From Acidimicrobiia bacterium (lineage in GTDB: Bacteria; Actinomycetota; Acidimicrobiia; Acidimicrobiales; Poriferisodalaceae), in NCBI GenBank assembly GCA_022821985.1, contig JAJECP010000021.1:62001-126000 (forward strand): a stretch of DNA of 64,000 nucleotides, written 5' to 3'. Made by a program: the position numbers and the translations under genes. Each line of letters opens with the position of its first letter. Positions within the stretch are counted from its first letter, which is position 1. Below are positions 1-64,000 of this stretch, piece by piece. The notes under the pieces were generated by a model. The model saw nothing but the letters and a program-made list of their open reading frames with translations, had not been told where the DNA came from and did no database searches.

Positions 1-707
1 TCGACATCTGCCCCGAACTGCCCGCGCCACCCGACCAGGTGCGCGAAGCGACCGAACGCACCCACCTGTGGGCGGCCAGAGCAGCGGCAGCCATGGACGC
101 TGCGCGACGGGACGGGATCGCCGGTGGGCAGGCACTGTTCGGCATCTGCCAGGGCGGCATCGATCCCGGCCTCCGGCGCGCCAGCGCCGAGACGCTGGCG
201 TCGATCGGCTTCGACGGGTACGGCATCGGCGGGCTGTCGGTGGGCGAGTCGCGCAGCGAGATGGGCCCGGCCCTGCACGCAGCAACCGAGGTGCTGCCCG
301 CCGACCGGCCTCGCTACCTGATGGGTGTGGGCGATCCGGCCCGCATCGTCGACGCCATCGCCGCCGGAGTGGACATGTTCGACTGCGTACTGCCGAGCCG
401 GCTCGGCCGCCATGGAACCGCGCTCACACCCCAAGGTCGCATCAACATTCGCAATGCCCGGTTCGCCCGCGACGCCACGCCCCTCGACACTCGTGAAGAA
501 GGCGCCGACAGCCGCCCCAAGGCAGGCGCCCGCTTCAGCCGCGGCTATCTCCGGCACCTGATGAGCGTGAATGAACCCACGGCCAGCCGCATCCTGACGC
601 TGCACAACATCACGTTCCTCAACGACCTGGTGGCCGACGCACGAGCCGCCATCGAAGCCGGCCGCTTCAGCGCATTCCGTGAGCAGGTCAATGAAGTCTG
701 GGGCTGA
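1..707 (+). CDS. tgt: tRNA-guanine transglycosylase, C-terminal part (5' end outside window)
   Basis: This enzyme exchanges guanine 34 of GUN-anticodon tRNAs for a 7-deazaguanine base. The reading frame is open from base 3, so the start lies upstream. Visible family motifs are GICQGG, YGIGGLSVGES (base-binding glycines) and VDMFDCVLPSR, which holds the nucleophilic Asp. The end reads RGYLRHL and LHNITFL, with the His that normally completes the zinc site. Between positions 480 and 560 the usual C-x-C-x2-C zinc motif is missing: the segment reads DTREEGADSRPKAGARF and has no cysteine. The family assignment is firm. Whether this is an active tRNA enzyme is less sure because of the lost zinc ligands. 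It precedes yajC-secD-secF, a common bacterial order. Confidence 0.9.
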   Translation, partial: DICPELPAPPDQVREATERTHLWAARAAAAMDAARRDGIAGGQALFGICQGGIDPGLRRASAETLASIGFDGYGIGGLSVGESRSEMGPALHAATEVLPADRPRYLMGVGDPARIVDAIAAGVDMFDCVLPSRLGRHGTALTPQGRINIRNARFARDATPLDTREEGADSRPKAGARFSRGYLRHLMSVNEPTASRILTLHNITFLNDLVADARAAIEAGRFSAFREQVNEVWG

Positions 708-766
708 GCCGCTGCTGGCGGAGGAAGCCCGGTACGCTGACCCGCCGTCACGCTGAGGGGTACATC

Positions 767-1081
767 ATGGGTTCGATCATCATCCTCGTCGCACTGTTCG
801 CCATCATGTATTTCCTGATGATCCGGCCGCAGCGCAAGCGTGCAGCCGAGCGGGCCGCGATGCTGCGCGCTGCAGACATCGGCGACGAGGTCGCCACGGT
901 CGGCGGGGTCATCGGCAAGATCGTGGCAGTCGAGGAGCCCGGCGAGGTGGTCTGCCTCGAGGTGGACAGCGACGTGGAGCTGCGGGTGCAACGCCGCGCC
1001 ATCGGCGAGATCATCACGTCCGCCGACGGCGGCGGTGCAGACGATCCGCCCGCATCGGACGGCGTCAACGAATCGGAATGA
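767..1081 (+). CDS. yajC: Sec translocon accessory protein YajC
   Basis: YajC is a small single-pass inner-membrane protein that associates with SecDF and helps protein export. The 104-residue product has an N-terminal membrane helix (residues 3-19) followed by the family signature MIRPQRKRAAE, then a soluble domain with the typical DEVATVGGVIGKI stretch. The ATG is preceded by GAGGGG about 7 nt upstream. A TACGCT hexamer at 733-738 is a candidate -10 box, giving a leader of roughly 20 nt. It is followed by secD and secF, which confirms the assignment. Confidence 0.95.
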   Translation: MGSIIILVALFAIMYFLMIRPQRKRAAERAAMLRAADIGDEVATVGGVIGKIVAVEEPGEVVCLEVDSDVELRVQRRAIGEIITSADGGGADDPPASDGVNESE

Positions 1082-1126
1082 TCCCGGCCGCAGCGCGCAG
1101 CGCAGGCATCGGCGCATTGGTCTGAC

Positions 1127-2743
1127 GTGCGCCGCTCGCAGATCGTCTCGCTCCTTCTCGCGATCCTGATCGGGTTCGGCTCGCTCGCGGGCGTGCTGGC
1201 CGCGGGCTGGGCGCCTGTGCTGGGCGTGCAGCTGCAGGGCGGCGTGGAGGTGCTGCTGCGGCCCACAGCCCCAGCCGACGATGAGCAGCTCGACCGTGCC
1301 ATCGAGATCATCCGGTCGCGTGTCGATGCGCTCGGCGTGGCCGAGCCCGACATCACGCGTCAAGGCGAGCAGGTGGTGGTGCAGCTGCCCGGCGTGAAGG
1401 ACAAGCAGCGTGCGGTGGACTTGGTGGGGCAGACAGCGGAGCTGCGGTTCCGGCCAGTGCTGCTGACGTTCAACCGCTTCGACGAGACCGAGCTCCGCTC
1501 TGCATTGGACCTCGCCAACGCTTACAACAGCGCGATTGCCGACGCCGCGGATGCCGAGAGTGAATCCGAGACGAGTGCAGACGACGAGCCGGCGCTCGAC
1601 GGGGAGGCTGCCGATGACTCGCTGGGCGATTCACCGGCAGCTCTGGCGGACGGGCCCGAATCGGTCGAAGACCCTGAGATCATCGAGCCCGCAACGGATG
1701 CGTCGGAGGCAGACAAACCCGACGAGATCGAGCCCGACGAGACGCTGGAGCTCACGCAGTCGGAGGACGACCTGGCAGAGCGGACGGTCGTACTCACTGA
1801 CCATGGCGAGATCGTGGGGTATGTGCTCGGCCCGGCCGAGCTCACCGGCGAAGCGGTCGCCGAGGCAGCGGCAACGTTCAACAACGAGTGGGTCGTCAAT
1901 GTCGATCTCACCGACGAGGGCGCTGTCGGCTTCGACGAGATCGCGGCCCGCTACTTCGGCCAGCAGGTGGCCATCGTGCTCGACGGGGTCGTGGAATCTG
2001 CCCCGGTCATCCGGGCCACCGAATTCGGCGGCACGGCAGTCATCTCGGGCACGTTCGACGAGGACGGGGCACGCGACCTCGCTGTTGCGCTGCGCTTCGG
2101 TGCTCTTCCCGTGGAGTTCGTGCAGGACGATGTGCGCACCGTGTCGGCCACCCTCGGCGAGGGAACTCTGCGTGCGGGCGTGATCGCCGGCATCGTCGGG
2201 CTGATCCTCGTGGGCCTGTACATGCTGGCCTACTACCGGCTGCTCGGCATTGTGGCAGTGGCCAGCCTGGCCATCAGCGGGTCGGTGCTGTGGTCGCTCA
2301 TCAGCTGGCTCGGCGAGAGCCGGGGCCTGGCGCTGACGCTGGCCGGCACTACCGGCATCATCGTGTCGATCGGCGTCCAGGTCGACTCGAACATCGTCTA
2401 TTACGAGCGGATCAAGGAAGAGGTGCGCCGCGGCCGGGCAGTGCGCTCGGCAGCCGATGCCAGCTTCAAGGGCGCATTCATGACCATTGTGTGGGCCGAC
2501 CTGGCGTCGCTCATCGGCGCGGGCGTGCTGTACCAGCTCACCAGCGGCACCGTCCGCGGCTTCGCCCTGTATCTCGGGCTCGCAACGCTGATCGACCTGG
2601 CAGTGTCGTACTTCTTCATGCGGCCGCTGGTGGTGTTCATCGCTCGACGCCTGGTGAATGAGGAACCGCGGCGCCTCGGCGTGCTGCCGACAGCCGACGG
2701 CGATGCCACCCCGGCAACGGTGCCGACAGGAGGCACATCGTGA
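1127..2743 (+). CDS. secD: Protein translocase subunit SecD
   Basis: SecD works with SecF to drive late steps of protein export, using the proton gradient. The 538-residue protein has an N-terminal helix (about 8-28), a large extracytoplasmic head, and five C-terminal helices from about residue 345. Recognisable are the P1-type motifs RVDALGVAEPDI and QLPGVKD, and the membrane motif GVQVDSNIVYYERIKEE. The head carries an acidic, low-complexity insertion at about residues 137-214, rich in Asp, Glu, Ser and Ala. The gene starts at a GTG, and its stop overlaps the secF start by 4 nt (GTGA), so the two are translationally coupled. Confidence 0.96.
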   Translation: MRRSQIVSLLLAILIGFGSLAGVLAAGWAPVLGVQLQGGVEVLLRPTAPADDEQLDRAIEIIRSRVDALGVAEPDITRQGEQVVVQLPGVKDKQRAVDLVGQTAELRFRPVLLTFNRFDETELRSALDLANAYNSAIADAADAESESETSADDEPALDGEAADDSLGDSPAALADGPESVEDPEIIEPATDASEADKPDEIEPDETLELTQSEDDLAERTVVLTDHGEIVGYVLGPAELTGEAVAEAAATFNNEWVVNVDLTDEGAVGFDEIAARYFGQQVAIVLDGVVESAPVIRATEFGGTAVISGTFDEDGARDLAVALRFGALPVEFVQDDVRTVSATLGEGTLRAGVIAGIVGLILVGLYMLAYYRLLGIVAVASLAISGSVLWSLISWLGESRGLALTLAGTTGIIVSIGVQVDSNIVYYERIKEEVRRGRAVRSAADASFKGAFMTIVWADLASLIGAGVLYQLTSGTVRGFALYLGLATLIDLAVSYFFMRPLVVFIARRLVNEEPRRLGVLPTADGDATPATVPTGGTS

Positions 2744-3861
2744 TTGCAGCGTTGCGCACCTTCTACCGGGGCGAGAACGCCTGGGACATCCTGCGCCTGT
2801 CACGCAGGGTGCTCATCGGCTCAGCAATTGCTGTGCTCGTCTGCGTGGTGGCTCTGCTGGTACGAGGCCTGAATCTCGGCATCGAGTTCGAGGGCGGCTC
2901 GGTGTGGGAGATACCGGTGCCCGAGGAATCTCAAGGCGCCGAAGCGGATGACGCGTCGACCGGTTCCGGCAGTGCATCGGTCGACAGTGTGACGACCGAT
3001 GACGTGGCGTCGGCGGCCGCGGAGGCCGGCGTGCCCGATGCGCGCGTGCAGTTCGTGGTGGTCACCGGCGCGCCCGACATCTTCCGGGTGCGCGGCGTGC
3101 TGGGTCCCGATGCCGACAGCGCAGCGGTGGCCGGGGCGCTGGCCGATGCCGTCGGCGTCGACGTGGAGAGCCTGTCGTCGCGCCAGGTCAGCCCGTCGTT
3201 CGGCGACGAGGTCGCCGGCAAGGCACGCCGGGCGCTCGTGGTGTTCTTCGTGCTGATCGCGCTGTACCTGTGGTTCCGCTTCGAGTGGAAGATGTCGGTG
3301 GGCGCACTGATTGCGGTGGGGCACGACATCGTGCTGACGGTCGGCGCCTACGCCCTGTTCGGGTTCGAGGTGACGCCGGCGACCGTGGTGGCGTTCCTGA
3401 CGATCATGGGCTATTCGCTGTACGACACGATCGTCGTGTTCGACCGGGTGAAGTCCAACGAGCGGTCATTGCCGGCGCGCAGCCACTTCACCTACCACGC
3501 TCTCGCCAACGTGTCTCTCAATCAGGTGCTGACACGATCGGTGAACACCTCGATCACCTCGGTGCTGCCCGTGCTGTCGCTGCTGGTCGTGGGCGCCGGA
3601 TTCCTCGGTGCAGGCACCCTGGCCGAGTTCGCGACGGCGCTGCTGATCGGCCTGCTCGTCGGGTCGTACAGCTCGATCTTCGTGGCGATGCCCACCGTTG
3701 CGTGGCTGAAGGGCTACGAGCCCGGCTGGGCCGCCGCGCAGGCTGCGGCCGACGCCGCCGGCCGTCACGACTCGATGGAGGCTGCCACCCAGGCGCTCGC
3801 TGCCGAGAGCTACACCCGCAGCGCCCCGCCCCGCCCTCGCAAGAAGGGCCGCCGCCGCTAG
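2740..3861 (+). CDS. secF: Protein translocase subunit SecF
   Basis: SecF is the partner of SecD. The 373-residue product has a first helix at about 27-47, the head motif FEGGSVWEIPV, then helices containing VGHDIVLTVGAYALFGFEV and MGYSLYDTIVVFDRVK, which are the SecF membrane signatures. A short acidic Ser/Asp-rich insertion lies at about residues 63-90, matching the similar insertion in SecD. The C-terminus is a basic tail ending in KKGRRR. The GTG start overlaps the secD stop. Confidence 0.96.
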   Translation: MIAALRTFYRGENAWDILRLSRRVLIGSAIAVLVCVVALLVRGLNLGIEFEGGSVWEIPVPEESQGAEADDASTGSGSASVDSVTTDDVASAAAEAGVPDARVQFVVVTGAPDIFRVRGVLGPDADSAAVAGALADAVGVDVESLSSRQVSPSFGDEVAGKARRALVVFFVLIALYLWFRFEWKMSVGALIAVGHDIVLTVGAYALFGFEVTPATVVAFLTIMGYSLYDTIVVFDRVKSNERSLPARSHFTYHALANVSLNQVLTRSVNTSITSVLPVLSLLVVGAGFLGAGTLAEFATALLIGLLVGSYSSIFVAMPTVAWLKGYEPGWAAAQAAADAAGRHDSMEAATQALAAESYTRSAPPRPRKKGRRR

Positions 3862-3903
3862 ATCCGGCTCCTGATGACCGGCGAGGCGCGGCAGAATGGG
3901 AGG

Positions 3904-3963
3904 GTGAATCACTCCGCGTTCGGCCCGGTGTCGGCCGAGCGCCGCCGCGAGAAGCTTGGCTAG
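3904..3963 (+). CDS. Possible 19-codon upstream ORF of relA
   Basis: A GTG directly after GGGAGG opens a 19-residue reading frame (MNHSAFGPVSAERRREKLG) that ends with TAG five bases before the ATG of relA. It occupies the secF-relA gap, where many Actinobacteria have apt. Translation could be coupled to relA, since neither candidate relA start has a good ribosome-binding site of its own. The ORF is very short and may be chance. Confidence 0.25.
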   Translation: MNHSAFGPVSAERRREKLG

Positions 3964-3967
3964 GACC

Positions 3968-6253
3968 ATGCCGGCGGTGTCGCGTGTGCTGCCCTGGCGG
4001 CGCATCGCGAACACGGTCGCGGCCGACATCTCGCCGGTGGTCGAGCGCTACCGCCAGCGCTGGCCGAAGCAGTCGCCCGAGCTGGTCATCCGTGCGTACG
4101 AGGCGGCCGTACAGGCCCATGAGGGCCAGCGACGCAAGACAGGCGAGGCGTACATCACCCATCCGGTCGCTGTGGCAGGCGTGGTTGCCGATCTCGGCCT
4201 CGACGACACGTCGATTGCCGCTGCGCTGCTGCACGACGCAGTGGAGGACACGAGCGTCGAGCTGGTCGCGCTGGCCGACGACTTCGGCCCCGAGGTCGCG
4301 GCCATCGTGGACGGGGTCACCAAGCTCGACCGGGTCCGCTTCGCCTCCAAGCAGGCACAGCAGGCCGCCACCCTGCGCAAGATGCTCGTGGCGATCGCGA
4401 ACGACCCTCGCGTGCTGATGATCAAGCTGTCGGATCGGCTCCACAACATGCGCACGCTCGGGGCGCTCGGCGCTGCCAAGCAGGCCGACGTGGCCCGCGA
4501 GACGCTCGACATCTATGCCCCGCTCGCCAACCGGCTCGGCATGCAACAGGTACGCGACGAGCTGGAAGACCTGGCCTTCGCGGCGCTGTACCCGAAGCGC
4601 TACGCCGAAATCGACCGGATGCTCGCCGAGCGCACTCCTGAGCAGGAGCGCTACGTCGACCGGGTGCTGACCGAGGTCCGCGAGCAGCTGTCGCGGATGA
4701 AGATCGAGGCCACGGTGACCGGGCGCAAGAAGCACCACTGGAGCGTCTACGAGAAGATGGTCATCAAGAACCGCTCGTTCGATGAGATCTTCGACCTGGT
4801 GGGCATCCGGGTGGTGGTGCCGACGATCCGTGACGCGTACGCGGCGCTGGGCTCAATTCATGCGACGTGGAAGCCGGTGACGGGCCGGTTCAAGGACTAC
4901 ATCGCGATGCCCAAGTTCAACCTGTACCAGTCGCTGCACACCACTGTGGTCGGCCCGTCGGGCACGGCCGTGGAGGTGCAGATCCGCACCGACGAGATGC
5001 ACCAGCGAGCCGAGTACGGCGTGGCCGCTCACTGGCGCTACAAGGCAGAGCGCAACGGCAACGGCAGCAAGGGCAGCAGCAAGGGCAGCAAAGCGCAGCG
5101 CCAAGGCAGCGCAACCGCCGAGGAGGACATGCCCTGGCTGAGCCGGCTGGTCGAGTGGCAAGCCGAGTCTGACGACCCGGCCGAGTTCATGCGCACGATC
5201 GCGAGCGACCTGGGCCACGGTGAGGTGTACGTGTTCACACCCAAGGGCGAGGTGGTCACGCTGCCCACCGGCGCCACGCCCATCGACTTCGCCTACGCCA
5301 TCCACACCGATATCGGCGACACGCTCATCGGCGCCAAGATCGACGGCCGGCTCGTGCCGCTCGACCGGCAGCTGCGCTCGGGCGACACAGTGGAGGCGTT
5401 CACCTCCGACGATCCCGGGACGCGGCCGTCGCGCGACTGGCTGGAGGTCGCCGTCACGCCGCGGGCCCGCTACAGCATCCGGCGCTGGTTCGCCCGCTCC
5501 GACCGGTCCGAGTGGGAGGCGGCCGGTCGGGACGCGGTCTCGGACGAGCTGCGCTCCGAAGGGCTCAAGGCGTCGCTGCTGATCGACGGCGATGAGATGC
5601 GCGCCGTGGCGGAGCAGTTCAGCCGGGCCGATCTCGACCAGCTCTTCGAGGCTGTCGGCAAGGGCGACGTGCGGCCCCACTCGGTGGCCAAGCGGCTGGT
5701 CAGCAACCTGCGAGGCGAGGGCGACGGGGTGCAGCTGCCTGCACGCCCGGCCCGCCAGCGGGGCTCGCGCCGCCGGCGCTCTGCCGGCGTGCATGTCGAC
5801 GGCCACGACGACGCGCTGGTGCGCTTGGCACGTTGCTGCAGCCCGGTGCGCGGTGACGAGATCTTGGGCTTCGCGACCAGCGGGCGGGGCATCTCGGTGC
5901 ATCGAGCCGACTGCGCCAACGCGGCCGAGCTGGCGACGGCATCAGGTGCCCGCCAAGTCGAGGTGGAGTGGGACGAGAGCTGGGCAGGCGAGTTCGCCGC
6001 TGCACTGGAGGTGCGCGGCCTCGACCGCAACCGGCTGCTGCTCGACGTGGTGCAGGTGGTGTCGGGCCGCCACGACCTGTCGATCGCGAGCTGCGACACG
6101 TTCGTGGGCGACGACCAGGTGGCGGTGATGCAGTTCGAGGTGGAGGTGGGCGACCCGATCCTGCTGGACCAGCTGCTGGCTGCCTTGCGCGAGGTGCCCG
6201 GCGTGTTCGACGCCTACCGAACCATCGAAGGCCTCGCCCACACCGAGTACTGA
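3968..6253 (+). CDS. relA: Bifunctional (p)ppGpp synthetase/hydrolase (Rel)
   Basis: This enzyme makes and degrades the stringent-response alarmone (p)ppGpp. The 761-residue protein has the full long-RSH layout. The HD hydrolase domain carries YITHPVAVAG, LLHDAVEDT (His-Asp about 89-90) and DRLHNMRTLGAL. The synthetase domain has GRKKHHWSVYEKM, FKDYIAMPKFNLYQSLHTT and VEVQIRTDEMH. A TGS domain (VYVFTPKGEVVTLPTGATPIDFAY) follows, then a Cys-containing region (LARCCSPVRGDEI) and a C-terminal ACT domain. Both catalytic centres look intact. ATG 3968 was chosen; an in-frame TTG at 3956 is the alternative. It is convergent with the next gene. Confidence 0.95.
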   Translation: MPAVSRVLPWRRIANTVAADISPVVERYRQRWPKQSPELVIRAYEAAVQAHEGQRRKTGEAYITHPVAVAGVVADLGLDDTSIAAALLHDAVEDTSVELVALADDFGPEVAAIVDGVTKLDRVRFASKQAQQAATLRKMLVAIANDPRVLMIKLSDRLHNMRTLGALGAAKQADVARETLDIYAPLANRLGMQQVRDELEDLAFAALYPKRYAEIDRMLAERTPEQERYVDRVLTEVREQLSRMKIEATVTGRKKHHWSVYEKMVIKNRSFDEIFDLVGIRVVVPTIRDAYAALGSIHATWKPVTGRFKDYIAMPKFNLYQSLHTTVVGPSGTAVEVQIRTDEMHQRAEYGVAAHWRYKAERNGNGSKGSSKGSKAQRQGSATAEEDMPWLSRLVEWQAESDDPAEFMRTIASDLGHGEVYVFTPKGEVVTLPTGATPIDFAYAIHTDIGDTLIGAKIDGRLVPLDRQLRSGDTVEAFTSDDPGTRPSRDWLEVAVTPRARYSIRRWFARSDRSEWEAAGRDAVSDELRSEGLKASLLIDGDEMRAVAEQFSRADLDQLFEAVGKGDVRPHSVAKRLVSNLRGEGDGVQLPARPARQRGSRRRRSAGVHVDGHDDALVRLARCCSPVRGDEILGFATSGRGISVHRADCANAAELATASGARQVEVEWDESWAGEFAAALEVRGLDRNRLLLDVVQVVSGRHDLSIASCDTFVGDDQVAVMQFEVEVGDPILLDQLLAALREVPGVFDAYRTIEGLAHTEY

Positions 6254-6306
6254 GTGCCTGGTCCCGGCCAGTCACTTGATAGTGCGCGTAGCGCAGAACC
6301 GTCGCT

Positions 6307-9111
6307 CTAGCCGGTGCCGAGCAGGTAGTGGTCCGCGATGTCCGGGCAGTCGGGGCGCCCGTGGCGGTAGTAGTCATCGTGGTTGACGTCGAGCATCAGG
6401 TTGTCCCAGTCGCGTTTGCTGGGTCTTTGCCACAGGATGTCTCGATTGTCGTCGAGGACGTGGCCCGCTCCATCGCTGTTCGGCGCGCAGGCGGCGACGG
6501 CGCCGAGCATGTGAATTAGTTCGTGGCCGATGATGTATGACGCCCCATAGGGCCACTGAGCGCCTACATGCGGCTCGATGTCGCAGTTGGCTATCGGAAC
6601 CACCACGTAGTCGCCGAAGTCGCTGCTCTGCCACCCGCACGCACCGCTCCCGGCGATTTCACCTTCGAAAATGATGACAAGCGGGGTCCCCGCCGGGTAG
6701 TCGAGCGCCTGGCGTAATGCCAAGCCCGAAGCGAAACCGTTGGTGAAATCAATCTCCGGCAAGTGCGCTGTATGCACGGCGATCCGGTTGTCGCTTCTCT
6801 CGAATACGGGGTGCAGCCCGTCTGTTTGGTCACGGAACCAGCCTTGAACCGCCGCCACCGAGTCAGCTATGGCTGCCTCCCGCGTCGCCTTGGGCGTAGC
6901 CCCGTGAGGAACGGCGTACACCGCTTGGATTCTCAGCGAGTACGACGTGAGTTCAGTGAAGCCGGACGCGTCGATTGCTGACGCGTGGCTGGCGAGCCAC
7001 GGATTGTCGCTGTCGGTTTGGTCGTAATGAGTGAACGCGATTCGCTGCCCGTCGGGCGACCAGTTCAGGTCCGATGCCCAGCCTCCCACATTGGCGAATT
7101 GGTGACTGACTTGTCGAAAGTCGGGGGTGCCGCTGACATGGGCAACGACTATCTTGCCGGTGCCGGAGACAGTCCCATCGTCGGGATCCAGTTCGTGCTT
7201 CACGTAGGCGATGCGTGAACCGTCCGGCGACCACGCCAACCCGCCGTTCCACCAGGCATCTCCGGTGCCACCGATCACTCGGTCGCCGGTGCCGTCAGAC
7301 GACACGATCCTCAGACCGCTAGGGCCGCGATAGGCCACATGCTCGCTGTCGGGAGACCAAACGGGACGATGCTCCCATGCGCCGCCTTGAGCGAGCGTCA
7401 CGGCGCTGCCGCTGACGGTGTCGATAACGACGAGGTGGCGATCAGTATCGACGAAGGTGCCGTCGTCGTCGCGGCCCGATCCTGTGACGCGCTCAAAGAC
7501 AATGCGACGTCCATCGGGTGACCACGACGGATGATCGTCTTGGACGTCTCCCTTGGACAGCTTGGTGCGCCCGGTTCCGTCAGCATTTGCCAGGTAGATG
7601 TGCTTGAACCAGTGGCCATCATCGTTATGCCTGCCCCGGGAGAACGCGATCCGCTTCCCGTCACGCGACCACGACGGCGAGTACCCCCATGATCCACTGC
7701 CCACGTTGATCTCCCGCGCATTCGTTCCGTCGAGGTCCGCGACCCACAGACGGCCGTTCGCGGCATACGCGATCTTGGAGCAATCCGGCGACCACGCAGG
7801 GTCCTCTGACCTGGGTTTGTCGATCAGATACAACGGCAGATCGCTGGCTTTGCCACCGCACGTGCCCGCCGCCAGGTCCGCCTGCACCGAACCCCGATTT
7901 ACGCCGACGTAGTCGAGTACGGCCGCCGCCGACACCGCAGCGTCCCCGCCAAAAAGCCGCAGCCGAACGGTGGGATGAGTATTGCGGGCGGTGTCGATGA
8001 ACGCTGCCGTTTCTGGCGGCACGATGTGGGTATCGGTGAGCAACAGTGGCGCGCACAGGCGGGCCAGCAACGGCGCCGCGGAGAACGAGTCGAACGGCAC
8101 CCGCGCACGCGCCACACCGATCACCTGGGGCGACAAGCACGGCTCGCCCGCCGCATCGGTGTATGCGCCCGCTGCCACCTCGGCGGCCCTCACCGCAGTG
8201 TGGAAGCGGTTGTCGCCCGATACCGGCACGATCTTGATGCCCAAGGCGGTTATCTCGCCGCGCACCTGCGGCGAGACAGCGGACTCGCCGCCCATCACCA
8301 CCACCGAGTCCACTCCTCCCTCGGCCAGAAACCCCGCCACGTCTTCGTGCAGGGCATCTGGCGGCGTCAGCAGTACGGGATGGCCGCCGCGGGCAGCCAT
8401 CGGGCCGGCCACCAGCGCGTCCGCGAATTCCACCCCGGATGCCACGATCGCGGTGCGGCCATGATTGCCCAGTACCCCAGCGGTGCCCACACGGCGAGCC
8501 ACTGCCGCCGCGGTCGAGTACACGCCGCCGCCAGCCACGCGCTCCACCCGCAAACCTAGGGCGCCCAGTGCCGACAGCACGTCGTCACTCACGCCGCGCC
8601 CAGCGCCGTGAGCACCGCCACCCGTGCCCGACGGACCCACCACCACGACCCGTTCCACGCCCCTTCGTTGGATGAGTCGGGCCGCATCAGCGCGCAGCTC
8701 GCCGGGAGGAGACATCAGGACCGTCGCTTTCAGCCGACCAGCCAGCGGTGCCGCCATCACCGCATCAGTCCACCGCTCGCCCGACACCACTACCAGCCAC
8801 TCCAGACTGCCGCCCGCGTCGGCAGCCACCGCCTCGGCTGCTGAGAGCGATGTCTCATACCGATCTCCGCCAGCGAAGCGCACCGCCGATAACGCTCCGC
8901 CGCCATCGGCCACAGCAGCACCCGCCGACCCGACGGATGCCAACGAGCCCGTCACCGCGGCCAGCGCCGCCAGCACCGCCCCGTAGCGAACGCGCCACGA
9001 GGCCACACGGCAGCGACGACGGCGGAAACCCGGCACGAGGCTGTGACCGCGGCCCGCCTCCCCGCCGTCGGGCATCCCCACGGGGCCATTGCCAATCTTG
9101 AGGCCCGACAT
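6307..9111 (-). CDS. Secreted cell-wall-binding-repeat / PD40 propeller / zincin-like protein
   Basis: This is a 934-residue exported protein. An Arg-rich N-terminus is followed by a hydrophobic stretch (about 44-62) and an Ala-rich cleavage region. Residues of about 75-370 hold three cell-wall-binding repeats of the CWB2 type (FAGGDRYETSLSAAEAV; VVVMGGESAVSPQV; ARVPFDSFSAAPLLAR). About 390-690 hold WSPDG-type PD40 beta-propeller blades (for example HPSWSPDGRRIVFER). The C-terminal part contains GHELIHMLGAV followed by AP, GH and D residues, like actinobacterial zincin-type proteases. The start at 9111 was chosen because the signal sequence follows it; an in-frame ATG exists at 9255. The role is probably surface-anchored binding or proteolysis. 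The substrate is unknown. A paralogue lacking the visible zincin end lies at the right edge of the window. Confidence 0.85.
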   Translation of the reverse strand: MSGLKIGNGPVGMPDGGEAGRGHSLVPGFRRRRCRVASWRVRYGAVLAALAAVTGSLASVGSAGAAVADGGGALSAVRFAGGDRYETSLSAAEAVAADAGGSLEWLVVVSGERWTDAVMAAPLAGRLKATVLMSPPGELRADAARLIQRRGVERVVVVGPSGTGGGAHGAGRGVSDDVLSALGALGLRVERVAGGGVYSTAAAVARRVGTAGVLGNHGRTAIVASGVEFADALVAGPMAARGGHPVLLTPPDALHEDVAGFLAEGGVDSVVVMGGESAVSPQVRGEITALGIKIVPVSGDNRFHTAVRAAEVAAGAYTDAAGEPCLSPQVIGVARARVPFDSFSAAPLLARLCAPLLLTDTHIVPPETAAFIDTARNTHPTVRLRLFGGDAAVSAAAVLDYVGVNRGSVQADLAAGTCGGKASDLPLYLIDKPRSEDPAWSPDCSKIAYAANGRLWVADLDGTNAREINVGSGSWGYSPSWSRDGKRIAFSRGRHNDDGHWFKHIYLANADGTGRTKLSKGDVQDDHPSWSPDGRRIVFERVTGSGRDDDGTFVDTDRHLVVIDTVSGSAVTLAQGGAWEHRPVWSPDSEHVAYRGPSGLRIVSSDGTGDRVIGGTGDAWWNGGLAWSPDGSRIAYVKHELDPDDGTVSGTGKIVVAHVSGTPDFRQVSHQFANVGGWASDLNWSPDGQRIAFTHYDQTDSDNPWLASHASAIDASGFTELTSYSLRIQAVYAVPHGATPKATREAAIADSVAAVQGWFRDQTDGLHPVFERSDNRIAVHTAHLPEIDFTNGFASGLALRQALDYPAGTPLVIIFEGEIAGSGACGWQSSDFGDYVVVPIANCDIEPHVGAQWPYGASYIIGHELIHMLGAVAACAPNSDGAGHVLDDNRDILWQRPSKRDWDNLMLDVNHDDYYRHGRPDCPDIADHYLLGTG

Positions 9112-9349
9112 CGGGCGGCCACCGTACCCGTTCAGCTCGGACTGCCGAGTGCTGAGGCGACTGCGTCGATCGGCGCAACATGCTGTCTTCAGAGTTCCGG
9201 TAAACCCGGCACGGGACTGTGGTTGCAGTTCGCTGCCAGCTCGGCCGTCATGCAAATCTCTGGCACCCGTCGTCCCGCATCTGTTTGGCCACCGCCGTTG
9301 CCCTAGGCATGCGGGTCACCTGTGGCTAGGACTGGCGGCGGTGGGGTCG

Positions 9350-9355
9350 TAGCCT
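9350..9355 (+). promoter_or_regulatory. Candidate -10 box (TAGCCT), leaderless hisS promoter
   Basis: TAGCCT lies 9 nt before ATG 9365 with no Shine-Dalgarno sequence between them. This is the TANNNT-to-start spacing expected of leaderless actinobacterial transcripts, and the same arrangement recurs in this window. It favours ATG 9365 over ATG 9359, which is only 3 nt from the box. Confidence 0.45.
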
Positions 9356-9364
9356 GCGATGGTC

Positions 9365-10717
9365 ATGTCCGGTACGCCTTCGACGCCCGCGAGCCCTGCC
9401 GACGGCGGCGATGCAGCGGCCCCGAAGTCGTTCCGGACGCCGATCGGCACACACGATCTCGCACCGCCGGAATCCGGGCGCTGGGTGGCGTTGCTGGGCG
9501 CCTTCATCGCAGCCGCAGACCGTGCCGGATTCGGCTACTTGCAGACGCCGATCTTTGAGGACATCGGCGTTTTCGCTCGAATCGGCGAGGGCACCGACGT
9601 GGTCGGCAAGGAGATGTACGAGTTCTTCGACCGCAGCGACCGCCACCTGGCGCTGCGGCCCGAGTGCACGGCGTCGGTGTGCCGTGCCTTCGCCCAGCAC
9701 CGCCCCACCACGCCGTGGAAGGTGTGGTACCAGGGGCCGTTCTTCCGCTACGAGGCGCCCCAGGCCGGCCGCTACCGCCAGTTCCACCAGATCGGGGCGG
9801 AGACGCTCGGCACCGACGATCCCGATGCCGATGTGGAGATCATCGCCCTCGCCGCTGAGTTCTTTCGCGCGATCGGGCTGCAGCAGATACCACTGCTGGT
9901 GAACTCGATGGGCGACGTCGGCACCCGCGTGGCCTATGGCGAGGCGTTGAGCAGCTACCTGCAGCGCCGCGCCGGCGATGTGGACCCGCAGGACCGCGAC
10001 AAGATTGCGCGCCACCCGCTGCGCATCCTGGACTCCAAGCGCGAGGCGACGGCGGACGTGGCCGCGGACGCCCCGCGGATCACCGACTATCTCACTGCAG
10101 CCACGGCGGCCCACTTCGAGCGGGTGCGCGAGGGTCTGGACGCGCTGGGGATCGACCACGAGGTCGAGCACAAGCTCGTGCGCGGCCTCGACTACTACAC
10201 CCGCACCACGTTCGAGTTCCGCGCCGCCAGCCTCGACGCCGCACAGGACACGATCTGCGGCGGCGGCCGCTACAACGGGCTCGTGGAAGCGCTCGGCGGT
10301 CCGCCGACGCCCGGCATCGGCTTTGCGCTGGGCATCGAGCGCCTGCTTCTGGCCTGCGATGCCGAGGGCGTCTTCGACGTTCCGGCACAGCGGGCCGAAG
10401 TGTGGGTGATCGACACGGCGGGCGGCGTCACCGCACGCGATCTCACCCATGAGCTGCGCTCAGTGGGCATCCGGGCAGACCGGGCCTTCGACGACCGGTC
10501 TATGCGGGCGCAGATGCGTGCTGCGGACCGCTCCGGTGCCGAGATAGCGCTCATCGTGGGCACCGACGAAGTCGCCGCGGGCACGGTCACGGTGCGACCG
10601 CTGCGGCGCCCTGACGGCGGCGACGCCGACATCGTGCAGCAGACCGTGCCGCGCGCCGAACTGCTCGGCACGCTGCGGTGCATCTTCGACGAGCTCAATG
10701 CGGAAGGTGGAACGTGA
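9365..10717 (+). CDS. hisS: Histidyl-tRNA synthetase
   Basis: This is a class II aminoacyl-tRNA synthetase that charges tRNA-His. The 450-residue protein shows motif 1 (around GFGYLQTPIFED), motif 2 (FFRYEAPQAGRYRQFHQIG), the histidine-specific LVRGLDYYTRTTFEF, and motif 3 (GIGFALGIERLLL). A C-terminal anticodon-binding domain begins at about residue 345. ATG 9365 is preferred because of the leaderless-type -10 box; ATG 9359 is also possible. The stop overlaps the aspS start (GTGA). Confidence 0.96.
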   Translation: MSGTPSTPASPADGGDAAAPKSFRTPIGTHDLAPPESGRWVALLGAFIAAADRAGFGYLQTPIFEDIGVFARIGEGTDVVGKEMYEFFDRSDRHLALRPECTASVCRAFAQHRPTTPWKVWYQGPFFRYEAPQAGRYRQFHQIGAETLGTDDPDADVEIIALAAEFFRAIGLQQIPLLVNSMGDVGTRVAYGEALSSYLQRRAGDVDPQDRDKIARHPLRILDSKREATADVAADAPRITDYLTAATAAHFERVREGLDALGIDHEVEHKLVRGLDYYTRTTFEFRAASLDAAQDTICGGGRYNGLVEALGGPPTPGIGFALGIERLLLACDAEGVFDVPAQRAEVWVIDTAGGVTARDLTHELRSVGIRADRAFDDRSMRAQMRAADRSGAEIALIVGTDEVAAGTVTVRPLRRPDGGDADIVQQTVPRAELLGTLRCIFDELNAEGGT

Positions 10718-12567
10718 CGGGCGACCGAATGCGAACCGACTACTGCGGACGGCTGGGCCGCGCCGACATCGGCCGGGACGTCACCGTGTGCGGCTGGGTC
10801 TCCCGGCGCCGCGAGCATGGCGAGCATCTGGCCTTCGTCGACCTGCGCGACCGCACCGGCATCGTGCAGTGCGTCGTGGACCACGCTCACGATCTGCGCC
10901 CGGAGTACGTGCTGGCGGTGACCGGCACCGTGCGTGAGCGGCCGGAAGACACAGCCAATCCCGACCTGGCCACCGGCGAGATCGAGATCGGCGATGCGAC
11001 CGTCGAGGTGCTGTCGCGCTCGGAGCCGCCGCCGTTCCAGGTCGACGGCCGCACCGAGGTCGACGAGATGCTGCGCATTCGCCATCGCTACCTCGACCTG
11101 CGGAACCCCCGCATGCACTCGAACCTGGTGAATCGGGCACGCGTGAACGCCGCGATCCGCCGTTCGATGGAGGCAGCGGAGTTCATCGAGGTCGAGACGC
11201 CGACGCTGGTGGCTTCGACGCCTGAGGGCGCCCGCGACTTCGTGGTGCCCAGCCGTCTGCATCAGGGCCGCTTCTACGCGCTGCCCCAAAGCCCCCAGCT
11301 GTTCAAGCAGCTGTGCATGGTGGGCGGCATCGACCGCTACTACCAGATCGCCCGCTGCTTGCGAGACGAGGATCTGCGAGCTGACCGGCAGTTCGAGTTC
11401 ACCCAGCTCGACCTCGAGATGAGCTTCGCCAGCGGCGCCGAAGTGCGCGCCGTGATCAGCGAGGCAGTGGCCGAGGCTGCTGAGGAGATCACCGGCGTGC
11501 GCCCCGCGGCGATGGGAGAGATCACCTGGCACGAGGCGATCGACCGCTACGGGTCGGACAAGCCAGATTTGCGCTTCGGGCTCGAGCTCACCGAGCTCAC
11601 AGATCTGTTCGCCGAGACCGGCTTCAACGCCTTCAAGGCCCCTGCGGTACGGGGCATCCGCGTGCCCGGCGGCGGCGACATCAGCCGTAACGCGGTGGAC
11701 GATCTCACCAAGCAGTGCCAGCGCTGGGGCGCCAAGGGTCTCGTGTGGATGCGCGTGAGTGCCGGCGAGTCGCTGACCGACGGTGCCCGCAGCGCCGCGG
11801 GAGGACGGCTGGCCGTCACCTCGCCGGTCGCGAAGTTCATGTCCGACACCGAGATCGACGGCGTGCTGGGCCGACTCGGGGCCGAGCCGGGCGACATGTG
11901 CTACCTGGTGGCCGACACTTGGCGCCGGGCCAGCGGGGTGCTCGGGCTGCTGCGGCTGGAGCTGGGCCGCCCGCCGGTGAACGAGGGCGGCCTGCACTTC
12001 CTGTGGGTGGTCGACTTCCCGCTGTTCGAAGATGTGAGCGCCGACGGTCTGCCGATCCCGGCGCACCACCCGTTCACCATGCCTCATGCCGACGATCTCG
12101 ATGTTGTCGCGGCGGCTTCGGCACGCATGGCCTCAGGCGGCGGCTTCGACGCTGACACGCTGCTCGGCGTGCGGTCGCAGGCGTACGACCTGGTGCTGAA
12201 CGGCTGGGAGCTGGGCTCGGGCAGCGTCCGGATCCATCGGGGCGACATCCAGCAGCAGGTCTTCGATCTGCTGGGCATCGAACCCGCCGCAGCGCAGGAA
12301 CGATTCGGTTTCCTGCTCGACGCGTTCCGGTTCGGCGCTCCGCCGCACGCCGGCTTTGCGTTCGGCATCGACCGCCTGGCGGCTCTGCTGTGCGGCGAGG
12401 AGAACATCCGCGAGGTCATCGCGTTTCCCAAGAGCCAGTCCGGCGCGGATCCGCTCACCAACGCCCCGAGCCATATCTCGGCCGACCAGCTGGAAGAGTT
12501 GGGCCTCGCTCTCGTCGCCCGTGAGGGCGAGCAGGGCGACATCGCAGCAGACGAGGACGAACTATGA
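10714..12567 (+). CDS. aspS: Aspartyl-tRNA synthetase (bacterial type)
   Basis: This is a class II synthetase for tRNA-Asp, 617 residues. It has an N-terminal OB anticodon domain (VCGWVSRRREHGEHLAFVDL) and a catalytic core with RHRYLDLRNPRMH and QLFKQLCMVGGIDRYYQI. The bacterial GAD insertion sits at about 300-410, and motif 3 reads GFAFGIDRLAALLCGEENI. The GTG at 10714 was chosen because it overlaps the hisS stop and is preceded by GGAAGGTGG. ATG 10729 is the alternative, and an upstream in-frame GTG at 10678 lies inside hisS. Bacterial-type enzymes of this kind are often non-discriminating (Asp/Asn). That cannot be decided here. Confidence 0.96.
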   Translation: MTGDRMRTDYCGRLGRADIGRDVTVCGWVSRRREHGEHLAFVDLRDRTGIVQCVVDHAHDLRPEYVLAVTGTVRERPEDTANPDLATGEIEIGDATVEVLSRSEPPPFQVDGRTEVDEMLRIRHRYLDLRNPRMHSNLVNRARVNAAIRRSMEAAEFIEVETPTLVASTPEGARDFVVPSRLHQGRFYALPQSPQLFKQLCMVGGIDRYYQIARCLRDEDLRADRQFEFTQLDLEMSFASGAEVRAVISEAVAEAAEEITGVRPAAMGEITWHEAIDRYGSDKPDLRFGLELTELTDLFAETGFNAFKAPAVRGIRVPGGGDISRNAVDDLTKQCQRWGAKGLVWMRVSAGESLTDGARSAAGGRLAVTSPVAKFMSDTEIDGVLGRLGAEPGDMCYLVADTWRRASGVLGLLRLELGRPPVNEGGLHFLWVVDFPLFEDVSADGLPIPAHHPFTMPHADDLDVVAAASARMASGGGFDADTLLGVRSQAYDLVLNGWELGSGSVRIHRGDIQQQVFDLLGIEPAAAQERFGFLLDAFRFGAPPHAGFAFGIDRLAALLCGEENIREVIAFPKSQSGADPLTNAPSHISADQLEELGLALVAREGEQGDIAADEDEL

Positions 12568-12998
12568 GCAACAGCGATCTGGCCGCCGTGGTCGTGACGG
12601 TCTGCGTGGTGGTCGCGCTGGTGGCCCTGATCGCCGTGCTGACCCAGGCGTTCGCCTTGATGCGGGAGTTCCGGCGCAAGCTCGAGGACTTCGACGCCAA
12701 GGTCGGGCCGGCGCTGGGCCAGCTGGCCGATACCGCCGAGATGGCCCAGACCGAGATCGGCCGGCTGCGCGATCTACTGAACATTGCGCAGAAGGTGGCG
12801 GGGCTGGCCGAGTCTGCCGGCGCTGCGACCGCCCGGGTAGCCGCAACACCCGTCGACAAGGTGCGCTCGGCGATTTCTGTGCTGCGCGGAGCGCAGACAG
12901 GTGGCACAGGGCAGCGCGGCAAGGCCGAAGAAGAGGGGCGCGAGACTGCTTCCGGCAGCGAAAGCACTGCCGCGGGCAGCGAAAGCAGAGGGCGCTGA
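12564..12998 (+). CDS. DUF948-like membrane-anchored small protein
   Basis: The 144-residue product has one N-terminal membrane helix (about 6-30), followed by a heptad-like helical region (MREFRRKLEDFDAKVG and onward) and a low-complexity Glu/Ser/Gly-rich tail from about residue 105. It resembles the DUF948 proteins found beside alaS in Actinobacteria. Its ATG overlaps the aspS stop (ATGA). The function is unknown. It probably acts at the membrane through its coiled-coil-like part. Confidence 0.75.
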   Translation: MSNSDLAAVVVTVCVVVALVALIAVLTQAFALMREFRRKLEDFDAKVGPALGQLADTAEMAQTEIGRLRDLLNIAQKVAGLAESAGAATARVAATPVDKVRSAISVLRGAQTGGTGQRGKAEEEGRETASGSESTAAGSESRGR

Positions 12999-13000
12999 GG

Positions 13001-13270
13001 ATGCTGAAGCGGATGCGATGGCTGACCTTGGGTGCTGGCTTGGGCGCTGGTGCCTCGCTCTGGCTGCAGCGACGGTTCCGGTCGTTGCTTGACCGCTATG
13101 CACCGGTGCGAGGAACAGCCAATGTGCTGGGCACAGCGCGCCAGATGCGCCGTGACCTCCGGACGGCCTGGCGTGACGGCAAGCGCCAGATGCACGATGC
13201 CGAGCAGCGCCTGCGCGACGAACGGGATCGCCGCTGGGCCGAGCGCCGCCACCGCCGCGAAGCCGCCTGA
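13001..13270 (+). CDS. Small basic membrane-associated protein (DUF6167-like position)
   Basis: This 89-residue ORF starts with ATG two bases after the previous stop. It has a short glycine-rich hydrophobic segment (LTLGAGLGAGASLWL, about 8-22) followed by a very basic helical tail (RRDLRTAWRDGKRQMHDAEQ). Streptomycetes have a small DUF6167 protein between the DUF948 gene and alaS, and the size, order and layout match. That identity is inferred from position and is not proven. It probably forms one unit with the preceding gene. Confidence 0.65.
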   Translation: MLKRMRWLTLGAGLGAGASLWLQRRFRSLLDRYAPVRGTANVLGTARQMRRDLRTAWRDGKRQMHDAEQRLRDERDRRWAERRHRREAA

Positions 13271-13276
13271 ATCGCC

Positions 13277-13318
13277 GAGGCCGCGAAGGCGCACGGCGGC
13301 CACGGAGGCCGCGAAGGC
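13277..13318. repeat. 14-bp direct repeat in the alaS promoter region
   Basis: GAGGCCGCGAAGGC occurs at 13277-13290 and again at 13305-13318, 28 bp apart. The second copy ends 7 nt before the candidate -10 box of alaS, overlapping the -35 zone. It may be an operator or a remnant of local duplication. Confidence 0.5.
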
Positions 13319-13325
13319 CCCTCGG

Positions 13326-13331
13326 TATCCT
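13326..13331 (+). promoter_or_regulatory. Candidate -10 box (TATCCT), leaderless alaS promoter
   Basis: TATCCT lies 6 nt before ATG 13338. The spacing fits a leaderless transcript, although a GGGG run just before the ATG could act as a weak ribosome-binding site. Confidence 0.45.
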
Positions 13332-13337
13332 CTGGGG

Positions 13338-15980
13338 ATGCGCGCCGGCGAACTGCGTGAAGCGTTCAACTCGTTCTGGGCGGAACGGGGCCACGAAGTC
13401 CGCGCTTCCGCGAGCCTGATCCCGCACGAGCCCTCGCTGCTGTTCACCGTGGCGGGCATGGTGCCGTTCATGCCGTATTTCCTCGGCGAGGAGGTGCCGC
13501 CGACGCGGCGCATGGTCACCATCCAGAAGTGCGTCCGGGCCGGCGGCAAGCACAACGACCTCGACGACATCGGCCGCACGAACCGGCACTTCACATTCTT
13601 CGAGATGATGGGCAACTTCAGCTTCGGCGACTACTTCAAGGCCGAAGCCATCCCGTGGGCGTGGGAATTCGTCACCGAGGTGCTCGGACTCGAGCGGGAG
13701 AAGCTGTGGGTGACCGTGCACGTCAGCGACGACGAGGCTGCCGAGATCTGGCAGAGCTCCGTCGGCGTCCCGCCTGAGCGCATCCAGCGTCTCGACAAGG
13801 ACAACTGGTGGGCCGCAGGCGATGTGGGACCGTGCGGGCCTTGCAGCGAGATCTTCTACGACCTGGGACCCGAGCTCGGCGACGGCGGCGGACCTGCGCA
13901 CGGCGGCGAGGACCGCTTCGTCGAGATCTGGAACCTGGTGTTCATGCAGTTCGCGGCCGATGGCACCGGCGACATGACACCGCTGGAAGCCCCGGGCATC
14001 GACACGGGCGCCGGCCTCGAGCGGATCCTGGCGGTGTTGCAGGGCGTGCCCGCAGCGTGGGACATCGACCTGTTCGCACCGCTGCTGGCCGAGGCCGAGC
14101 GCATCTGCGGCAAGACCTACGGCGCCGATCCCGAGACCGACGTCTCGATGCGCATCTTCGCCGACCACGCCCGCACCACGGCGATGCTCATCTCCGACGG
14201 CGTGTTCCCCTCCAACGAAGACCGTGGTTACGTGCTGCGGCGCATCATCCGCCGCGCCGTGCGCCATGCCTGGGTGCTCGGCGTCACCGATGTCGTGATG
14301 CCGCGGCTGGTCGAGATCGTCGTGGACGTGATGGGCGACCACTACACCGACCTGATCAAGAACCGGCAGTTCATCGCCGATGTCGTGGCCCGCGAGGAGG
14401 AGCGTTTCCGCACCACCCTCGCCGCGGGCCAGAAGATCCTGGACGAAGCGACTTCTGGGCTTGATTCGACTGGACTCGATTCGTCTGGGCTCGATTCGAG
14501 GGTGCTCGACGGCGAGGTCGCCTTCCTGCTCCACGACACGCACGGTTTCCCGGTGGAGGTGACCGAGGAGATCCTCACCGAGCGCGGCCTGAGCCTCGAC
14601 CGCAGCGGCTTCGAAGCCGCCATGGAACGCCAGCGCGAGCGGGCACGGGCAGGCCGGTCCGGCGGCCCGACGTTCGCGGACGAGCGCTACCGGGAGATCC
14701 TGGCGCAGTTCGGGCCCACAGACTTCGTGCGCGACGCATCGACGGTGGCAGATGCCCGCGTGCTCGCCACCTTCGACGTAGCGCCTGGCGACGGGCAGGA
14801 CGGTGACGGCCCGAGCGACGACCTGGTCGAGGTGTTCCTCGACCGCACGCCGTTCTACGCCGAGAGCGGCGGGCAGATCGGCGACATCGGCACCATCACC
14901 GGTCCCGACGGCAGCATCGAGGTGCTCGACTGCACGTATGCACTCGCCGACCTGCATCGCCACATCGGGCGTGTCGTCGGCGACGGCGTCGAGGTCGGAT
15001 CGCTGGTGACCGCGGCGATCGACGACGAACGCCGGGCGGCGATACGGCGCAACCACACCGGCACCCACATCCTGCACTGGGCGCTCCGCGAGGTTCTGGG
15101 CGACCACGTGAAGCAGGCGGGCTCGCTGGTGGCGCCCGACCGCTTGCGCTTCGACTTCAGCCACTACGAGGCGGTCAGCCGCGACCAGCTGCGCGAGATC
15201 GAGCGCGTTGCGAACGCCGAGATCATCGCCAATGGCCGCTGCCGCCACTACGAGACCTCGATGAGCCACGCGCAGGCCATCGGCGCCATCGCCTTCTTCG
15301 GCGACAAGTACGGCGACGTGGTGCGAGTGCTCGAAGCGGGCGAGCACTCCACCGAGCTGTGCGGCGGCACCCACGTGGCTGCGCTCGGCGATATCGGGCA
15401 CCTGCGCATCGTCTCGGAAGCGAGCATAGGCTCGAACATGCGCCGCATCGAAGCGGTCACCGGCCTCGCGACTGTCGATCGACTGGCCGACGCCGAAGAC
15501 ACGCTGGGCTCGCTGGCCGAGATGCTGAATGCGCAACCCGACGAGATCGCCTCAGCGGTGCAGCGGCGATTGGACGAGACCAAGGAACTGCGCCGCCAGG
15601 TGCGAGACCTGCAGCGCTCCATGGCCGCGTCACGTGCCGACGAGCTGGCGGCCGGGGCCGATGACGGCGTCGTTGTCGCCGATCTCGGCGACCTCGAACG
15701 CGACTCACTGCGCGACTTGGCAGTGTCGGTGCGCGACCGCGTCGGCATCCGCGCCGTGGTGCTGGCCTCCGCGCCGGCTGCCGGGGGAGTGGCGCTGGTT
15801 GCAGCGGTGGACCCGGGCGGCGATCTGTCTGCAGGCGATCTGCTGCGCGACGCAGCCCGCACCGTCGGCGGCGGCTTCGGCGCCAAGGGCGACCCGCCGC
15901 TGGTCGTGGCCGGCGGCCGCAACCCCGACGGCATCGGCGACGCCCTGGCCCAGGCCCGAGCGGCGGCACTCGGGGAGTGA
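13338..15980 (+). CDS. alaS: Alanyl-tRNA synthetase
   Basis: This enzyme charges tRNA-Ala and edits mischarged Ser and Gly. The 880-residue protein has the class II core (FTFFEMMGNFSFGDYFK; GPCGPCSEIFYDLG) and the editing domain with NHTGTHILHWAL and ELCGGTHVAALGDIG. The signature ASIGSNMRRIEAVTG and a C-terminal domain ending in a glycine-rich segment (GGGFGAKGDPP) follow. ATG 13338 was chosen because the conserved N-terminus (MRAGELREAFNSFW) begins there. An in-frame tandem repeat (SGLDSTGLDSSGLDS) is inserted at about residues 373-387, before the editing domain. The stop overlaps ruvX. Confidence 0.97.
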   Translation: MRAGELREAFNSFWAERGHEVRASASLIPHEPSLLFTVAGMVPFMPYFLGEEVPPTRRMVTIQKCVRAGGKHNDLDDIGRTNRHFTFFEMMGNFSFGDYFKAEAIPWAWEFVTEVLGLEREKLWVTVHVSDDEAAEIWQSSVGVPPERIQRLDKDNWWAAGDVGPCGPCSEIFYDLGPELGDGGGPAHGGEDRFVEIWNLVFMQFAADGTGDMTPLEAPGIDTGAGLERILAVLQGVPAAWDIDLFAPLLAEAERICGKTYGADPETDVSMRIFADHARTTAMLISDGVFPSNEDRGYVLRRIIRRAVRHAWVLGVTDVVMPRLVEIVVDVMGDHYTDLIKNRQFIADVVAREEERFRTTLAAGQKILDEATSGLDSTGLDSSGLDSRVLDGEVAFLLHDTHGFPVEVTEEILTERGLSLDRSGFEAAMERQRERARAGRSGGPTFADERYREILAQFGPTDFVRDASTVADARVLATFDVAPGDGQDGDGPSDDLVEVFLDRTPFYAESGGQIGDIGTITGPDGSIEVLDCTYALADLHRHIGRVVGDGVEVGSLVTAAIDDERRAAIRRNHTGTHILHWALREVLGDHVKQAGSLVAPDRLRFDFSHYEAVSRDQLREIERVANAEIIANGRCRHYETSMSHAQAIGAIAFFGDKYGDVVRVLEAGEHSTELCGGTHVAALGDIGHLRIVSEASIGSNMRRIEAVTGLATVDRLADAEDTLGSLAEMLNAQPDEIASAVQRRLDETKELRRQVRDLQRSMAASRADELAAGADDGVVVADLGDLERDSLRDLAVSVRDRVGIRAVVLASAPAAGGVALVAAVDPGGDLSAGDLLRDAARTVGGGFGAKGDPPLVVAGGRNPDGIGDALAQARAAALGE
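14456..14500 (+). repeat. Three tandem 15-bp units inside alaS
   Basis: Three consecutive 15-bp copies of a TGGGCTCGATTCG-type unit, each differing by one to three bases, encode repeated GLDS. The repeat keeps the frame and adds a short flexible segment. Confidence 0.8.
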
Positions 15981-16414
15981 GTGGGGCGCCGGGCCCGATG
16001 ATGCGGGCTGTCGGCGTGGATCTCGGCTCGGTGCGCATCGGCGTGGCCATCGCGCCGGCCGATGCTGCGGTGGCTGTGCCCTATGAGGTCCTCGAACGCA
16101 GCGGCGAGCGTGCCCGAGACCACGAAGCACTCGCAGGTATGGTCGCTGACGTGGGTGCGGAGGTGGTCGTGATCGGCCTGCCGACCTCGCTCGACGGCGG
16201 CGAAGGACCGGCTGCGGTGGGCGTGCGAGCCGAGGCCGGCGAGATAGCGGCGGCGCTCGATGTGCCGGTGTTCCTGCACGACGAGCGCTATACGACCGTG
16301 AGCGCGGAGCGCATCCTTTCCGAACAAGGCGTGCGCGGCCCCGCTCGCCGCAAGGTCATCGACAAGGTGGCGGCCGCGGTCATCCTGCAGTCGTGGCTCG
16401 ACGCACGTGACTGA
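15977..16414 (+). CDS. ruvX: RuvX/YqgF family putative pre-16S rRNA nuclease
   Basis: YqgF is an RNase H-like nuclease implicated in 16S rRNA 5'-end maturation. The 145-residue protein has the family motifs VGVDLGSVRIGVAIAP, VVIGLPTSLDGGEGPAA and HDERYTTVSAERIL. It ends with a conserved D in KVIDKVAAAVILQSWLD. The catalytic Asp and Glu/Asp positions appear intact. The GTG start overlaps the alaS stop; ATGs at 15998 and 16001 are alternatives. The order alaS-ruvX-mltG-aroE is conserved in many bacteria. Confidence 0.92.
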   Translation: MSGAPGPMMRAVGVDLGSVRIGVAIAPADAAVAVPYEVLERSGERARDHEALAGMVADVGAEVVVIGLPTSLDGGEGPAAVGVRAEAGEIAAALDVPVFLHDERYTTVSAERILSEQGVRGPARRKVIDKVAAAVILQSWLDARD

Positions 16415-17843
16415 CAATCTCGATGAGCCATCGCCGCCGTCGCGCCGGCGCAGGCTGTCGGATCGGCTCGTCGGCGCCTTGGGAATCGGCCCGGGAGAAA
16501 CGCCAACCGAGGCCGAACCCGGAATCACGGTGTCGCCGCAGCACAGGACTCGAGTACCTGAACGCACAGGCGCTGTAGCGGAGGGGGCGGCAGGAGATTC
16601 TGCGACGTTGCGGCCTGCTGGATTGCGGGAGCAGAGGGTCCTGCCGCCTCCGCAGCGGGCGCGACTGGGCCAACGCGCAGCAGCCCCGCGTCCCGAACAG
16701 CCGCCGGCCGATGGCGTGGCGACAGGGCCGCCGGTCGGCGGCCGTCGCGGAGTCGACTACGAAGTGGTCAGCACTCGGCGAGGTCCGGGCACGTGGGGAG
16801 CGTTGCTGTTTCTTGTGGTGCTCGGCCTCGTCGCCTGGATGGCGGGCAGCCGCGGCTACCGCTGGGTGAGCGAACAGCTCGACCCGCCCGGTGATCCCAC
16901 CGGCGAGATCGTGCTGACGCTGCCGCCCGGATCGAGCACAGCGAGCATCTCCGACCTGCTCGGCGAGCACGGTGTGGTTCCCAGCTCGCGGGCCTACGAG
17001 TGGTACGTGAGATTACGGGGCGGCCCGGCGTTCCAGGCCGGCGAGTACACGTTCCAGTCCAACTCGTCGGTGTGGGAGACCATGGCAGTGCTCGAGGCCG
17101 GGCCGAGCCGGGTTGCACAAGCCGCTCAGCAGGCGCTCACCATTCCCGAAGGCCTGACGGTGGCTCAGATGGCGGCGCTGCTCGACGAGGTGGAGGGCCT
17201 GAGCTTCGGCGGCAGGGACTTCCTCGAGGCCATCCGGGCGCGTCCGGTGCTCTCGTTGGCAGCACCAGTGCCTCGCGTGCTGCCCGACGGCGTCATCGAT
17301 CCGGCCGAGGGACAGCTCTTTGCCGACACCTACTTCTTCGACTCCCAGACGAGCGCCGAACAGCTCGTCGCGCTGATGGTCGACCGGCTCGACGCGGTGC
17401 TGACCGATCTGGGTTATGACGATGCCCCCCGGCGTGTGGGCCTGACACCGTACGAGGCGCTGATCGTGGCCAGCATGATCGAGCGGGAGGCCCAGCGGCC
17501 CGAGGACCGGGCCAAGGTGGCGCGGGTGATCTACAACCGCTTGGCGCGGGGCTGGTCGCTCGGCCTTGACGCCACGGTTGTCTACGTGGTGGGTGAGAGC
17601 GAGCTGACCGCAGAGCTGCTGGCGGTCAACTCGCCATACAACACGCGGGTGCTGGTGGGGTTACCGCCCACGCCGATTGCCACCCCGGGACGTGCCTCGC
17701 TCGAGGCCGCGCTGAACCCGGCCGACGGGCCCTGGATGTACTTCGTGCTGACCTCTCCCGACGGCACCCTGTCGTTCTCCGAGACCGACGAGGAGTTCCA
17801 GCGTGACAAGGCGGTGTGCCAAGAACTGGGTCTGTGCGGCTGA
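16407..17843 (+). CDS. mltG: Endolytic murein transglycosylase MltG
   Basis: MltG cleaves nascent peptidoglycan and limits glycan strand length. The 478-residue protein has a long, charged, Pro/Arg-rich cytoplasmic N-terminus, one membrane helix at about 130-150, a LysM-like region (VLTLPPGSSTASISDLLGE), and the YceG catalytic domain. The catalytic Glu is E359 in SMIEREAQRPEDR, followed by VIYNRL and NSPYNTRV. The GTG start overlaps the ruvX stop by 8 nt. Confidence 0.95.
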   Translation: MTDNLDEPSPPSRRRRLSDRLVGALGIGPGETPTEAEPGITVSPQHRTRVPERTGAVAEGAAGDSATLRPAGLREQRVLPPPQRARLGQRAAAPRPEQPPADGVATGPPVGGRRGVDYEVVSTRRGPGTWGALLFLVVLGLVAWMAGSRGYRWVSEQLDPPGDPTGEIVLTLPPGSSTASISDLLGEHGVVPSSRAYEWYVRLRGGPAFQAGEYTFQSNSSVWETMAVLEAGPSRVAQAAQQALTIPEGLTVAQMAALLDEVEGLSFGGRDFLEAIRARPVLSLAAPVPRVLPDGVIDPAEGQLFADTYFFDSQTSAEQLVALMVDRLDAVLTDLGYDDAPRRVGLTPYEALIVASMIEREAQRPEDRAKVARVIYNRLARGWSLGLDATVVYVVGESELTAELLAVNSPYNTRVLVGLPPTPIATPGRASLEAALNPADGPWMYFVLTSPDGTLSFSETDEEFQRDKAVCQELGLCG

Positions 17844-17929
17844 AAAAGCTCGGCATCCAGCACTGGCCGTTCACATATTGTCGGAGCGTGGTCGTGCCTC
17901 GCGATGAGTCGGGCGGGGAGAAGGGGCCG

Positions 17930-18802
17930 ATGATCGTTCCAACTGGCAGCACACGCGTGGCGGGAGTGATCGGCGACCCTGTGCGGCACTCGCTCAGCCC
18001 CGCACTGCACAATGCCGCATTCTCTGCGCTGGGCCTCGACTGGACGTACCTGGCTTTTGAGGTGCCCCCCGGCCAGGGCGCTGATGCCGTGGCCGCAATG
18101 CGGGTGCTCGGCATTGACGGCCTGTCGGTGACCATGCCGCACAAGGACACCGTGGCCGCTGCGGTTGACGAGCTGTCGCCCGCGGCAGCGTTGCTCGGCG
18201 CCGTGAACTGCGTGCGCCGTGACGGCGACAGGCTGATCGGAGAGAACACCGACGGCGCCGGCTTCTTGCGGTCGCTGCGCACTCAGGCGGGTATTGACCC
18301 TGCAGGGCTGCGCACGGTCGTGCTGGGGGCCGGCGGCGCGGCGCGGGCGGTGATCGTCGCACTGGCAGCCGATGGGGCGCTGGTGACGGTGGTGAACCGC
18401 TCGCCGGATGCGGCGGCACGGGCTGCGGCGTTGGGCGAGGCAGCCGGCAGCGCGGCAGCCGAGGCGTCGGGCGGGCCGTCAGGTTCGGCGACAGTCGGCG
18501 GTGCCGAGGCGGTGCGCGATGCCGACGTGGTGGTGAATGCCACACCGCTCGGCATGACCGACGGCGATCCGCCGCCAGTCGATGCAGCGCTGCTGAGCGA
18601 CAGCCAGATCGTGGTGGATCTCATCTACCGGCCGGAGCGGACGCCGCTGCTCGAGGCGGCCGCCCAGGCAGGTGCGACGACGCTGAACGGCGTCGGCATG
18701 CTCCTGTATCAAGCCGCCGAGCAGTTCAGCATGTGGACCGGCCACGATGCGCCCGTCGACACGATGGCAGCGGCCGTCGGCCTGGACCTCGCCGGTTCGT
18801 AG
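17930..18802 (+). CDS. aroE: Shikimate dehydrogenase
   Basis: This enzyme reduces 3-dehydroshikimate to shikimate with NADPH. The 290-residue protein shows the substrate site GDPVRHSLSPALHNAAF, the catalytic Lys in SVTMPHKD, ENTDGAGF, the nucleotide-binding VLGAGGAARAV and the C-terminal GVGMLLYQAAEQF. ATG 17930 was chosen because GGGGAGAAGGGG precedes it. In-frame GTGs further upstream (17816, inside mltG, and 17889) are less likely. aroC and aroK, which often follow aroE in Actinobacteria, are absent. Confidence 0.94.
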   Translation: MIVPTGSTRVAGVIGDPVRHSLSPALHNAAFSALGLDWTYLAFEVPPGQGADAVAAMRVLGIDGLSVTMPHKDTVAAAVDELSPAAALLGAVNCVRRDGDRLIGENTDGAGFLRSLRTQAGIDPAGLRTVVLGAGGAARAVIVALAADGALVTVVNRSPDAAARAAALGEAAGSAAAEASGGPSGSATVGGAEAVRDADVVVNATPLGMTDGDPPPVDAALLSDSQIVVDLIYRPERTPLLEAAAQAGATTLNGVGMLLYQAAEQFSMWTGHDAPVDTMAAAVGLDLAGS

Positions 18803-18850
18803 TCCGGCGGTTTCCTCCACCGTGCGGCAGGCATCCTCTGCGAGGGCTGC

Positions 18851-19510
18851 GTGATGATCAGCCAGGTGGGGCCGAGTCTTGTGGCCGGTGCGGTTGGCGG
18901 ACTGGGCGGCGTTGCCGCGGGCGCGGCGGCGGTTCGCTGCGCGAAGCGCTGCTTCGGTGTCCGCCTGCAGCCGGCATTGACAATCACGGCATGCATGGCG
19001 ACGGGCGCAGCGCTCGCGTTGCGGGTCGGTACCCACGCCTACCTAGCCCCGCTGCTCGTCTTCGGATGGGCCAGTGTGCTCATCGCAGCAGTCGACCTGC
19101 GCACCCACCTGATCCCCACGCGCCTATTGCGCGCCTGCACCGCCGTCGCAGTCCCGTTGGTGTGCGCAGCCGCGGCGCTCGACGGCGGCCTCGCAGGGCT
19201 GACGCGCGCATCTGCTGCCGCAGCCATCGGGGCGGCACTCGGCTGGGCCGCGATGCACGTCATCTGGCGATGTGCCCGGGGCGGGCTCGGCTATGGCGAC
19301 GTGCGGCTCGGCGGCTACCTGGGCCTGCACTTGGGCTTGGCGGGGTCAACAACCGTGCTCACTGGGCTTCTGGCAGGCTTCGCGATCGCGGCGCTGGTCG
19401 GCGCGATCGGCGTGGTGGTGCTGAACCGCAGCACCGACCACCGTTTCGCGCTCGGTCCCTCGCTGGTCATCGGCGCGCTCGCTGTCATCTGGTGGACAGT
19501 GCCTGTTTGA
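18851..19510 (+). CDS. Type IV prepilin peptidase (A24 family, short form)
   Basis: This membrane aspartyl peptidase cleaves the leader of type IV/Tad pilins. The 219-residue product is almost entirely hydrophobic, with about six to seven helices. It holds both catalytic Asp motifs: VDLRTHLIPTRLL, and GLGYGDVRLGGYLG with the GD pair. It lacks the cytoplasmic N-methylase domain, as in TadV/CpaA-type enzymes. It starts at GTG 18851 or ATG 18854. The only pilus locus in the window is about 5-15 kb downstream (24.2-34.7 kb), so it probably serves that system even though it sits among the aro genes. Confidence 0.85.
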   Translation: MMISQVGPSLVAGAVGGLGGVAAGAAAVRCAKRCFGVRLQPALTITACMATGAALALRVGTHAYLAPLLVFGWASVLIAAVDLRTHLIPTRLLRACTAVAVPLVCAAAALDGGLAGLTRASAAAAIGAALGWAAMHVIWRCARGGLGYGDVRLGGYLGLHLGLAGSTTVLTGLLAGFAIAALVGAIGVVVLNRSTDHRFALGPSLVIGALAVIWWTVPV

Positions 19511-19574
19511 CGGTGCCCTGACGGGCTGCCGCGTCGCCGGATTAGGCAGCGGTCCGAACGCAGGCGGCCCTAGA

Positions 19575-19862
19575 TCAACCTGCGGAGGTGACCAGCACAG
19601 TCATCCAGATGGTGACCATAAAGCCGATCATGGTCAACAGGTGGGTCCGGTTCTGCGACACGAGTGTGCGGGTCAGCTCAGCCATGTCAGCCTTGAAGTC
19701 AGCGCGCAGTCGATCTTCGCTGCCGCGAAGGTCATCCTTGGTCGCGACTTGGCCTGCGCCATCGGGGAGAATGCACTTCATAAGCGTGTTGGCGGGCTGC
19801 TCGCCCAAGGTGTTGATGAGCTGCTGCACCATGGCGGTGCGTTCGATCTCGTCGATCGCCAT
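19575..19862 (-). CDS. Small coiled-coil plus C-terminal membrane helix protein
   Basis: This 95-residue protein stands alone on the minus strand. The N-terminal half has an LGEQPANTLMKCILPDG segment, then VATKDDLRGSEDRLRADF (a charged helix) and a C-terminal hydrophobic helix (about 75-93). This layout matches a family of short uncharacterised proteins that is common in acidimicrobial Actinobacteria and usually reads 'LM..LP..G..VATK..L'. The function is unknown. A TATCGT hexamer (minus strand, plus coordinates 19877-19882) and GAAGGA precede the start, so it is probably expressed on its own. Confidence 0.6.
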   Translation of the reverse strand: MAIDEIERTAMVQQLINTLGEQPANTLMKCILPDGAGQVATKDDLRGSEDRLRADFKADMAELTRTLVSQNRTHLLTMIGFMVTIWMTVLVTSAG

Positions 19863-20016
19863 GCGGTTGGTCCTTCACGATAGAGCTTGTTCGACGAGCC
19901 GAATTGCAGGGAAGTGCACGCTTCTGGGCAATGGAGCAACGTAGGCCGCGCGGTCGGGCTGTCCAAGCGAGTTTCCGATGCGGCTTCGCCCATCGGCTGG
20001 GTCCCTTGGCGGTCAG

Positions 20017-20022
20017 TACCCT
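20017..20022 (+). promoter_or_regulatory. Candidate -10 box (TACCCT), leaderless aroB promoter
   Basis: TACCCT ends 8 nt before ATG 20031, with no ribosome-binding site in between. It supports 20031 as the true start over the far-upstream in-frame codons. Confidence 0.45.
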
Positions 20023-20030
20023 CGCAACCG

Positions 20031-21116
20031 ATGTCGGGCACCATCCGTGTCGATGTTCCGCTGGGCGGCCGCTCGTACCCCGTGCTGGTCGGCGCCGGCG
20101 CGCGTCACGAGCTCGCCGCGGTCCTGCGCGAGTCCAAGCAGACCTCCGGGGCGCAGCGTGCCGCGGTGGTCACCCAGCCGGGCATCGGCGTCGATGTGGA
20201 TCCAGGCATCCCGTTTGAGACTTTCGAGATTCCTGACGGCGAGCAGGCCAAGGCGCTGTCGACCGTGGGCGAGCTGTGCAGCGGGTTCACCCGCTTCGGC
20301 CTCACTCGCCGCGACGTCGTGATGGGTGTCGGCGGAGGCGTGGTCACCGACGTGGCCGGATTTGCGGCGGCGGTGTACCACCGCGGCGTTGCGGCGGTGC
20401 ACGTTCCCACCACCCTGCTGGGTCAGATCGATGCTGCCGTCGGCGGCAAGACCGGCGTGAACCTGGCCGAGGGCAAGAACCTCGTCGGGGCTTTCTGGCA
20501 GCCCGCAGCCGTGCTGTGCGACACCGAGGTGCTCGACACGCTGCCCGAGCGCGAGCTGCGCGCCGGCTACGGCGAGCTGGCCAAGTACCACTTCATCGGC
20601 TGCACACCGCAGGCTGCGCGTCTCGTCGGCTCCCACCCGTCGCTCGCGCAGCGCTTGGAGGGCGGCGAACCGCTCAGCTCGCTCGAAGGGGCAGAGCTGG
20701 TGGCGGCGTGCGTCGCCATCAAGGCCGAGGTGGTGGCTTCCGATGAGACCGAGGGCGGTCGCCGGGCGCTGCTGAACTACGGGCACACCCTGGGGCATGC
20801 GCTCGAGATCGCCGGGCGTTTTGACCTGCGCCATGGCGAGGCGGTGGCCATCGGGCTGCGGTACGCGGCAGTGGTCGCTCGCCTGCTCGGACGCATCGAC
20901 GAAGATCGTGTCGCTGAGCACGAGCGGGTGCTCGACGCCTACGGGCTCGATGCGAGCCTGCCCGCCGACATTGACCACGACGAGATCATTGAGCTGTTCG
21001 GCCGCGACAAGAAGGCTGCCGGAGACATCACGTTCGTGCTCGACGGTCCCGACGGCCTCGAAGTAGTGCCAGGCATCGACCCGGGCGTGCTTCGCAGCGC
21101 GCTCGAGCGGATGTGA
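20031..21116 (+). CDS. aroB: 3-Dehydroquinate synthase
   Basis: This enzyme converts DAHP to 3-dehydroquinate, the second step of the shikimate pathway, using NAD and a divalent metal. The 361-residue protein has DGEQAKAL, the nucleotide loop VGGGVVTDVAGFAAAVYHRG, the TTLLGQIDAAVGGKTGVN signature, the metal ligand Glu in GYGELAKYHFIG, and the two His in NYGHTLGHALE. ATG 20031 begins the conserved N-terminus (MSGTIRVDVPLGG). The stop overlaps the aroQ start. Confidence 0.96.
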   Translation: MSGTIRVDVPLGGRSYPVLVGAGARHELAAVLRESKQTSGAQRAAVVTQPGIGVDVDPGIPFETFEIPDGEQAKALSTVGELCSGFTRFGLTRRDVVMGVGGGVVTDVAGFAAAVYHRGVAAVHVPTTLLGQIDAAVGGKTGVNLAEGKNLVGAFWQPAAVLCDTEVLDTLPERELRAGYGELAKYHFIGCTPQAARLVGSHPSLAQRLEGGEPLSSLEGAELVAACVAIKAEVVASDETEGGRRALLNYGHTLGHALEIAGRFDLRHGEAVAIGLRYAAVVARLLGRIDEDRVAEHERVLDAYGLDASLPADIDHDEIIELFGRDKKAAGDITFVLDGPDGLEVVPGIDPGVLRSALERM

Positions 21117-21607
21117 GTGCAGTCATGCCTCGCCACGTCGTGCTGCTGCTGTCGGGCCCGAACCTGAACCTGCTGGGCACCCGCCAGCCCGAGATCTACG
21201 GCACCGACACGCTGCTCGATCACGTGCGCGCCGCCCGTCGGGCCGCAACCGAGCGCGGCTGGGACCTCGAGCACCGCCAGAGCAACCACGAGGGCGACCT
21301 GGTCGATGCAGTGCACGCGGGAATCGGCCGGGTGGAGGCGATCGTGGTGAACCCCGGCGCCCTCACCCACTACGGCTGGTCACTGCACGACGCGCTCGCC
21401 GCATTCGAGGGCCCGATCGTGGAGCTGCACCTGTCTGAGCCCCGCGAACGCGAGCCGTGGCGGCACACCTCGGTGGTCGAGCCGCTGGCGACCGCCCGGG
21501 TGGCAGGGGAGGGCGCCGCCGGCTACCCGCGGGCAGTCGCCCTAGCCATCGATGCGGCCGCCGCCGATGCCCCCGATACCGGCGACGATTCCGAACGGCC
21601 ATCGTGA
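21113..21607 (+). CDS. aroQ: Type II 3-dehydroquinate dehydratase
   Basis: This enzyme dehydrates 3-dehydroquinate to 3-dehydroshikimate, the next step after AroB. The 164-residue protein has all type II motifs: SGPNLNLLGTRQPEIYG with the catalytic Tyr, QSNHEGDLVDAVH, VNPGALTHYGWSLHDAL and ELHLSEPREREPWRH. The GTG start overlaps the aroB stop by 4 nt; ATG 21125 is the alternative. A short acidic C-terminal tail is unusual but not disruptive. Confidence 0.95.
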   Translation: MSAVMPRHVVLLLSGPNLNLLGTRQPEIYGTDTLLDHVRAARRAATERGWDLEHRQSNHEGDLVDAVHAGIGRVEAIVVNPGALTHYGWSLHDALAAFEGPIVELHLSEPREREPWRHTSVVEPLATARVAGEGAAGYPRAVALAIDAAAADAPDTGDDSERPS

Positions 21608-21688
21608 CGCCCTGTCGTGACGACGGGCCGTGCTTGTACCGTCCCGCTGCGAACCTGCAAGCACCCGGGCTGACCGCGAGGCGTTGAT

Positions 21689-22255
21689 ATGGCCATCTCC
21701 ACCGCCGACTTCCGCAACGGCATGACGCTCGACCTCGCCGACGGGCTGTTCCAGCTCACCGAGTTCCAACACGTCAAGCCGGGCAAGGGCGGCGCGTTCG
21801 TGCGCACCACGCTGAAGAACGTCCGCACCGGCGCCACGCTGGAGCGCACCTTCCGGGCGGGCGAGCGCATGGAGCGCGCGGTCATCGACCAGCGCGACAT
21901 GCAGTACCTGTACTCCGACGGCGACTCGCTGGTGTTCATGGACTCCGACACCTACGAGCAGCTCCCGGTCAGCCGCACGGCGGCCGGCAGCGCCACGAAT
22001 TTCCTGGTGGAGGGTGAGATGGCCACGGTGGTGCGCTACGGCGACGAGGTGCTGGGCGTGGAGCTGCCCGCATCGGTGGTGCTGGAGGTGGCCGACACCG
22101 ACCCCGGCGTGCAGGGCGACCGGGTGTCGGGAGCGCGCAAGCCGGCCACGATGTCCACCGGGCTGGTGGTGCAGGTGCCGCTGTTCATCGAGACCGGCGA
22201 GCGGCTGAAGGTGGACACCCGCAGCGGCGACTACATCGAGCGGGCCCGCGGCTGA
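21689..22255 (+). CDS. efp: Elongation factor P
   Basis: EF-P rescues ribosomes stalled at polyproline. The 188-residue protein has the three EF-P domains. The loop that enters the peptidyl-transferase centre reads HVKPGKGGAFVRTTLKN, with the tip Lys present but without the Pro of the PGKGP loop described for many Actinobacteria. The C-terminal signature is intact (GLVVQVPLFIETGERLKVDT). A TACCGT hexamer about 50 nt upstream may be its -10 box. No gene for a lysine-modifying enzyme is in the window. Confidence 0.95.
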   Translation: MAISTADFRNGMTLDLADGLFQLTEFQHVKPGKGGAFVRTTLKNVRTGATLERTFRAGERMERAVIDQRDMQYLYSDGDSLVFMDSDTYEQLPVSRTAAGSATNFLVEGEMATVVRYGDEVLGVELPASVVLEVADTDPGVQGDRVSGARKPATMSTGLVVQVPLFIETGERLKVDTRSGDYIERARG

Positions 22256-22293
22256 CGCCGCAGGGTCGCCGATACGGGCCTCAGCCCACTGCC

Positions 22294-22716
22294 ATGAGCC
22301 GCCCGAGCGATCCATTCGCAGCTCCCGACGAGCCGACTCGCCGCCGCGAAGCGCGTCAGCGCTCGGTGGAGCTGCTGTATGAGGCCGAGATGAAGTCGTG
22401 CGAGCTGGCCGATGTGCTTGCCGAGCAGGTCAGCGATGTCGACCCGTTCGCGCTCGAACTGGCCACCGGCGTCGCCGCCCAGCGCGAGGCGCTGACCCAG
22501 CGGCTCGCCGAGCTGCTCAACGTGGGCTGGACGCCCGAGCGTCTCGGTGCGTGCGACCGGCTGATCCTGCTGCAAGGCCTCTTCGAGCTTGAGCGAGAGG
22601 CGGCCCCAGCGGCGGTGGTGATCAACGAAGCCGTCGAGCTGGCACACCGGCTGGGCGCCACCGATCGCAGCGGCGCCCTGGTGAACGGCGTTTTGGCGGC
22701 CGCCGGCGGCCGGTGA
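22294..22716 (+). CDS. nusB: Transcription antitermination factor NusB
   Basis: NusB binds boxA RNA with NusE and supports rRNA antitermination. The 140-residue all-helical protein starts with RREARQRSVELLYEAEM and ends with AAPAAVVINEAVELAHRLG and GALVNGVLA, the family signatures. It follows efp by 38 nt, the same order as in other Actinobacteria, and probably shares its transcript. Confidence 0.94.
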   Translation: MSRPSDPFAAPDEPTRRREARQRSVELLYEAEMKSCELADVLAEQVSDVDPFALELATGVAAQREALTQRLAELLNVGWTPERLGACDRLILLQGLFELEREAAPAAVVINEAVELAHRLGATDRSGALVNGVLAAAGGR

Positions 22717-22770
22717 CGAACGCCACGTGGACGATCAGCTCGACAACGGCCGGATCGTGACGGTCACCGC

Positions 22771-24006
22771 GTGAGCGCAGATGGCGATCTGCAGCCGCGA
22801 CGGATCGCCGAGCGCGAGCTCGTCTTCCTGCTGGGCGCCATCAGCGCCACCACCGCGCTGGGCATCGACATGGCGCTGCCCGCCTTCGGCGATATCCGGC
22901 TGGGCTTGGGCCTGGCCGCCGACTCGCCCCGGGTCGCGCTCACCGTCACGCTGTACTTCTTCGGCCTGGCCGGCGCGCAGATGTTCTATGGGCCCTTCAC
23001 CGATCGCTTCGGCCGCAAGCCGGTGCTCTACGCCGGCCTGGCGCTGTACACCCTCGGCGCTCTGGGGTCGGCGCTGGCGCCGTCGTTCGGCGTCCTGATT
23101 GCCAGTCGGCTGGTCTGGGGCATCGGCGCTGCAGGGCCCCGCGCCCTGTCGCTGGCCATCGGCCGCGACCTGTACGAGGGCGACCGGCTGGGCCGCGTGC
23201 TGTCAGCAGTCATGGCGGTGTTCATGGTGGTGCCCGCCATTGCGCCGCTCGGGGGCCAGGCAGTGCTGGCCCTCGGTTCGTGGCGCTGGGTGATGGCCGC
23301 CCCGATGGCGCTGACCGTGGTGCTGGCGCTCTGGATCATCCGGCTCCCCGAATCGCTCCCGCCCGAGCGTCGCCGCCCCCTCACGCTCGGTCGCACCCGC
23401 GAGGCCATCGTGGCGGTGTGCACCAACAAGCTCACCATCGGCTCGGCACTGGCCGTCATGTTCGACATGGGCTCGTTCTTCTCGTTCCTGGGGAGCAGCC
23501 AGCTCTTGTTCGACGACGTGTACGGACGGGGCGGGGTGTTCGCCTACTACTTCGCCGCGATGAGCGTGTTCATGGGGCTGGTGGTCTTCACCGGCAGCCG
23601 CCTGGTGACACAGATCGGCGCCGATCGGATGATCGTGACGCTGATGCCGATCGCCGTGGCGCTGTCGTGCGCGCTCGCGCTGTGGTCGTGGCAGGCCGGC
23701 GGCCGGCCGTGGTTCTTCGGCTGGTTCGCCGTGATCGTGGTGATCAATGCCCTGCGCACCTTCGTCAATCCGCTGATCCAGGCTCAGGCCATGGGACCCA
23801 TGGGCGAGCTGGCAGGCACTGCTTCGGCGGTGATCGGCACGATCTCGATGGGCGGCGGCGCAGTGCTCGCCATGCTCATCGACCGCATGATCGCCGGCTC
23901 GGTGACCCCGCTGGTCACCGCATACGCCGGCTACGGAGCGATCAGCCTGGCCTTCGCCCTGTGGGCCCGACGGCACCGGCTGTCTTCGTTCGCCGCCGGC
24001 GCCTGA
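22771..24006 (+). CDS. MFS drug-efflux transporter, Bcr/CflA type
   Basis: This is a 12-helix major facilitator of 411 residues that probably exports small molecules by proton antiport. The helix 2-3 loop reads GPFTDRFGRKPVLYAG, the MFS motif A, and an Arg-containing motif B region follows (LVWGIGAAGPRAL). The acidic TM1 segment (ALGIDMALPAFG) is typical of the Bcr/CflA drug:H+ antiporter-1 group. The GTG start is 54 nt after nusB. The substrate cannot be read from the sequence. It ends about 230 bp before the pilus locus. Confidence 0.85.
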   Translation: MSADGDLQPRRIAERELVFLLGAISATTALGIDMALPAFGDIRLGLGLAADSPRVALTVTLYFFGLAGAQMFYGPFTDRFGRKPVLYAGLALYTLGALGSALAPSFGVLIASRLVWGIGAAGPRALSLAIGRDLYEGDRLGRVLSAVMAVFMVVPAIAPLGGQAVLALGSWRWVMAAPMALTVVLALWIIRLPESLPPERRRPLTLGRTREAIVAVCTNKLTIGSALAVMFDMGSFFSFLGSSQLLFDDVYGRGGVFAYYFAAMSVFMGLVVFTGSRLVTQIGADRMIVTLMPIAVALSCALALWSWQAGGRPWFFGWFAVIVVINALRTFVNPLIQAQAMGPMGELAGTASAVIGTISMGGGAVLAMLIDRMIAGSVTPLVTAYAGYGAISLAFALWARRHRLSSFAAGA

Positions 24007-24107
24007 AGCCAGCGGCTGCCGTCGCGCCTGCGGCCAGCAGCCGCGAGGCCACGACATCGCGCTCGCGAAGAGTGCGAGACGGCGGCGATTTGCCTGTATG
24101 TGTCACG

Positions 24108-24131
24108 TATCTTGAAAATCATTGGAATGAT
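24108..24131 (+). promoter_or_regulatory. Candidate promoter -10 (TATCTT) with overlapping AT-rich palindrome
   Basis: TATCTT at 24108-24113 is followed by a perfect inverted repeat ATCATT-GG-AATGAT at 24118-24131, which would cover the transcription start. This is the most AT-rich patch in the neighbourhood and lies about 105-130 nt before the first gene of the pilus locus. It looks like a repressor operator. The regulator is unknown and the promoter call is inference. Confidence 0.4.
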
Positions 24132-24236
24132 CTGAAACAACGCGCCTAGAACTCGCATCGACTCTTCGCGGCAATCCCAACCGAACGAGATGACCGCAAA
24201 GACGACCTCGCACAACGAGTTCACAGGAGCTGAGCG

Positions 24237-26234
24237 ATGGCCATTCGAAGGCGCAGCCTGACCGCATTGGGACTGCTGGTGGTCGTCGTCGGGACGCTCG
24301 TGGCAGCGTGCAGCGGCGACGGCGGAGAACCAGTCGATCCTGCCCCGTCGATCTCGGCAGACACCGGCGACGACGCCAGCGGCGTCAACACTGAGCAGCG
24401 CCCGGCGCTGGGCAATCGACCCGCTGGCGAGGCCCGGCTGATCGTTGCGGGCAACGGCGAGTACCCGATCTCGGGGGAACATCTCCCGTCGCTCGAACTG
24501 CAATCGGCCGTAGCGATCGGCGGCGGCCGCGTTTGGGTTCCTTGGCCCCCGTATCCAGAGCCGAATCTCGACCCGGTACGGCACAGCCAATCGGCAGCGG
24601 TGGGCTCGCACTCGAAACTGCTCGACGATGTCGGGCGGGGTCACGACTTCGTCGTCAGTCAACGGGCGCAGTGGGAAGCGATTCCGCCCTACCTGCCGGA
24701 AGCCCGGAGGGCGTTTGCCGAAGGGACTCGGGTGGCACGCCGACGCGGAGGTACCCAGACGGCGTGGGAGTTGGCGATCGATCCGGCGGGATTCGACTAC
24801 GAAACCCGCATCCATGCGGATCGCAGCGTCGCCTACGACCACGTATCGCTGTGCCCGCCGCATCCCACAACTGCCTCGCTCGGCGCGGTCCCCGGCGCTG
24901 CAGATGCCGAGCAGGAACGGGCCGGTGCGGCCATCGAAGCGTTCATCACCGGGATGCGCTCCCCCGGGGGTCGGCCGATGCACTCGTGGGGTACGACTGT
25001 CAACGAGGTCGCCAAGCTGCTCGTCTACAGCCCTGGGGAGCCGATGGAGCTTGCTCTCGGCGGCCACAGCCTGACTGACGCGGGATTCTTCCCCGGCGAC
25101 TGGTCGGCGCCGGCGATGCGCTGGCTCACTCGGCGAGCCGCCCAAGGCGCCGTCACGGACACGATCATCGGGCACGCCGCGGTCAGCAGCGGCCCCGCAA
25201 CCCTCTGGGAGGCCTGCAGCGATCTGGCCACGATCATCCCGGGCGTCTACACCGAGTCGCACCGCACACGCCAGCTGGAGTCGTTGTGGGCTCGTGGGCT
25301 ACGGCTCGAGTTCACAACGCCGCCCGTCGAACGGGCCTGGGTGGCAGACCTCAGTGCAGCAGGCCATGCGTTGGCGGTTGTCTGCCATGCGCCGGGGAAG
25401 TCTTTCCTCGTCGATGCCTCGACCGGCGAGCGCATCGATGCTGGCACTCATCATCGGGCGCAGGTCGAGGCCATGTGGCTCACGTGGTCGCGGCTCAGCT
25501 ACCGGGTGCTGCGCAATGCACTGTTCGAGGGTGGCTGCGAGAGCGAGGCGTTCGCCCGTGCAACGCAATGGCTGCACGATGAGAAGGTCGCTCACGCCGC
25601 GACCATCGACTGGAGAGAACCCCACGCTTGGGGTTCGGGCGTGCGCAACCAGTGGATCTCCGTGCGTGCGTGGGTGGCGGTGCCACAGCAGGAGGTGTGG
25701 CAGGCACACCGGGATCACGGGTGGCACCTGGGCTTCTGGTGCGAAACCGGCATCCCGGTCGGCCCACTGGTCGACGGCGATCTGCAGCGACCCGTGCTGG
25801 CGTCTCACTGCGCTCCCGAACAGTGGTCGGCGCTGGCCGAGACCGCGGCAGCCGCTCCCGAAGTAACAAGCGAGCTTTCGGCCACTCACTGGGAACCGGA
25901 CGCGAGCTGGCACGAGCGCATGTACCTCTCGCCGTTCAAATCGCTCGAACAAGTACTCGGCTGTCCTGCGGATGCCGACCTCATCGACGAAGCACTCGCG
26001 CGGCCGGTCGAACGACGGGCAAAGAAACCGTGGCCGCCGGGCTCGCTCCCGCTCACCCCTGACGGGCATGCCTATCCCCGCCCGATGCCGCCGTGCCCCG
26101 AGGCCAACTGGCCGCCGCAGACCGACCAGTTCTGGTGGCCCGAGACCGAATCGCTGGCCGAGCAGTCGGCTGCGTCTTGGGCAGGCGCGCGCGTGGACGC
26201 TCCCGCCGAGAGCACTGCCGGGGCCACGTCATGA
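24237..26234 (+). CDS. Putative lipoprotein of the Tad locus, unknown function
   Basis: This 665-residue protein has a lipoprotein signal: basic MAIRRRS, a hydrophobic core, and the lipobox LVAAC with Cys at residue 25. The mature part starts with an acidic linker and contains no domain I recognise. It is rich in Trp and His (for example HDFVVSQRAQWEAIPPY and QEVWQAHRDHGWHLGFWC) and has several Cys. It ends with a Pro-rich tail. ATG 24237 follows AGGAGCTGAGCG. Its stop overlaps the next gene (ATGA), so it is part of the pilus operon and may be a cell-surface assembly or anchoring component. Confidence 0.75.
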   Translation: MAIRRRSLTALGLLVVVVGTLVAACSGDGGEPVDPAPSISADTGDDASGVNTEQRPALGNRPAGEARLIVAGNGEYPISGEHLPSLELQSAVAIGGGRVWVPWPPYPEPNLDPVRHSQSAAVGSHSKLLDDVGRGHDFVVSQRAQWEAIPPYLPEARRAFAEGTRVARRRGGTQTAWELAIDPAGFDYETRIHADRSVAYDHVSLCPPHPTTASLGAVPGAADAEQERAGAAIEAFITGMRSPGGRPMHSWGTTVNEVAKLLVYSPGEPMELALGGHSLTDAGFFPGDWSAPAMRWLTRRAAQGAVTDTIIGHAAVSSGPATLWEACSDLATIIPGVYTESHRTRQLESLWARGLRLEFTTPPVERAWVADLSAAGHALAVVCHAPGKSFLVDASTGERIDAGTHHRAQVEAMWLTWSRLSYRVLRNALFEGGCESEAFARATQWLHDEKVAHAATIDWREPHAWGSGVRNQWISVRAWVAVPQQEVWQAHRDHGWHLGFWCETGIPVGPLVDGDLQRPVLASHCAPEQWSALAETAAAAPEVTSELSATHWEPDASWHERMYLSPFKSLEQVLGCPADADLIDEALARPVERRAKKPWPPGSLPLTPDGHAYPRPMPPCPEANWPPQTDQFWWPETESLAEQSAASWAGARVDAPAESTAGATS

Positions 26235-28723
26235 GCAGCAGCAAGGCCACAGCCGCTCCCGGAACCTCGGCGGCAGTCGCAACCGGATGCGCTCGCACCG
26301 GACTCGCACGCGCAACATTGCGGTGGATCGCAGGCGCGTTCGTGGTGATGACAGCGCTCGTCGTCACCGGTGCGCCGGAGGACCCGGCTCACGCGCAGAC
26401 ATCGGTGGCACCCGTGCTGAGTTGTGGCGGCGGCATGGCGCTCGACAGCGCCAGCGGGACGTGCCTGACAGTGCACACCGAGACTGCGCTGCGCCCCTCG
26501 TCGTGCCCGCCGGGCGCCACCAAGGTCAGCGGCCAACACGGTGGCCACGAGTGCCAGACCAAGGTGACCAAAACCGTGGACACCGGACGGACACAGCAGG
26601 TGTACAGCCACACGACGTACGCAAACGTGTGGGTGCCGACCGGAACCGAGACGGTCCAGACCGGCACGAATCGCATCTGGGTGCCGCCCAAGTCCGTGGT
26701 CGAGCCGCTGGTGCCTCCGGTGCAGGTGCAGGTGGGCACTCGCACCGAGACGACGGAGGTGACCCGTCCCGGTCCCGATGTGCTGTACGAGGTCACTTAC
26801 GAGGTAGAGGTGCAGACGCAGCATGTGGTGGAGCGATGCTCGTTCGATCCATTCGCGGGTCAGCAGTGCTGGAACGAGACGGTCACCGAGACACACACGG
26901 AGACGCGCACACGCATGGAGTGCTGCATTCCGGGCCCGCCGGTCACCGAGACCGTCACCACCGAAGTTCCCGTCTACGAGTGGCAGACCACGACCACGGT
27001 GACCATTCCCGGCTACTGGCGAGAGGACCCCGTCTACGAGACACGCGAGACCGGCTACTGGGACCGTGTGCCCACGATCCACTACACCACGGTCCGCATC
27101 TACGACACGGTGGTCGAGTGGTTGACATCGCCGGCAACGCTCGGCCCGTGCGCCGCTGGCTGGCAAACCGTCGGGAGCCAGTGCCAGCGCACTTACCTCG
27201 GGCAGCCGTCCGCGCCAGCGCAGCAGAGCTGTCCGACCGGGTCGGCGCCCCGCTACGGCGATGCACTCGGCGGCACCGGCCCGTCGGTGTTGACATGCCA
27301 GTCGATCGCGCCCGGCTCAGACACCGACACCGGCACCGACCAGGAGGACAGCGGCGGCGGCGAGGACAGTCTCGACGGGACCGCGCGGCCGCTGCATCAC
27401 TTGGCCGGCGAGAGCGATGAACGGCTTGCCGAGCTGGGCATCCATCGCTGTGCGGGCGGCCTGCTGTCGTACGTGCCATGCGACAAGCTGCCCGGCCGCA
27501 CCTGGGACAGCGACCCCGATGTCTGCGATGACATTGAGGGAACGACGTACCGCCCTGATCACGGCGGCACCTGTGTCACCGGCAGCGATCTGCTCAGCAA
27601 GTGCACGACGCCGGGCGATTGCGAGGAGACCACCATTCGTACCTACTGCCCAGCGATCGGAGAGCTGGCGGGCACACAGATCCAGGAGCACGCCCACCCA
27701 GATCGGGGTGCAGAGACCTATCGGGTGTGCATCTTCGACTGCTCGAGCTTCGGCACCTTGCCGCCGTACGTGCAAACGCGCATCAACGGCTCGTACGACT
27801 ACGCCTGCCGGCCCGTCGACGACGAGTCCGACGATGACGACGACGAGGAGAAGGAAGAGGACGAGGAGAACGAAGACGACGAGGAAGACGAGGAGGACGA
27901 CGAGGACGACGAAGAAGAAGAAGAGGAAGAGGACGATGACGAGACCGAGGAAGATGACGAGGAGACCGAGGAAGGTGAAGAGGGCGACGATGACGATGAC
28001 GGAGGCAGCGGCGGCGGCCCCGGAGGTCCGCCCGGTACCTCCGCTCCGCCCACGACGACCACTGCAGCACCCGACCCGCAGTGCCCGGCACTTCCGCCAC
28101 TGCCGCTGAGCGCAGCCGATGACGCTGCGCTGGCGTGGGAATCGCACGTCCGCTCGGCGAGCGTGGCCACGTCAGGTCAGGCGGACATGCCTGGCGGCGG
28201 ACGGTTCGTACAGGTGGCGCCCGGACGCGGCTGGATGCGCGCGCATCGCACCCTGCAGATCAGTGATGCGAACTGTGTGTGGACCGCTGCGAAACTGCGC
28301 ACCGCTTGGTCCGAGCTGCGGCCGTGGATCGCCGCCGAGCGACGGTTGATCGAGGCCGAGCCCGGCGCCAAGCACCTGGTTGACCGCTGGGATGCGCTGA
28401 GTGCCGACCAGCAGCAACTCCTGCGCCAATGGCACCGACCCGGCGCCGCGCCCGCAGAGGTCACCTGCGCGGTCGCCGACGCCACCGGGGCCACGGCATC
28501 GTCGCTCTGCGGCTGGCTGCTTGGGCACCCTGCCGCATACGCGTGGCGCTTCGATGTGTGCTTCGAAGTCGCTCCGATGCCGGGGCAGGCCGGCTCCAAC
28601 GGGGGCCAGCCACCAGCTGGCGACTGCTGGGCGACGCTCGCCTCAGGCGTGGACTGGATCCGACCGGTGAGCGACTACGCGGACGATCGGGTGACCGTCA
28701 CGCAGAGCGGAGCGCGGACGTGA
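26231..28723 (+). CDS. Large secreted Thr/Cys-rich protein with a 61-residue acidic tract
   Basis: This 830-residue exported protein lies in the pilus operon. Residues 1 to about 56 form a signal peptide (AGAFVVMTALVVTG, with AHA-Q as probable cleavage). About 60-330 is Thr/Val/Tyr-rich with irregular beta-type repeats (TETVTTEVPVYEWQTTTTVT; IPGYWREDPVYETRETGYWD) and Cys pairs. About 360-528 is a Cys-rich region. Residues 530-590 are Asp/Glu (54 of 61 residues). A Gly/Pro/Thr linker and a helical C-terminal domain (about 630-830) with paired Cys follow. It may be a tip adhesin or calcium-binding surface protein. No known family was recognised. The ATG overlaps the preceding stop. Confidence 0.75.
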   Translation: MSSSKATAAPGTSAAVATGCARTGLARATLRWIAGAFVVMTALVVTGAPEDPAHAQTSVAPVLSCGGGMALDSASGTCLTVHTETALRPSSCPPGATKVSGQHGGHECQTKVTKTVDTGRTQQVYSHTTYANVWVPTGTETVQTGTNRIWVPPKSVVEPLVPPVQVQVGTRTETTEVTRPGPDVLYEVTYEVEVQTQHVVERCSFDPFAGQQCWNETVTETHTETRTRMECCIPGPPVTETVTTEVPVYEWQTTTTVTIPGYWREDPVYETRETGYWDRVPTIHYTTVRIYDTVVEWLTSPATLGPCAAGWQTVGSQCQRTYLGQPSAPAQQSCPTGSAPRYGDALGGTGPSVLTCQSIAPGSDTDTGTDQEDSGGGEDSLDGTARPLHHLAGESDERLAELGIHRCAGGLLSYVPCDKLPGRTWDSDPDVCDDIEGTTYRPDHGGTCVTGSDLLSKCTTPGDCEETTIRTYCPAIGELAGTQIQEHAHPDRGAETYRVCIFDCSSFGTLPPYVQTRINGSYDYACRPVDDESDDDDDEEKEEDEENEDDEEDEEDDEDDEEEEEEEDDDETEEDDEETEEGEEGDDDDDGGSGGGPGGPPGTSAPPTTTTAAPDPQCPALPPLPLSAADDAALAWESHVRSASVATSGQADMPGGGRFVQVAPGRGWMRAHRTLQISDANCVWTAAKLRTAWSELRPWIAAERRLIEAEPGAKHLVDRWDALSADQQQLLRQWHRPGAAPAEVTCAVADATGATASSLCGWLLGHPAAYAWRFDVCFEVAPMPGQAGSNGGQPPAGDCWATLASGVDWIRPVSDYADDRVTVTQSGART
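27818..28000 (+). other. Acidic tract coding region (Asp/Glu run)
   Basis: This 183-bp purine-rich stretch encodes 29 Glu and 25 Asp among 61 residues. Both codons of each amino acid are used, so it does not look like a recent single-triplet expansion. Confidence 0.9.
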
Positions 28724-29424
28724 CGATGTCGTCCAGACCCGCCATCGGACCCGACGACCAGGCACTGGCCTCGCCCGGCGCGACACGCCCCGGCATCGAG
28801 CCGTGGCGGGTCGGCGTCTCGGCAGTGATCGTCACCGTTGTCGTAGCGGCGATCTGGCTGTGGGGCCGCCCGCACCAGGCGCCGCCGCACGCGCTGGTGG
28901 CGGTGACCTCGGAGGCGTGGCTCGCAGGCCAGCCGCCAGGTGCGTTCGAGGTCGCAGGAGTTCCTCAGGATCTCGCCGGCCGGTTCGCCGATCCTGACTC
29001 GATCGCGGGCAGCGTCGTGGGCTTCGACATCCCCGCGGGGACCTTCGTCACGCCGACCGTGCTGGGTCCGCCTGACGCCGCTGCCGGTGCGCGTACCGCT
29101 CTGCGCCTGAGCGCGGACACTTCCGCGTGGCCCGAGCCCGGTCCTCGTGCTGGCAGCCGGGCTGTCGTGTCAGGCGTGCTGGGCGGCTGCGCGCTTGACG
29201 TGACGACGTTGGCGGGCGGCGCGGACGGCAGCATCGTGGTGCACGTCGACGCGGAAAGCGCTGCGCGCTATGCGAGTGCCGCAGAGCTCGACGGACTGGT
29301 CGTATGGCCGGCGCCGCCCGACGGCTGGCCCGAGTGCCGGTCACCGGTGGCCGTGCGCACGGTCTCCTCGGCGTTCGGCACCGGGGCGACGTCGATGCCG
29401 TTCGATGATCCGGCGGGAGGCTGA
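28720..29424 (+). CDS. CpaB/RcpC-like pilus assembly protein (SAF domain)
   Basis: The 234-residue protein has one N-terminal membrane helix (about 31-48), then a SAF-like region (HALVAVTSEAWLAGQPPGAFEV; DSIAGSVVGFDIPAGTFVTP). A C-terminal region may be a beta domain. CpaB-type proteins with SAF domains are standard parts of Tad pilus loci, where they work at the cell envelope. The GTG start overlaps the previous stop; ATG 28726 is the alternative. It sits directly before tadA. Confidence 0.7.
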   Translation: MTMSSRPAIGPDDQALASPGATRPGIEPWRVGVSAVIVTVVVAAIWLWGRPHQAPPHALVAVTSEAWLAGQPPGAFEVAGVPQDLAGRFADPDSIAGSVVGFDIPAGTFVTPTVLGPPDAAAGARTALRLSADTSAWPEPGPRAGSRAVVSGVLGGCALDVTTLAGGADGSIVVHVDAESAARYASAAELDGLVVWPAPPDGWPECRSPVAVRTVSSAFGTGATSMPFDDPAGG

Positions 29425-29427
29425 GCA

Positions 29428-31434
29428 GTGCTGCTTGTGCTGTGCGACGACGCTGTGGACCCAGCGACGCGCGATTGGGTCCGCGATGCGCTGCAGGCAG
29501 GACTGTCCGCCGTTGCGGGTCAGGTCCGGCTCGCCGCCGACGTGGTGTCGATGCCGCGCCCGGACGACGGGGGCGAGCCGTGCGTGGTGTGGCTGACCAG
29601 CGAGGTCGAGCCCGATGCCATCGCGGCTGCGACGGCCGCCTCCAGCGAGGTGCTGCTGCTGCTCGGCGTGACTGCCGCCCGTGCCGCAATCCGTCCAGCC
29701 GGTGGCCCTCGCGCCACACATGCGTGGCACGCGGCGGCCGCGAGCGGGGTGCCGCGCATCGCAGTGTGGCTGCCGGCCGCCGACGGCGGGCGCGGTGATC
29801 CCACCGGCGAGTTGTCCGCCGCGCTGGATGCGAGCCGGGTGGTGCGCATCAAGCGGGTCGGCGTCCGCAGCGCATACCGGCAGCTCTACCGGCTGGGGCG
29901 CTCGTTGGCGTCGTCGGCATGCGCCCCGCAGCGACTCGACCGAACCGACGGCGCGGTGCGACGACGCACCGCCGCTCGCGCCGCCACGGATGCGCTCTCA
30001 GAGTTGCTCGATGAACCCGGCATCGAGGAGTTCCAGATTCGCGGCGGTGAGTCGATGCTGGTGCAGTACGCGGACGGCCGGGTGGAGCGACGGCCGTCGC
30101 CGTTCGCAGCGGACAGCGATCTCATCGAGGCGGTGCGCTTTCTGGCGAGCTATTCCGGCGATCGACCTCAGCGCTTCGATGAGCTGGATCCTCGGCTGGA
30201 TGTGCGCGTCGGCGACCGCTGGCGCCTGCATGCCGAGGCGTTCGTGACGAGCCCGCCCAACGTCGTGCTCCGCTCGAACATGGCGGGCCGCATGCGTCTC
30301 GACGACCTGGGCATCGCCTCGAACGAGCTCGGCAGCGTGCTCATCGAGGCCGTCGCGGGCAGGGTGCGGGCCAACGTGGTGGTGGCGGCGACGATGGGCG
30401 GCGGCAAGACCACGCTGTGTCAGGCATTGCTCGCGGCGGTGCCCGACCACGAGCGCATCGACACCATCGAGGACACGCCCGAATTGCGGCTGGCGGAGTA
30501 CGGCATCCATCCCAACACCTACGAGCGGCTGACACGCGATGCCAATCAGGACGGCCACGGCCGCCACTCGATGGCCGACCACATCCGCGATGCCAAGCGA
30601 GCGAACGCCGCCAAGCTGGTGGTGGGGGAGATCCGCGGCGAGGGCTGCGAGGCGCTGCTGGATGCCATGTCCTCGGGCCTGGACGGCTGCCTGGTGACGC
30701 TGCACTCGCAGCCGGGCACGGGCGTGCTGGAGAAGCTCGTGGCCTATGCCTGCTCTGAAGGTGCAGAACCTGATTACGCACGTCGCCAGATCGCCGCCGC
30801 AGTCGACCTGTGTGTCTGGATGGGCCGCAATGACGCTGGTGAGCGGGTCATCGCTGACGTTACGCAGCTCACCGGCATCGACGATGTCACTGGGGTCATC
30901 GCGACGACCTGCCTGTGGGCGCTGCGACCGGGCGACCGGTGGGCGACCCCGGCCGGACGCCCCGCGGGTCGTATGGCAGAGGTGTATGCGTCTGCCGGTC
31001 TCCCCGCAGCAGGCGGCGACGCCGAGCTGCCCTCGGCGTACTCGCAGATCGTCGATGTGCCAGCGTCGCCGCCCGATGCAGGCGCCAGAGCGGCGGCCGC
31101 CGAGCCGCCGATCCTCGCGCAGCCGCAGCCGCAGCCGCAGCCGGCGGCGATCCTCGCGCAGCCGCAGCCGGCGCCGGAACTACACCCGGCAGAGAACCAG
31201 CCTCCAGCCGCCGAACCGCTCGCGGCGTCGCGTCCCCAAGCAGGGGAATCTCCACCGAGCGACGAGCCACTGGATCTGCCAGTCGAGCCACTGCCGCCGG
31301 CAGGATCGCGTCCGGGTCCGCCCGCGCATGACGACGGGCTGTCGCGGGGAGTGCTGTGGGATCCCGGTCCGCTCATCCCGATTGACGACCCGCCGCCGTA
31401 TGAACCGCTCGTTGCCGAGGACACCGCGTGCTGA
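29428..31434 (+). CDS. tadA: TadA/CpaF-type pilus assembly ATPase with extended ends
   Basis: This hexameric secretion ATPase powers Tad pilus polymerisation. The ATPase core spans about 190-500: Walker A is ATMGGGKTTL with Lys 327 (the first Gly of the consensus is Ala), an acidic box lies at IDTIEDTPELRL, Walker B is VVGEIRGEGCEALLDAM, and a His box is at LVTLHSQ. It is long for the family at 668 residues. An N-terminal extension of about 185 residues (starting MLLVLCDDAVDP) may be a TadZ/receiver-like domain. A tail of about 130 residues is Pro/Gln/Ala-rich. The GTG follows GGGAGG at ideal spacing. The last codons overlap tadB. Confidence 0.9.
   Translation: MLLVLCDDAVDPATRDWVRDALQAGLSAVAGQVRLAADVVSMPRPDDGGEPCVVWLTSEVEPDAIAAATAASSEVLLLLGVTAARAAIRPAGGPRATHAWHAAAASGVPRIAVWLPAADGGRGDPTGELSAALDASRVVRIKRVGVRSAYRQLYRLGRSLASSACAPQRLDRTDGAVRRRTAARAATDALSELLDEPGIEEFQIRGGESMLVQYADGRVERRPSPFAADSDLIEAVRFLASYSGDRPQRFDELDPRLDVRVGDRWRLHAEAFVTSPPNVVLRSNMAGRMRLDDLGIASNELGSVLIEAVAGRVRANVVVAATMGGGKTTLCQALLAAVPDHERIDTIEDTPELRLAEYGIHPNTYERLTRDANQDGHGRHSMADHIRDAKRANAAKLVVGEIRGEGCEALLDAMSSGLDGCLVTLHSQPGTGVLEKLVAYACSEGAEPDYARRQIAAAVDLCVWMGRNDAGERVIADVTQLTGIDDVTGVIATTCLWALRPGDRWATPAGRPAGRMAEVYASAGLPAAGGDAELPSAYSQIVDVPASPPDAGARAAAAEPPILAQPQPQPQPAAILAQPQPAPELHPAENQPPAAEPLAASRPQAGESPPSDEPLDLPVEPLPPAGSRPGPPAHDDGLSRGVLWDPGPLIPIDDPPPYEPLVAEDTAC
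31111..31170 (+). repeat. 39-bp-spaced repeat in the tadA tail
   Basis: The sequence ATCCTCGCGCAGCCGCAGCC occurs at 31111 and again at 31150, with CAGCCG triplet pairs between. It encodes ILAQPQP repeats in the Pro-rich C-terminal tail of TadA. Confidence 0.75.
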
Positions 31435-32201
31435 AGCTCGGGGCGCTCGGCGCAGTGGGCTGCGCGGCTGCGCTGTGGCCGCTGTTCAACACCGGTCTTC
31501 GGCCCCGATCGCGCGGCGAGGAGTCGCCCCGCTGGCCGTTGCTCGTGACCGGCGCCGTCGCACTTGTTGCTGGGCTGGCGTTCGGGCCGGCGGCGGCCGG
31601 TCTGGCAGGCGCGGTGGTCGGCATCGGCACGTGGTGCGCTGCGTGCATTGCCCGCAGCCGTCAACGCGTCCATGCCGCAGAGTCGGTGGCCCAGTTCGCG
31701 GCGATCCTGGCCAATCAGGCTCAGGTCTCGCGCACAGTGGTGGACGCGCTCGAGACCGCAGCACCGCTGGCCACCGGACCCATCGCCCAGACAGCGGCCA
31801 AGCTTGTCGATGAGTGCCGCAACGTCGGTGTCGAGGCAGCGGCACAGCAGTTCGCGGCTGGATCCGACGGCCCGATTGCCGCGTGGCTGGCTGATGTCGT
31901 AGCGGTCGCCGCAGCCAGCGGTGGTCAATGGGCACCGATCCTGGGGGTGCTGGAGGGCGAGGCCGCCGAGGCCGCCTCCACTGCACGGCACTTTCACCGG
32001 CATGTCGCCGCCAACTTGCCCCAGCTGGGGCTCGCAGCCGCCCTCGGGGCCGCCGTCGCCCTCGGCAGCGCGCTGGTCAGCCCCGATGCGTGGGAGTGGC
32101 TGTCGGGAACGCAGGGACAGCGTGTCGGCTTGGCCGCGACCGTGGTCGCGGTGGCCATCAGCGTCCGGCCCCTGAGTGCCGCCTGGGAGGTGCTCCGGTG
32201 A
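31428..32201 (+). CDS. tadB: TadB-like pilus inner-membrane platform protein
   Basis: This 257-residue protein has two N-terminal membrane helices, a soluble helical GspF-like domain (VAQFAAILANQAQVSRTVVDALE, then QFAAGSDGPIAAWLADVV) and two C-terminal helices. This is the TadB layout, although slightly short. The GTG start overlaps the tadA end by 7 nt. It probably forms the platform with TadC for the TadA motor. Confidence 0.8.
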   Translation: MLKLGALGAVGCAAALWPLFNTGLRPRSRGEESPRWPLLVTGAVALVAGLAFGPAAAGLAGAVVGIGTWCAACIARSRQRVHAAESVAQFAAILANQAQVSRTVVDALETAAPLATGPIAQTAAKLVDECRNVGVEAAAQQFAAGSDGPIAAWLADVVAVAAASGGQWAPILGVLEGEAAEAASTARHFHRHVAANLPQLGLAAALGAAVALGSALVSPDAWEWLSGTQGQRVGLAATVVAVAISVRPLSAAWEVLR

Positions 32202-32251
32202 GGGTGCCGTCAGGTCGCCGGAAGCAATGGCTCGGGGAAACGCTCCCATGA
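32198..32251 (+). CDS. Mini-ORF 1 between tadB and tadC (17 codons)
   Basis: The GTG overlaps the tadB stop (GTGA) and the frame ends at a TGA that itself overlaps the next mini-ORF (ATGA). The peptide would be MRVPSGRRKQWLGETLP. It may serve only to relay translating ribosomes. It could be chance. Confidence 0.3.
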   Translation: MRVPSGRRKQWLGETLP

Positions 32252-32301
32252 GCGGGCCGTCGCCTCGCTCGGCGCCGTCGGCACCGGAGTTGCTTCGATG
32301 A
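32248..32301 (+). CDS. Mini-ORF 2 between tadB and tadC (17 codons)
   Basis: The ATG overlaps the stop of mini-ORF 1, and the TGA overlaps the tadC start (ATGA). The peptide would be MSGPSPRSAPSAPELLR. The three starts (32198, 32248, 32298) are exactly 50 nt apart, and the first 14 bases of the two mini-ORFs match at 11 positions, so local duplication is possible. Confidence 0.3.
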   Translation: MSGPSPRSAPSAPELLR

Positions 32302-33065
32302 GTGTTCCCTGGTTGCCGTTGGGCGTGCTCGGCATGTGGCTCATGGCCGGCGCCGGCGCGTGTGCGGCTGTCGGGCTGCTCGCGTCGAGCGAGCGTCGTC
32401 GCCGGAACCGCCGCCGGCTGACGGCGTTGGGTTGGAGCCCGTCCCGGCTCGCGAGCCTCACGTCGATCGTGGCGGTGTGCACCATCGGCATCGGATTCGT
32501 GGCGGCTGGCCGGATGGCGGCGGGCGGGGGCGCCTCGCCGGAGACGTCCCTGGCATGGTCGCTGCTGGCCGCGGTCGTGGCGGCGTGGGCGGTGCCGGGT
32601 CTCATGGCCAGTGCCGTGCTGGCAGGTCACCGGCGCCGTGCCGACGGCGCTGTGCTGCTGTGGCTTCGCCGCATTCGCCTGTTCGTTGCGGCGGGGCATC
32701 CGATCAGCGTGGCGGTGCTCGACGCGGCTGAGCGCGTCAGCGACCCGGCATTCGCACCCGCCGCTGGCGCCGTCAACGCAGCCGTGCTCGGCGGGCGCGA
32801 TCCGCTGGCTGCCGTGGCGGCGCAGCTCGGCGATTCGCCGACGGCGTCGCTGCTGCGCACCGTGGATGCAGCCGAGCGCTCGGGCGCTGCGGCCTCCGAG
32901 TTGCTCGACCGCGTCCTGGACCGTGTGGTGCGAGCCATGGACGACCGCCGCCGCGAATCCATCGACCGCCTCGCCCGCTCAGTAGGCGCATCCGCCTCGC
33001 TGCTCGCCGTCGTGGCCTCGGCCGTCGTCATGGCGACCGTCGTCATGACGCTGCCCTCGGTGTGA
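32298..33065 (+). CDS. tadC: TadC-like pilus inner-membrane platform protein
   Basis: This 255-residue protein has N-terminal helices (about 7-27, 50-70, 78-98), a GspF-like domain with ADGAVLLWLRRIRLFVAAGH and PISVAVLDAAERVSD, then AERSGAAASELLDRVLDRV and a C-terminal helix. The size and order fit TadC as the partner of TadB. The next small gene follows with an overlapping stop. Confidence 0.78.
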   Translation: MSVPWLPLGVLGMWLMAGAGACAAVGLLASSERRRRNRRRLTALGWSPSRLASLTSIVAVCTIGIGFVAAGRMAAGGGASPETSLAWSLLAAVVAAWAVPGLMASAVLAGHRRRADGAVLLWLRRIRLFVAAGHPISVAVLDAAERVSDPAFAPAAGAVNAAVLGGRDPLAAVAAQLGDSPTASLLRTVDAAERSGAAASELLDRVLDRVVRAMDDRRRESIDRLARSVGASASLLAVVASAVVMATVVMTLPSV

Positions 33066-33139
33066 GCGCGGCACCGTATGCCGATCTCGACGACCCCGAC
33101 GAACCCAAGCGCCCGCGGGAGCGGGCAAGGAGCAAACAC

Positions 33140-33346
33140 ATGGATTCACCAGTCACCAAGCTGATCTTCATCGCCGCCGCCGTCGCCGCCTCGATTCTCG
33201 TGGTGACGGTGATGTGGACAACCCTCGGCAACAACGCGCCGCAAGCTCACGACAGCACCGTCGACTTCAGCAAGATCACGACCAAGAACCTGTGCGATGC
33301 CGTCAACGGCAACTGGAGCTCCAACGCATGCGTGGCGAAGTCATAA
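33140..33346 (+). CDS. Small pilin-like protein (candidate Flp pilin)
   Basis: This 68-residue product starts at an ATG with an excellent AAGGAG site 8 nt upstream; an in-frame GTG at 33062 overlaps tadC but lacks such a site. It has a short polar N-terminus (MDSPVTK), a hydrophobic helix (about 8-27) and a polar tail with two Cys (CDAVNGNWSSNAC). The usual Flp processing motif (G/A before an E-Y pair) is not seen. The strong ribosome site and the position after tadC suggest an abundant structural subunit. The assignment is inference. Confidence 0.55.
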   Translation: MDSPVTKLIFIAAAVAASILVVTVMWTTLGNNAPQAHDSTVDFSKITTKNLCDAVNGNWSSNACVAKS

Positions 33347-33482
33347 CGGCGTACTTGCACGCCATGACTCCACAAGTGCGATCCGAGAGGCGAAAGCTCG
33401 TGGGTGATGCGGTGCATGTGCGTGCGTGGTCGGCAAGCCTCGCACGCCTCTAGTCCGATCGACATGCATGCGGTGAGGCCAC

Positions 33483-33899
33483 GTGGACAGCTCGCTTTCG
33501 ATCCTGCGCTTGTTCAGCGTGCTGGTGGTGTTCATGGCACTGGTGATCTCGATGTTCAGCAGCCAGGTCGGCGCTGCGGCGGCGCAGGGCGCGGCCGACG
33601 CCGCGGCCATCGCAGTCATCGACCTGGTGCCGCCCGATTGGGACTGCACTGCGGCAGACCTGCCGGTCGACGCGACCATCACGGCGGCTCGAGTCGCGGT
33701 GGACCGAGCGGCGCAGCTCGCCGCCGTCCAGCCCATCGCCGTCGAGGTGCAGGCCGACCCGACGTGCTCGGTCATTGTGTCGGTGCGAGTCTCGCCTCGC
33801 GGTTGGCTCAGCCACGGCGAGGCGCTCGGTGTGGCCTGTCGCCGTCCGCCATCTGGCGAGGGCCCAGCGCTGTGGGCGCCGGTGGCACCGCCGTGCTGA
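33483..33899 (+). CDS. TadE/TadG-like minor pilus protein (first of three)
   Basis: This 138-residue protein has an N-terminal helix (about 9-31), followed by the Ala-rich segment AAAAQGAADAAAIAVIDLV that is typical of TadE/Rv3654c-type proteins. A short extracytoplasmic domain with Cys residues follows. The start is GTG 33483. It is one of three similar small single-helix proteins in a row. The family call rests on layout and position more than on sequence identity. Confidence 0.6.
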   Translation: MDSSLSILRLFSVLVVFMALVISMFSSQVGAAAAQGAADAAAIAVIDLVPPDWDCTAADLPVDATITAARVAVDRAAQLAAVQPIAVEVQADPTCSVIVSVRVSPRGWLSHGEALGVACRRPPSGEGPALWAPVAPPC

Positions 33900-33932
33900 A
33901 TCCAGCGTCGTTCGCTGGGAAGAGGTGTGGTC

Positions 33933-34349
33933 ATGGATGAAGCCGTCGGCATGCTCAGCGCAGCAGCGGTGCTGGTGTTCGGCATCTGGCTGGTGGATTA
34001 CTCCGGCGACGCCACCCGTGCGTCAGGATCGATCCGGGCGGCGAGCGTCGAAGCGGCGCACTACGCGGCCAGTGCGCTCGCATCCCCACCAGCCACCGCC
34101 ACAAGTGCCGACGTCGATCGGCACGCCGCAGGCATCGCCGAGCGTGTCGTCGGCGCTGCGGCCATCGCCGACTGTGACACCGCCGATCGGCGCTTCAGCG
34201 TCACCGCGGCTGTCCACCGCCTTCCCGCTCAAACTGATCCTGCTGCTGTGACGGTCGACGTGACCTGTCCGCTCGCAGTTTCGCCGTTCTTCACCGACGT
34301 GGTTGGTGCCCGTATCGCCATGCCAATCTCGCCGACACCCGGGCTCTAG
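33933..34349 (+). CDS. TadE-like minor pilus protein (second)
   Basis: The 138-residue product has a helix at about 7-23 (MLSAAAVLVFGIWLVDY), then an Ala/Ser-rich helical stretch (ATRASGSIRAASVEAAHYAA) and a soluble part with two Cys. GGAAGAGG lies 7 nt before ATG 33933, which therefore beats the in-frame GTG at 33927. The arrangement resembles TadE pseudopilin-like proteins that help pilus assembly. Confidence 0.6.
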   Translation: MDEAVGMLSAAAVLVFGIWLVDYSGDATRASGSIRAASVEAAHYAASALASPPATATSADVDRHAAGIAERVVGAAAIADCDTADRRFSVTAAVHRLPAQTDPAAVTVDVTCPLAVSPFFTDVVGARIAMPISPTPGL

Positions 34350-34351
34350 TC

Positions 34352-34741
34352 GTGAGTACACCCTTCATCGCGCTCGCACTTGCAGCGATGTCTGCGCTGT
34401 TCAGCGCCGCCGCTGCCGACACAGCGCAGGTCATGAGTCTGCGGAATCAGGCTGCCGACGAGGCCCGCCGGATCGCGATCAGCACGCTCGATTTGTGCGC
34501 CGTGAGCAACGAACCCAGCCGCCGTTGTGTGCCGCCTCCGGGCTGCTCCGCTCCGGCCTGCGCGGTCTGCCGACGTGGCGATGCCGTCCAAGCTGACGTC
34601 TCGCTGGCCTGGTCGCCCGTGATGCTGCGGGGTCTCACCCCAGCCCACGGCCGTCACGCACTCAGCCTCCAAGCACTCGACGTCGCCGACCTGGCCGGAA
34701 CAGACCTGCCCGCCTGCGCCTCGTCACGTTCCACTCCGTGA
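34352..34741 (+). CDS. TadE-like minor pilus protein (third)
   Basis: The 129-residue protein begins 2 nt after the previous stop. The helix at about 4-23 is followed by a charged helix (SLRNQAADEARRIAIS) and a Cys-rich loop (CVPPPGCSAPACAVC). It has the same layout as the two genes before it. It probably ends the pilus operon. Confidence 0.55.
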   Translation: MSTPFIALALAAMSALFSAAAADTAQVMSLRNQAADEARRIAISTLDLCAVSNEPSRRCVPPPGCSAPACAVCRRGDAVQADVSLAWSPVMLRGLTPAHGRHALSLQALDVADLAGTDLPACASSRSTP

Positions 34742-34745
34742 GACC

Positions 34746-34967
34746 GTGATCCCGATCATCGCGGCGAGCGCCTTCAAGCACGGCATCTCCGAGGAGGACA
34801 TCATGCATGCGTATCGCAACCCGATCAGGGGGTACCTACAAGGCGACCGTGTGCTGCTGGTCGGCGGCGACTGGAGTGGGAACCTCTTGGAAATCGGTGT
34901 CGAGGCGGGCGAGGAGCACGACATCATCATCCATGCGATGCCGGCGCGGGATAGGTTTTTGCCATGA
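34746..34967 (+). CDS. Toxin-like small protein of a TA-type pair
   Basis: This 73-residue protein contains SAFKHGISEEDIMHAYRNPI, VGGDWSGNLLEIGVE and IIIHAMPARDRFLP. This matches short actinobacterial proteins that sit in front of a small helical partner and resemble BrnT/RelE-like toxins ('...HGV...D...A.R......IHAMP.R..F'). GTG 34746 is 4 nt after the last pilus gene. The stop overlaps the next gene by 4 nt (ATGA). Toxin activity is inferred from gene pairing and similarity and has not been shown. Confidence 0.55.
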   Translation: MIPIIAASAFKHGISEEDIMHAYRNPIRGYLQGDRVLLVGGDWSGNLLEIGVEAGEEHDIIIHAMPARDRFLP

Positions 34968-35242
34968 GCACCGCTCGTCGTCCAGTCGCCGAGATCCTCG
35001 CGGAGGCTAATGAGATCGCGGCTTGGTTCGAGAACCTCGATCCCTCCCAAGTAGAGCAGGGCGCTATTTCGGAGTACCTGCTCAGGCGCGCAGCGCGGGC
35101 CAGAGCGCAGTGCGAACGCGAAGTCGACAGCGCAGTCCGCAAGGCGCGGGCCGACGGTGCCACGTGGTGTCGGATCGGCGAGATTCTGGGCTTGGACGAG
35201 CAGGAGGCACGCGAGACGTACGGTCTCGTTGAAGCCCGTTAG
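34964..35242 (+). CDS. Antitoxin-like partner with helix-turn-helix-like end
   Basis: This 92-residue all-helical protein is translationally coupled to the previous gene. The C-terminal segment RKARADGATWCRIGEILGLDEQEAR looks like a helix-turn-helix of the type seen in the actinobacterial partners of these small toxins ('ARA.GATW..IG..LG.....A'). It would bind the operon promoter and the toxin. No catalytic motif is seen. Confidence 0.55.
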   Translation: MSTARRPVAEILAEANEIAAWFENLDPSQVEQGAISEYLLRRAARARAQCEREVDSAVRKARADGATWCRIGEILGLDEQEARETYGLVEAR

Positions 35243-35333
35243 GACGGGGCGGGCACCCTCAGCGCACTCGAATCCTGACGAATTGCCGCTGCGCGAGCGC
35301 GAAACTGCGCGCCGGGTCGCGGGAGGCCCGCGC

Positions 35334-35339
35334 TAGGGT
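35334..35339 (+). promoter_or_regulatory. Candidate -10 box (TAGGGT) of the pyr operon
   Basis: TAGGGT lies about 27 nt before the PyrR-binding element and would start a transcript near 35346. No -35 consensus is visible, as is common in such GC-rich genomes. Confidence 0.4.
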
Positions 35340-35359
35340 GCGGTTCTGACCGTGAAGCG

Positions 35360-35390
35360 GGTCCGGTGAGGCTCGTACGGACAGGAAGGA
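35360..35390 (+). promoter_or_regulatory. PyrR-binding RNA hairpin abutting the pyrR ribosome-binding site
   Basis: Bases 35360-35373 match the PyrR-binding consensus ARUCCNGNGAGGYU at 13 of 14 positions. A 5-bp stem pairs 35361-35365 (GTCCG) with 35378-35382 (CGGAC), with the GTGAGGCT loop exposed. The Shine-Dalgarno sequence AGGAAGGA (35383-35390) begins at the next base and is 7 nt from GTG 35398. PyrR bound with UMP here would block ribosome access. GGTCC (35360-35364) can also pair with GGACC (35388-35392), giving an alternative fold. Confidence 0.8.
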
Positions 35391-35397
35391 CCTGCGC

Positions 35398-35964
35398 GTG
35401 GCAGACCGCGAGCGACGCATGACGCCCCCGTATGGGGGCGTTTTCGTTGCCCGGACCACCATTCTCGATTCCAGCGGCGTCCACCGGGCACTCACCCGTG
35501 TCAGCCACGAGATCATCGAGCGGAACGAGGGTCTCGACAAAGTCCTCGTGGTGGGCCTGCAGACCGGCGGCGTGCAGATCGCCCTGCGGATCGTGCGCCT
35601 GCTGTTCGAGATCGACGGCACCGACGTGCCCTTCGGCACGCTCGACGTGGCGATGCACCGCGACGACATCGGCCTTCGCCCCGTCATGGCCGAAGCCGTC
35701 ACCGACATCCCCTTCGACCTCGACGGCATGACGGTGGTGCTGGTCGACGACGTGCTCTACACCGGCCGCACCATCCGTGCAGCGCTCGATGCCCTGAACG
35801 ACTTCGGGCGGCCCCGTGCGGTGCAGCTCGCCGTGGTGATCGACCGCGGTCACCGCGAGCTGCCCATCCGCCCCGACTTCGTCGGCAAGAACCTGCCCAC
35901 CAGCCGCGAGGAGATGGTGGACGTCACGCTCGAGGGCGTGTTGCTGGGGGAGATGCGCAAGTGA
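35398..35964 (+). CDS. pyrR: Pyrimidine operon regulator PyrR
   Basis: PyrR binds pyr mRNA when UMP is high and can also have uracil phosphoribosyltransferase activity. The 188-residue protein has the PRPP-binding motif VVLVDDVLYTGRTIRAAL. It also has VVGLQTGGVQIALRI and the family end PDFVGKNLPTSREEMVDV. GTG 35398 was chosen for its ideal AGGAAGGA site; ATG 35419 is also in frame. The usual N-terminus (ILDSSGVHRALTRVSHEI) is preceded by an extra 20-odd residues, because the intrinsic terminator is embedded in the first codons. The stop overlaps pyrB (GTGA). Confidence 0.93.
   Translation: MADRERRMTPPYGGVFVARTTILDSSGVHRALTRVSHEIIERNEGLDKVLVVGLQTGGVQIALRIVRLLFEIDGTDVPFGTLDVAMHRDDIGLRPVMAEAVTDIPFDLDGMTVVLVDDVLYTGRTIRAALDALNDFGRPRAVQLAVVIDRGHRELPIRPDFVGKNLPTSREEMVDVTLEGVLLGEMRK
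35422..35444 (+). terminator. Intrinsic terminator/attenuator inside the start of pyrR
   Basis: An 8-bp stem ACGCCCCC (35422-35429) pairs with GGGGGCGT (35434-35441) around a GTAT loop, followed by TTTT. It lies in codons 9-16 of pyrR, encoding TPPYGGVF. It should form only when ribosomes are absent. Confidence 0.75.
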
Positions 35965-37040
35965 GCGGGCACCTGCTGACCCTGGGCGAGCTCGGTACCG
36001 AGGGCATCTCCGAGCTGCTGTCGCTCACCGACCGCTTCGTCGAGGTGGGCCGCCGGCCGATCCCTCGGGTGCCCGCTTTGCGCGGCCGCACCGTCGCCAC
36101 GCTGTTCTTCGAGGAATCCACCCGCACCCGGCTGGCCTTCGAGACCGCCGCCAAGCGGCTGTCGGCCGACGTGCTCAACTTCTCCGCGGCCTCGTCGTCG
36201 CTCGCGAAGGGCGAATCGCTGCGCGACACCTTCGAGACCGTCCAGGCCATGGGCATCCATGCCGCCGTTGTGCGCCATCGCAGCGCCGGCGTGCCTGCCC
36301 AGATCGCCCGTTGGGCCGACGATGGCGTCGCAGTGCTCAACGGTGGCGACGGGTGGCATGCCCATCCCACCCAGGGTTTGCAGGACGCCTACACGCTGTG
36401 GCGCCACTTCAGCCCGATGGCCGACGGCCAGCCGGGCGCCGAGGCCGCCGATGAACCCACGCTGGCAGGGCTCCGGATCGGCATCGTCGGCGACATCGTC
36501 CACAGCCGCGTCGCCCGCAGCGACATCGAGGCCTACACGGCGCTCGCTGCCAGCATCGTGCTGGTCGCACCGCCCACGCTGCTGCCGGCGCAGCCGCGTG
36601 ACTGGATCGACTGCTGGCTCCCGGCCGACGCAGCCAAGCGCGTCGAGATCTCGCACAGTCTCGACGGCGTGCTCGACGAGCTCGATGTGGTGGGGCTGCT
36701 TCGCTGCCAGCGCGAGCGCATGGCGGACGGCCTGATCGGCTCGGTGCCCGAGTACGTGGCCCGCTACGGCCTCACCGCCGAACGCGCCCAGCGCCTGCGC
36801 TCCGATGCGGTCATCACCCACCCCGGGCCGATGAACCGCGGCATCGAGATCGCAGGTGCGGTGTTGGAAGACCTGGCCGCCAGCCGGGTGCTGGTCACCC
36901 AGCAGGTGTCGCACGGCGTGGCCGCCCGCATGGCAGTGCTGTTCCGCCTGATCGGATCAGGCACAGCCCTGCCCCATGCAGACGGCCCACCCGATGCCGC
37001 ACCCTCAGAGGCGGAGCTGACGGGCGGAGGCGGTGTCTGA
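35961..37040 (+). CDS. pyrB: Aspartate carbamoyltransferase catalytic subunit
   Basis: This enzyme condenses carbamoyl phosphate and aspartate. The 359-residue protein has the carbamoyl-phosphate loop FFEESTRTRLAFE, ASSSLAKGESLRDT, NGGDGWHAHPTQGLQDAYT and THPGPMNRGIEI. It is longer than the usual length of about 310, mainly through an insertion near residue 155 (SPMADGQPGAEAADEP) and a C-terminal extension. The GTG overlaps the pyrR stop. In several bacteria this subunit forms a complex with an active or inactive dihydroorotase, which is relevant to the odd PyrC downstream. Confidence 0.95.
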   Translation: MSGHLLTLGELGTEGISELLSLTDRFVEVGRRPIPRVPALRGRTVATLFFEESTRTRLAFETAAKRLSADVLNFSAASSSLAKGESLRDTFETVQAMGIHAAVVRHRSAGVPAQIARWADDGVAVLNGGDGWHAHPTQGLQDAYTLWRHFSPMADGQPGAEAADEPTLAGLRIGIVGDIVHSRVARSDIEAYTALAASIVLVAPPTLLPAQPRDWIDCWLPADAAKRVEISHSLDGVLDELDVVGLLRCQRERMADGLIGSVPEYVARYGLTAERAQRLRSDAVITHPGPMNRGIEIAGAVLEDLAASRVLVTQQVSHGVAARMAVLFRLIGSGTALPHADGPPDAAPSEAELTGGGGV

Positions 37041-37041
37041 G

Positions 37042-37152
37042 ATGACGGAGCATCGGTCGCCGGCCGCAAGTGAGGCCGAGAGGCTGAGCCGAATGGCGAA
37101 GCCGCGGCCCGAGCGGCCCGTGAGCGAAGCGAACAAGAGCGGGAAACAATGA
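37042..37152 (+). CDS. Small 36-residue ORF between pyrB and pyrC
   Basis: ATG 37042 starts one base after the pyrB stop. GGCGGAGGCGG lies 8-18 nt upstream. The frame ends with a TGA that overlaps the pyrC-like start (ATGA). The peptide is short, charged and Glu/Arg/Lys-rich (it begins MTEHRSPAASEAERL). About four-fifths of its codons end in G or C, as in neighbouring genes. The exact fit suggests a real coupled small protein or a coupling leader. No homology is claimed. Confidence 0.45.
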   Translation: MTEHRSPAASEAERLSRMAKPRPERPVSEANKSGKQ

Positions 37153-38507
37153 GCAGCGCCGAGGGAAGTTCCGTTGATGCGCGCAGGTCGTTGCTTCTCG
37201 CAGGCGGCGAGATCGTCGAGCGCACCGGTCGGCGGCATGCAGACATCACCGTGCTCGACGGCCAGATCGCCTCTGTTGATCCTCCCGGCACGAGCCGCAA
37301 CGGTTCGGCTCAGGTCATCGATGCGACCGGGTGCGTGATCGCCTCCGGACTGGTCGACCTGTTCAGCCGCCTCGGCGAGCCCGGCAACGAGGAGGCCGAG
37401 ACCGTCGCCACCGCCACCGCGGCCGCGGCGCTCGGCGGCTTCACGGCACTGCTCGCACAGCCCGACACCGACCCGCCGCTCGATCGGCTGGGCCAGCTCG
37501 CCGAGCTGCGCCGCAACGCGTCCGGCGGATACTGCGCCGTCATTGCGGCTGCCACGATCACCGCCGACCGGGCAGGGGAGCGCCTGTCGCCGATGGCCGA
37601 ACTGGCCGACGCCGGCGTCGGCTGGTTCACCGACGTGGGGCCGCTGTCCAACATCGGTCTGCTGCGCCGGGCCCTGCAGTACGCCGGGCCGCTGGGCGGG
37701 ACCGTGTCGGTGCGCCCGGCCACAGCCCATCTCGGCGGCACTGCTGCCATGGCCGAAGGCGCAGTGTCGGCACGCATGGGCCTGGCCGGGGAACCGGCAA
37801 CTTCCGAAGAGCTGGCAGCCGGCGCTGCGGTCGGCGTCGCGAGGCTCACCGGGGGCCGGCTGCACCTCGACCGGATCAGCGCCGCCCGCACGGTCGAGCT
37901 GGTGCGTGCCGCCAAGGCCGAGGGCATCGACGTGACAGCGTCGGTTGCCGCCGAGCACCTGCTCTTCGTTGATGCTGACGTCGACGGCTACGACACGCTC
38001 ATGCGGGCCGAGCCGCCCTACCGCACGGCGCTGGATCGGGAAGCGCTGATCGCCGGCGTCAACGACCGCACCATCGATGCGGTGGTCAGCGGTCACTCGC
38101 CGGTACCGCCGCAGGCGAAGGACCTGCCCTTCGACGAGGCACCGCCCGGGGTGGCGGCGCTGGAGACCTGTGCCGCACTCGTCCTGGGCCACCAGGACAT
38201 CAGCGTCGAGACGGCGTTGGAAGCGCTCGCCTGGCGACCTGCCGAACTGGCCAGTGCAACCCATCTCGGCGGTGGAGCGATCGAGCCCGGCCAGCCGGCG
38301 AACCTCGTGGTCATCGATCTCGGCCGACCCTGGACGCTGGCAGAGCGCGGCTCGGTCTCGATGGCTCGCAACACGCCCCACCGCCGCCGCGAGATGAGCG
38401 TGATGGTGACGGCAACGGTTGTCGCTGGCCGCCTGGTGGTGGCCGACGGTGCGCCGTGCAGCACTGCCGGTACCGTCGCTGCGCTCGCCGCAGGAAACAC
38501 CCGATGA
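37149..38507 (+). CDS. Dihydroorotase-like protein lacking the metal site (PyrC pseudoenzyme)
   Basis: This 452-residue member of the dihydroorotase/amidohydrolase fold sits in the pyrC place. Family landmarks remain: GLVDLFSRLGEPGNEE, FTALLAQPDTDPP, AEGIDVTASVAAEHLLF and NTPHRRREMSVMVTATVVAGR. The metal ligands are gone. The H-x-H after VDL is F72-S-R74. The 'HCED' His position reads SVRPA, the 'HIST' His is R242, and the 'ATDHAPH' Asp is G315 (VSGHSPV). It therefore probably cannot hydrolyse dihydroorotate and may be a structural partner of PyrB, as known for Pseudomonas PyrC'. Another active dihydroorotase is expected elsewhere. The gene overlaps carA by 4 nt. Confidence 0.85.
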   Translation: MSSAEGSSVDARRSLLLAGGEIVERTGRRHADITVLDGQIASVDPPGTSRNGSAQVIDATGCVIASGLVDLFSRLGEPGNEEAETVATATAAAALGGFTALLAQPDTDPPLDRLGQLAELRRNASGGYCAVIAAATITADRAGERLSPMAELADAGVGWFTDVGPLSNIGLLRRALQYAGPLGGTVSVRPATAHLGGTAAMAEGAVSARMGLAGEPATSEELAAGAAVGVARLTGGRLHLDRISAARTVELVRAAKAEGIDVTASVAAEHLLFVDADVDGYDTLMRAEPPYRTALDREALIAGVNDRTIDAVVSGHSPVPPQAKDLPFDEAPPGVAALETCAALVLGHQDISVETALEALAWRPAELASATHLGGGAIEPGQPANLVVIDLGRPWTLAERGSVSMARNTPHRRREMSVMVTATVVAGRLVVADGAPCSTAGTVAALAAGNTR

Positions 38508-39666
38508 CCCCAGCTGCAGACAACCCCGCCGCTCCCACCGCCGGCGCACTCGTGCTCGCCGACGGCACCACATTCGAGGGCGAGATGATCGGCGCGCCCT
38601 TGGGCCCCTCGGGTGGGATCGCATCGGGCGAGGTCGTGTTCAACACCGTGATGACCGGCTACCAGGAGGTCATCACCGACCCCTCCTACGCAGGCCAGAT
38701 CATCGCGTTCACCTATCCCCACATCGGCAACTACGGCACCACTGGCGTCGACGCCGAGTCTCGCCGCCCCTTCTGCCGGGGCGTCGTCATCCGCGACCTG
38801 GCCCGCCGCCGCTCCAACTGGCGCTCCGACAGCGATCTCGACGCCTATCTCACCCGTCACGGCATCGCCGGCATTGCGGGCGTCGACACGCGCCGCCTGA
38901 CACGCCATGTGCGCGATCACGGCGCGATGCCCGGTGCGTTCGGGCCCGCGCCCGACGATGAGGCGCTGCAACACATCGCGGCCGCGGCCAGCGCCGAGCC
39001 TGGCACCGCCGGTGTCGATCTCGTCGGCGAGGTCACCACTGCCGAGCCGTACTCCGCTGGCGACGGGCCGTGGCGAGTGGTGGCCTACGACCTGGGCATC
39101 AAGCGCGCCATCGCTGTCAACCTCGGGCGCATCGCCACTGTCGAGGTGGTGCCGGCGCACACCACCGCGGACGAGGTGCTTGCACGCGAGCCCCACGGCG
39201 TGTTCCTCTCCAACGGCCCGGGCGACCCCGAGATGGCGGGCAGCGTCATCGGCGCGCTCGGCGATTTGCTCGACCGGGTGCCGATCTTCGGCATCTGCCT
39301 CGGCCAGCAGGTGCTCGGCCTCGCGCTGGGCGGCCGCTCCTACAAGCTGCCTTTCGGCCACCACGGGGGCAACGTGCCGGTGCGCGACGAGTCCACGGGC
39401 CGCGTCGAGATCACCAGCCAGAACCACAACTTCGCCATCGAATCCGGCTCGGTGCCCGGCGTGGACGAGACGCACGTGTGCCTGAACGACGGATCGCTCG
39501 AAGGCTTTGCCTGCCGCGACCTGCCCGCGTTCGCCGTGCAGTACCACCCCGAGGCCAGCCCCGGCCCGCACGACTCGCGCTACCTCTTCGACCGCTTCGC
39601 CGGCCTCATGTCGTCGTTCTGGGGCGGAACCCCCAACGGCGCCGGCAGTCACGGCAAGGCCGGCTG

Positions 39667-39667
<1 letters not shown>
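38504..39667 (+). CDS. carA: Carbamoyl-phosphate synthase small (glutaminase) subunit
   Basis: CarA hydrolyses glutamine and passes ammonia to CarB. The 387-residue protein has the N-terminal CPSase-S domain ([20 protein letters not shown]) and a class I glutamine amidotransferase domain. The nucleophile Cys is in [16 protein letters not shown], and the His-Glu pair is in [15 protein letters not shown] 38504 overlaps the previous stop. The stop shares one base with carB. Confidence 0.96.
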
Positions 39668-43035
<3,368 letters not shown>

Positions 43036-43072
43036 TTCGCTGCCCCGAGCCATCCGGGGCGGAGGCGTCGAC

Positions 43073-43999
43073 ATGGCAGTGCGAGTCGGCAGCGTGGAGC
43101 TGCCCAACCCGGTCATGACGGCGTCCGGCACTGCCGGCTACAGCAACGAGCTCGGCTCGTACCTCGACTTGGCATCGCTCGGGGCGACCGTGACGAAGTC
43201 GCTCTCGCCATTTCCCTGGGCCGGCAACCCGGCACCGCGGGTAGTGGGCACCGCGGCGGGGATGCTCAACGCTGTCGGGCTGCAGAATCCGGGAGTCTCC
43301 CAATGGGTCGAGCACGAGCTGCCGCGCCTGGCCCGCACGGGCGCCCGGGTGGTTGCCAGCATCTGGGGCCGCACGGTCGCCGACTACGCCACGGCCGCAG
43401 CGGCGCTCGCGGGTGCCGGGCTCACGGCGCTGGAGGTGAACGTCAGCTGCCCGAACCTTGAAGGGCGGGGCCAGATGTTCGCGTGCGATCCGTCGGCCAC
43501 GGCTGATGCCATCGCTGCCTCGACTGCTGCGGGTGTGCCCGTATGGGCGAAGCTCACCCCCAACGTCACCGATCTCGTCGAGATCGCCGAGGCTGCCTTG
43601 GGCGCCGGAGCCGAGGCCCTCACGCTCATCAACACCGTCTTCGGGATGTCGATTGACCCGGTCACCGCGCAACCGACGCTCGGCAAGGGCGGCGGGGGGC
43701 TGTCGGGTCCGGCCATCCGCCCGGTTGCGGTGAGGGCCATCTACGACGTCCGTGCGGCGCTCGGCGGCGTGCCGATCGTGGGCGTCGGCGGCGTGGCCAA
43801 AGGGGAGCATGCGGTGGAGCTCATGGCTGCTGGCGCCAGTGCGGTCCAGGTCGGAACTGCGTCGTTCTGGGACCCTCGGGCACCTCGCAAAGTGCTGGAC
43901 GAGCTGCAGCGCTGGTGCGGGCGGCACGGTATCCGCTCTGCAGCCTCACTGACGGGACGCGCCCACCGGACGGCAAACGACACAAGGGAAACCACGTGA
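43073..43999 (+). CDS. pyrD: Dihydroorotate dehydrogenase (class 1 type)
   Basis: This FMN enzyme oxidises dihydroorotate to orotate. The 308-residue protein has NPVMTASGTAGYSNEL, NAVGLQNPGVSQW, EVNVSCPNLEG (the active-site Cys is the C of SCPN), KLTPNVTDLVEIA, and GGGGLSGPAIRP. The Cys base marks a class 1 enzyme, probably 1B. No pyrK gene is adjacent. ATG 43073 was chosen because GGAGG is 7 nt upstream and family proteins begin there; ATG 43028 inside carB is also in frame. The stop overlaps pyrF. Confidence 0.94.
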   Translation: MAVRVGSVELPNPVMTASGTAGYSNELGSYLDLASLGATVTKSLSPFPWAGNPAPRVVGTAAGMLNAVGLQNPGVSQWVEHELPRLARTGARVVASIWGRTVADYATAAAALAGAGLTALEVNVSCPNLEGRGQMFACDPSATADAIAASTAAGVPVWAKLTPNVTDLVEIAEAALGAGAEALTLINTVFGMSIDPVTAQPTLGKGGGGLSGPAIRPVAVRAIYDVRAALGGVPIVGVGGVAKGEHAVELMAAGASAVQVGTASFWDPRAPRKVLDELQRWCGRHGIRSAASLTGRAHRTANDTRETT

Positions 44000-44784
44000 A
44001 CCCGCCAACGGCCACTGCAACGGCATCGGTGCTCGGGCGAGACCCCGCGCGTGATCGCTTGGCTCTCGCGCTCGATGTGCCAGACCGGGCCGCTGCCATG
44101 GCGCTCGTGGAGCGTTTCGGGGCTGACTTTGGTGTCATGAAAGTCGGTCTCGAGCTGTTCCTCGCTGAGGGCCCCGCGGTCGTCCGCGACATCGTGTCGG
44201 CGGGCAGCCGCGTGTTCTTGGATCTCAAGCTCCACGACATACCGAACACCGTGGAGCACGCTGCTCGCTGTGCGGGCGAGTTAGGGGTCTGGCTGCTCAC
44301 CCTGCACACCCAGGGTGGGCCGGAGATGCTGGCCGCGGGTGCCCGTGGCTTGAGCGAGGGTGCGGCCACCGCACACCGCGGCGCTGGTGATGCCGCCTCG
44401 AGCACTGCCGACGCTGACCCGGGCCCCGACGCGCCGATCGCGCTCGGCGTCACCGTGCTCACCTCCGACGCAGACGCCCCGTCGGAGGTGCTGATGGATC
44501 GAGCGCAGCTGGCCGAGCGAACCGGCTGTGGCGGCGTCGTGTGCGCCGCACCTGATCTTCCCGTCGTGATCGACACGGTGCCGGGGATGCTTCGGGTGGT
44601 CCCGGGCATTCGGCCTGCCGGTGCGCCGTCCGCCGATCAACGCCGCGTCGCCACGCCGGCGTCGGCACTGGCGGCAGGCGCCGACGTGCTCGTCATCGGC
44701 CGAGCGGTCACCGCAGCGCCCGATCCGGACGCAGCAGCGGCAGCCATCGTCGCCGAGGTTGCTGCCGCCCTGGGTTCGCCGTAA
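43996..44784 (+). CDS. pyrF: Orotidine-5'-phosphate decarboxylase
   Basis: PyrF makes UMP, the end of the operon's pathway. The 262-residue protein has LALALDVPDRAAAM, the catalytic FLDLKLHDIPNTVE with the Lys-Asp pair, and MLRVVPGIRPAGAPSADQ with the phosphate-binding end GADVLVIGRAVT. An Ala/Asp-rich loop at about 135-155 is inserted between the conserved strands. The GTG overlaps the pyrD stop. pyrE is not in the window. Confidence 0.95.
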   Translation: MNPPTATATASVLGRDPARDRLALALDVPDRAAAMALVERFGADFGVMKVGLELFLAEGPAVVRDIVSAGSRVFLDLKLHDIPNTVEHAARCAGELGVWLLTLHTQGGPEMLAAGARGLSEGAATAHRGAGDAASSTADADPGPDAPIALGVTVLTSDADAPSEVLMDRAQLAERTGCGGVVCAAPDLPVVIDTVPGMLRVVPGIRPAGAPSADQRRVATPASALAAGADVLVIGRAVTAAPDPDAAAAAIVAEVAAALGSP

Positions 44785-44834
44785 GCCTCGCCGCCATCGA
44801 GCCCGGTGTCCCTAGGGCATATCTGGCGCATAGC

Positions 44835-44840
44835 TACACT
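44835..44840 (+). promoter_or_regulatory. Candidate -10 box (TACACT), leaderless mihF promoter
   Basis: TACACT ends 8 nt before ATG 44849 and no Shine-Dalgarno sequence is present. The 64-bp gap after pyrF suggests a separate transcript. Confidence 0.45.
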
Positions 44841-44848
44841 GCACCTCA

Positions 44849-45184
44849 ATGAGTCCGCTGCCTGAACTGAGTGACGAGCAGCGTGCCGAGGCGCTGGCCA
44901 AGGCCAAGGAGGCCCGCGAGGTCCGCGCAAACGTCAAGCATCGGTTGAAGATGGGCCTGCTCACCTTCGACGAGTTGCTGGCCGAAGCCGACACTGTCGA
45001 GAACGTCGGCAAGCTCAAGGCACTCGCTGCCTTGGAGTCGATGCCCGGTCTCGGCAAGGTCAAGGCCCGCCGACTGATGGCTGAGATTGGCATCGCCGAC
45101 AACCGGCGACTGCGAGGTCTCGGCGAGACGCAGCGGCGCCGTTTGAGCGAGCATTTCGCACAGGATTCCGCCTCAGGCGCGTGA
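44849..45184 (+). CDS. mihF: Actinobacterial integration host factor MihF
   Basis: MihF is a nucleoid-associated DNA-binding protein unrelated to HU/IHF. The 111-residue protein has the family pattern: a helical N-terminus (EQRAEALAKAKEAREVRANV), KMGLLTFDELLAEAD, and the helix-two-turn-helix-like SMPGLGKVKARRLMAEIGIA followed by NRRLRGLG. The position between pyrF and gmk is the standard actinobacterial location and is strong evidence for the phylum. Confidence 0.95.
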   Translation: MSPLPELSDEQRAEALAKAKEAREVRANVKHRLKMGLLTFDELLAEADTVENVGKLKALAALESMPGLGKVKARRLMAEIGIADNRRLRGLGETQRRRLSEHFAQDSASGA

Positions 45185-45194
45185 AGACAGTCGC

Positions 45195-45788
45195 ATGACC
45201 GACCCGGCGCCCAGCGGCGCTGCGAGTCCCGCCGCGCCTTGGGGCGTCACGCTGTACGTGGTGTGCGGGCCGGGCGGCGCCGGCAAGGGCACGATCGTGG
45301 CCGAATTGGTAGCGCAAGACCCCACGCTGCTGCTGAGCCGATCCTGGACCACCCGCCCTCGCCGGGTGGGGGAGCCAGCCGAGGCCTACACGTTCGTGAC
45401 GGCCGAGGAGTTCGATGCACGCATCTCAGCAGGCGGGTTCCTGGAGTGGGCCGACTTCTTCGAGTACCGCTACGGCACCCCGATGCCGCCGCCCGATCTC
45501 GACCGCGATCTGGTGCTCGAAATCGACGTTCAGGGCGCTGTGTCGGTGCGCAACCGTGATCCTGCTGCCCTGGTGATCATGGTGCTGCCGCCGAGCCGCG
45601 CCGAGCAGGAGCGACGCATGCGCCGCCGGGGCGACCCCGATGCAGACGTGGCACGCCGGCTCGCCAAGGCCGACGAGGAGCTGCCTGTCGGCTACCGGAT
45701 GGCTGATCTCATCGTCGTGAACCGAGACATCTCGAGCACGGTGTCGGAGATCGCCGCATTCGTGGAGCGAACCCGGTCCCGCCGGTAG
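45195..45788 (+). CDS. gmk: Guanylate kinase
   Basis: This enzyme phosphorylates GMP to GDP with ATP. The 197-residue protein has a P-loop CGPGGAGKGT (GKG where many have GKS), SRSWTTRPRRVGEPAEAYTF for GMP binding, EWADFFEYRYGTP and VLEIDVQGAVSVR. The 'SWTTRPRR' form differs slightly from the usual 'SATTRxPR' but keeps the Arg residues. It follows mihF by 10 nt. Confidence 0.94.
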   Translation: MTDPAPSGAASPAAPWGVTLYVVCGPGGAGKGTIVAELVAQDPTLLLSRSWTTRPRRVGEPAEAYTFVTAEEFDARISAGGFLEWADFFEYRYGTPMPPPDLDRDLVLEIDVQGAVSVRNRDPAALVIMVLPPSRAEQERRMRRRGDPDADVARRLAKADEELPVGYRMADLIVVNRDISSTVSEIAAFVERTRSRR

Positions 45789-45791
45789 CCT
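45786..45791 (+). promoter_or_regulatory. Candidate -10 box (TAGCCT) upstream of rpoZ
   Basis: TAGCCT begins with the TAG stop of gmk and ends 10 nt before ATG 45802. No ribosome-binding site follows, so rpoZ may also be transcribed as a near-leaderless message. Confidence 0.35.
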
Positions 45792-45801
45792 GCGTTTCGC
45801 G

Positions 45802-46140
45802 ATGACTGAGTCAACCGACACCATGATCACCCCAGGGCTCGAAGACCTGCTCTCCAAGGTCGACTCGAAGTTCACGCTGGTGAGCCTCGCTGCCATGCGC
45901 TCGCGGCAGATCAACTCGTACTACAACCAGCTCGACGGTGGCATCGGCTCGGTTGTGCCCCCGCAGGTTGCCTCGGTTGCCCGCAAGCCCTTGTCGATCG
46001 CATTCGAGGAGATCGACGCCGACAAGATCACGTTCGAGCGGTTCGACCCCGAGGAGCGAGCACGGCTGGAGGCCGAAGCGCTTGCCGCGGCGGAGGCTGA
46101 CGCAGCCATGCTCGAAGTGGTTCCCGACCTCGAGGCCTGA
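45802..46140 (+). CDS. rpoZ: RNA polymerase omega subunit
   Basis: Omega helps assemble RNA polymerase around beta-prime. The 112-residue protein has the actinobacterial core: LLSKVDSKFTLVSLAAMRSR, QINSYYNQLDGG and KPLSIAFEEIDADKITFE. An acidic helical tail of about 25 residues ends the protein. The position between gmk and coaBC is conserved. Confidence 0.93.
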   Translation: MTESTDTMITPGLEDLLSKVDSKFTLVSLAAMRSRQINSYYNQLDGGIGSVVPPQVASVARKPLSIAFEEIDADKITFERFDPEERARLEAEALAAAEADAAMLEVVPDLEA

Positions 46141-46141
46141 T

Positions 46142-47401
46142 TTGCCTGACGCTGCGGCGTCTCCGTTCGCCGGGCGCCGCGTGGTGCTCGGCGTCAGCGG
46201 TGGCATCGCTGCGTACAAAGCAGTGATCCTGTGCCGACTCATGATGGACGCCGGCGCGCACGTCGTGCCGGTGATGACCGCAGCCGCACAGCGTTTCGTC
46301 GGCAGGGCCACCTTCGACGCCCTCGCCAGCGAGCGCGTGCAGACATCGATCTTCGGCGAGGACGATCCGATTCCGCACACCACGCTGGGTCAGACGGCCG
46401 ATGTGGTGGTCGTGGCACCCGCTACGGCACGTGTCATCGGCAGCTACGCCGCGGGTATCTCCGACGGCTTGCTGACCGCCACGCTGCTCGCCACGCGGGC
46501 ACCGGTCGTGGTCTGCCCTGCCATGCACACCGAGATGTGGGAGCACCCTGCCGTGCAGCACAACATCGAGGTGCTCACCGGCCGGGGCGTGCACATGGTG
46601 GTGCCTGAGGCCGGCCGTCTCGCCGGCGGCGACATCGGCACCGGCCGTCTTGCCGAGCCGGCCACGATCTTCGAAGCCGTCAGCGAGGTGCTCGCTGCGC
46701 TGCCCGAACGAGACCCCGCCCACGAGCCGACGCCGCCACGCCGCGACTTCGCCGGCGTCAGCGTTACCGTCAGCGCCGGCGGCACCCGGGAGGCCATCGA
46801 TCCGGTTCGCTTCATTGGCAATCGGTCATCGGGCAAGCAGGGCTACGCCATTGCCACTGCCGCCCGCGATCGTGGCGCCGAGGTGACGCTGGTGACGAGC
46901 GCCCCGCTCCCGCCACCCGAAGGCGTGCAAGAGGTTCGAGTCGAGTCGGCTGCCGAGATGGAGGCCGCCGTGGCGGCACATGCAGGCGCCGACGTGATCA
47001 TCATGGCGGCGGCAGTGGCCGATTTCCGGCCAGCCGACGTTGCGCCGCAGAAGATCAAGAAAAGCAGCCCCGCCGAGAGCACCGGAGCCCCGGTCATCGT
47101 GCTCGAGCACACCAAGGACATCCTCGCCGGTCTCGGGGCCGCAAAACCGCCGGGCCAGGTGCTGGTGGGCTTCGCTGCCGAGACCGCCGATGTGCTTGAC
47201 AACGCCGCTCAGAAGCTGGCTCGCAAGAACCTCGATGTCATGGTGGCCAACGACGTCTCGGCAGCCGGCGCTGGCTTCGCGCACGACACCAACATCGTGA
47301 CCATCCTGCTGGCCGACGGCACCGTGCGCCCGCTGCCGATCTGCTCCAAGCGCGAAGTCGCCGACGCCGTCCTCGACACCGTCGCCGAGTTGCGCCAGTA
47401 G
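46142..47401 (+). CDS. coaBC: Bifunctional phosphopantothenoylcysteine decarboxylase/synthetase
   Basis: CoaBC performs two steps of coenzyme A synthesis. The 419-residue protein has the FMN-dependent decarboxylase half ([49 protein letters not shown]). The synthetase half follows from about residue 200 ([51 protein letters not shown]). The start is a TTG two bases after the rpoZ stop; no ATG or GTG in frame is close. A gagg-type site lies about 8 nt before it. Confidence 0.94.
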
Positions 47402-47526
47402 TTCTCTGCGCCGGCGCACCCTCTGCTGCGTCGCGACCTCGTTCGTCTAGCCTTGCCGCGCTGCTCGGAGTAGCGGCAGCGACAGGCCCAGACGACCGAC
47501 AGAACATGACCGAATCGGGAGCCACG

Positions 47527-48717
47527 GTGAACCAGTGGACCTTCACCTCAGAATCGGTGACCGAGGGCCATCCCGACAAGATGGCCGACCAGATCTCCGA
47601 CGCCATCCTCGATGCCCTGATCGCCGAGGACGATCACGCCCGGGTGGCAGTGGAGACATTGGTCACCACCGGCCTGGTCGTCGTAGCAGGCGAGGTGTCC
47701 ACCGAGGCCTACGTGGACATCCCGCGGGTGGTGCGCAACACGATCACCGGCATCGGCTACGACCATGGCGAACTCGGGTTTGACGGCAACACGTGCGGCG
47801 TGATGATCGCTCTCGACGAGCAGTCCCCGGAGATCACCAAGGGAGTTTTCGGAAGCAGCGAAGCAGCCGCGCACGAAGACAACATCCCTGATCAAGGCGC
47901 CGGCGACCAGGGGATGATGTTCGGCTACGCCTGCCGCGAAACCGACGCATTCATGCCGCTGCCGATCCATGTGGCTCACCGCATGGCCGAGCAGCTCACC
48001 GAGGCGCGCCGGTCGGGCTGCATCCCCTACCTGCGCCCCGACGGCAAGACGCAGGTGAGCTTCGAGTACCGCGACGGCGAACCGGTCGCGCTGCGCACGG
48101 TCGTCGTCTCTGCCCAGCACCGGGAGGGGATCGAGATCGAGGGCATGATGCGCCCCGACCTGCTCGAGCACGTCATCGGCCCCACCCTGCCTGCCGCCTT
48201 CGCCGACAACGACTTCGAGCTGCTGGTGAACCCGTCCGGCAGCTTCGTGAGCGGCGGGCCGGTCGCCGATGCCGGCCTCACCGGGCGCAAGATCATCGTC
48301 GACACCTACGGCGGCTACGCCCGCCACGGCGGCGGAGCATTCAGCGGCAAGGACCCGTCCAAGGTCGACCGGTCGGCGGCGTACGGCGCACGCTGGGTCG
48401 CGAAGAATCTCGTGGCGGCCGGAGCAGCAGATCGCTGCGAGATGCAGGTGGCCTATGCCATCGGGCGTGCCGACCCGGTCTCGGTGCTGGTGGAGACGTT
48501 CGGCACCGCCCACGTCGATCCGGAGGCCATTTCGGCGGCAGTGAACGAGGTGTTCGACCTGCGGCCAGCGGCGCTGCTGGCCGACTTGAACCTGCGCCAG
48601 CCGATCTATCAGACCACGGCCGCCTACGGCCACTTCGGCCGTGTGCCCAACGGCGACACCTTCCCTTGGGAGCAGCTCAACCGCGTCGACGACCTCAAGT
48701 CCGCGCTGGGTCTGTAG
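47527..48717 (+). CDS. metK: S-adenosylmethionine synthase
   Basis: MetK makes SAM from methionine and ATP. The 396-residue protein has [20 protein letters not shown], the [12 protein letters not shown] motif, and the phosphate loop [22 protein letters not shown] 47527 was chosen because GGGAG lies 5 nt upstream and family members begin just before [13 protein letters not shown]; the in-frame ATG 47506 is 7 codons longer and also possible. A TAGCCT at 47448-47453 may be the promoter -10. No SAM riboswitch was recognised in the 125-bp gap. Confidence 0.96.
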
Positions 48718-48824
48718 CCGGCGGGCGCGACCGCGCCCCATCGAAGCACGACGAGTTCCCGCATGGGCTGCGGGGTTGTGAAAGCGACGCTCGGCGCCCA
48801 GCTGGAGCGGGGCAGACTGCAACG

Positions 48825-50711
48825 ATGCAGCAGGCGGTGCAGGTGCTGGTTGACGAGCCGGCCATCGACCGCGAGTTCACGTATCTCCTTCCGCCGGAAC
48901 TTGCCTCAGGGCGTGTGCCGATCACCGTCGGCACCATCGTGCGGGTAGTACTCAACCGCCGTCGCCTGCGTGGCTGGGTTACCGAACTCGATGCACCGAT
49001 GCGCGCCGACTTGGAATTGGCGCCGATCAGCAGCGTTGTCGGCGTCGGACCGCCTCCGCATGTGGTCGAGCTGGCCCGATGGGCCGCGTGGCGCTGGGCC
49101 GGCACCCGCGCTCGCTTTCTGCGCACGGCGAGCCCGGATCGCGTCGTCAAGGGTCTCCCAGCGAGCCGTCCGGTGCGTCTGCCGAAGGGCGTGTCCGATG
49201 ACCCGTCCGGAACTCCCGAATGGGTAGAAAATGCGTTGGCCGCGGCCGTCCCTGCGCCAGCCGGCGGTGGGCTGCCGACCGTCGTCCGTCTCGGTCCGTG
49301 CGGCGACGAATGGCCGTTGGTCGTCGAAGCAGTACGTCACGGTCGCTCGCTCGTGCTCGTGCCGACCGTGGCGTGGGCGGCCCAGCTGGTGGGCAGGCTG
49401 CGCCAAGCGGGCGTGTCAACTGCGCTTGCTCCACGCGACTGGGCCGGGGCAGCCTCGGCACACGCGGTTGTGGGGACCCGCGCCGGGGCCTGGGCCCCGA
49501 GCGGCCGGCTCGACGTGGTGGTCGTGCTTGACGAACACGACGAGGCGTATCAAGAAGAGGCTGCGCCCACTTGGAATGCACGTGATGTGGCGGTTGAGCG
49601 GGCCCGTCGCGACGGTGCCCGTTGCCTGCTGGCGGGACCCATGCCGTCGCCGGACGCCGTCCACATCGCCAATGCCGCGGGCGGGTCCACGAGGATCTCG
49701 CTCACCACCGCGCCTCGACCAGATGAGCGAGAAGCGTGGCCTCGAGTGCAGATTGCAGACCGGCGCCAAGACGACCCAGCGACGGGGGTGTGGTGCGGCG
49801 AAGCCCTCGCCGAGATGCTGCGCAGCGACGGCACCGTGGTGTGCGTGCTGAACCGCACCGGTCGGGCGCGTCTCGCATACTGCGCCTCGTGCGGCGAGCT
49901 GGCGCGTTCGCGCACGAGCGGCCGTGCCCTGCGGCTCGAGAAGCAGCAGTTCACCGACCCCGACAGCGGTGAAATCCGCCCTGCAGTGTGCGAGTTCTGC
50001 GGAGCGACGAAGTTCCGGCGTGCTCGGGTCGGGGTGAAGGGCGTCGCCGAGGAAATGGAGCGCCTGGCCCGCCGCCCCGTCATCCAGGTGGTCGGTGGTG
50101 CAGCGCCAGATGCAACCAGCGTCGGCACCGGCCCCGGTGCTCTCGACGCTGGCGCCGGAGCATCGTCGCGTCGCCGGCAACCGCGACCACAGGCGAGGCA
50201 GCCAGCGCTCTTCATCGGTACCGAGGCGGTGCTGCACCGGGTGCCGTCGGCAGACGCGGTTGCGTTTGTCGACTTCGACCAGGAACTCACGGCGCCCCGC
50301 TACCGGGCCGGTGAAGAGGCCTTCGCACTGCTCGTGCGTGCGGCACGCTTGGTGGGCCCGCGTTCGGGCAGCGGCAGCATCTTGGTGCAGACCCGGCTGC
50401 CTGATCATCCGGTCCTGGCGGCGGCAGCCGAGGCCGATCCCAGCGATTGGCTGCGTGCCGAGGTCGAGCGTCGTTCGGCGATGCGCCAGCCGCCCGCTGC
50501 GGCGTGGGCGCTCGTGTCGGGAGCAGCGGCCCCGGGCTACGTCGAGAACCTGTCAGCCGGCCTGCACGCCGAGGTACTCGACATTGCGGGACCCGCCGAC
50601 GGAACGTGGCGCATCCGTAGCGACAACCAGAACGTGCTGCTGGATGCCTTGGCAGCCGCCGAGCGGCCGTCGGGGAGGCTGCGGGTCGCGGTTGACCCGC
50701 TCCGGGCCTGA
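48825..50711 (+). CDS. priA: PriA-like primosome protein without helicase motifs
   Basis: This 628-residue protein has the PriA N-terminal DNA-binding domain (VLVDEPAIDREFTYLLP) and a degenerate helicase region. The Walker A lysine motif is replaced by VRLGPCGDEWPL, and the DEEH box reads VVLDEHDEAY. The zinc region keeps only CASC and CEFC. This helicase-lacking form is known from Actinobacteria such as Mycobacterium and Streptomyces, where it probably acts in replication restart without unwinding. ATG 48825 begins the conserved N-terminus. Confidence 0.88.
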   Translation: MQQAVQVLVDEPAIDREFTYLLPPELASGRVPITVGTIVRVVLNRRRLRGWVTELDAPMRADLELAPISSVVGVGPPPHVVELARWAAWRWAGTRARFLRTASPDRVVKGLPASRPVRLPKGVSDDPSGTPEWVENALAAAVPAPAGGGLPTVVRLGPCGDEWPLVVEAVRHGRSLVLVPTVAWAAQLVGRLRQAGVSTALAPRDWAGAASAHAVVGTRAGAWAPSGRLDVVVVLDEHDEAYQEEAAPTWNARDVAVERARRDGARCLLAGPMPSPDAVHIANAAGGSTRISLTTAPRPDEREAWPRVQIADRRQDDPATGVWCGEALAEMLRSDGTVVCVLNRTGRARLAYCASCGELARSRTSGRALRLEKQQFTDPDSGEIRPAVCEFCGATKFRRARVGVKGVAEEMERLARRPVIQVVGGAAPDATSVGTGPGALDAGAGASSRRRQPRPQARQPALFIGTEAVLHRVPSADAVAFVDFDQELTAPRYRAGEEAFALLVRAARLVGPRSGSGSILVQTRLPDHPVLAAAAEADPSDWLRAEVERRSAMRQPPAAAWALVSGAAAPGYVENLSAGLHAEVLDIAGPADGTWRIRSDNQNVLLDALAAAERPSGRLRVAVDPLRA

Positions 50712-50734
50712 CGGGCCGCGCGCGGGCGCGCCGG

Positions 50735-50740
50735 TAGCCT
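50735..50740 (+). promoter_or_regulatory. Candidate -10 box (TAGCCT), leaderless def promoter
   Basis: TAGCCT ends 9 nt before ATG 50750, with no ribosome-binding site between them. Confidence 0.45.
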
Positions 50741-50749
50741 CCGAAATCC

Positions 50750-51319
50750 ATGGGAGGCACGTTCGAGATCCGGCTGATGGGTGATCCGGTGCTGCGCCAG
50801 CGCGCCGCCGAGATCACCGACATCGACGGCCGCGTGGCGCGCATGGTCGACGACATGCTGCCTGCCATGTACGAGGCCGAGGGCATCGGCCTCGCCGCTC
50901 CCCAAGTGGGCATCCAGCGCCGCCTGTTCATCTTCGACCTCTACGAGGGCGACGGCCCCCAGACGCTCATCAATCCCGAGATCGTCGAGAGCGATGGCGA
51001 ATGGACCTACACCGAGGGGTGTCTGTCGGTGCCCGGTCTGACGTTCGAGATTGTCCGTCCAAAAGAGGTGCACATCGTCGGACGCGACCTCGACGGCAGC
51101 GAGGTCAGCATCGAGGCCGATGAGCTGCTGGCGCGTCTGTTCCAGCACGAGCTGGACCATCTCGACGGCGTGCTGCTCGTCGACCATCTCGAAAAGGCCG
51201 AGCGCAAGGAGGCACTGCGGGAGTGGCGAGTCCAGCTCGCGCAGCTGCAGTCCGGCACCAACGGACCGGTCGAAACCGGCCCCGTCCCGCTCGTGGGCCG
51301 CAATGCCGCGGAGGACTGA
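50750..51319 (+). CDS. def: Peptide deformylase
   Basis: Def removes the formyl group from nascent proteins. The 189-residue protein has all three motifs: GIGLAAPQVG, EGCLSVPG (metal Cys) and QHELDHLDG (the two His and catalytic Glu). It is followed by fmt, which encodes the formylating enzyme of the same cycle. The C-terminus has a short extension beyond the core. Confidence 0.96.
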   Translation: MGGTFEIRLMGDPVLRQRAAEITDIDGRVARMVDDMLPAMYEAEGIGLAAPQVGIQRRLFIFDLYEGDGPQTLINPEIVESDGEWTYTEGCLSVPGLTFEIVRPKEVHIVGRDLDGSEVSIEADELLARLFQHELDHLDGVLLVDHLEKAERKEALREWRVQLAQLQSGTNGPVETGPVPLVGRNAAED

Positions 51320-51355
51320 GCACTCCCGCGTTGCCGTCTCGCCGGACTGCATCCG

Positions 51356-52255
51356 ATGACCTCACCCGGCTTGCCGCTGCCGCCAGCACGGCCGCGCCGG
51401 ATCGCTTTCGCTGGCACCCCGGATGACGCCGTGCCGGCCTTGCAGGCGCTCGCCGGGGCCGGGTTCGAGATCCCTGTCGTGGTGACGGGGGAACCACGCC
51501 GTCGCAGTCGCCGCGGCGGCGATGCTCCAAGCCCCGTGGCGGCAGCGGCTGCAGAGCTGGACCTGCCGGTCGGCCACGATCCGGCCGACCTCGCGGGCTG
51601 TGATGCCGACTGCGCAGTCGTGGTGGCCTACGGGCAGCTCATCAGCCTCGACCTGCTGGCGGCCACGCCCATGCTCAACCTGCACTTCTCGCTGCTGCCG
51701 CGCTGGCGTGGTGCCGCCCCGGTCGAACGGGCGCTGCTGGCCGGTGACGATCGCACGGGCGTTTCACTCATGGCGCTGGAGGCGACGCTCGACACCGGAC
51801 CCGTCTACTGGCGCCACGAAGTGCCCATCGGACCGGCCGACACTGCAGCAGAGCTACGCAACCGGCTTGCTCAAGAAGGTGCTCAGCACCTCGCAGGCTC
51901 GCTCGCCGGGGGCGTCGGCACGCCCCAATCCCAATCGGGCGAGCCGACCTATGCACACAAGCTGACCCCCGCGGACCGCCAGATCGATTGGTCCCAGCAG
52001 GCGGCCTTCATCGACCGCCAGATCCGCGTCGGCGGCGCGTGGACCACGCTCGACGGCGAGCGCTTCATCATCCGAGTGGCGGCCGTGCAGCCAGGCGAGG
52101 CTGTGGCACCGCCGGGGACACTGGTCGACGATGCGGTCGCGACGGGCGACGGCCTGGTCCTCCTGCGCACCGTCCAGCCAGCGGGCCGAGCAGCGCTCGA
52201 TGCTCAGGACTGGCTGCGTGGCGCCCGCCTGCCGTCCAGCACCCGCTTCGGCTGA
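51356..52255 (+). CDS. fmt: Methionyl-tRNA formyltransferase
   Basis: Fmt formylates initiator Met-tRNA with 10-formyl-THF. The 299-residue protein has RIAFAGTPDDAVPALQAL, DCAVVVAYGQLI, the catalytic NLHFSLLPRWRGAAPVERAL, and a C-terminal OB domain with PTYAHKLTPADRQIDW. The gene starts 36 nt after def. In many Actinobacteria rsmB and rpe would follow; here they do not. Confidence 0.95.
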   Translation: MTSPGLPLPPARPRRIAFAGTPDDAVPALQALAGAGFEIPVVVTGEPRRRSRRGGDAPSPVAAAAAELDLPVGHDPADLAGCDADCAVVVAYGQLISLDLLAATPMLNLHFSLLPRWRGAAPVERALLAGDDRTGVSLMALEATLDTGPVYWRHEVPIGPADTAAELRNRLAQEGAQHLAGSLAGGVGTPQSQSGEPTYAHKLTPADRQIDWSQQAAFIDRQIRVGGAWTTLDGERFIIRVAAVQPGEAVAPPGTLVDDAVATGDGLVLLRTVQPAGRAALDAQDWLRGARLPSSTRFG

Positions 52256-52264
52256 CCACGGGCC

Positions 52265-52306
52265 CGACTGGCTGTCCGGCCAATCAGTCTTCTCGCCAGC
52301 CAGTCG
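52265..52306. repeat. 10-bp inverted repeat downstream of fmt
   Basis: CGACTGGCTG (52265-52274) and CAGCCAGTCG (52297-52306) are perfect inverted copies separated by 22 nt. There is no T-run. It could be a weak terminator for fmt or an operator for the phosphoesterase gene. Confidence 0.5.
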
Positions 52307-52324
52307 CGTCGCCGGTCAGTCTCG

Positions 52325-52330
52325 TAGCGT
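52325..52330 (+). promoter_or_regulatory. Candidate -10 box (TAGCGT), leaderless promoter
   Basis: TAGCGT ends 6 nt before ATG 52337 of the phosphoesterase gene. No Shine-Dalgarno sequence is present. Confidence 0.45.
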
Positions 52331-52336
52331 GGTCGG

Positions 52337-52909
52337 ATGCGCATCGGGCTGATCTCGGACACACACATTCCTGAGGCGGCGCCCGAGCTGTGGCCCGAGG
52401 CGTACGCCGCCATGGAGGGTTGCGACGCCATCTTGCATGCTGGCGACATCTACGACATCTCGGTGGTCGATCGACTCAACGAGATCGCTCCCACCTGGGC
52501 AGCTCGCGGCAACGGCGACGACGGATCGTCAGGGCGAGATGTTCAGCCCGACCATCCATTGCTGGCCAACGCGTGGGCGCACACCTTCGACGGCGTTCGG
52601 GTCGGCCTCACCCACCACCTGCCCGTACCCGAGATGTCCTTCTACACCGTGGCCGATGCAGTGGACCGGCACTTCGGCGCCGACGAGCGGCTCGACGTGT
52701 GCGTATACGGCGACACGCACGTCCACCGCATCGACACTCTGTCGGGTGTGCTGTGCGTCAACCCCGGATCGCCCACGTTTCCCCGCAACCTCAGCGCCCA
52801 GTTCGGCACCGTCGGCTATCTCGACATCACCGACGGCGTCGCGACACCATCGCTGTGGCAGCTCACCCCCGACGGCCTTGAACCCACGGAGTCATGGGAC
52901 TACGTCTGA
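52337..52909 (+). CDS. Calcineurin-like metallophosphoesterase (YfcE/MJ0936 type)
   Basis: This 190-residue phosphodiesterase has the metal motifs in order: GLISDTHIPEAA (D-x-H), ILHAGDIYD (GD), RGNGDD (GN-D), GLTHHLPVP (His) and VYGDTHVHRIDTLSGV (GxTHxH form). Proteins of this type hydrolyse phosphodiesters of unknown natural origin. It opens a block of catabolic or accessory genes after fmt. Confidence 0.85.
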   Translation: MRIGLISDTHIPEAAPELWPEAYAAMEGCDAILHAGDIYDISVVDRLNEIAPTWAARGNGDDGSSGRDVQPDHPLLANAWAHTFDGVRVGLTHHLPVPEMSFYTVADAVDRHFGADERLDVCVYGDTHVHRIDTLSGVLCVNPGSPTFPRNLSAQFGTVGYLDITDGVATPSLWQLTPDGLEPTESWDYV

Positions 52910-53017
52910 ACTCGTCGCGCTGTGCCGGTTCGCCGCTTCGGCGACAAATGCCTCGTGTGCCTGTGCCGCCTACAGTGCCGAGCGTTGCCGCACTGGTTCG
53001 AACGAGGGGGAGTGGCA

Positions 53018-54031
53018 GTGGCCGACGACAAGGACGCGTGGCTGGCAGCCACTGTTGAGCAGCCGATCGACGCCGACGAGGAGATCGTCGATCCGCATCA
53101 CCATCTGTGGGACTTTCCTGCTGGCACGTACCTGGTGCCCGAACTCCACGAAGACACGGGAGCCGGGCACAACGTCACCCAGACCGTCTTTGTGGAGTGC
53201 GCTGCGGGCTACTACACGAGCGGGCCTGAGCACATGCGCCCGGTGGGCGAGACGGAGTTCGTCCGGGAGCAGGCGGCGATATCAGCCGAGGCCGACGGGG
53301 CCACGATCTCGGCCATCGTCAGCTTCGCCGACCTGACGCTGGGCAATGCCGTGGAGGAGGTGCTGGCGGCGCACGACGAGGCCGGTGAGGGGCTCTTCCG
53401 CGGCATCCGCCACGCCAACGCCTGGGACGGCAGCGACCAGATCCGCGAGAGCCACACCAAGCCGCCGCCCGAGCTGCTCGCCGACCCGGACTTCCGGGCC
53501 GGCTACGCAACCCTGGGCCGCATGGGCTTTAGCTTCGACGGCTGGATGTTCCATACGCAGGTGAGCGAGCTGATCGATCTTGCTCATGCGGTGCCTGACA
53601 CGCCAGTTGTGCTCGACCACCTCGGCGGCCCGCTGGGCATCGGGCCCTACGCCGACCGCCGGGACGAGGTGCGCGCCGTGGTGCGCCCGGCGCTCGAAGC
53701 GCTTGCCCGCCACCCGCAGGTCACCGTCAAGGTGGGCGGGATCGGCATGAGCATCTACGGCGTGGGCTTCAAGCGACTGCCGCAGGCACCGCCGTCGGAG
53801 CACGTCGCGGCCACTTGGAGCGACGACATCCGCCACTGCATCGAGACCTTCGGCCCCGACCGCTGCATGTTCGAGAGCAACTTCCCCGTGGACAAGCAGG
53901 GCTGCTCGTACACCGTGCTGTTCAACGCCTTCCAGCGCATCTGCGACGAGGCCGGCTACACGGCCGCCGAGCGCGCCGACCTCTTCGCCGGCACAGCGCG
54001 CCGCTTCTACCGAGTCGACCCGCCTGCCTAG
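53018..54031 (+). CDS. Amidohydrolase-2 family metal-dependent hydrolase
   Basis: This 337-residue TIM-barrel hydrolase is related to lactonases and decarboxylases. It has VDPHHHLWDFPAGTY (H-x-H metal site near residue 25), FRGIRHANAWDG, PVVLDHLGGPLGIGPYAD and RCMFESNFPVDKQGCSY. The last motif has Asn where many relatives have the metal Asp (S-D-W-P), a form that recurs in one subgroup. GTG 53018 was chosen because GAGGGGG precedes it; GTG 53012 is too close to that site. The substrate is unknown. Confidence 0.8.
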   Translation: MADDKDAWLAATVEQPIDADEEIVDPHHHLWDFPAGTYLVPELHEDTGAGHNVTQTVFVECAAGYYTSGPEHMRPVGETEFVREQAAISAEADGATISAIVSFADLTLGNAVEEVLAAHDEAGEGLFRGIRHANAWDGSDQIRESHTKPPPELLADPDFRAGYATLGRMGFSFDGWMFHTQVSELIDLAHAVPDTPVVLDHLGGPLGIGPYADRRDEVRAVVRPALEALARHPQVTVKVGGIGMSIYGVGFKRLPQAPPSEHVAATWSDDIRHCIETFGPDRCMFESNFPVDKQGCSYTVLFNAFQRICDEAGYTAAERADLFAGTARRFYRVDPPA

Positions 54032-54059
54032 CCCAGCTAGCCAAGCCCGCGCTAGGTCC

Positions 54060-54078
54060 GCCGGCCGGTCCGGCCGGC
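54060..54078. terminator. GC-only hairpin between convergent genes
   Basis: GCCGGCCG (54060-54067) and CGGCCGGC (54071-54078) form an 8-bp stem with a 3-nt loop, flanked by repeated CTAG/AGCC motifs. There is no T-run, so terminator function is inferred from the convergent context. Confidence 0.45.
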
Positions 54079-54091
54079 CAAGCCAAGCCAG

Positions 54092-54859
54092 CTAGGTCAG
54101 GCCGATCCCTTCGTGGGGCAGCGTGGCCCACTGGGTCTCGTCGTGCCCGTACAGCAGGCGGCAGCCATGGTCGTCACGCATTGACTTCAGGTGGCGCATC
54201 GATTCGAGCTGCATGTCGTGGTCGTAGCCGAACGGCGGCAGCAGCATCCGGTCGAGCACGTCCTCCCAGTAGACGCAGTCGCCGGTCAGCACCACCGGAC
54301 CGCTGTCGAGCTCCACCCGCAGCGACTGGTGGCCCGCAGTGTGTCCCGGCGTGGGAATGCAGGTGACTGAGCCGTCACCGAACACGTCGTGCTCGCCTTC
54401 GATGAGCAAGAGATCGTGCCCGAGGTCAAAATCCTCGGGCTTGTACACCTCGTACTCGATGAGCTTGGGGTGATGCCCCGACTCCCACTCGGCCCGCTGG
54501 CAGATCAGCCGTGCATTGGGCAGCAGCTCGGTGCCGCCGCAGTGATCGAAATGCAGGTGGCTGAAGATGACGAACGTCAGCTCGGCCGGATCCACATCGA
54601 CGCTCTCCAATCGGGCTGACACCTCGTCGCCGGCGGTGTAATCGGCCGTGAACGACTTGGCCAGCAGCGGGTACCTCGCACCCACGCCTTCCTGCACCTG
54701 GGGGTGCATGCCGGTGTCGAACACCAGCGTCTGGCCGCTGGGGTGGCGCACCAGCCAGCTCGGGATCGGCAGTCTCACGTTGCCGGGCGCGTCCTTGATC
54801 ACCGACGCAGTCGGCGTCGACAGCCAGCCGCACTCCAGCGGGACAAGTGAGAGGCTCAT
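54092..54859 (-). CDS. MBL-fold metallohydrolase (N-acyl-homoserine lactonase-like)
   Basis: The 255-residue protein has the metallo-beta-lactamase metal motif FSHLHFDHCGG, TPGHTAGHQSLRV, the bridging Asp in LTGDCVYWED and the final His in LYGHDETQW. The overall spacing and the N-terminal WLVRHPSGQTLVFDTGMHP resemble AHL lactonases and related hydrolases. Real substrates of such proteins vary widely, so lactonase activity is a guess. It is co-directional with the enoyl-CoA hydratase gene and 55 nt downstream of it. Confidence 0.82.
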   Translation of the reverse strand: MSLSLVPLECGWLSTPTASVIKDAPGNVRLPIPSWLVRHPSGQTLVFDTGMHPQVQEGVGARYPLLAKSFTADYTAGDEVSARLESVDVDPAELTFVIFSHLHFDHCGGTELLPNARLICQRAEWESGHHPKLIEYEVYKPEDFDLGHDLLLIEGEHDVFGDGSVTCIPTPGHTAGHQSLRVELDSGPVVLTGDCVYWEDVLDRMLLPPFGYDHDMQLESMRHLKSMRDDHGCRLLYGHDETQWATLPHEGIGLT

Positions 54860-54877
54860 CAGGCTCAGTACCTCCGT

Positions 54878-54924
54878 CGCGCCTTGTCAGGCGCCGTATC
54901 TCCTGCGCGCCTTGTCAGGCGCCG
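54878..54924. repeat. Duplicated 19-bp hairpin at the end of the enoyl-CoA hydratase gene
   Basis: CGCGCCTTGTCAGGCGCCG occurs at 54878-54896 and 54906-54924. Each copy folds as GCGCCT-TGTC-AGGCGC. One copy includes the stop codon of the hydratase gene, so the other looks like a duplicated gene end. It may weaken read-through into the MBL gene. Confidence 0.6.
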
Positions 54925-55775
54925 AAGCCCTTTCCCATGGGGCGGTGATCGGGGAAGTCGGGATCACGGCGCTCCATCTGGGCCCGGAAGGCCTCGCCCA
55001 TGTCGTCGGTGTCGAACATCGCCGCGTTCCACGTGGCGATGTACTCCAGCCCGTCGGCGACCGAGTGATCGCGGCTGAAGTTCATCGACTGCTTGGTGCC
55101 CCAGATCGCCATCGGGCTCTTCGCGGCAATCTGTGCCGCAATGTCGCCGACCGCTTCCATCATCGAGTCGTGGTCGTCGTAGACGGCGTTCACAAAGCCG
55201 CGGTCGAGCGCCTCTTCAGCATCCATACGGCGGCCGGTATAGGCCAGTTCGCGCACCACGCCCTCAGGCACCAGCTTGGGCATGCGCTGCAGCGTTCCCA
55301 CATCGGCGGTCATGCCGATGTTGATCTCCTGGATCGTGAAGAACGCGTCCTGTGTGGCATAGCGCAGGTCGCAGGCCGACACCATGTCGACGCCGCCGCC
55401 GACGCACGCGCCCTGTATGGCCGCGATGACCGGCAGCCGGCTCTGCTCGAGGGCATTGAATGTCTGCTGCGCGCGCAGTGCTGTGTTGCGGATCTGCGCA
55501 CGTGTCCGGCTGCTCTGCCCGCCGCCCACGCCGCTGGTCGGCTCACCGAAGTCGCCGAACACGGAGAGGTCCATGCCCGAGCTGAAGTGCCTGCCGATCG
55601 CCGACAGCACGACGACCCTGGCGTCGGACCCAGAGGTGATCTCCTCGGTGATCTCGGGCAGTTCCTTCCAGAACTCCAGGATCATCGAGTTGGCCTTCTC
55701 GGGGCGCTTCAAGACCAGGTGGGCGACGTGATCGCGCACCTCCACGTCGAAGCAGGTGTACTCGGACTCGCTCAT
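54915..55775 (-). CDS. Enoyl-CoA hydratase/isomerase family protein
   Basis: This 286-residue crotonase-fold protein has the oxyanion motifs GRHFSSGMDLSVFG and IQGACVGGGVDMVSACD. An acidic residue lies in QEINIGMTADVGTLQRMP, which resembles dienoyl-CoA isomerases more than classic hydratases (Asp in the second catalytic position). ATG 55775 follows AAAGGGA. It is divergent from the CoA-transferase gene, suggesting a shared acyl-CoA pathway. Confidence 0.85.
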   Translation of the reverse strand: MSESEYTCFDVEVRDHVAHLVLKRPEKANSMILEFWKELPEITEEITSGSDARVVVLSAIGRHFSSGMDLSVFGDFGEPTSGVGGGQSSRTRAQIRNTALRAQQTFNALEQSRLPVIAAIQGACVGGGVDMVSACDLRYATQDAFFTIQEINIGMTADVGTLQRMPKLVPEGVVRELAYTGRRMDAEEALDRGFVNAVYDDHDSMMEAVGDIAAQIAAKSPMAIWGTKQSMNFSRDHSVADGLEYIATWNAAMFDTDDMGEAFRAQMERRDPDFPDHRPMGKGFGA

Positions 55776-55871
55776 CGCGCATTCCCTTTGTCGTGGGTCA
55801 GACCGTCATAGTCAAGCGCAACGGAGGCCTCCTCGGGCGGGCCGGCATCGTGCCGGCAACGGGCCCGGCGC

Positions 55872-55877
55872 TACTGT
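55872..55877 (+). promoter_or_regulatory. Candidate -10 box (TACTGT), leaderless promoter
   Basis: TACTGT ends 8 nt before ATG 55886 of the CoA-transferase gene. It supports that start over the in-frame codon at 55793. Confidence 0.4.
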
Positions 55878-55885
55878 CGCCCGCG

Positions 55886-57115
<1,230 letters not shown>

Positions 57116-57148
57116 ACCGCGCTGCCACGAGTGCCCAAGCAGAGCGGT
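57116..57148. terminator. Imperfect hairpin between convergent genes
   Basis: ACCGCGCTG (57116-57124) pairs with CAGAGCGGT (57140-57148) with one mismatch around a 15-nt loop. There is no T-run. It overlaps the stop codon of the membrane-protein gene, so the terminator call is weak. Confidence 0.35.
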
Positions 57149-57576
57149 TAGAGCATCACGCCCATCACGAGCGCTGCCAGGCCGCACAGCAACGACACGC
57201 CGGCTGCTGCACCCCGCTTGGCCGCGTTGTCGCCGGCGTTCTGATGCACCAGGGCGCCCACGCCGGAGATGAGCACGAGCAGCATCTTGATCCCGAGCAG
57301 CATCGACCAGCCCGTGCTCGTCTCCTCGCTGGGAATGGCCAGCATGCCCCACAGGCCGGTAACGACCGCAATGCCGAATGCGGGCCATGCCACCCGTGAG
57401 AAGGCCTTCGCCGCGACCTTGCCGGAGCCAGGGAACGCCCGCCCCACCACCGGCACGACGGCTCCGACCACGATCTGGCCGCCGATCCACACCGTCACCG
57501 CCAGCACGTGCAGCACGACACGGACCGTGTCGAGGTCAAACGCGACTTCCCGCGTCACTTCGCTGAGTGCCGTCAT
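57148..57576 (-). CDS. Four-helix membrane protein, CopD-like
   Basis: This 142-residue hydrophobic protein has about four helices (about 18-42, 60-82, 90-108 and 120-140). The motif VRVVLHVLAVTVWIGGQIVV, with paired His and Trp residues, resembles CopD/cytochrome-b561-type domains. Its ATG overlaps the stop of the amidohydrolase gene (ATGA on the minus strand), so the two are coupled. The function is unknown. Confidence 0.6.
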   Translation of the reverse strand: MTALSEVTREVAFDLDTVRVVLHVLAVTVWIGGQIVVGAVVPVVGRAFPGSGKVAAKAFSRVAWPAFGIAVVTGLWGMLAIPSEETSTGWSMLLGIKMLLVLISGVGALVHQNAGDNAAKRGAAAGVSLLCGLAALVMGVML

Positions 57577-58742
57577 GAGCGACCTCGTTCGCCGATCAGT
57601 TCCGCCATGTTGTCGGCGAAGAACCGGTCGAGCACCCCGCCCTCAAAGCCTTCGAGCGATGCGTTGAAGCGGCCCAGCGGGTTCCGACCTCCCTCGATGT
57701 GGGGGTAGTCGCTCGAGAACATGTACAGGTGCTCGTTGGATTCGCGGATCATGGCGCCGACGTCCTCGATGGGGTAGGGCGTGAAGGCCATCTGCCGGGT
57801 GATCTGCTCTGACGGTCGCTCGCTGAACGCGGCCAGCTCGGGCTCAGAGCGCTTCCAGGTCTCGACGGTCACGTCCAGCCGGCGCAGCATCTGGGGCACC
57901 CAGGCTGCGCCAAGCTCGACGACCCCGCCCCGCAGGTTCGGATGCCGGCTCAGCACGCCGTCGAGCACCATCACGCCCACGAACGTCTCGGCCGCATGGT
58001 GGAGCGCCACCATGTCCTTGCCGCGGACGTTCTCGCCGCCGCCCAGCCAGTCGGTCGGGGTCGGGCGGCCGGTGTTCATCCACTCCGGTGCGATCTGCAG
58101 CGGGTTCCCCCCGACGTGCAGCAGGAACGGCACGCCAGCTTCGGCCATCTGCGCCCAGACCGGATCGAGGTCGTCGTGACCTGGCGAACGACCGCCAGCG
58201 GGCCGATGCGGCACCCACATGGCACCGAGCCCTGCTTCGAGCGCAAAGGCCATCTCGTCGATCGCCATTTGCGGATCGTCGAGCGGCAGCAGTGCCACGC
58301 CGATCATGCGGTCGTCGTCTCCGCAGAACTCGGCCATGCCACGGTTGTGAGCACGGGCTGCGCCGTAGCGCACATCGAGGTCGAGCTGGGGATCGAACAC
58401 CACGCCGGCGCTGAAGGTGGCGAACACGAACTGCCGGTCGAAGCCCAGCAGGTCAAGTGCAGTGGTGCGCTCGGCCGCGTTGAACGCTCCCAGCGCCTGG
58501 TACCCCTTCGGTCCCCGGATCAGATCGTCGCCGAGGGCCACGAGATCGGCCACGGTCTCGGGTGTATGCGAGCGGCTGCCGCCCGCTGCCTCGAAGTTGT
58601 TCACCGATTCGCCGGCGCTGGAGAATTCGATCTGCGGGAGACGGTCCGCCATATCCCCCTCGGCATGTGACTGCAGGAAGTCCGGCAGCTCCATGAGGTG
58701 GCTGTCGGCATCGAGATAGGTCCGGTCGCTCGCGTAGGCCAT
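57573..58742 (-). CDS. Amidohydrolase-2 family protein (DADSH type)
   Basis: This 389-residue TIM-barrel hydrolase has the N-terminal metal motif YLDADSHLMELPDFL, then FLLHVGGNPLQIAPEW, VALHHAAETFVGVMV and MFSSDYPHIEGGRNP with an Asp-His end. Such proteins decarboxylate or hydrolyse aromatic or cyclic acids. The exact substrate is unknown. It is distinct from the other amidohydrolase at 53.0 kb. TAGCCT lies 6 nt before its ATG. Confidence 0.82.
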   Translation of the reverse strand: MAYASDRTYLDADSHLMELPDFLQSHAEGDMADRLPQIEFSSAGESVNNFEAAGGSRSHTPETVADLVALGDDLIRGPKGYQALGAFNAAERTTALDLLGFDRQFVFATFSAGVVFDPQLDLDVRYGAARAHNRGMAEFCGDDDRMIGVALLPLDDPQMAIDEMAFALEAGLGAMWVPHRPAGGRSPGHDDLDPVWAQMAEAGVPFLLHVGGNPLQIAPEWMNTGRPTPTDWLGGGENVRGKDMVALHHAAETFVGVMVLDGVLSRHPNLRGGVVELGAAWVPQMLRRLDVTVETWKRSEPELAAFSERPSEQITRQMAFTPYPIEDVGAMIRESNEHLYMFSSDYPHIEGGRNPLGRFNASLEGFEGGVLDRFFADNMAELIGERGRS

Positions 58743-58748
58743 AGGCGC

Positions 58749-58754
58749 AGGCTA
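58749..58754 (-). promoter_or_regulatory. Candidate -10 box (TAGCCT), leaderless promoter, minus strand
   Basis: On the minus strand TAGCCT lies 6 nt before the ATG at 58742. No ribosome-binding site is present. Confidence 0.45.
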
Positions 58755-58832
58755 GTGAGGCAGCCGTCGTGAGTCGCCGGATCGGGAGGCTGCTTCGCCC
58801 AGCCGCCAGCGTCACGCCCAAATGGCCGTCGG

Positions 58833-58838
58833 TAGCCT
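58833..58838 (+). promoter_or_regulatory. Candidate -10 box (TAGCCT), leaderless promoter
   Basis: TAGCCT ends 6 nt before ATG 58845 of the MogA/MoaB gene, with no Shine-Dalgarno sequence. Confidence 0.45.
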
Positions 58839-58844
58839 GCCGCG

Positions 58845-59375
58845 ATGGCCACCGATCACGGGGCGCACGGGCATCAGCACCACCAGCCTCACACGTCAGA
58901 GGACGAACATCGGCTCGCGGCGAAAGTGCTGACGGTCTCCGACGGCGTGATCGCGGGCACCCGCGAGGACCGCAGCGGCGAAGCACTTGGCGAAACGCTG
59001 GCAGCGGCCGGATACGAGGTCGTCGAACGCCGAGTCGTCGCCGACGGCATCGACACGGTTTCTGAGGCGCTGGCAGAGATGTCAACTGGCTTCGAGGGGC
59101 TGATCGTGTCGACCGGCGGCACCGGCTTCACGGAGCGAGACCTCACACCCGAGGGCACTCGCGCCGTGATCGAGCGCGAAGCACCCGGCCTGGCCGAGGC
59201 CATGCGACTGGTGAACCCGCTGGGCCGGCTGTCGCGAGGTGTCGCCGGCATCATCGGCCGCACCATCGTGCTGAACACCCCGGGCTCCACCAAGGGATGC
59301 GTGGAGTGCTTCGAGGCCGTGGCCGACGTGCTGCCCCACGCCCTGGCCCTGCTGGCGGGCGAACGGCTGCACTGA
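58845..59375 (+). CDS. MogA/MoaB-type molybdopterin adenylyltransferase
   Basis: This enzyme family activates molybdopterin with ATP for molybdenum insertion. The 176-residue protein has KVLTVSDGVIAGTREDRSG, LIVSTGGTGFTERDLTPEG, NPLGRLSRGVAGIIG and LNTPGSTKGCVECF. An unusual His-rich N-terminus (DHGAHGHQHHQPH) precedes the core. It begins a gene group with ribD, whose ATG overlaps its stop by one base. No other molybdenum-cofactor gene is in the window. Confidence 0.88.
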   Translation: MATDHGAHGHQHHQPHTSEDEHRLAAKVLTVSDGVIAGTREDRSGEALGETLAAAGYEVVERRVVADGIDTVSEALAEMSTGFEGLIVSTGGTGFTERDLTPEGTRAVIEREAPGLAEAMRLVNPLGRLSRGVAGIIGRTIVLNTPGSTKGCVECFEAVADVLPHALALLAGERLH

Positions 59376-60511
59376 TGTCCCCTGACGGCCCGGCTCCTCA
59401 CAACGAGTCGGAAGGCCCAGGTGCAGCAAGCTCCGCGCTCATGCAGCGTGCCGTCGAGCTGGGCGAGGCGGTGCGCGGTACGACGGCACCGAATCCATGG
59501 GTGGGTGCTGTACTCGTCGCGGCCAGCGGGCAGACCTTCGACGGCGCAACTGAACCCCCGCCGGGTCGCCATGCCGAGATCGTGGCCCTCGACGCCGCTC
59601 GCCGTACCGGCACTGATCCGGCCGGAGCGACCCTGTACACCACTCTGGAGCCCTGCTCACACACCGGCCGCACAGCGCCCTGCATCGATGCGGTTATCGC
59701 CGCGGGCATCAGCCGGGTCGCCGTCGGCGTGACCGACCCCGACCCCAACGTGGCCGGCAGCGGCATCGAGGCGCTGCGTGCAGCCGGCATCGACGTAGAG
59801 GTGGGCGTTGCCGCCGACGCTGTCGATGACTCGCTGCGCCCGTACCTGCACCAGCGCCAGGCGGGTCGTCCGTGGGTGGTGCTGAAGCTCGCTGCCACGC
59901 TCGACGGCCGCATCGGCGCGCCCGACGGCACCTCGCAATGGATCACCTCACCAGAGGCGCGGGCCGACGCTCACGGGCTACGCGCACGCTGCGATGCCGT
60001 GCTGGTGGGCGCAGGCACCGTCCGGGCCGACGACCCATCGCTCACCGTTCGTGAGCTTCCGCTCACCGATCCCCACCGCCCGCTGCTGGACATGCGCGAA
60101 GCACCAGACGAGCCGGTTGATGTGCCGTTCACCAGCGCGGCCGCCGACCGGCTCGATCCGCGCCGATTCGTGTTGGGCATGGCACCGGCGGAGGCCAAGG
60201 CGCAGCCGTGCATCGAAGTCAGCGGCGAGCTGCCGGGAGTGCTGTCGCGGCTGGCCGCCGCCGACGTGGTCGAGCTGCTGGTGGAAGGCGGCGCGAATGT
60301 TGCGGGAGAGCTGCATCGAGACGGCCTCGTCGACGAATACGTCATCTACCTGGCACCGGCACTCGCAGGCGGCGAAGACGGCCTTCCGGTGCTGGCAGGC
60401 ACTGGCGCAGCGACGATCGGTGATTTCTGGCGCGGCAAGATCGCCGATCTGCGCCGAGTCGGCCCAGACCTCCGCATCACCATGTTCCCGGCTGCGCCGG
60501 ACAGCCCCTGA
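59375..60511 (+). CDS. ribD: Bifunctional riboflavin deaminase/reductase RibD
   Basis: RibD performs two steps of riboflavin synthesis. The 378-residue protein has the zinc deaminase half with APNPWVGAVLV, GRHAEIVALDAA and TLEPCSHTGRTAPC. The reductase half follows from about residue 165 (VLKLAATLDGRIGAPDGTSQ; LRARCDAVLVGAGTVRADDP; LLVEGGANVAGEL). All catalytic motifs appear present. It is followed by ribE after a 181-bp gap. Confidence 0.95.
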   Translation: MSPDGPAPHNESEGPGAASSALMQRAVELGEAVRGTTAPNPWVGAVLVAASGQTFDGATEPPPGRHAEIVALDAARRTGTDPAGATLYTTLEPCSHTGRTAPCIDAVIAAGISRVAVGVTDPDPNVAGSGIEALRAAGIDVEVGVAADAVDDSLRPYLHQRQAGRPWVVLKLAATLDGRIGAPDGTSQWITSPEARADAHGLRARCDAVLVGAGTVRADDPSLTVRELPLTDPHRPLLDMREAPDEPVDVPFTSAAADRLDPRRFVLGMAPAEAKAQPCIEVSGELPGVLSRLAAADVVELLVEGGANVAGELHRDGLVDEYVIYLAPALAGGEDGLPVLAGTGAATIGDFWRGKIADLRRVGPDLRITMFPAAPDSP

Positions 60512-60614
60512 CGCGCGGCGCAATTCGAGCGCGAGCTCGCCGGGGAATACAGCTGCGCCATCTAGTTCGGCCTCTTGGCTCGGCGAGTCCCGACGGGCGC
60601 ACCAGCAGGCTTCC

Positions 60615-60636
60615 GCCGGTACCGTTCGATACCGGC
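60615..60636. repeat. 7-bp inverted repeat in the ribE leader/promoter
   Basis: GCCGGTA (60615-60621) and TACCGGC (60630-60636) are perfect inverted copies 8 nt apart. A TACCGT hexamer (60620-60625) overlaps the left arm and may be a -10 box about 68 nt before ribE. It is a possible operator or RNA hairpin. Confidence 0.45.
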
Positions 60637-60692
60637 CTGTGACGAACAGACCGGGCAGACAGGGCAGCTCGTTTCTCCTGGAAGGAAGGGCG

Positions 60693-61313
60693 ATGTACAC
60701 AGGTCTCGTCGAAGAACTCGGCAGCTTCGCTGGCCGCAACGGCGAGCGCTACCGGTTCAACGCCGCCCTGGTGCTGTCTGACGCCGCCATCGACGATTCC
60801 ATTTCGGTGAACGGCTGCTGCTTGACCGTCGTCGAGATGGGCGACGGTTGGTGGGAGGCCGACGTCAGTGCCGAGACCGAGAAGCGAACGGCACTCGGTT
60901 CACTGGCGGAGGGCGACCCCGTGAATCTCGAGCGCTGCATGCGCTACGCCGACCGGCTCGGCGGGCACCTCGTGCAGGGTCACGTCGACGGGGTGGCGAC
61001 CATCACCCATCCCGCCCCGGACCTGCGCGTCGCCGTTCCGCCCGAGGGCGGCCTGCGCCGCTACCTGGTGGAAAAGGGCTCGGTGACCCTCAACGGCATC
61101 AGCCTGACCTGTTTCGACATCACCGACGACGACGAGGGCGGCTGCGAGTTCTCCGTGGCGCTCATCCCGCACACCATGGCCATGACCACCATGGGCACCG
61201 CGCGGCCCGGCGACCCCGTCAACCTCGAGGTCGACGTGCTCGCCCGTTACGTGGAGCGTCTGCTGGGGCAGAATGGTGCGGTGACCGACGATGAGCGAGT
61301 CCGGCATGACTGA
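60693..61313 (+). CDS. ribE: Riboflavin synthase alpha subunit
   Basis: This enzyme dismutates two lumazines to riboflavin. The 206-residue protein has two lumazine-binding barrels: the first begins [10 protein letters not shown] with [11 protein letters not shown] and [12 protein letters not shown]; the second has [16 protein letters not shown] and [14 protein letters not shown] 60693 follows GGAAGGAAGG. It overlaps ribBA by 23 nt. Confidence 0.95.
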
Positions 61314-62604
61314 CCGCGCCGTGGCAGACGACGCAACTGCTGCGTCGCCGTTCGCGGCGATTCCCGATGCGGTCGACGCCATCGGCCGCGGCGAGATCGT
61401 GGTGGTGGTCGACGACGAAGACCGCGAGAACGAGGGCGACCTCATCATGGCGGCTGAGCACGCCACGCCTGAGTCGATGGCGTTCTTCGTGCGCTACACC
61501 TCGGGTGTCATCTGCGCCCCGTTGATGGGGGAGCGCCTCGACGAGTTGGCGCTGCCGCTCATGGTGACGGTCAACACCGAATCCATGCGGACGGCGTACA
61601 CGGTCACGGTGGATGCCGCCGAGGGCACCACGACCGGGATCTCGGCGGCGGACCGCTCCCTCACGCTGAACCTGTTGGCCGACCCCAAGTCGAACGCGAA
61701 CGACTTCAACCGTCCCGGTCACGTGCTGCCGCTGCGCTACCGGCCCGGCGGCGTGCTCAAGCGGGCAGGCCATACCGAGGCGGCGGTGGATCTGGCCCGA
61801 CTGGCCGGCTGCCATCCCGCGGGCGTGCTCTGCGAAGTCGTCAACGACGACGGAACCATGGCCCGCGTGCCCGACCTGATCGAATTCTGCGAGCAGCACG
61901 ACCTGCTGCTCATCTCGATTGCCGACCTCATCCGTTACCGGCGAGTCAACGAACGCCTGGTCGACCCGATCTCCCAAGCCCGCATCCCCACCATCTACGG
62001 CGAGTTCACTGGACACGTCTTCCGCGACTTCGACGACACTGAGCACCTGGCGCTGACGTACGGATCTGTGATGGGCGCAGAGCCCGTGCTGGTGCGAGTG
62101 CACAGCGAATGCCTGACCGGCGACATATTGGCGTCGATGCGCTGCGACTGCGGCTCGCAGTTGCACGGTGCCCTCGAGGCCATCGCCGAAGCAGGTGCTG
62201 GCGTGCTCGTCTACCTGCGCGGCCACGAAGGCCGCGGCATCGGCATCGGCCACAAGATTGCCGCGTACTCGCTGCAGGACCGCGGGCGCGACACCGTCGA
62301 CGCCAACCTGGAGTTGGGCTTGCCGGTGGACAGCCGAGAGTACGGCATCGGGGCGCAGATTTTGGCTGAGCTCGGCGTGCAGCGGATGCGGCTGATGACC
62401 AACAACCCCAACAAGATCGGCGGTCTGTCTGGCTACGGGCTCGAAGTGGTCGAGCGAGTGCCGACGTCGTCGAACGCGAATCCCTTCAACCGTGCCTACC
62501 TGCGCACCAAAAAGATGCGACTGGGCCACCTCATGGAAGACGAGGCCGACGGCGCAGCCGAGGCCGACGTCGATCTCGAAGAAGCACCCCCACTCGCCGA
62601 CTGA
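61291..62604 (+). CDS. ribBA: Bifunctional DHBP synthase / GTP cyclohydrolase II
   Basis: RibBA supplies both precursors of riboflavin. The 437-residue protein has the DHBP synthase half with [40 protein letters not shown] and [11 protein letters not shown]. The cyclohydrolase half has [20 protein letters not shown] (zinc Cys), [16 protein letters not shown] and [16 protein letters not shown]. An acidic tail ends it. ribH, which often follows, is absent; the next gene is on the opposite strand 18 nt away. Confidence 0.95.
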
Positions 62605-62622
62605 CCGCCGGTCTCGCAGGCG

Positions 62623-64000
62623 CTAGCGAGTTACCGATCTCTCGGCACCCACCACGAAGACGTAGCTGTGCCCGGCACGGTTCTGGCCGGTGTCGAACAG
62701 AATTCGCTGGCCGTCAGGTGACCAGTCGGGGTTGATCTCGCGGCCTTTCAAGCTGGTGACCTGCGTGATCTCGCCGGTGTCGATTTCGAGGATCGCGATA
62801 TTCGATTCACCCGAGACGGCGCGACCGTTCTGCGTTTCGAAGAGGCTGAATGCCAAACGCGTGCCGTCCGGCGACCACGACGGCCTGCCGACGTCCGTTC
62901 GCAGTCGGCCTCCCTTGTTGTCGTCAGGCGGCAATCTCGTCGCATTGGTTCCGTCGGCGTTCATTACCGCCAGCGCTCCAGCCCAGCTGAAGGCAATCTG
63001 CGAGCCGTCGGGCGACCACGCTGGCTCGTCTCCCCCGCCGAGTTTCCGGTTCAAGTCGACCGGATTCTGTCCGTCGGCATCCATGACGACGACGTACCAC
63101 TCGTTGTGCTCCCAGCTGTGGCGCACGAATGCCAGCTTGTGACCATCAGATGACCACGTCGGGTGGTCGTCCTCAACCGCACCGCTGGTCAGTCGGACCG
63201 GGCTCGATCCGTCGCTGTTGACCGTCCAGATGTGGCTCCGGTAGGGCTCGCTGCCTTCGTAAGTACCCGCGAATGTCAATACGGTGAACACGACCTTGGA
63301 CCCGTCCGGTGACCACGCGGGACGGCCAGGCGAACCGCCCACTTGGCTGAACAGCGATCGCACACCCGTACCGTCGCGGTTGGCGACCCCCAGCGCGCCG
63401 CCACCGTTGTAGGCAATGTGCTGACAGTCGGGCGACCAGACTGCTTCGCGCGCATATGGGCTTTCCAGCAGCTGCACCGGCGCGTCAGTGGGCGTGCCCC
63501 CGCATGGACCCAGCGTTGCATCGTCGGCGTCCGACTCGCCGTCCGAGCTGTCGCTGGCCTCGAGATAGGCGTCAATGGCCGACTTGGCAACGGCCGACTC
63601 GCCGCCGAACACGAGCAGTTGAACGGCAGCGCCGCCGGCTGAGCCCCGGACCCTGTCGAGGTAGTCGGCCGTGCTCTGAGGCACGTTGACGGGATTCGCG
63701 AGCACCAGTGCTGCGCACCGGCGCGCCAGCAGCGGTGCCGCGCTGAACGAGTCGAACGGGACCCGCGCCCGGGCCAAGCCGACCCTGGCTTGCGCAAAGC
63801 ACCCGCCGCTCGACTGCCCGGCCGCGTAGACAGCCGCCTTCGTTGCGGTCTCGAACCGCGATTTCCCGTCGATGCGATCTACTGAGATGCCCAACCTGTC
63901 AATTGCGCCCTCCACCTCCTGAGACAGCGCTGCGGTGCCGCCCATGAGCACGACGCGCTCGATGCGCTTGCTCTCGAGATACTCGGCCACGGACTTGTGC
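62623..64000 (-). CDS. Cell-wall-binding-repeat / PD40 propeller protein (N-terminus outside window)
   Basis: The reading frame continues past the right edge, so the protein is incomplete at its N-terminus. The visible part of about 459 residues has a cell-wall-binding repeat region (VVLMGGTAALSQEVEG and ARVPFDSFSAAPLLAR, the latter identical to the 6.3-9.1 kb protein). PD40 propeller blades follow (WSPDGSKVVF; HPTWSSDGHKLAF; NPDWSPDGQRILF). It ends after the propeller, without the zincin-like domain of its paralogue. It is probably secreted and wall-bound. Confidence 0.85.
   Translation of the reverse strand, partial: HKSVAEYLESKRIERVVLMGGTAALSQEVEGAIDRLGISVDRIDGKSRFETATKAAVYAAGQSSGGCFAQARVGLARARVPFDSFSAAPLLARRCAALVLANPVNVPQSTADYLDRVRGSAGGAAVQLLVFGGESAVAKSAIDAYLEASDSSDGESDADDATLGPCGGTPTDAPVQLLESPYAREAVWSPDCQHIAYNGGGALGVANRDGTGVRSLFSQVGGSPGRPAWSPDGSKVVFTVLTFAGTYEGSEPYRSHIWTVNSDGSSPVRLTSGAVEDDHPTWSSDGHKLAFVRHSWEHNEWYVVVMDADGQNPVDLNRKLGGGDEPAWSPDGSQIAFSWAGALAVMNADGTNATRLPPDDNKGGRLRTDVGRPSWSPDGTRLAFSLFETQNGRAVSGESNIAILEIDTGEITQVTSLKGREINPDWSPDGQRILFDTGQNRAGHSYVFVVGAERSVTR

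What the first reader, a model, noticed from the sequence alone, without database searches (positions are those of the whole stretch)
24237..34741. Tad-type pilus locus with two large unrecognised secreted components
TadA, TadB, TadC, a CpaB-like protein, a pilin-like protein and three TadE-like proteins lie in one direction with overlapping stops and starts. The operon opens with a 665-residue lipoprotein and an 830-residue Thr/Cys/acidic secreted protein that match no Tad component I know. No secretin is present, as expected for a single-membrane cell, and no separate TadZ was seen. These two proteins may define a distinct surface appendage.
Basis: partly seen in the sequence, partly recalled or inferred. 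Interest (0 to 1): 0.68.

Follow-up and report, generated by a model that had tools for sequence, protein, structure and literature searches.

The report
Divergent Tad pilus island with stalk protein
One genus of uncultured Acidimicrobiia carries, at a fixed chromosomal site, an unusual version of a known bacterial pilus (Tad) whose operon starts with two large surface proteins: a lipoprotein that seems to be an enlarged form of one found beside Tad pili across the order, and a disulfide-rich protein predicted to form a long thin stalk.

Summary
The operon at 24237-34741 is real. It is syntenic in all 11 genomes of the genus and under purifying selection. With an MFS gene it forms a ~12.7 kb insertion between nusB and pyrR, which are adjacent in 14 of 14 readable loci from other genera of the family. 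P1 (665 aa) and P2 (830 aa) match no Pfam or NCBIfam family and were not found outside the genus.

They are not without precedent. Across Acidimicrobiales the Tad locus typically opens with a lipoprotein, a secreted protein and CpaB, so P1 and P2 occupy known slots. P1 residues ~316-438 resemble the order-wide Tad lipoprotein (hhalign score 31.8; best of 150 shuffles 23.6). P2 does not resemble the usual PKD-like secreted protein. Its N-terminal half is related to giant secreted proteins beside other Tad loci of this genus and is predicted, with moderate confidence, to be a long disulfide-capped beta-hairpin stalk.

The system is atypical: no TadZ, no leader peptides on the pilin-like proteins, prepilin peptidase 4.7 kb upstream. 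Most likely P1 is a membrane-anchored base component and P2 an extracellular stalk or adhesin displayed by the pilus; that function is inferred, not shown. Verdict: new variant of a known kind.

The parts
18851..19510 (+). Prepilin peptidase (Peptidase_A24), in the aroE/aroB region upstream; probable processing enzyme, shared
   Evidence: PF01478 2.2e-7, above cut-off
22771..24006 (+). MFS transporter, first gene of the genus-specific insertion after nusB; role in the pilus unlikely
   Evidence: PF07690 5.5e-35; upstream of P1 in the genus loci
24237..26234 (+). P1, 665-aa lipoprotein with 8 invariant Cys in the mature part besides the lipobox Cys
   Evidence: lipobox L-x-A-A-C25; invariant Cys; no family; genus only
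25182..25550 (+). P1 residues ~316-438: region resembling the order-wide Tad-associated lipoprotein domain
   Evidence: hhalign score 31.8, 150 column shuffles max 23.6
26231..28723 (+). P2, 830-aa secreted Cys-rich protein
   Evidence: signal peptide with AxA site; 25 Cys invariant in 11 orthologs; no family
26435..27202 (+). P2 residues 69-324: predicted very long antiparallel beta-strands (stalk) between two sets of Cys loops
   Evidence: AlphaFold2, residue-block pLDDT mostly 70-82; homologous to giant Tad-adjacent proteins
26837..26869 (+). Hairpin tip C203-SFDPFAGQQ-C213; C-x-F-D-P-x-x-G invariant in all 11 orthologs
   Evidence: same motif after the signal peptide of other secreted proteins
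27821..28030 (+). Acidic low-complexity linker of P2, Thr-rich in most orthologs
28720..29424 (+). CpaB/RcpC-like (SAF-type) membrane protein
   Evidence: hhalign vs order-wide CpaB: prob 94%, P 1.5e-7
29428..31434 (+). TadA ATPase with an extra N-terminal part and a Pro-rich tail ending in a conserved WDPGPLxPxxDPPPYExLV motif
   Evidence: PF00437 3.6e-16; TIGR03819 6.8e-40 below its cut-off
31428..32201 (+). TadB-like platform protein
   Evidence: position and hydrophobic segments; no family match
32298..33065 (+). TadC platform protein
   Evidence: PF00482 1.3e-7
33062..33346 (+). Small bitopic pilin-like protein, candidate major subunit
   Evidence: conserved MDSPVTKLIFIAAAVAA core; no class III leader
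33483..33899 (+). TadE/G-like protein E1
   Evidence: PF13400 0.0072, below cut-off; conserved in 11 genomes
33933..34349 (+). Pseudopilin-like protein E2
   Evidence: conserved start codon after a GGGAGG-type ribosome-binding site
34352..34741 (+). Pseudopilin-like protein E3
   Evidence: conserved in 11 genomes; N-terminal hydrophobic segment

Best explanation
This is a divergent, genus-specific Tad (type IVc) pilus locus of uncultured Acidimicrobiia. SHOWN BY SEQUENCE: a TadA ATPase, two platform-type proteins, a CpaB-like protein and four small bitopic pilin-like proteins, co-inherited with a large lipoprotein (P1) and a large secreted disulfide-rich protein (P2) at a fixed site in all 11 genomes of the genus. 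P1 occupies the slot of, and contains a region related to, the Tad lipoprotein found across the order. P2 occupies the slot of the secreted protein, but its N-terminal half belongs to a stalk family encoded beside other Tad loci of the same genus. INFERRED: TadA, TadB and TadC build a short filament or pseudopilus from the small proteins. P1, anchored to the outer face of the cytoplasmic membrane and held by CpaB, forms a collar that receives P2 at the base. P2 is exported by Sec and displayed on or beside the filament as a ~15 nm disulfide-capped beta-hairpin stalk that carries the tip motif through the cell wall to act in adhesion or recognition. Stalk length varies between species (with or without an extra pair of strands) while the tip is invariant.
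For: Synteny in 11/11 genomes and an insertion between nusB and pyrR absent from other genera. Purifying selection; P1 and P2 synonymous divergence tracks TadA/B/C (r 0.70-0.76) better than the flanking genes (r -0.31 to 0.54). Order-wide lipoprotein-secreted-CpaB module: 27 of the 30 best lipoprotein loci have the secreted gene alongside, 20 also CpaB. P1 domain match beyond every shuffle; CpaB match prob 94%. P2 N-terminus vs the giant Tad-adjacent family prob 95.7%, P 9.6e-9, score 67 vs 35 for the best block shuffle. Beta-stalk prediction. Invariant Cys, signal sequences.
Against: No physical or expression evidence. The AlphaFold model of P1 failed (mean pLDDT 33), and P2 is only moderately confident, in the stalk. 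The P1-lipoprotein hhalign probability is only 18-44% because the alignment is shallow; the case rests on the shuffle control. There is no canonical Flp pilin or leader peptide, so a filament is not assured. P2 has no pilin helix or wall anchor, so its attachment is unexplained.
Confidence: 0.5

Rival explanations
1. The Tad-like machine is a pseudopilus secretion device. It makes no surface filament; the small pilin-like proteins form a short piston that pushes Sec-exported P2 out through the cell wall, with P1 as the docking lipoprotein.
For: No Flp-type major pilin and no class III leaders; P2 is large, disulfide-rich and has an ordinary signal peptide; four small bitopic proteins of similar size.
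Against: A monoderm exports through Sec without such a device; several order-wide relatives of the locus do encode canonical G|xxxxE pilins.
Confidence: 0.2
2. P1 and P2 are general surface proteins that merely share the transcript with the pilus genes, for example an envelope lipoprotein and an adhesin with no structural role in the pilus.
For: No interaction data; P1 and P2 evolve faster than TadA and the platform proteins (pN/pS 0.37 and 0.40 vs 0.23-0.26).
Against: Same lipoprotein + secreted + CpaB arrangement in many families of the order; P1 domain and P2 stalk both have relatives beside other Tad loci; never found without this TadA in the genomes sampled.
Confidence: 0.2
3. The P1-to-lipoprotein relationship is spurious: P1 is an unrelated, genus-born protein that replaced the usual lipoprotein at the same position.
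For: hhalign probability only 18% for full P1 and 44% for the selected segment; shallow alignment (Neff 1.3-1.6).
Against: Score about 7 standard deviations above column shuffles and twice the reversed control; the match is colinear over the whole domain, and both proteins are lipoproteins in the same slot.
Confidence: 0.25

Closest known systems
Tad / Flp / type IVc pilus (T4cP), as reviewed in PMC10191384 and, for monoderms, PMC6916266
   Same: TadA ATPase, TadB/TadC single-domain platform pair, CpaB/RcpC-like protein, small bitopic TadE-like proteins, no secretin in a monoderm, a prepilin peptidase encoded elsewhere
   Different: No canonical Flp major pilin or class III leader, no TadZ, TadA with extra N- and C-terminal parts, two large non-pilin secreted proteins at the head of the operon
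Acidimicrobiales Tad loci with lipoprotein - PKD-like secreted protein - CpaB - TadZ - TadA (loci L133-L138, L142-L172 here; no published name found)
   Same: Identical order of lipoprotein, secreted protein, CpaB and TadA; P1 region 316-438 related to the lipoprotein; CpaB homologous
   Different: P1 is three times larger; P2 is unrelated to the PKD-like protein; TadZ missing; the remaining genes too divergent for simple profile matches
Giant Cys-rich secreted proteins beside other Tad loci of the same genus (L090, L132)
   Same: Cys loops, Thr/Val-rich zigzag stalk, Cys-capped tip, acidic linker in L090; encoded next to CpaB, with a lipoprotein nearby in L090
   Different: Divergently transcribed, longer, with PPC-type C-terminal domains instead of the P2 C-terminus
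Kil pilus tip complexes of Myxococcus (PMC12075869)
   Same: Tad pilus functionalised by large variable extracellular parts
   Different: Kil tips are minor pilins with alpha1N helices; P2 is a signal-peptidase-I-type secreted protein, not a pilin

Membership tests
Tad / type IVc pilus | TadA-type secretion ATPase | tested here: met
   PF00437 3.6e-16, TIGR03819 6.8e-40 though below its cut-off
[quoted passage not shown]
   TadC meets PF00482 (1.3e-7); TadB has no match but the right position and hydrophobic segments
Tad / type IVc pilus | Flp major pilin with class III leader (G|xxxxE) | tested here: not met
   No leader in the small protein or E1-E3; the apparent G before E2 is a ribosome-binding site
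Tad / type IVc pilus | TadE/TadF/TadG minor pilins | tested here: inconclusive
   E1 PF13400 E=0.0072, below cut-off; E2 and E3 no match
Tad / type IVc pilus | Prepilin peptidase in the genome | tested here: met
   PF01478 at window 18851-19510 and at C19
Tad / type IVc pilus | CpaB/RcpC | tested here: met
   Profile-profile prob 94%, P 1.5e-7; SAF domain only sub-threshold in 2 orthologs
Tad / type IVc pilus | TadZ | tested here: not met
   No TadZ gene in the operon; TadA N-terminus vs TadZ profile P=0.19
Tad / type IVc pilus | Secretin absent in monoderms | tested here: met
   No PF00263 in the held genome (about 90% complete)
Tad / type IVc pilus | Assembly of a filament | not testable with these tools
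   needs microscopy
Acidimicrobiales Tad lipoprotein | Lipoprotein at the head of the lipoprotein-secreted-CpaB module, with the conserved domain | tested here: met
   Slot and lipobox met; domain score 31.8 vs shuffle max 23.6, but low hhalign probability
Acidimicrobiales PKD-like Tad secreted protein | Sequence similarity to the order-wide secreted protein | tested here: not met
   P2 vs deep profile P=0.12
Giant Tad-adjacent stalk proteins of the genus | Homologous Cys-loop/zigzag N-terminal region | tested here: met
   prob 95.7%, P 9.6e-9; reversed and block-shuffled controls far lower

The most novel reading that the evidence does not exclude
The Tad machine of this genus displays a non-pilin appendage: a lipoprotein-based collar (P1) carrying a ~15 nm disulfide-capped beta-hairpin stalk (P2). 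Its tip motif (C-x-[FY]-D-P-x-x-G) is a shared recognition hairpin also placed at the mature N-terminus of other secreted proteins, so that pilus and secreted partners use the same docking element, and several Tad loci of the genome carry their own stalk protein.
Probability: 0.2. Interest if true: 0.72.

Novelty: new variant of a known kind. Interest (0 to 1): 0.5.

Why it matters
The two monoderm Tad systems covered by the review PMC6916266 (Bifidobacterium breve, Micrococcus luteus) are minimal machines without large accessory surface proteins, and how such pili adhere is poorly understood. If P1 and P2 are structural, the order-wide lipoprotein + secreted protein pair is an overlooked part of these Tad systems and gives testable candidates for the base and the adhesive end. 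The loss of TadZ and of leader peptides would also show how far a Tad machine can diverge.

Tried and rejected
1) P1 is wholly orphan: dropped after the order-wide lipoprotein was found. 2) P2 is a version of the PKD-like secreted protein: rejected. 3) The TadA N-terminus is a fused TadZ: looked plausible by eye, rejected by hhalign (P=0.19). 4) P2 is a pore-forming toxin because Foldseek lists aerolysin-type pores: rejected, TM-scores 0.03-0.07 and rmsd mostly over 50 A, only the long hairpins match. 5) P1 occurs in another family (G297): the 9.8 kb contig is 99.5% identical to the G004 locus, so most likely a misbinned contig. 6) Weak P1 hits in G090 and G256: confined to the signal-peptide/linker region at about 20-25 bits, ignored. 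7) E2 has a canonical leader G|VVMDE: rejected, the Gly codons are the ribosome-binding site. 8) P1 internal repeats: none. 9) P1 AlphaFold model: unusable. 10) PDB sequence search with P1 and CpaB profiles: nothing credible. 11) No paper on Tad pili of Acidimicrobiia was found in the held library, and the host or habitat of these bins could not be documented.

Full report
What is there. The window is G000:C18:62001-126000 of a 3.3 Mb genome in 41 contigs; close relatives are metagenome bins named Acidimicrobiia / Acidimicrobiales. At 24237-34741 ten genes run in one direction: P1 (lipoprotein, 665 aa), P2 (secreted, 830 aa), a CpaB-like protein, TadA, TadB-like, TadC, a 94-aa bitopic protein and three further small bitopic proteins E1-E3. 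TadA and TadC have Pfam matches (PF00437, PF00482); TadB, CpaB-like, the small proteins, P1 and P2 have none above cut-off.

More than chance. All ten genes are present in the same order in all eleven genomes of the genus, with the same MFS transporter upstream and pyrB downstream wherever the assembly allows. Synonymous change exceeds non-synonymous change in every gene (pN/pS 0.23-0.50; P1 0.37, P2 0.40). P1 and P2 synonymous divergence follows TadA, TadB and TadC (r 0.70-0.76) more closely than the flanking genes (r -0.31 to 0.54).

A genus-specific insertion. In 14 of 16 listed loci from other genera of the family nusB lies directly upstream of pyrB with only room for pyrR between them; the other two are cut by contig ends. 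In the window nusB ends at 22716 and pyrR starts at 35398. A block of about 12.7 kb, MFS plus the Tad operon plus two small genes, therefore looks gained at one site and kept throughout the genus. P1 and P2 were not found outside the genus among 99 relatives by pairwise search apart from one 25-bit fragment, nor P1 in 397 order genomes by profile. One apparent exception is a 9.8 kb contig 99.5% identical to a genus member over its whole length, most likely misbinned.

The two slots are known ones. In other Acidimicrobiales families the Tad locus opens with a ~200-aa lipoprotein, a ~280-aa secreted PKD-like protein and CpaB, followed by TadZ and TadA. A search with the lipoprotein profile gave 30 best loci from different genomes; 27 carry the secreted gene and 20 CpaB within the 1.5 kb fetched on each side. 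P1-P2-CpaB-TadA is the same arrangement without TadZ. The window's CpaB-like protein is related to the order-wide CpaB (hhalign prob 94%, P 1.5e-7).

P1. All 11 orthologs keep the lipobox Cys25 and eight further Cys. Residues ~316-438 align colinearly with the order-wide lipoprotein. The hhalign probability is low (18% for full P1, 44% for the selected segment) because the eleven sequences are close relatives. The score, 31.8, is far above 150 column-shuffled controls (mean 14.1, sd 2.5, max 23.6) and the reversed control (14.6). I read P1 as an enlarged member or descendant of that lipoprotein family. Its structure could not be predicted (mean pLDDT 33).

P2. It has a signal peptide ending in AxA and 26-29 Cys per ortholog, 25 of them invariant. 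Residues 69-324 are predicted as strands of 40-53 residues with block pLDDT mostly 70-82, that is, long beta-hairpins of roughly 15 nm, flanked by short Cys loops. Five orthologs lack about 60 residues of it, but the tip C-x-F-D-P-x-x-G is invariant, and the acidic linker is Thr-rich in most orthologs. P2 is unrelated to the PKD-like protein. Its N-terminal half is related to giant Cys-rich proteins encoded beside other Tad loci of the genus (prob 95.7%, P 9.6e-9; score 67 vs 35 for the best block shuffle and 28 reversed). One of these, in L090, also has an acidic linker and a lipoprotein gene next to it. Foldseek matches to pore-forming toxins are meaningless (TM 0.03-0.07).

How divergent the Tad machine is. 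TadA is about 29-38% identical to other TadAs over the ATPase part, and profiles of TadB, TadC, CpaB and the small proteins did not hit the other Tad loci examined. TadZ is absent, and the extra N-terminal part of TadA is not a recognisable TadZ. None of the four small proteins has a class III leader; the Gly codons before E2 are the ribosome-binding site, whereas several relatives of the locus do encode G|xxxxE pilins. A prepilin peptidase lies at 18851-19510. No secretin was found in the held genome.

Mechanism. Shown: co-inheritance, slot, domain relationship of P1, stalk-family relationship of P2, extracytoplasmic location by sequence. Inferred: P1 as a membrane-anchored base component held by CpaB; P2 displayed as a stalk by the Tad machine for adhesion or recognition. 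The nearest functional parallel is the Kil pilus, whose Tad filament is capped by large variable tips (PMC12075869), but those are pilins and P2 is not. A secretion-type pseudopilus and a purely co-transcribed pair remain possible.

Verdict. A real, conserved, divergent Tad variant. New variant of a known kind; interest 0.5.

Noticed in passing
window 26837-26869 (P2 tip); L097, L098, L121-L126: A disulfide-hairpin motif C-x-[YF]-D-P-F-A-G-x-Q-C-W-N-E occurs in other secreted proteins of the genus, just after the signal peptide in the two read in full; five further copies in G000, 1-7 per genome in 10 of 11 genus genomes, none in 88 other genomes. Function unknown.
   Followed up: partly
L090:1068-4427, L091:10931-16000, L132:13281-16541: Several other Tad loci of the genus have a giant (1000 to over 1600 aa) Cys-rich secreted protein divergently transcribed from CpaB; L090 also has a 288-aa lipoprotein next to it.
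   Followed up: partly
G000 C1, C5, C16, C31 and the window (C18): The genome carries six T2SSE-type ATPase loci, a large set of Tad/type IV systems for 3.3 Mb.
   Followed up: no
window 34746-35242: Two small overlapping genes after E3, reminiscent of a toxin-antitoxin pair but with no Pfam match, present in only part of the genus genomes.
   Followed up: no
window 29428-31434: The C-terminus of TadA ends, after a variable Pro-rich stretch, in a conserved motif WDPGPLxPxxDPPPYExLV not expected in TadA; possible partner-binding site.
   Followed up: no
window 24237-34741 across L080-L089: Nearest relatives differ between P1, P2, TadA and flanking genes (e.g. closest to G009 for MFS, to G007 for P1), suggesting allele exchange within the genus.
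   Followed up: partly
L139 (G297:C445): A 9.8 kb contig binned in a genome of another family is 99.5% identical to the G004 locus: probable misbinning.
   Followed up: yes
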